DNA from: an uncultured Marinilabiliaceae bacterium
Lineage (GTDB): Bacteria; Bacteroidota; Bacteroidia; Bacteroidales; Marinilabiliaceae
Reading direction: 5' to 3'
DNA length: 11,312 nucleotides
Assembly (NCBI GenBank): GCA_905235955.1
Contig: CAJONN010000058.1
Span: forward strand, 1-11,312
The translations under genes were made by a program, and so were the position numbers. Position 1 is the stretch's first letter; the number at the start of each line of letters is the position of its first letter. Positions 1-11,312 of the stretch are shown here, one piece after another. The notes under the pieces were generated by a model. It ran no database searches. It saw only the letters and a list, made by a program, of their open reading frames with translations, and was not told where the DNA came from.

Positions 1-192
1 AAACTCATTCATAGGGCAACCAATATGTTTGATAATCGCACGTTGGCTATTCATCCGTATAGCACCATTTTTGGTCTTTTTAGCAAAGAAGAGAAAGAAA
101 AAATGGACGTCAGAAACACCACCATACGCATATCGGTGGGTTTAGAAGATGTAAATGATTTGTTGAACGACATAAAACAAGCATTATCATGA
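1..192 (+). CDS. Trans-sulfuration PLP enzyme (Cys/Met metabolism family), 3' end only
   Basis: Frame 1 is open from the window edge and encodes the last 63 residues of a protein whose 5' part lies outside. The tail contains IRISVGLEDVNDLLNDIKQA, which matches the closing signature of the Cys/Met metabolism PLP-dependent family (cystathionine gamma-synthase, O-acetylhomoserine sulfhydrylase, methionine gamma-lyase), usually written IRLSVGxEDxxDLIxDL. The upstream HPYST is the position of the family's usual HPAS/HPAT. The PLP lysine and the substrate-specifying residues are outside the window, so the exact reaction cannot be chosen. The stop codon overlaps the start of the PatB/MalY gene in an ATGA arrangement, so the two are probably co-transcribed and translationally coupled. 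With a C-S lyase next to it, a gamma-synthase role feeding methionine synthesis is the simplest reading, but that is inference. Confidence 0.85.
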   Translation, partial: KLIHRATNMFDNRTLAIHPYSTIFGLFSKEEKEKMDVRNTTIRISVGLEDVNDLLNDIKQALS

Positions 193-1394
193 GGTACGAT
201 TTTGACACAATAATAGACAGAACGGGCAGTGGCGACCTGAAGCACTGCGTATTGGGCGAACGCTACGGACGCTCAGACCTATTGCCACTATGGGTGGCTG
301 ATATGGATTTTGCTACGCCATCATTCATAATAGATGCTTTGCGCAAACGCCTCGAACATCCCATATTGGGCTACACCATAACTCCGCCAGAACTTTGGCA
401 AGTGGTGAGTCAATGGATAGAGCACCAACATGGTTGGCATACCAACGAAAAGTGGTATACCTTTATACCCGGTGTGGTAAAGGGCATAGGCATAGCCATA
501 AATCTGTTTGTAGCACCTGATGAGAAGGTTATTATTCAGCCGCCAGTGTATCATCCATTTCGCCTAACGCCACAAGGCAACGGGCGCAAAGTGGTGTATA
601 ATCCGCTACGTCAGCTATCTGATGGTAGCTACGAGATGGACTTTGAGAACCTTGCACAAGTGGCTGACGACAAATGTCGCTTGCTGATACTGAGCAATCC
701 GCACAACCCAGCCGGAATATGTTGGGACCGTGAGACATTGCGCCGTTTGGCACACTTCTGTGCCGAGCGCAACATAATAGTAGTGAGCGATGAGATACAC
801 TCAGATTTGGCACTGTTTGGCAACAAGCATGTGCCATTTGCATCGGTGAGCGATGAAGCAGCACGATGTAGTATAACACTTGGTGCTCCATCAAAAACAT
901 TCAACATTGCCGGCGTAATAAGTTCGTATGCCATAGTGCCCAACGAGCTATTGCGCCGCAAATTTTTTTCGTGGCTCGACGTTAATGAATTGAGCGAGCC
1001 TCATCTGTTTGCGCCAATAGCCACAATAGCTGCATATACGCAAGGTGCTGAGTGGCTACAGCAGCTGAAAGAGTATTTGGAAGATAATATACGCTTTGTA
1101 GAGCAATATTGTAGGCTCTACATACCAAGCATCAAGCCCGTAAGGCCTCAAGCCTCGTTCTTGGTATGGCTCGATTGCCGAAACTTATATTTAAATCAGT
1201 TGCAAATAGTTGATTTGTTTGTAAATAAAGCTCATTTGGCTCTCAACGATGGCGCAATGTTTGGCGCAGAGGGCGAGGGCTTTATGCGCATCAACATTGG
1301 TGCCCCCCGAGCTATTTTGGCCGAAGCATTGACTCGTTTGTCTATGGCCGTTGAAGAGCGTTGGGCAGAGGAGAGCCTCTTGGTAGCTATTTAG
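189..1394 (+). CDS. patB: PatB/MalY-family PLP-dependent C-S lyase (cystathionine beta-lyase type)
   Basis: This is a complete 401-residue fold-type I aminotransferase-like enzyme, the normal length for PatB/MalY. Family signatures in order are the N-terminal LPLWVADMDF (about 32-41), PHNPAG (171-176), SDEIHSDL (200-207), the PLP-lysine motif SKTFNIAG with K236, and FMRINIG with the probable carboxylate-binding R367. Family members cleave cystathionine or other cysteine S-conjugates to a thiol (homocysteine), pyruvate and ammonia in the cytoplasm. The start at 189 gives the canonical N-terminus MRYDFDTIIDR and overlaps the preceding trans-sulfuration gene by 4 bases, indicating coupled translation. 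Together the pair would form a cystathionine route to homocysteine. The protein has a normal sulfur content (6 Met, 7 Cys by my count), unlike the downstream operon. The in vivo substrate could be cystathionine or another thioether. Confidence 0.9.
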   Translation: MRYDFDTIIDRTGSGDLKHCVLGERYGRSDLLPLWVADMDFATPSFIIDALRKRLEHPILGYTITPPELWQVVSQWIEHQHGWHTNEKWYTFIPGVVKGIGIAINLFVAPDEKVIIQPPVYHPFRLTPQGNGRKVVYNPLRQLSDGSYEMDFENLAQVADDKCRLLILSNPHNPAGICWDRETLRRLAHFCAERNIIVVSDEIHSDLALFGNKHVPFASVSDEAARCSITLGAPSKTFNIAGVISSYAIVPNELLRRKFFSWLDVNELSEPHLFAPIATIAAYTQGAEWLQQLKEYLEDNIRFVEQYCRLYIPSIKPVRPQASFLVWLDCRNLYLNQLQIVDLFVNKAHLALNDGAMFGAEGEGFMRINIGAPRAILAEALTRLSMAVEERWAEESLLVAI

Positions 1395-1509
1395 TATAAT
1401 TGTGCAAGATATTTACACTGTTAAAAGTGTTTAATATTGGTAGTTTATACTATAAAATATATGTATTGTAGTGAGTATTTTGTTAAGATGGCGATAATGT
1501 AGAGTGAAT

Positions 1510-1541
1510 ATACCAAACATTTGGTATGCTAAAATACCAAA
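1510..1541. promoter_or_regulatory. Operator-like element: three ATACCAAA half-sites
   Basis: Bases 1510-1527 form a perfect inverted repeat, ATACCAAA-CA-TTTGGTAT. A third exact copy of ATACCAAA lies at 1534-1541, in the same orientation as the first and 24 bases from it. The cluster ends 8 bases upstream of the predicted -33 element at 1550. Perfect symmetry, the extra half-site and the position just upstream of a promoter suggest a binding site for a dimeric or multimeric transcription factor, with placement more typical of an activator. The regulator is not encoded in the window and I do not recognise the motif. By context it would answer to sulfur supply, which is inference. Confidence 0.55.
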
Positions 1542-1549
1542 AGGCGGTT

Positions 1550-1581
1550 ATTGTCAAACCTTGCTACACTGCCTATCTTTG
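1550..1581 (+). promoter_or_regulatory. Bacteroides-type promoter of the leader-binding protein-susCD-uroD operon
   Basis: TATCTTTG at 1574-1581 matches the Bacteroides -7 consensus TAnnTTTG exactly. ATTG at 1550-1553 fits the -33 element (consensus TTTG) with 20 bases between TTG and the -7 box, inside the known 19-21 range. Transcription would begin about 7 bases downstream, giving an AT-rich untranslated leader of roughly 50 bases before the small ORF at 1637. The three ATACCAAA half-sites lie immediately upstream. No comparable promoter was seen in the later spacers of the operon. Confidence 0.65.
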
Positions 1582-1636
1582 CATTGTTGAAATTAATCAA
1601 ATAAAAGAAAGTAATAACAAATAAAAAACAAACATC

Positions 1637-1774
1637 ATGAAAAGAATGAATATCAATAATATGCGAATGTGTTGTATGCGAATGTGCATTGCTCAAGTAG
1701 AAGAATCTCAGAGAATAGACAACCTCATCCATAACCATAAAAAACGACAATATTATGATCAGCAAAATATATAG
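1637..1774 (+). CDS. Met/Cys-rich leader peptide ORF (45 codons), putative sulfur-responsive leader
   Basis: This short ORF (ATG 1637, TAG 1772-1774) is the first reading frame after the promoter and ends inside the next gene. Residues 9-17 read MRMCCMRMC. By count, 6 Met and 3 Cys fall in the first 17 residues and none in residues 18-45. A 12-base direct repeat TATGCGAATGTG at 1660-1671 and 1675-1686, 15 bases apart, encodes the repeated Met-Arg-Met-Cys unit in one frame. The ORF overlaps the binding-protein start by 20 bases in another frame. Concentrated codons for the amino acids whose synthesis the operon may serve are the hallmark of attenuating leader peptides, and Cys-rich leaders upstream of sulfur genes are known in other bacterial phyla. 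I see no intrinsic terminator before the next gene, so control would be by translational coupling or ribosome stalling rather than classical terminator attenuation. A stable small protein is the alternative. Confidence 0.7.
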   Translation: MKRMNINNMRMCCMRMCIAQVEESQRIDNLIHNHKKRQYYDQQNI

Positions 1775-2663
1775 CATCGCAACACTCATTGTAGCATCAC
1801 AAGTAGCAATATCAGCTCAAGAACAAATCAACTTGCAAGTGTCGAACTTTGTACGTCCACTTGCTGAAAAATGGGCAGCCGAATATTCTCAGACAGGCGC
1901 TAACGTCAAAATCAACTTTGTAAGCGCATCGGCTACCAACGATCCCAACACCATAAGCCTCGTAACATCAGACAACATCAGCACCAACGATGAAGCAGTA
2001 TATTTTGGCAGATATGCCGTACTGCCAGTGGTGAACAAAGACTCAGAGGCAGAGCAACTTCTCAATGGCAAACGCTTGAATGCCAAAAAACTGAAAAACA
2101 TACTCTTTGTAAAAGACGAATTTGCCGACGACGACAACAAGAAGGAGAGCAAAGCCGAACGCGACCTTCACATATACAGCGGCAACGGCAAATTGTCAGT
2201 ATCGCGCTCATACGCTGCACACTTTGACCATGTAGCAGCTGACTATAAAGGCAAGCGCATCTCGGGCGACGACAGTTTCTTGAATTTAGCCCTCCGCAAA
2301 GATCCTCTTGGTATTACAATCAACATTATATCAAACATCTTCGACCTCGAAACGCGACAATTGCGTAGCGAACTCTCACTTGTAGCACTCGACCTTGGCA
2401 GGCACGCTGACGATATATTTGACTCTGCCAACCTCGATAATATTATAGCATTGCTTGAAAACAACAACTTTGACGAAATAGCAATAGGCAACGCAGGCTT
2501 GGTCTATGACCACAACAATACTACTCTCAATAACTTTGTAAGTTGGATTTTGACCAACGGAAATCAGTATGTGCATGAGTTTGGCTTGCTACAACTACCA
2601 CAGAAAGATTTGGCTGCACAACTACATCAAATCGGACTACGTGGTGAGTTGGCTCTCAAGTAA
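1755..2663 (+). CDS. Secreted PstS-like substrate-binding protein (type 2 periplasmic binding fold)
   Basis: This 302-residue protein starts with a Sec signal peptide (hydrophobic core about 5-20, likely cleavage AISA|QEQ after residue 21). There is no lipobox, so it should be soluble in the periplasm. The mature part resembles the PstS-like branch of the periplasmic-binding-protein superfamily: an N-terminal region with VSNFVRPLAEKWAAEY, a middle LRKDPLGITINI, and a C-terminal stretch (FVSWILTNGNQYVHEFGLLQ) like the final helices of PstS. Phosphate as ligand is not implied and no ABC permease or ATPase genes are nearby. Leading the susCD operon, it may receive the ligand from the outer-membrane transporter and pass it to the secreted URO-D-like proteins; this is inference. 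Strikingly, it contains no Cys and no Met except the initiator. Its start lies inside the Met/Cys-rich leader ORF, which implies translational coupling. Family-level confidence is moderate because similarity was judged by eye. Confidence 0.7.
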   Translation: MISKIYSIATLIVASQVAISAQEQINLQVSNFVRPLAEKWAAEYSQTGANVKINFVSASATNDPNTISLVTSDNISTNDEAVYFGRYAVLPVVNKDSEAEQLLNGKRLNAKKLKNILFVKDEFADDDNKKESKAERDLHIYSGNGKLSVSRSYAAHFDHVAADYKGKRISGDDSFLNLALRKDPLGITINIISNIFDLETRQLRSELSLVALDLGRHADDIFDSANLDNIIALLENNNFDEIAIGNAGLVYDHNNTTLNNFVSWILTNGNQYVHEFGLLQLPQKDLAAQLHQIGLRGELALK

Positions 2664-2731
2664 AAAACTCTTTTCCTAAAAACCTCTATTTTATCCCTTA
2701 ATTTTTAATTATTTAATTTTCTTGAGGTTGT

Positions 2732-2761
2732 GTTGGTGCCAATGTGATATTTGGCACCAAC
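2732..2761 (+). promoter_or_regulatory. Perfect RNA hairpin in the spacer before susC
   Basis: The 125-base spacer between the binding-protein stop and the chosen susC start holds a perfect 11-bp inverted repeat, GTTGGTGCCAA (2732-2742) and TTGGCACCAAC (2751-2761), with an 8-base loop. It is not followed by a T-tract, so it is not a typical intrinsic terminator. It ends 11 bases before a purine-rich ribosome-binding-like AGAGGAG (2773-2779). Likely roles are RNA processing or stabilisation that sets the ratio of binding protein to transporter, or a protein-binding palindrome in DNA. No promoter matching TAnnTTTG was seen in this spacer. Confidence 0.5.
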
Positions 2762-2788
2762 GTAGCCCCCAGAGAGGAGATTGTATGT

Positions 2789-5700
2789 ATGAAACTTTTA
2801 TCTAACAAAGTATTTTTTACCACCATTGTAGCACTGCTCGCCACGGTAGTGTCAGTGGCACAAACAAAAATTACAGGTAGGGTTGTTGATGCACGAACTG
2901 GCGACCCAATAATAGGCGCAACACTTGTACCAACTGAAGGTGGCGAACTTGGTACGGTAACTGATTTTGATGGCAATTTCAATCTCACAACCAAAGTAGA
3001 ACTGCCGCTCACACTGCGTGCATCATACATTGGCTACAGAGCTCAGGAAGTAGAAATATATGACGCTTCAGAACCAGTAGAGATAGGACTTGCCGACGAC
3101 AACAACAAGATAAACGAAGTGGTGGTGATAGGCTACGGCGCACAAAAACGCCTCGAACTTACAAGTAGCATATCAAGCGTAGGTAGCGATTTGCTACACC
3201 AGCAGAATACCTCAGTAGAGAGTGCACTACAAGGTGCTGTGGCTGGTCTAAACATTACGCAAACATCAGGACAGCCGGGTGCAGCAAGCATCATTCGCAT
3301 ACGTGGTGGCAACTCCATTACGGGCGGCAACGAGCCACTGTATGTGATCGACGGTTTTATTGTCTATAACGATCCGGCATCGACACGTACCGGTGCCTCA
3401 GGTAGTGATGCTACGCTGGACCCACTGTCTTTTCTCAACCCAGCCGATATTGAGAGCATTGAAGTGCTGAAAGATGTGTCAGCAACAGCTATATATGGTA
3501 CACGTGGTGCCAATGGCGTTATCATCATCACCACCAAAAAAGGCTCGCATGGCAAAAACAACATCAGCTATACCGGCAACTTTGGCTGGAGCACTATATA
3601 CAAAAAGCTCGACTTCCTCGATGCATGGCAATGGGTTGATATATGGAACGAACTACAAGCCAGAGGCGAAATAAAAGATCCGCTACCACAACCTACCCAA
3701 AGCTACGATTGGCAAGATGAAGCCTTGCGTACAGCCTTCTCACAAGAACATCAGCTCTCAATTGTTGGTGGCGATGAAATATCGCGCTATAGCATCAGTG
3801 GTAGTTTCAAAGACCAAGAGGGCATCATCATCAACACAGGCATTAGGCGCTATGCTTCGCGCATCAACTATGAGCGCAATGTGTTCAAAAACCTCCTTGT
3901 AGGAGCTAACGTCAACGGAGCATTCAACAGAATGACAGGCATGTCAGACCAAAGCTCAATGTTTTCGGCCAACAACTGGTATGGCGCCATATCACACATC
4001 CCTTATACCTCAATATACAACGCTGATGGATCGTTCAACTATGACCCAACGCCAGTGAGCGTAGACACATACGATGGCAAAGTTGGCAACCCCATCAGCG
4101 ACCTTAAAAACTATGACAGCAAAACAGAGAATGCACGCATATTGGGCTCAGCATTTGCTGAACTTAACATCATACCACAACTCAAACTCAAAGCCAGCAT
4201 AGGTGCTGACATATCGAGCACAAGGCAGAGCTACTACGCACCATCGTACACCACCGACGGCTTGCCCAATCATGGTAAAGCATCAGTAGGACAAACCAAC
4301 ACCAACGTATGGCAGAGCGAATATACTGCCACCTATACCAACCAATTTGATGTGCACTCTGTTACAGCTTTGGTAGGCTTCACAGCACAAAGCACTGATC
4401 GCAGTAGCTTTGCTACAACCTCACAAAACTTTAGCAACGATGCCACAGGCTACGACAATCTTGGCGCTGCAGGCGAAACAAAACCATCAAATAGTAGCCA
4501 TCACAAGAGCACACTGCAGTCGTGGATAGGTCGTCTGAACTACAGCTTCGACTCGCGCTACAACATCTCACTCACACTACGCGCCGATGGTTCGAGCCGT
4601 TTTGGTAGCAACAAACGTTGGGGCTGGTTCCCATCAGTAGGTGCTTCGTGGAATATCGACCGTGAAAAATGGATAAACTTGGGCAGCAATGTAGACTTCA
4701 TTCAGCTACGTGCATCGGTAGGTAGAGTGGGCAACCAAGAGATAGGCGACTATCAGTATGTTGCCAACGTAGAACCTCGCACAGTTATAATCGACAATAA
4801 ACGCGATGTAAGTTATGTGGTTACCAACTTGCCCAACCCAGACCTCAAATGGGAGACAACAACATCATACAATATTGGCCTGAGCACCGGATTCTTCAAA
4901 AACCGACTTACTGCAACATTCGATGCCTACTACAAAGAGACCAACGACTTGCTTCTCAACGCTCCGGTAGAACAGGTAACAGGTTTCTCTACAATACTAC
5001 GCAACGTAGGTTCGGTAACCAACAAAGGTATAGAATTTGAGCTTGGTGTAGTATTGATTGATAACAAATCATGGCATTGGAACATCAACGGCAACATAGC
5101 TCACAACAAGAACGAAGTAACAAGCTTGGGCGGTGCCGACTACTTTATCCTCTCACACGGATATACCAACCCACTCATAGTAAAAGTTGGTGAACCTCTG
5201 GGCTCATTCTACGGCTACAAATTCAAAGGCATCATTCAGTCTGACGAAGACCTCTCGCAGTTGCCAACACAAACACACTCAGTGGTGGAACCCGGCAACC
5301 CGAAGTTTGAAGATGTCAATGGTGACAACGTAGTAAACGAGAGCGACCGCGTAGTGCTTGGCAACATTCAGCCAGACTTTACATACGGCTTCAACACCAA
5401 AGTAACATATAAAAATTGGGATCTCTTTGTAAGCGCAAGCGGTAGCCATGGCAACAAACTCTTCAACGAATTGGCTTGCCGACTCGACCGTGGCAATGGC
5501 TACTACTACAACCCACTTGCTGAAGTAGCTGACCGTTGGACACCAACCAACCCAAGCAATACCATACAAAAGGCAAGCACAGCTACCAGTATTTATACTG
5601 ATGACCGCTTTGTAGAAGACGCTTCGTACCTAAAGATACGCAACATACAATTGGGCTACACCATACACACGCCTAAACTTACCAAAGACGCTACCTTCCG

Positions 5701-5869
5701 CATCTATGCATCATTGCAAAACTTCTTCACCATCACCAACTATAGCGGCTACGACCCCGAGGCTAACCGTCCGGGTGGCGATGAAACCAACGCACTCTAT
5801 CAGGGCATAGATAATGGTGCTTATCCATCATCAAAAACAGTGCTCGTCGGACTCAATATAACACTTTAA
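2789..5869 (+). CDS. SusC/RagA-family TonB-dependent outer-membrane transporter
   Basis: The protein has 1026 residues, typical for SusC. It shows a signal peptide (likely cleavage VSVA|QTK after residue 24), a carboxypeptidase-regulatory-like beta domain (about 27-103, ITGRVVDARTGDPIIGATLV), the SusC hallmark NEVVVIGYGAQ (109-119), a plug domain with VIRIRGG-like IIRIRGGNS and LYVIDG, and a long beta-barrel ending in the family-like VLVGLNITL. It would work with the adjacent SusD lipoprotein to import a ligand across the outer membrane using TonB energy. I chose ATG 2789 because it gives a clean signal peptide and has AGAGGAG 9 bases upstream. The in-frame GTG at 2744 would put 15 unnatural residues before it and lies in a hairpin. 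Only 4 Met and 1 Cys are present by count, far below normal for this size. No glycan enzymes accompany it, so the substrate is probably not a polysaccharide. Confidence 0.95.
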   Translation: MKLLSNKVFFTTIVALLATVVSVAQTKITGRVVDARTGDPIIGATLVPTEGGELGTVTDFDGNFNLTTKVELPLTLRASYIGYRAQEVEIYDASEPVEIGLADDNNKINEVVVIGYGAQKRLELTSSISSVGSDLLHQQNTSVESALQGAVAGLNITQTSGQPGAASIIRIRGGNSITGGNEPLYVIDGFIVYNDPASTRTGASGSDATLDPLSFLNPADIESIEVLKDVSATAIYGTRGANGVIIITTKKGSHGKNNISYTGNFGWSTIYKKLDFLDAWQWVDIWNELQARGEIKDPLPQPTQSYDWQDEALRTAFSQEHQLSIVGGDEISRYSISGSFKDQEGIIINTGIRRYASRINYERNVFKNLLVGANVNGAFNRMTGMSDQSSMFSANNWYGAISHIPYTSIYNADGSFNYDPTPVSVDTYDGKVGNPISDLKNYDSKTENARILGSAFAELNIIPQLKLKASIGADISSTRQSYYAPSYTTDGLPNHGKASVGQTNTNVWQSEYTATYTNQFDVHSVTALVGFTAQSTDRSSFATTSQNFSNDATGYDNLGAAGETKPSNSSHHKSTLQSWIGRLNYSFDSRYNISLTLRADGSSRFGSNKRWGWFPSVGASWNIDREKWINLGSNVDFIQLRASVGRVGNQEIGDYQYVANVEPRTVIIDNKRDVSYVVTNLPNPDLKWETTTSYNIGLSTGFFKNRLTATFDAYYKETNDLLLNAPVEQVTGFSTILRNVGSVTNKGIEFELGVVLIDNKSWHWNINGNIAHNKNEVTSLGGADYFILSHGYTNPLIVKVGEPLGSFYGYKFKGIIQSDEDLSQLPTQTHSVVEPGNPKFEDVNGDNVVNESDRVVLGNIQPDFTYGFNTKVTYKNWDLFVSASGSHGNKLFNELACRLDRGNGYYYNPLAEVADRWTPTNPSNTIQKASTATSIYTDDRFVEDASYLKIRNIQLGYTIHTPKLTKDATFRIYASLQNFFTITNYSGYDPEANRPGGDETNALYQGIDNGAYPSSKTVLVGLNITL

Positions 5870-5879
5870 CTGAAGCATT

Positions 5880-7472
5880 ATGAAAAATAAAAATATAAGC
5901 ATCATGAGAAAATCAGCAACAATATATATAGCAGCAGCTGGATTACTAATAAGTGGTTGCGCTGACCTCGACCAAGACTCGATAAGTAGCATCAGCATAG
6001 ATAGTTTTTACAGCAATCAAGCCGACATCGAAGCAGCTGTGAAGGGCATATATCAAGAGTTTACAACCGATGGCATGTATGGCATCTTCAACAATCAGCT
6101 CATCTACCTCAACGACTTGCAAACCGACTATGTGAAAGCCGGCGCACAAACCAACTCGGCACACATACGTGAGGTTGCCAACTTTGCAGTGCAGCCTACC
6201 AACCTCTTTGTTGAGGCTGCTTGGAAACATCACTACACAGCCATCAATCGCGCCAATATAGTGATAGATAAAACTTCTGAAGCATCGTTTATCGATGCAA
6301 AAACAAAAGAGAACTACATCAACGAAGCACGATTCTTGAGAGGCTACCTCTACTTCAACCTTGTGCGATATTTTGGTGGCGTGCCCATCGTATTGCACGA
6401 TGCTGATGGTCAGGGCGCACCTCGCAACACTATTGATGAGGTGTTTGAGCAAATAGTTGAAGACTTTACTGCGGCAGAAAATTTGCCAGCCGACTATACC
6501 AATCTCGATAGCAAAGCCAGCAGTTTGGCTGCCACATCGTTCCTTGCAAAAGTATATTTGGAGTGGGCACAAACAGCCAGCGAAAAAGGCAAAGCTAACC
6601 AACACGAATATTATCTCAAAGCTGTGCAATATGCGCAAAAGGTAATAGACTCTGGCAAATATCATCTGCTTGATAAATTTATAGATGTTTGGTCGCTCGA
6701 CAAGAAAAATGGTCCGGAACACATCTTCACAGTAGAGCACGACCGCACCATCAACGGCAACACTACAGGCCACTGCACATTTGCAACCAACTGGAGCGAC
6801 ACTGAGCCTGTACTCCTTGCCACCAGCGACCGCTACTACCTTGAAATGGATCCACATGACCAACGTCGTGATGGTTCATGGGCAAAGAAACTCTATGACC
6901 CTGAGAACGACGATGACTTCGTATTCACCATACCTCGTTTCAGAAAATACATCGACTCGCTCAACTATGCCAACCCAGCATCATCAGGCAATGCAGCCGG
7001 ACAATCGACCAACAGCGCTGTAATACGCTACGCTGAAGTGCTCCTTATCAAAGCTGAAGCCGAAAACGAAGCCAATGGTCCGACAGAAGCCGCTTACGAT
7101 GCCATCAACCAAATACGCAAACGCGCATATTGGAGCCCATACTTCAATATACAAAACAACCCAACCGATGGTACTCCACTTGAGCTTAGCGGACTGACAC
7201 AAGAAGAATTTCGCCAAGCAGTGCGCAAAGAACGTTGGAACGAGTTTATACTCGAAGGACAACGTTGGTTCGACCTCAAGCGTTGGCACATACTTGTGAA
7301 ATATGTAAAAGAAAATACGCCAGAAACTGAGAAAACAAAATTGCAAAACATCTCGAAGCGCAACTATTACCTCCCATTGCCTCAAGAGCAGATAATACTA
7401 AACCCCAACCTGACGCAAAATTGGGGCTACAGTGGCGAAACTGGCGACGGACCCTATGCCGACTTTCAGTAA
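5880..7472 (+). CDS. SusD/RagB-family outer-membrane substrate-binding lipoprotein
   Basis: This 530-residue protein follows susC after 10 bases. The N-terminus has a lipoprotein signal ending in the lipobox LISGC, with the acylated Cys at residue 27. A second in-frame ATG at 5904 gives a shorter, equally plausible signal sequence. The SusD signature is clear: INEARFLRGYLYFNLVRYFG (about 148-167) followed by GVPIV, the TPR-like helix region AEVLLIKAEAENEA, then RKERWNEFILEGQRWFDLKR and the terminal YLPLPQEQIILNPNL. SusD proteins form the lid of the SusC barrel and bind ligand at the cell surface. The protein has 4 Met and 2 Cys by count, one Cys being the obligatory lipidation site, so it shares the operon's sulfur-poor composition. 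The ligand cannot be read from the sequence. Confidence 0.95.
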   Translation: MKNKNISIMRKSATIYIAAAGLLISGCADLDQDSISSISIDSFYSNQADIEAAVKGIYQEFTTDGMYGIFNNQLIYLNDLQTDYVKAGAQTNSAHIREVANFAVQPTNLFVEAAWKHHYTAINRANIVIDKTSEASFIDAKTKENYINEARFLRGYLYFNLVRYFGGVPIVLHDADGQGAPRNTIDEVFEQIVEDFTAAENLPADYTNLDSKASSLAATSFLAKVYLEWAQTASEKGKANQHEYYLKAVQYAQKVIDSGKYHLLDKFIDVWSLDKKNGPEHIFTVEHDRTINGNTTGHCTFATNWSDTEPVLLATSDRYYLEMDPHDQRRDGSWAKKLYDPENDDDFVFTIPRFRKYIDSLNYANPASSGNAAGQSTNSAVIRYAEVLLIKAEAENEANGPTEAAYDAINQIRKRAYWSPYFNIQNNPTDGTPLELSGLTQEEFRQAVRKERWNEFILEGQRWFDLKRWHILVKYVKENTPETEKTKLQNISKRNYYLPLPQEQIILNPNLTQNWGYSGETGDGPYADFQ

Positions 7473-7535
7473 AAAAACAACAACAAACAAAAAGCAAATC
7501 AAAATATTTATCACACATCAAAATCGTTATAGACA

Positions 7536-8576
7536 ATGAAACAAATTAGAGTAAAACTTACAGCCCTCTCGCTAATAGCAGCAGGCACATTGGCAACAGC
7601 ACAAGCACAGCAAACAGCTGATAGCAAACGTGAACGCATCTTGCAGGTATTAGACCAAAGTCGCCCAAACGAGTATGTTCCGGCAGCCTTCTTCCTCCAC
7701 TTTGAAAACAAACTCGGACGTAAGGCAGTGCAAGACCACAAAGACTTCTATCGCGCTACAGATATGGACTTTGTGAAGGTCTTCTACGAAATCGGACTGC
7801 CCAAACTCGACATCAATTCGGGCAAAGATTGGGAAAAGGTGCCAGTGTATGATGAAGCTTTCTTTGAACCACAACTTGCAGTTATTGAAGATCTTGCACG
7901 TGAATTTAGAGGCGAAGCATTCATATTGCCAACCGTATATTCGCCATTGGCACTAGCACACCAAACACTTGGTGGTGGCAAAGACCTTAAGAAACTTGCT
8001 GAAGAAAATCCTAAAGCATTTGGTCAGGCCATCAAAAACCTTTCGCTCAGCATCGAAAACTACATACGTGCAGCTCGCCGCAGAGGTGCCGATGGATTCT
8101 ACATCTCAACACAAGGTGGCGATGGCAACTCATTGCCAATAAAGATATGGAACGAGCAAGTGCGCCAATGGGACAAACACGTGTCTGAAGTAGCTGCAGA
8201 AATAGGCATCATCAACATACTTCACATCTGCGACTATGGTACACCATTCAAAAATGCTGAAGCACTTTACACCTTTGCTGACTATCCGGCAAGCATCATC
8301 AACGTGCCACTCAACTTCTCTGACGGCAGCACACTCAACCTCAAAGAGGCTCAAAAACGTTTTGGTCGTCCAATATTTGGAGGCTTAGAGCGCTTGGGCG
8401 TAATAGCTAATGGTACACTCGAAGAGGCTAAAGCTGCAGTTGACAAGGTACTTGAAAATGCATCGCCAAACTTCATTCTGGGTGCTGACTGCACAGTGCC
8501 CGGCTCTACCGACTGGGATAAGCTACGTGCCGTTATCGACTATGCACACACATGGCGCAAAACACACAATAAATAA
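7536..8576 (+). CDS. Secreted URO-D/corrinoid-thiol methyltransferase-superfamily protein, paralogue 1 (H-x-C...C site)
   Basis: This 346-residue protein has a Sec signal peptide (likely cleavage near ATAQA, residue 24) and no lipobox, so it is probably periplasmic. The mature part looks like a uroporphyrinogen decarboxylase-fold TIM barrel: RRRGADGFYISTQGGDG (181-197), ILHICDYG (228-235) and FILGADCTVPGSTDW (313-327). The arrangement H230-x-C232 plus C319 matches the H-x-C...C zinc site of MtaA/MtbA-type methylcobamide:thiol methyltransferases, which heme-pathway HemE lacks. These are the only two cysteines in the protein, and there are only two Met (1 and 77). A 63-base spacer without a recognised promoter or terminator separates it from susD. 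Export is unusual for this superfamily. A thiol-directed step on an imported organosulfur compound, such as demethylation or C-S cleavage, is my inference; substrate and cofactor are unknown. Confidence 0.8.
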   Translation: MKQIRVKLTALSLIAAGTLATAQAQQTADSKRERILQVLDQSRPNEYVPAAFFLHFENKLGRKAVQDHKDFYRATDMDFVKVFYEIGLPKLDINSGKDWEKVPVYDEAFFEPQLAVIEDLAREFRGEAFILPTVYSPLALAHQTLGGGKDLKKLAEENPKAFGQAIKNLSLSIENYIRAARRRGADGFYISTQGGDGNSLPIKIWNEQVRQWDKHVSEVAAEIGIINILHICDYGTPFKNAEALYTFADYPASIINVPLNFSDGSTLNLKEAQKRFGRPIFGGLERLGVIANGTLEEAKAAVDKVLENASPNFILGADCTVPGSTDWDKLRAVIDYAHTWRKTHNK

Positions 8577-8637
8577 TATTTTTTCTTCTTTAAACACCCA
8601 ATCAATAATAGATATAAACCTTAAAAACTTTGAACTT

Positions 8638-9714
8638 ATGAAAAACAACATTAGCAAAGTACTGAGCAAATCGTTGCTTGCAGCTATGATGGCTGCTACC
8701 ATGGGTCAAACCGCCCTCGCACAAAACGTTGACGACTACAACAAACGCGAACTTCTTCTTCAGGTGCTCGACCAAAGCCGACCAAACGACTACGTGCCTG
8801 TATTCTTCAATATCCACTTCAAAGATAAATTCGGATACAAAGCCGTACAGTCGCACATCGAGTGGTTCAAAACAACACACGTCGACTTTGTAAACGTGAA
8901 GTATGAATTCCTCCCCAAAAAGGTTGAAATTAGCAGTCCGGCCGATTGGAAGAAGATAGCAGCAGTAACACCCGACGAATGGCAAGAGCAAATAGGCGTA
9001 GTAAGAGAATTGGCCAAAGAACTCAAAAACGAAGCCTTCATCATCCCAACAGTCTACTCGCCATTGGCATTGATCAACCAAATAGTGGTATTGCCCGGTG
9101 TCGACGACAAGAACAAAAAGCAGAAGCTCTTCGACCTGATAAAGAAAGACCCTGAAGCTGTAAAACCAGCCTTGGAAGTCATTACCCAAAGCCTCGTATA
9201 CTACATACGTGAAGCACGCAAAGCTGGTGCTGACGGCTTCTACATCTCAAGCCAAGGTGGCGATGCTGACTCGTTTGGTGGCAAGCTCTTCCGCGAACTC
9301 ATCAAACCCTACGACCGCCAACTCTCTGACGTAGCCAACGAAATTGCTCCATTCAACATCTTGCACGTATGCGAAGGTGGTGGACAATTTACAGCCGATT
9401 CGTTCAACGACTATGTTGACTATCCGGGTAGCATCGTCAATGTGCCATATCATGAGTTCAAGGGCAAGTCTTTGACAACTAAGCAAGTAGCTGCACTCTT
9501 CAAGCGTCCGGTTTTGGGCGGATTGGCTCGTAAGAGCAAAATATATACAGGCTCACTTGAAGAGGCTAAAGCTGAAGTTGATGAGATACTCAAGAATGCT
9601 CCTGACAACTTTGTGCTTGGCGCCGACGACTCTATCCCCAACGATTCTGACCCAGAAAAGCTACGTGCACTTGTCGACTATGTTCACACTTGGCGCGTAA
9701 CTCATAAGAAATAG
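8638..9714 (+). CDS. Secreted URO-D/corrinoid-thiol methyltransferase-superfamily protein, paralogue 2 (H-x-C...D site)
   Basis: The protein has 358 residues from ATG 8638. The open frame extends further upstream into the preceding gene, but only this start yields a signal peptide (hydrophobic core about 10-22, cleavage near TALA|QN at 28). It is clearly paralogous to the preceding protein, sharing LLQVLDQSRPNDYVP (41-54), IIPTVYSPLALINQ, AGADGFYISSQGGD, ILHVCEGG and a matching C-terminus. H243-x-C245 is kept, but the third ligand position is Asp (D331 in VLGADDSIP) where paralogue 1 has C319. Asp can ligate zinc, so the site could be retuned or inactive. The mature part contains no Met and one Cys; the three non-initiator Met are all in the signal peptide. 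Tandem duplication followed by divergence is evident. The pair may form a heterodimer or handle different substrates. It ends the operon, with a terminator downstream. Confidence 0.8.
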   Translation: MKNNISKVLSKSLLAAMMAATMGQTALAQNVDDYNKRELLLQVLDQSRPNDYVPVFFNIHFKDKFGYKAVQSHIEWFKTTHVDFVNVKYEFLPKKVEISSPADWKKIAAVTPDEWQEQIGVVRELAKELKNEAFIIPTVYSPLALINQIVVLPGVDDKNKKQKLFDLIKKDPEAVKPALEVITQSLVYYIREARKAGADGFYISSQGGDADSFGGKLFRELIKPYDRQLSDVANEIAPFNILHVCEGGGQFTADSFNDYVDYPGSIVNVPYHEFKGKSLTTKQVAALFKRPVLGGLARKSKIYTGSLEEAKAEVDEILKNAPDNFVLGADDSIPNDSDPEKLRALVDYVHTWRVTHKK

Positions 9715-9824
9715 CCATTTTCTCGTAGTTGTTATTTTGGAAGAAGCTTCTAAATATGTAAAAAAATCTTTGTTAAATATATTCAATTAAAATTTAGGAG
9801 TTTCATTAATTTGCAATCTGATCT

Positions 9825-9871
9825 GATGAGGGTTTTCGGCATCAAAAATATCCGAACCCTCATCGTTTTTT
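9825..9871 (+). terminator. Intrinsic terminator of the susCD-uroD operon
   Basis: GATGAGGGTT (9825-9834) pairs perfectly with AACCCTCATC (9855-9864). The stem extends by CGG/CCG after a two-base bulge, the loop is about 12 bases, and a run of six T follows at 9866-9871. It lies 110 bases after the second URO-D-like gene and directly before the symporter promoter, so it separates the two transcription units. The 110 bases before it contain no gene. They hold a 10-base palindrome AGAAGCTTCT and AT-rich sequence without clear function. Confidence 0.85.
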
Positions 9872-9884
9872 AGTTGTTAGTTTT

Positions 9885-9915
9885 TTTGAGAGCCTATATA
9901 ATACCAATATTTTTG
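9885..9915 (+). promoter_or_regulatory. Bacteroides-type promoter of the symporter gene
   Basis: TTTG at 9885-9888 and TATTTTTG at 9908-9915 match the -33 (TTTG) and -7 (TAnnTTTG) consensus elements exactly, with 19 bases between them. The predicted start is near 9922, about 17 bases before the ATG at 9939. This supports independent transcription of the symporter and supports 9939 rather than a downstream codon as its true start. Confidence 0.7.
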
Positions 9916-9938
9916 TAGCCAAAAAATTTATACTGATA

Positions 9939-11131
9939 ATGAAGAAACTTTTATTGTGGATTGGTGCCCTCCTTATAGGCACTATTCTCGGACTGCTCAG
10001 GTTGATTTTATTGATGTTGCAGCCACATTTGTAGCTACTATTTATACACGTTTGTTTCAGCTTTTGGCTGTGCCAATTATTGTTTTAGCCATTATTACAA
10101 CGCTTGCTTCGCTTGGCAAAAGTGCTGAAGCTGGGCGCATTTTTGGTCGCACTATAATCTATACGCTACTCACTACTTTGGTTGCTTCGTTGGTTGGGTT
10201 GGCACTTTTTGTTGCAATAGAGCCGGGCGTATTGTCGCTCCCAGCATCTGACGTAGAGGGTAGTGCTGCCGTTCAAGCTCCATCGCTCTCTTATACTGAT
10301 CATATACTCTCAGTGGTGCCCAACAACGTAGTGCGTCCGTTTCTCGAAGGTAATGTGCTTTCGCTTCTTTTGCTTGCTGCAGCAGTGGGTATAGCTTTGT
10401 CGCATCTGCCTGTTTCTGAGTCTCGTACAGCAGTGCTCAACTTTTTTCAGGGTTTGCAAGATGTAATTTTTTTGCTCATCAAAGCACTTATTTGGGCATT
10501 GCCTTTGGGCATTGTGGCCTTTGCAGCGCAGTTGGCTTCACAGCTTAGTGCTGGCGTTGTTGCCGACTCTATTGGTAAGTATGTGTTGGTGGTTTTGGGT
10601 GGCAATCTTGTTCAGTTTTTTGTTGTTTTGCCACTCTTCTTGCTCTCGCGAGGACTCAATCCGGTGCGCACATTGCGTCTTATGTTGCCAGCTGTGCTTA
10701 TGGCATTGTTTACCAAAAGTAGCGCAGCCACACTTCCAGTAACAATATCATCAGCCGAAAATCGCTTGAAAGTCAATCCAAAAGTGTCGCGTTTTGTTTT
10801 GCCAATATGCACCACAATCAATATGAATGGTTGTGCAGCTTTCATACTTGTTACATCGCTTTTTGTTTTGCAACAAGGTGGCGTAGTGCTCACTTGGCCA
10901 CTGATGCTCACATGGGTTCTTATTTCAGTAGTGTCGGCAGTGGGCAATGCAGGTGTGCCAATGGGCTGCTACTTCCTTACGCTTTCGCTCATGTCGGGCA
11001 TGGGAGTGCCCGTAGCAGTAATGGGCATCATATTGCCAATCTATACCATTATAGATATGGTTGAAACTGCAGTCAACGTTTGGAGCGACTCGTGTGTGTG
11101 CGCTCTTACCAATCACGACTTGAAGTTGTAG
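9939..11131 (+). CDS. DAACS-family (GltP-like) cation symporter, apparently frameshifted near the N-terminus
   Basis: This is a multi-spanning inner-membrane protein of the dicarboxylate/amino acid:cation symporter family. ATG 9939 opens a good first membrane segment (MKKLLLWIGALLIGTILGLL), but that frame stops at 10032-10034. The family sequence resumes at about 9998 in another frame (QVDFIDVAATFVATIYTRLF) and runs to 11131, so a -1 shift, meaning loss of 1 or 1+3n bases, near 9993-10001 is likely. A GTG at 9956 opens the second frame but gives an unnatural polar start. Hairpin 1 shows KSSAATLPVTISS; TM7 shows TTINMNGCA (family NMDGT); the last segment shows IIDMVETAVNVWSD. Aligned to GltPh, D394, N401 and D405 are kept, the substrate-carboxylate residue R397 is Glu (codon 11063-11065), and D390 is Tyr. 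Glutamate or aspartate as substrate is therefore unlikely. The protein has normal Met/Cys content. It may be a sequencing error, a phase-variable gene or a decayed gene. Confidence 0.8.
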
Positions 11132-11148
11132 CCGTTTCTCTGACGAAA

Positions 11149-11202
11149 AAATAGCACTAATATTTGGGTGTAAATACCTGAATATTAGTGCTATTTATTT
11201 TT
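11149..11202. terminator. Strong stem-loop terminator after the symporter
   Basis: AAATAGCACTAATATT (11149-11164) and its exact reverse complement (11181-11196) form a 16-bp stem with a 16-base loop that can add a few inner pairs (GGGT/ACCT). It is followed by ATTTTTG-like T-rich sequence on the + strand. On the - strand it is also followed by a T run (the A-tract at 11146-11151), so it could work in both directions. It begins 17 bases after the symporter stop. Confidence 0.8.
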
Positions 11203-11230
11203 GCTGTTAACTCAAGTTTCGCAAGTGAAG

Positions 11231-11285
11231 TAGCTCCGAAGGAGCGAAAGAATACAGGCAGGGGTGAGCGCAGCGTAACCCCTGC
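11231..11285. repeat. GC-rich double-hairpin intergenic repeat
   Basis: Two stem-loops lie close together. GCTCC-GAA-GGAGC is at 11233-11245. GCAGGGGT (11258-11265) pairs with ACCCCTGC (11278-11285) around the loop GAGCGCAGCGTA. Short tandem hairpins of this style, with gctccgaaggagcgaaag and a caggggt...acccctg stem, resemble dispersed intergenic repeats common in Bacteroidales chromosomes. Only one copy is present in this window, so repetition is recalled rather than seen. The surrounding 11203-11312 contains no gene. Confidence 0.5.
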
Positions 11286-11312
11286 TAATTATGCGCCCTC
11301 CACAATATTAGC

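Follow-up and report, generated by a model that had tools for sequence, protein, structure and literature searches.

A likely sulfur-starvation acquisition operon with a SusC/SusD transporter in anaerobic Bacteroidales

The 11,312-nucleotide contig analysed here (CAJONN010000058.1 of assembly GCA_905235955.1, from an uncultured Marinilabiliaceae bacterium; hereafter the window) carries what is likely an operon by which anaerobic Bacteroidales acquire sulfur when starved of it, acting through the mechanism proposed below. Its hosts are probably unable to assimilate sulfate, and from its sequence features we read the locus as a SusCD system repurposed for sulfur. An initial annotation had suggested sulfur-starvation scavenging, and this reading held up in five computational tests, which concerned the leader peptide, protein composition, the operator, the sulfur genes that share the operator, and PF01507. 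The outcomes named earlier as speaking against it, namely a gene set that is not conserved or that recurs in settings without a sulfur connection, were not observed. Among the matches listed from open-licence PMC papers, no title or abstract mentions the locus, its leader or its operator.

Read along the + strand, the window opens with the C-terminus of a PLP enzyme for Cys/Met metabolism, of the cystathionine gamma-synthase/O-succinylhomoserine sulfhydrylase class (1..192; Pfam PF01053, 47.4 bits) and a PatB-type C-S lyase of the cystathionine beta-lyase class (189..1394; TIGR04350, 455.7 bits with a cut-off of 340). Downstream on the same strand lie a Cys/Met-rich leader ORF (1637..1774), a PstS-fold solute-binding protein termed PBP (1755..2663), a SusC-type TonB-dependent outer-membrane transporter (2789..5869; TIGR04056, 879.6 bits), a SusD-type lipoprotein (5880..7472; PF07980, 132.3 bits), two URO-D-fold paralogues, U1 (7536..8576; PF01208, 60.3 bits) and U2 (8638..9714; PF01208, 73.8 bits), and an SDF-family symporter of the glutamate/aspartate/neutral amino acid type (9939..11131; PF00375, 299.8 bits). 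PBP, U1 and U2 appear by eye to be exported. The gene set originally claimed, from leader to paired exported URO-D-fold proteins, is confirmed along with the symporter, and a search of related loci recovered the same order in rumen Prevotella and relatives. The initial annotation had also noted the absence of an ABC permease, and Pfam calls no ABC component among the window proteins.

Other parts of the original description are less general. Trans-sulfuration genes do adjoin the locus in the window, but a PatB-like gene is nearby in only 7 of 47 loci. Similarly, there are two URO-D proteins in the window, but their number per locus ranges from one to three. The notion that URO-D proteins are a fixed part of the system fails, because a genome of the same genus has PBP-SusCD with an M14 carboxypeptidase in their place and the same operator adjoining; the cargo therefore varies.

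The low sulfur content first noted for these proteins is pronounced. Mean Cys plus Met (C+M) is 0.19% for PBP, 0.43% for SusC and 0.84% for SusD, and 1.02, 0.28 and 1.11 for U1, U2 and U3, compared with means of 3.84 and 4.12 (about 4%) for other ORFs. The PBP of the window has no Cys, and its initiator is its only Met; the window's SusC and SusD contain 0.39% and 0.95% C+M. When 30 SusC proteins of three isolates are compared, the three with the least C+M all belong to operator-linked loci (0.19 and 0.68 in the URO-D/PBP-type locus, 0.29 in a second operator-preceded cluster), and the remaining 27 have a mean of 2.28 and a minimum of 1.71. URO-D relatives average 0.97% within related loci (n=62) versus 5.12% for eight outside them. 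Operator-linked CysK (1.27%) and MetY (0.23%) are sulfur-poor also. Two operator-linked CysK-like enzymes at 3.20 and 3.37% are not, nor are the neighbouring SDF symporter (4.40%), ATC-hydrolase-like protein (3.18%), YtkA lipoprotein (3.61%) and accessory OMP (3.24%). Depletion of Cys and Met in proteins for sulfur limitation or assimilation has been described (Mazel and Marliere 1989 and Baudouin-Cornu et al. 2001, as cited in PMC5513900). The present proteins share this depletion with such sulfur-sparing proteins, but here it extends over an entire, operator-marked outer-membrane uptake locus in gut bacteria.

The putative operator is the palindrome ATACCA-N6-TGGTAT, an exact copy of which was located by pattern match at 1510..1527. 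It lies upstream of the promoter in the window and in related loci. A degenerate second copy 24 bp downstream of the first (1534..1551; two mismatches to the longer pattern) abuts the -33 element. Alignment places a degenerate copy at a comparable position in several relatives, and L038 and L040 also have one. The predicted promoter, TTG-N20-TATCTTTG(C) (1551..1582, + strand), was assigned with the Bacteroides-type consensus. In 28 of 33 loci a loosened operator has TTG-N17..22-TAnnTTTG after it, a string that is present in 41 of 5000 random 110-nt windows. Of 35 loci, 27 have an exact ATACC-N8-GGTAT no more than 450 nt upstream, and 34 have the site when one mismatch is allowed.

The operator is discriminated by position only and not by genome-wide count. 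Enrichment is not clear across 61 genomes (33 exact sites vs 28 for the reversed pattern) or, at two mismatches, in the window's genome (136 vs 151). Both exact copies in that genome lie upstream of a PBP gene, and the nine exact sites in the three isolate genomes adjoin PBP (3), CysK (2), MetY (1) and TonB-dependent outer-membrane genes (3). In relatives, sulfur genes or PBP/SusC adjoin 9 of the 11 intergenic exact sites examined, the other two being next to a TetR-like gene (by eye) and a GDE_C gene. A number of operator sites sit in divergent intergenic regions, where the gene on the other side is apparently unrelated to sulfur. The operator also precedes a sulfite/nitrite reductase (NIR_SIR) gene and other sulfur-poor SusCD genes. 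Its presence at CysK, MetY and the NIR_SIR gene upholds the sulfur context, and is a stronger link than the trans-sulfuration adjacency.

The leader of the window has 45 amino acids, and its last 20 nt run over the start of PBP in a different frame. Such a leader lies ahead of PBP in 30 of 33 related loci (it was not found in L022, L023 and L043), compared with 0 of 456 control ORFs. It enters PBP in one relative offset frame in 29 of the 30; in L031 it is present and does not overlap PBP. The frame shared by these 29 is kept although leader codons ahead of PBP differ in number (28 of 31 sequences have 37 to 54). As expected for leader-peptide control, this is a short ORF rich in Cys and Met codons just upstream of the gene it would regulate. 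Classical attenuation seems disfavoured: a simple scan of the window's + strand from the PatB gene to the end of PBP (1394 to 2663) revealed no terminator-like hairpin, and consensus-fold energies, calculated with no shuffle control, are low. A +1 frameshift joining leader to PBP was rejected for the window because stop codons in the PBP frame intervene between the leader and the PBP start. An Rfam scan returned two matches, both far under gathering scores. Elsewhere, the pattern ATGTGYTGYTGYTGYTG was encountered at three places in two of 61 genomes, and no leader was recognised there from the ORF listing. Mycobacterial polycysteine uORFs are proposed to sense Cys supply (Canestrari et al. 2020, as cited in PMC9031893; related: PMC4633059). 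The Bacteroidales leader resembles these attenuators, since both are short ORFs in which a run of Cys codons precedes cysteine/sulfur genes. It differs in adding Met codons. In 29 of 30 loci it also enters the first structural gene out of frame, and we do not claim a leaderless start for it.

A search for PF01507 agrees with a probable inability to assimilate sulfate. PF01507 exceeds its cut-off in none of four genomes (that of the window, 81% complete, and those of the three isolates) versus 14 of 14 controls; isolate G425 has a match slightly under the cut-off (20.9 vs 22.5 bits). ATP sulfurylase (PF01747) is absent from five of five genomes, which adds little because it is present in only 5 of 14 controls and is absent from the Bacteroides control. 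For Ca. Pelagibacter, PMC5069961 describes SAM riboswitches and reports that further organosulfur transporters were not activated. The hosts studied here would resemble that organism in organosulfur dependence and in lacking assimilatory sulfate reduction, but in their case regulation seems to act on the import locus itself.

The predicted model of U1 (pLDDT 88.6) adopts a URO-D fold in which H230, C232 and C319 align with MtaA (4ay7), whose H-x-C...C triad supplies its zinc ligands. His and Cys of the HxC motif are kept in 66 of 66 aligned relatives, and the third Cys in 58. All eight members of the U2 group have Asp at the third position, and U2 lacks the complete triad. Neither protein scores as HemE (TIGR01464: U2 at 27.6 bits vs 302.95, U1 not listed). 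U1 relatives are rare, with 4 of 61 related genomes returning one, the window's included; of the other three matches, two are to distant URO-D proteins and one spans 22 residues. Across the order, they occur in 5 of 393 genomes, again including the window's. Distant exported URO-D relatives that lie away from SusCD loci (L069-L073) have no recognised neighbours in common with the present locus, except for an SDF gene ~5 kb away in L071. The predicted model of PBP displays a type II periplasmic-binding-protein fold, with PstS as its nearest match. This assignment rests on the model because sequence searches of the PDB gave nothing significant (best E 0.094; in a second search, E 0.3 and worse).

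Since PBP has the PstS fold in its predicted model, and no known sulfur ligand, the locus might instead serve uptake of phosphate or another oxyanion, an explanation we consider very unlikely. We also regard as improbable a one-carbon/corrinoid locus, in which methyl transfer by the exported URO-D proteins would serve methionine synthesis, with only a secondary link to sulfur. The U1 triad does align with that of a methylcobalamin:CoM methyltransferase, and the MtaA/CmuA model TIGR01463 gives weak matches, but these (35.4 and 44.2 bits) are far under the cut-off of 235.4. In addition, Pfam calls no corrinoid-binding protein in the window, the URO-D proteins are apparently exported, U2 is without the third Cys, and the operator is common to cysteine synthase. 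The likeness to MtaA/CmuA lies in the URO-D fold and the U1 triad.

A thiol-redox or copper-stress regulon, whose operator-controlled genes would restore cysteine following damage by metals or oxidants and whose transporters would handle metal-thiol complexes, is similarly doubtful. One isolate's operator does precede a TonB-dependent receptor adjoining an HMA-domain protein, and some loci contain YtkA-like lipoproteins with CC motifs. However, Met as well as Cys has been removed, a better fit to sulfur scarcity than to redox damage, the leader contains Met codons too, and Pfam calls no metal exporter among the window proteins. Least probable of all is a standard glycan PUL whose accessory enzymes happen to be unusual. 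In Bacteroidota PULs, a SusC/SusD outer-membrane importer is followed by exported enzymes of locus-dependent type, and the present loci share this plan, including the adjacent SusC and SusD. In line with the initial annotation, however, Pfam identifies no glycan or carbohydrate-active enzyme family among the eight window proteins; the SusC sulfur content is far outside that of the 27 other isolate SusC proteins, and the sulfur-gene operator, the Cys/Met leader and the Cys/Met-stripped proteins further set these loci apart.

Under the sulfur-starvation reading, control would operate at two layers. The conserved architecture suggests that a regulator recognises ATACCA-N6-TGGTAT ahead of the -33 element, and that through this operator the operon is linked with CysK, MetY and further sulfur genes. 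During sulfur plenty, charged Cys-tRNA or Met-tRNA would allow ribosomes to cross the PBP start via the leader, blocking initiation; during scarcity, stalling on the leader's Cys/Met run would permit PBP translation. SusC and SusD, by their families, could bring a sulfur compound through the outer membrane, and PBP, judging from its modelled fold, might take up this compound or its product in the periplasm. We infer that this organosulfur compound is processed there by URO-D proteins, with U1 and its paralogues presumably using a metal site that resembles the one in zinc thiol methyltransferases. The sulfur amino acid or thiol produced may enter through the SDF symporter or be used by the C-S lyase and CysK/MetY. 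Removal of Cys and Met would let the proteins be made without sulfur.

We propose more tentatively a family of Bacteroidales sulfur utilization loci parallel to PULs, a generalization that is plausible but falls slightly short of an even case. Its members would combine a near-Cys/Met-free SusCD, the single operator ATACCA-N6-TGGTAT, a polycysteine/Met leader in one branch, and swappable exported enzymes (URO-D-fold thiolate enzymes, an M14 carboxypeptidase, or an M20 amidohydrolase with an ATC-hydrolase-like protein), each freeing sulfur from a different organic compound, with exported URO-D proteins as the periplasmic thiol/thioether-processing branch. If so, SusCD systems, usually read as glycan importers, would serve sulfur nutrition too, and sulfur-poor SusC/SusD plus one palindrome would offer a way to find such loci in other Bacteroidales genomes. 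Rumen and gut bacteria seemingly unable to use sulfate would gain a testable sulfur regulon, with bearing on organic-sulfur competition, methionine supply and sulfide formation in animals. The out-of-frame overlapping leader would constitute a compact translational switch, and the periplasm would be an unusual compartment for a member of the URO-D superfamily.

The SDF symporter gene is present in 33 of 47 loci. In the window, its start codon at 9939 is out of frame with the main ORF, which starts at 9956 (a frame break). NCBIfam gave no name for its substrate; the closest solved chains belong to an aspartate transporter and to other carriers of the glutamate/neutral amino acid type.

We read this locus as a SusCD system for sulfur, carrying an operator common to sulfur genes and a Cys/Met-rich leader. 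Each of its parts is of a familiar type. Neither their combination nor the operator is described in titles or abstracts among the literature matches listed (open-licence PMC papers). A contig search with U1, one of the two URO-D-fold proteins that appear by eye to be exported, matched 47 loci, predominantly in rumen Prevotella, with the remainder in Tannerellaceae, one Planctomycetaceae and one Anaerolineales MAG. By our own ORF calls, and with several loci lying on short contigs, 40 have SusC, 44 SusD, 34 the PstS-fold binding protein (PBP) and 33 the SDF symporter. The gene order PBP-SusC-SusD-U(1 to 3)-SDF recurs among them, contrary to the lack of conservation across genomes that the initial annotation named as refuting, and a leader precedes 30 of 33 PBP genes. 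Three Tannerellaceae loci carry SusC-SusD-U with Tat-like signals (by eye), without PBP. Elsewhere U1 is rare: among 393 genomes from the order, five have it, counting the window's own (G000). A search of 61 relatives yielded matches in four, of which those other than G000 are two distant URO-D proteins and one 22-residue match. The short match ends a 34-codon ORF in same-genus genome G008 (L004:977-1081) that corresponds there to the last 22 residues of U1 (73%), with an SDF gene directly downstream. Because of this position the match is likely a leftover, and the locus may formerly have been present in G008. Apart from G008, the same search covered 14 further genomes of the genus, and full-length U1 is missing from each.

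Excluding the initiator Met, mean Cys+Met content is 0.19% for PBP (n=33), 0.43% for SusC (n=37), 0.84% for SusD (n=41), 1.02% for U1 (n=38), 0.28% for U2 (n=7) and 1.11% for U3, the further URO-D-type copies (n=12), compared with 3.84% for the remaining ORFs that reach 200 aa (n=192) and 4.12% for those with a crude signal-peptide call (n=76). The neighbours SDF and PatB, a C-S lyase, average 4.40% (n=32) and 3.45% (n=7). SusC family matches occur at 121 places (E ≤0.001, some below cut-off) in the isolates Prevotella tf2-5, khp7 and Tc2-24. Among the 30 of these 121 loci compared, which left out the third isolate's locus SusC, the lowest three are two SusC from this locus, in different isolates (0.19 and 0.68%), and a second-cluster SusC (0.29%); the other 27 average 2.28%, with a minimum of 1.71%. 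In G000, the locus SusD contains 0.95% versus 2.0-3.9% in five others, and a 150-aa SusD fragment contains 0.67%. URO-D-family proteins average 0.97% in related loci (n=62, maximum 2.72) and 5.12% in other contexts (n=8, minimum 2.15), the ranges overlapping at the L048 and L050 proteins (2.15 and 2.72%); one additional protein, read directly, has 6.23%. This contrast by context indicates that low sulfur tracks the locus, not the family.

Alignment of upstream regions reveals an 18-bp palindrome, ATACCA-N6-TGGTAT, ahead of a Bacteroides-type promoter. Its looser form, ATACC-N8-GGTAT, occurs exactly in 27 of the 35 loci with enough upstream sequence, no more than 450 nt ahead of PBP (of SusC if there is no PBP), and with one mismatch in seven more; neither was found in the 450 nt upstream at L051. 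In the leaderless Tannerellaceae loci the operator is retained ahead of SusC, at a distance of 122-269 nt. A loosened operator is followed by TTG-N17..22-TAnnTTTG at 28 of the 33 loci, and at 25 of these the string lies 39-41 nt from where the operator starts; such a string occurs in 41 of 5000 random 110-nt windows, a control anchored differently from the loci count.

The exact palindrome is found twice in G000, at the window locus and upstream of a second PBP gene (L116, G000:C232:1-3073), directly after which the contig ends. Among fetched loci, the looser form lies upstream of CysK-like genes (L008, L022, L029, L030, L037), SDF (L008, L016, L018, L030, L035) and MoeB/DsrE-like sulfur-relay genes (L019, L023, L030, L036), and a similar gene pair in L098 matches the DsrE_2 and MoeB models. 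At a small number of additional sites none of these genes is adjacent. The three isolates contain nine exact sites, adjoining PBP (three), CysK (L089, 447 bits; L102, by sequence), MetY (L110, 636 bits) and TonB-dependent outer-membrane genes (three). Eight are intergenic, several of them between divergent genes whose other member is seemingly not sulfur-related, and the ninth (L109) falls within an ORF as called, among its first 25 nt, though the call probably starts too early. Operator-linked CysK contains 1.27% Cys+Met (L089, L102 and four more) and operator-linked MetY 0.23% (L110, L148). In the Tc2-24 genome, L118 (G426:C8:238500-258400) holds two more tandem SusCD pairs nearly without Cys or Met: one site directly precedes SusC-SusD (0.59 and 0.73%), and the other precedes a TonB-dependent receptor gene and an HMA gene, then SusC-SusD (0.29 and 1.06%). 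At L148:7367-9654 the operator is followed by a CysK-MetY pair, whose sulfur-stripped MetY is expected to be cytoplasmic.

Counting against a regulon, the raw number of operators barely exceeds that of a reversed-pattern control (33 vs 28). Among 60 relatives, 29 of 31 exact sites were examined, 18 within ORFs and 11 intergenic. Nine of these 11 adjoin sulfur-type enzymes or PBP/SusC: four PALP genes of the cysteine-synthase kind (two like-gene pairs, in G002 and G003), two Cys_Met_Meta_PP genes, one NIR_SIR sulfite/nitrite reductase and, with two sites, a divergent PBP/SusC pair (L141). Of the remaining two sites, one is next to a gene that by eye is TetR-like and one next to a GDE_C gene. 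The NIR_SIR gene, in same-genus genome G012 (L133), lies 64 nt from the exact operator, and thus some same-genus genomes may retain sulfite reduction under the same control.

Leaders were scored as Cys+Met per 12 residues in any short ORF starting within 250 nt upstream of a gene. The 30 PBP leaders (typically MKTMMMNMRMCCCCCSSMQMM) score at least 6, and the window leader 7. Upstream of the 456 control ORFs, the remaining ones in these loci that reach 150 aa, the maximum is 5, and hence none scores 6, although rule-based refinement was applied to PBP starts and not to control starts. No leader is present at L022, L023 or L043, and no upstream ORF reaches 6 in the three Tannerellaceae loci. The leader ends inside PBP in 29 of 30 cases, at a single constant frame offset and 50-71 nt beyond the PBP start (20 nt in the window), the exception being L031, with an early stop. 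Of 31 sequences, 28 have between 37 and 54 leader codons ahead of PBP and three have more, yet the frame is constant, as selection for an overlapping ORF predicts. Pairwise differences total 1185 at third codon positions versus 849 and 874 at first and second, an excess that is only moderate. Cys is encoded by TGT in 102 of 140 leader codons versus 879 of 1851 in the background, for which a chi-square is too strong because the loci are related. Translational occlusion seems likelier than classical attenuation as the mode of leader control, since a simple scan of the window showed no terminator-like site on the plus strand between 1394 and 2663.

H230 and C232 are kept in all 66 aligned URO-D proteins and a third Cys (C319 in U1) in 58, with Asp in 8/8 of the U2 group. 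In U1 these residues align with the H, C and C of MtaA, which we take to be zinc ligands, and we infer a metal site for thiol or thioether binding. That the proteins are active C-S or methyl-sulfur enzymes is the weakest link, and rather less likely than not.

The cargo varies. In same-genus genome G003 (L147, G003:C24:179500-199400), two operators lie between divergent PBP (0.00% Cys+Met) and SusC-SusD-M14 carboxypeptidase (0.76, 1.25 and 0.23%), and URO-D is absent from this stretch. Genes after U1 in three Prevotella loci include an ATC-hydrolase-like protein (3.18%) and a sulfur-poor M20 amidohydrolase (1.16%), a pair that is a possible cysteine-yielding route in the periplasm; the family search for it covered L010 only. 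The two genes, the former with a Tat-like signal (by eye), adjoin URO-D genes at L010:12103-14436, L012 and L023. None of the four genomes searched has the sulfate assimilation marker PF01507 above cut-off, versus 14 of 14 controls; G425 has a single match slightly under the cut-off.

In the window at 9939-9999, the first 20 SDF residues (MKKLLLWIGALLIGTILGLL) are out of frame with the remaining gene, whereas in relatives the two parts share one frame; either the gene is disrupted here or the assembly is wrong.
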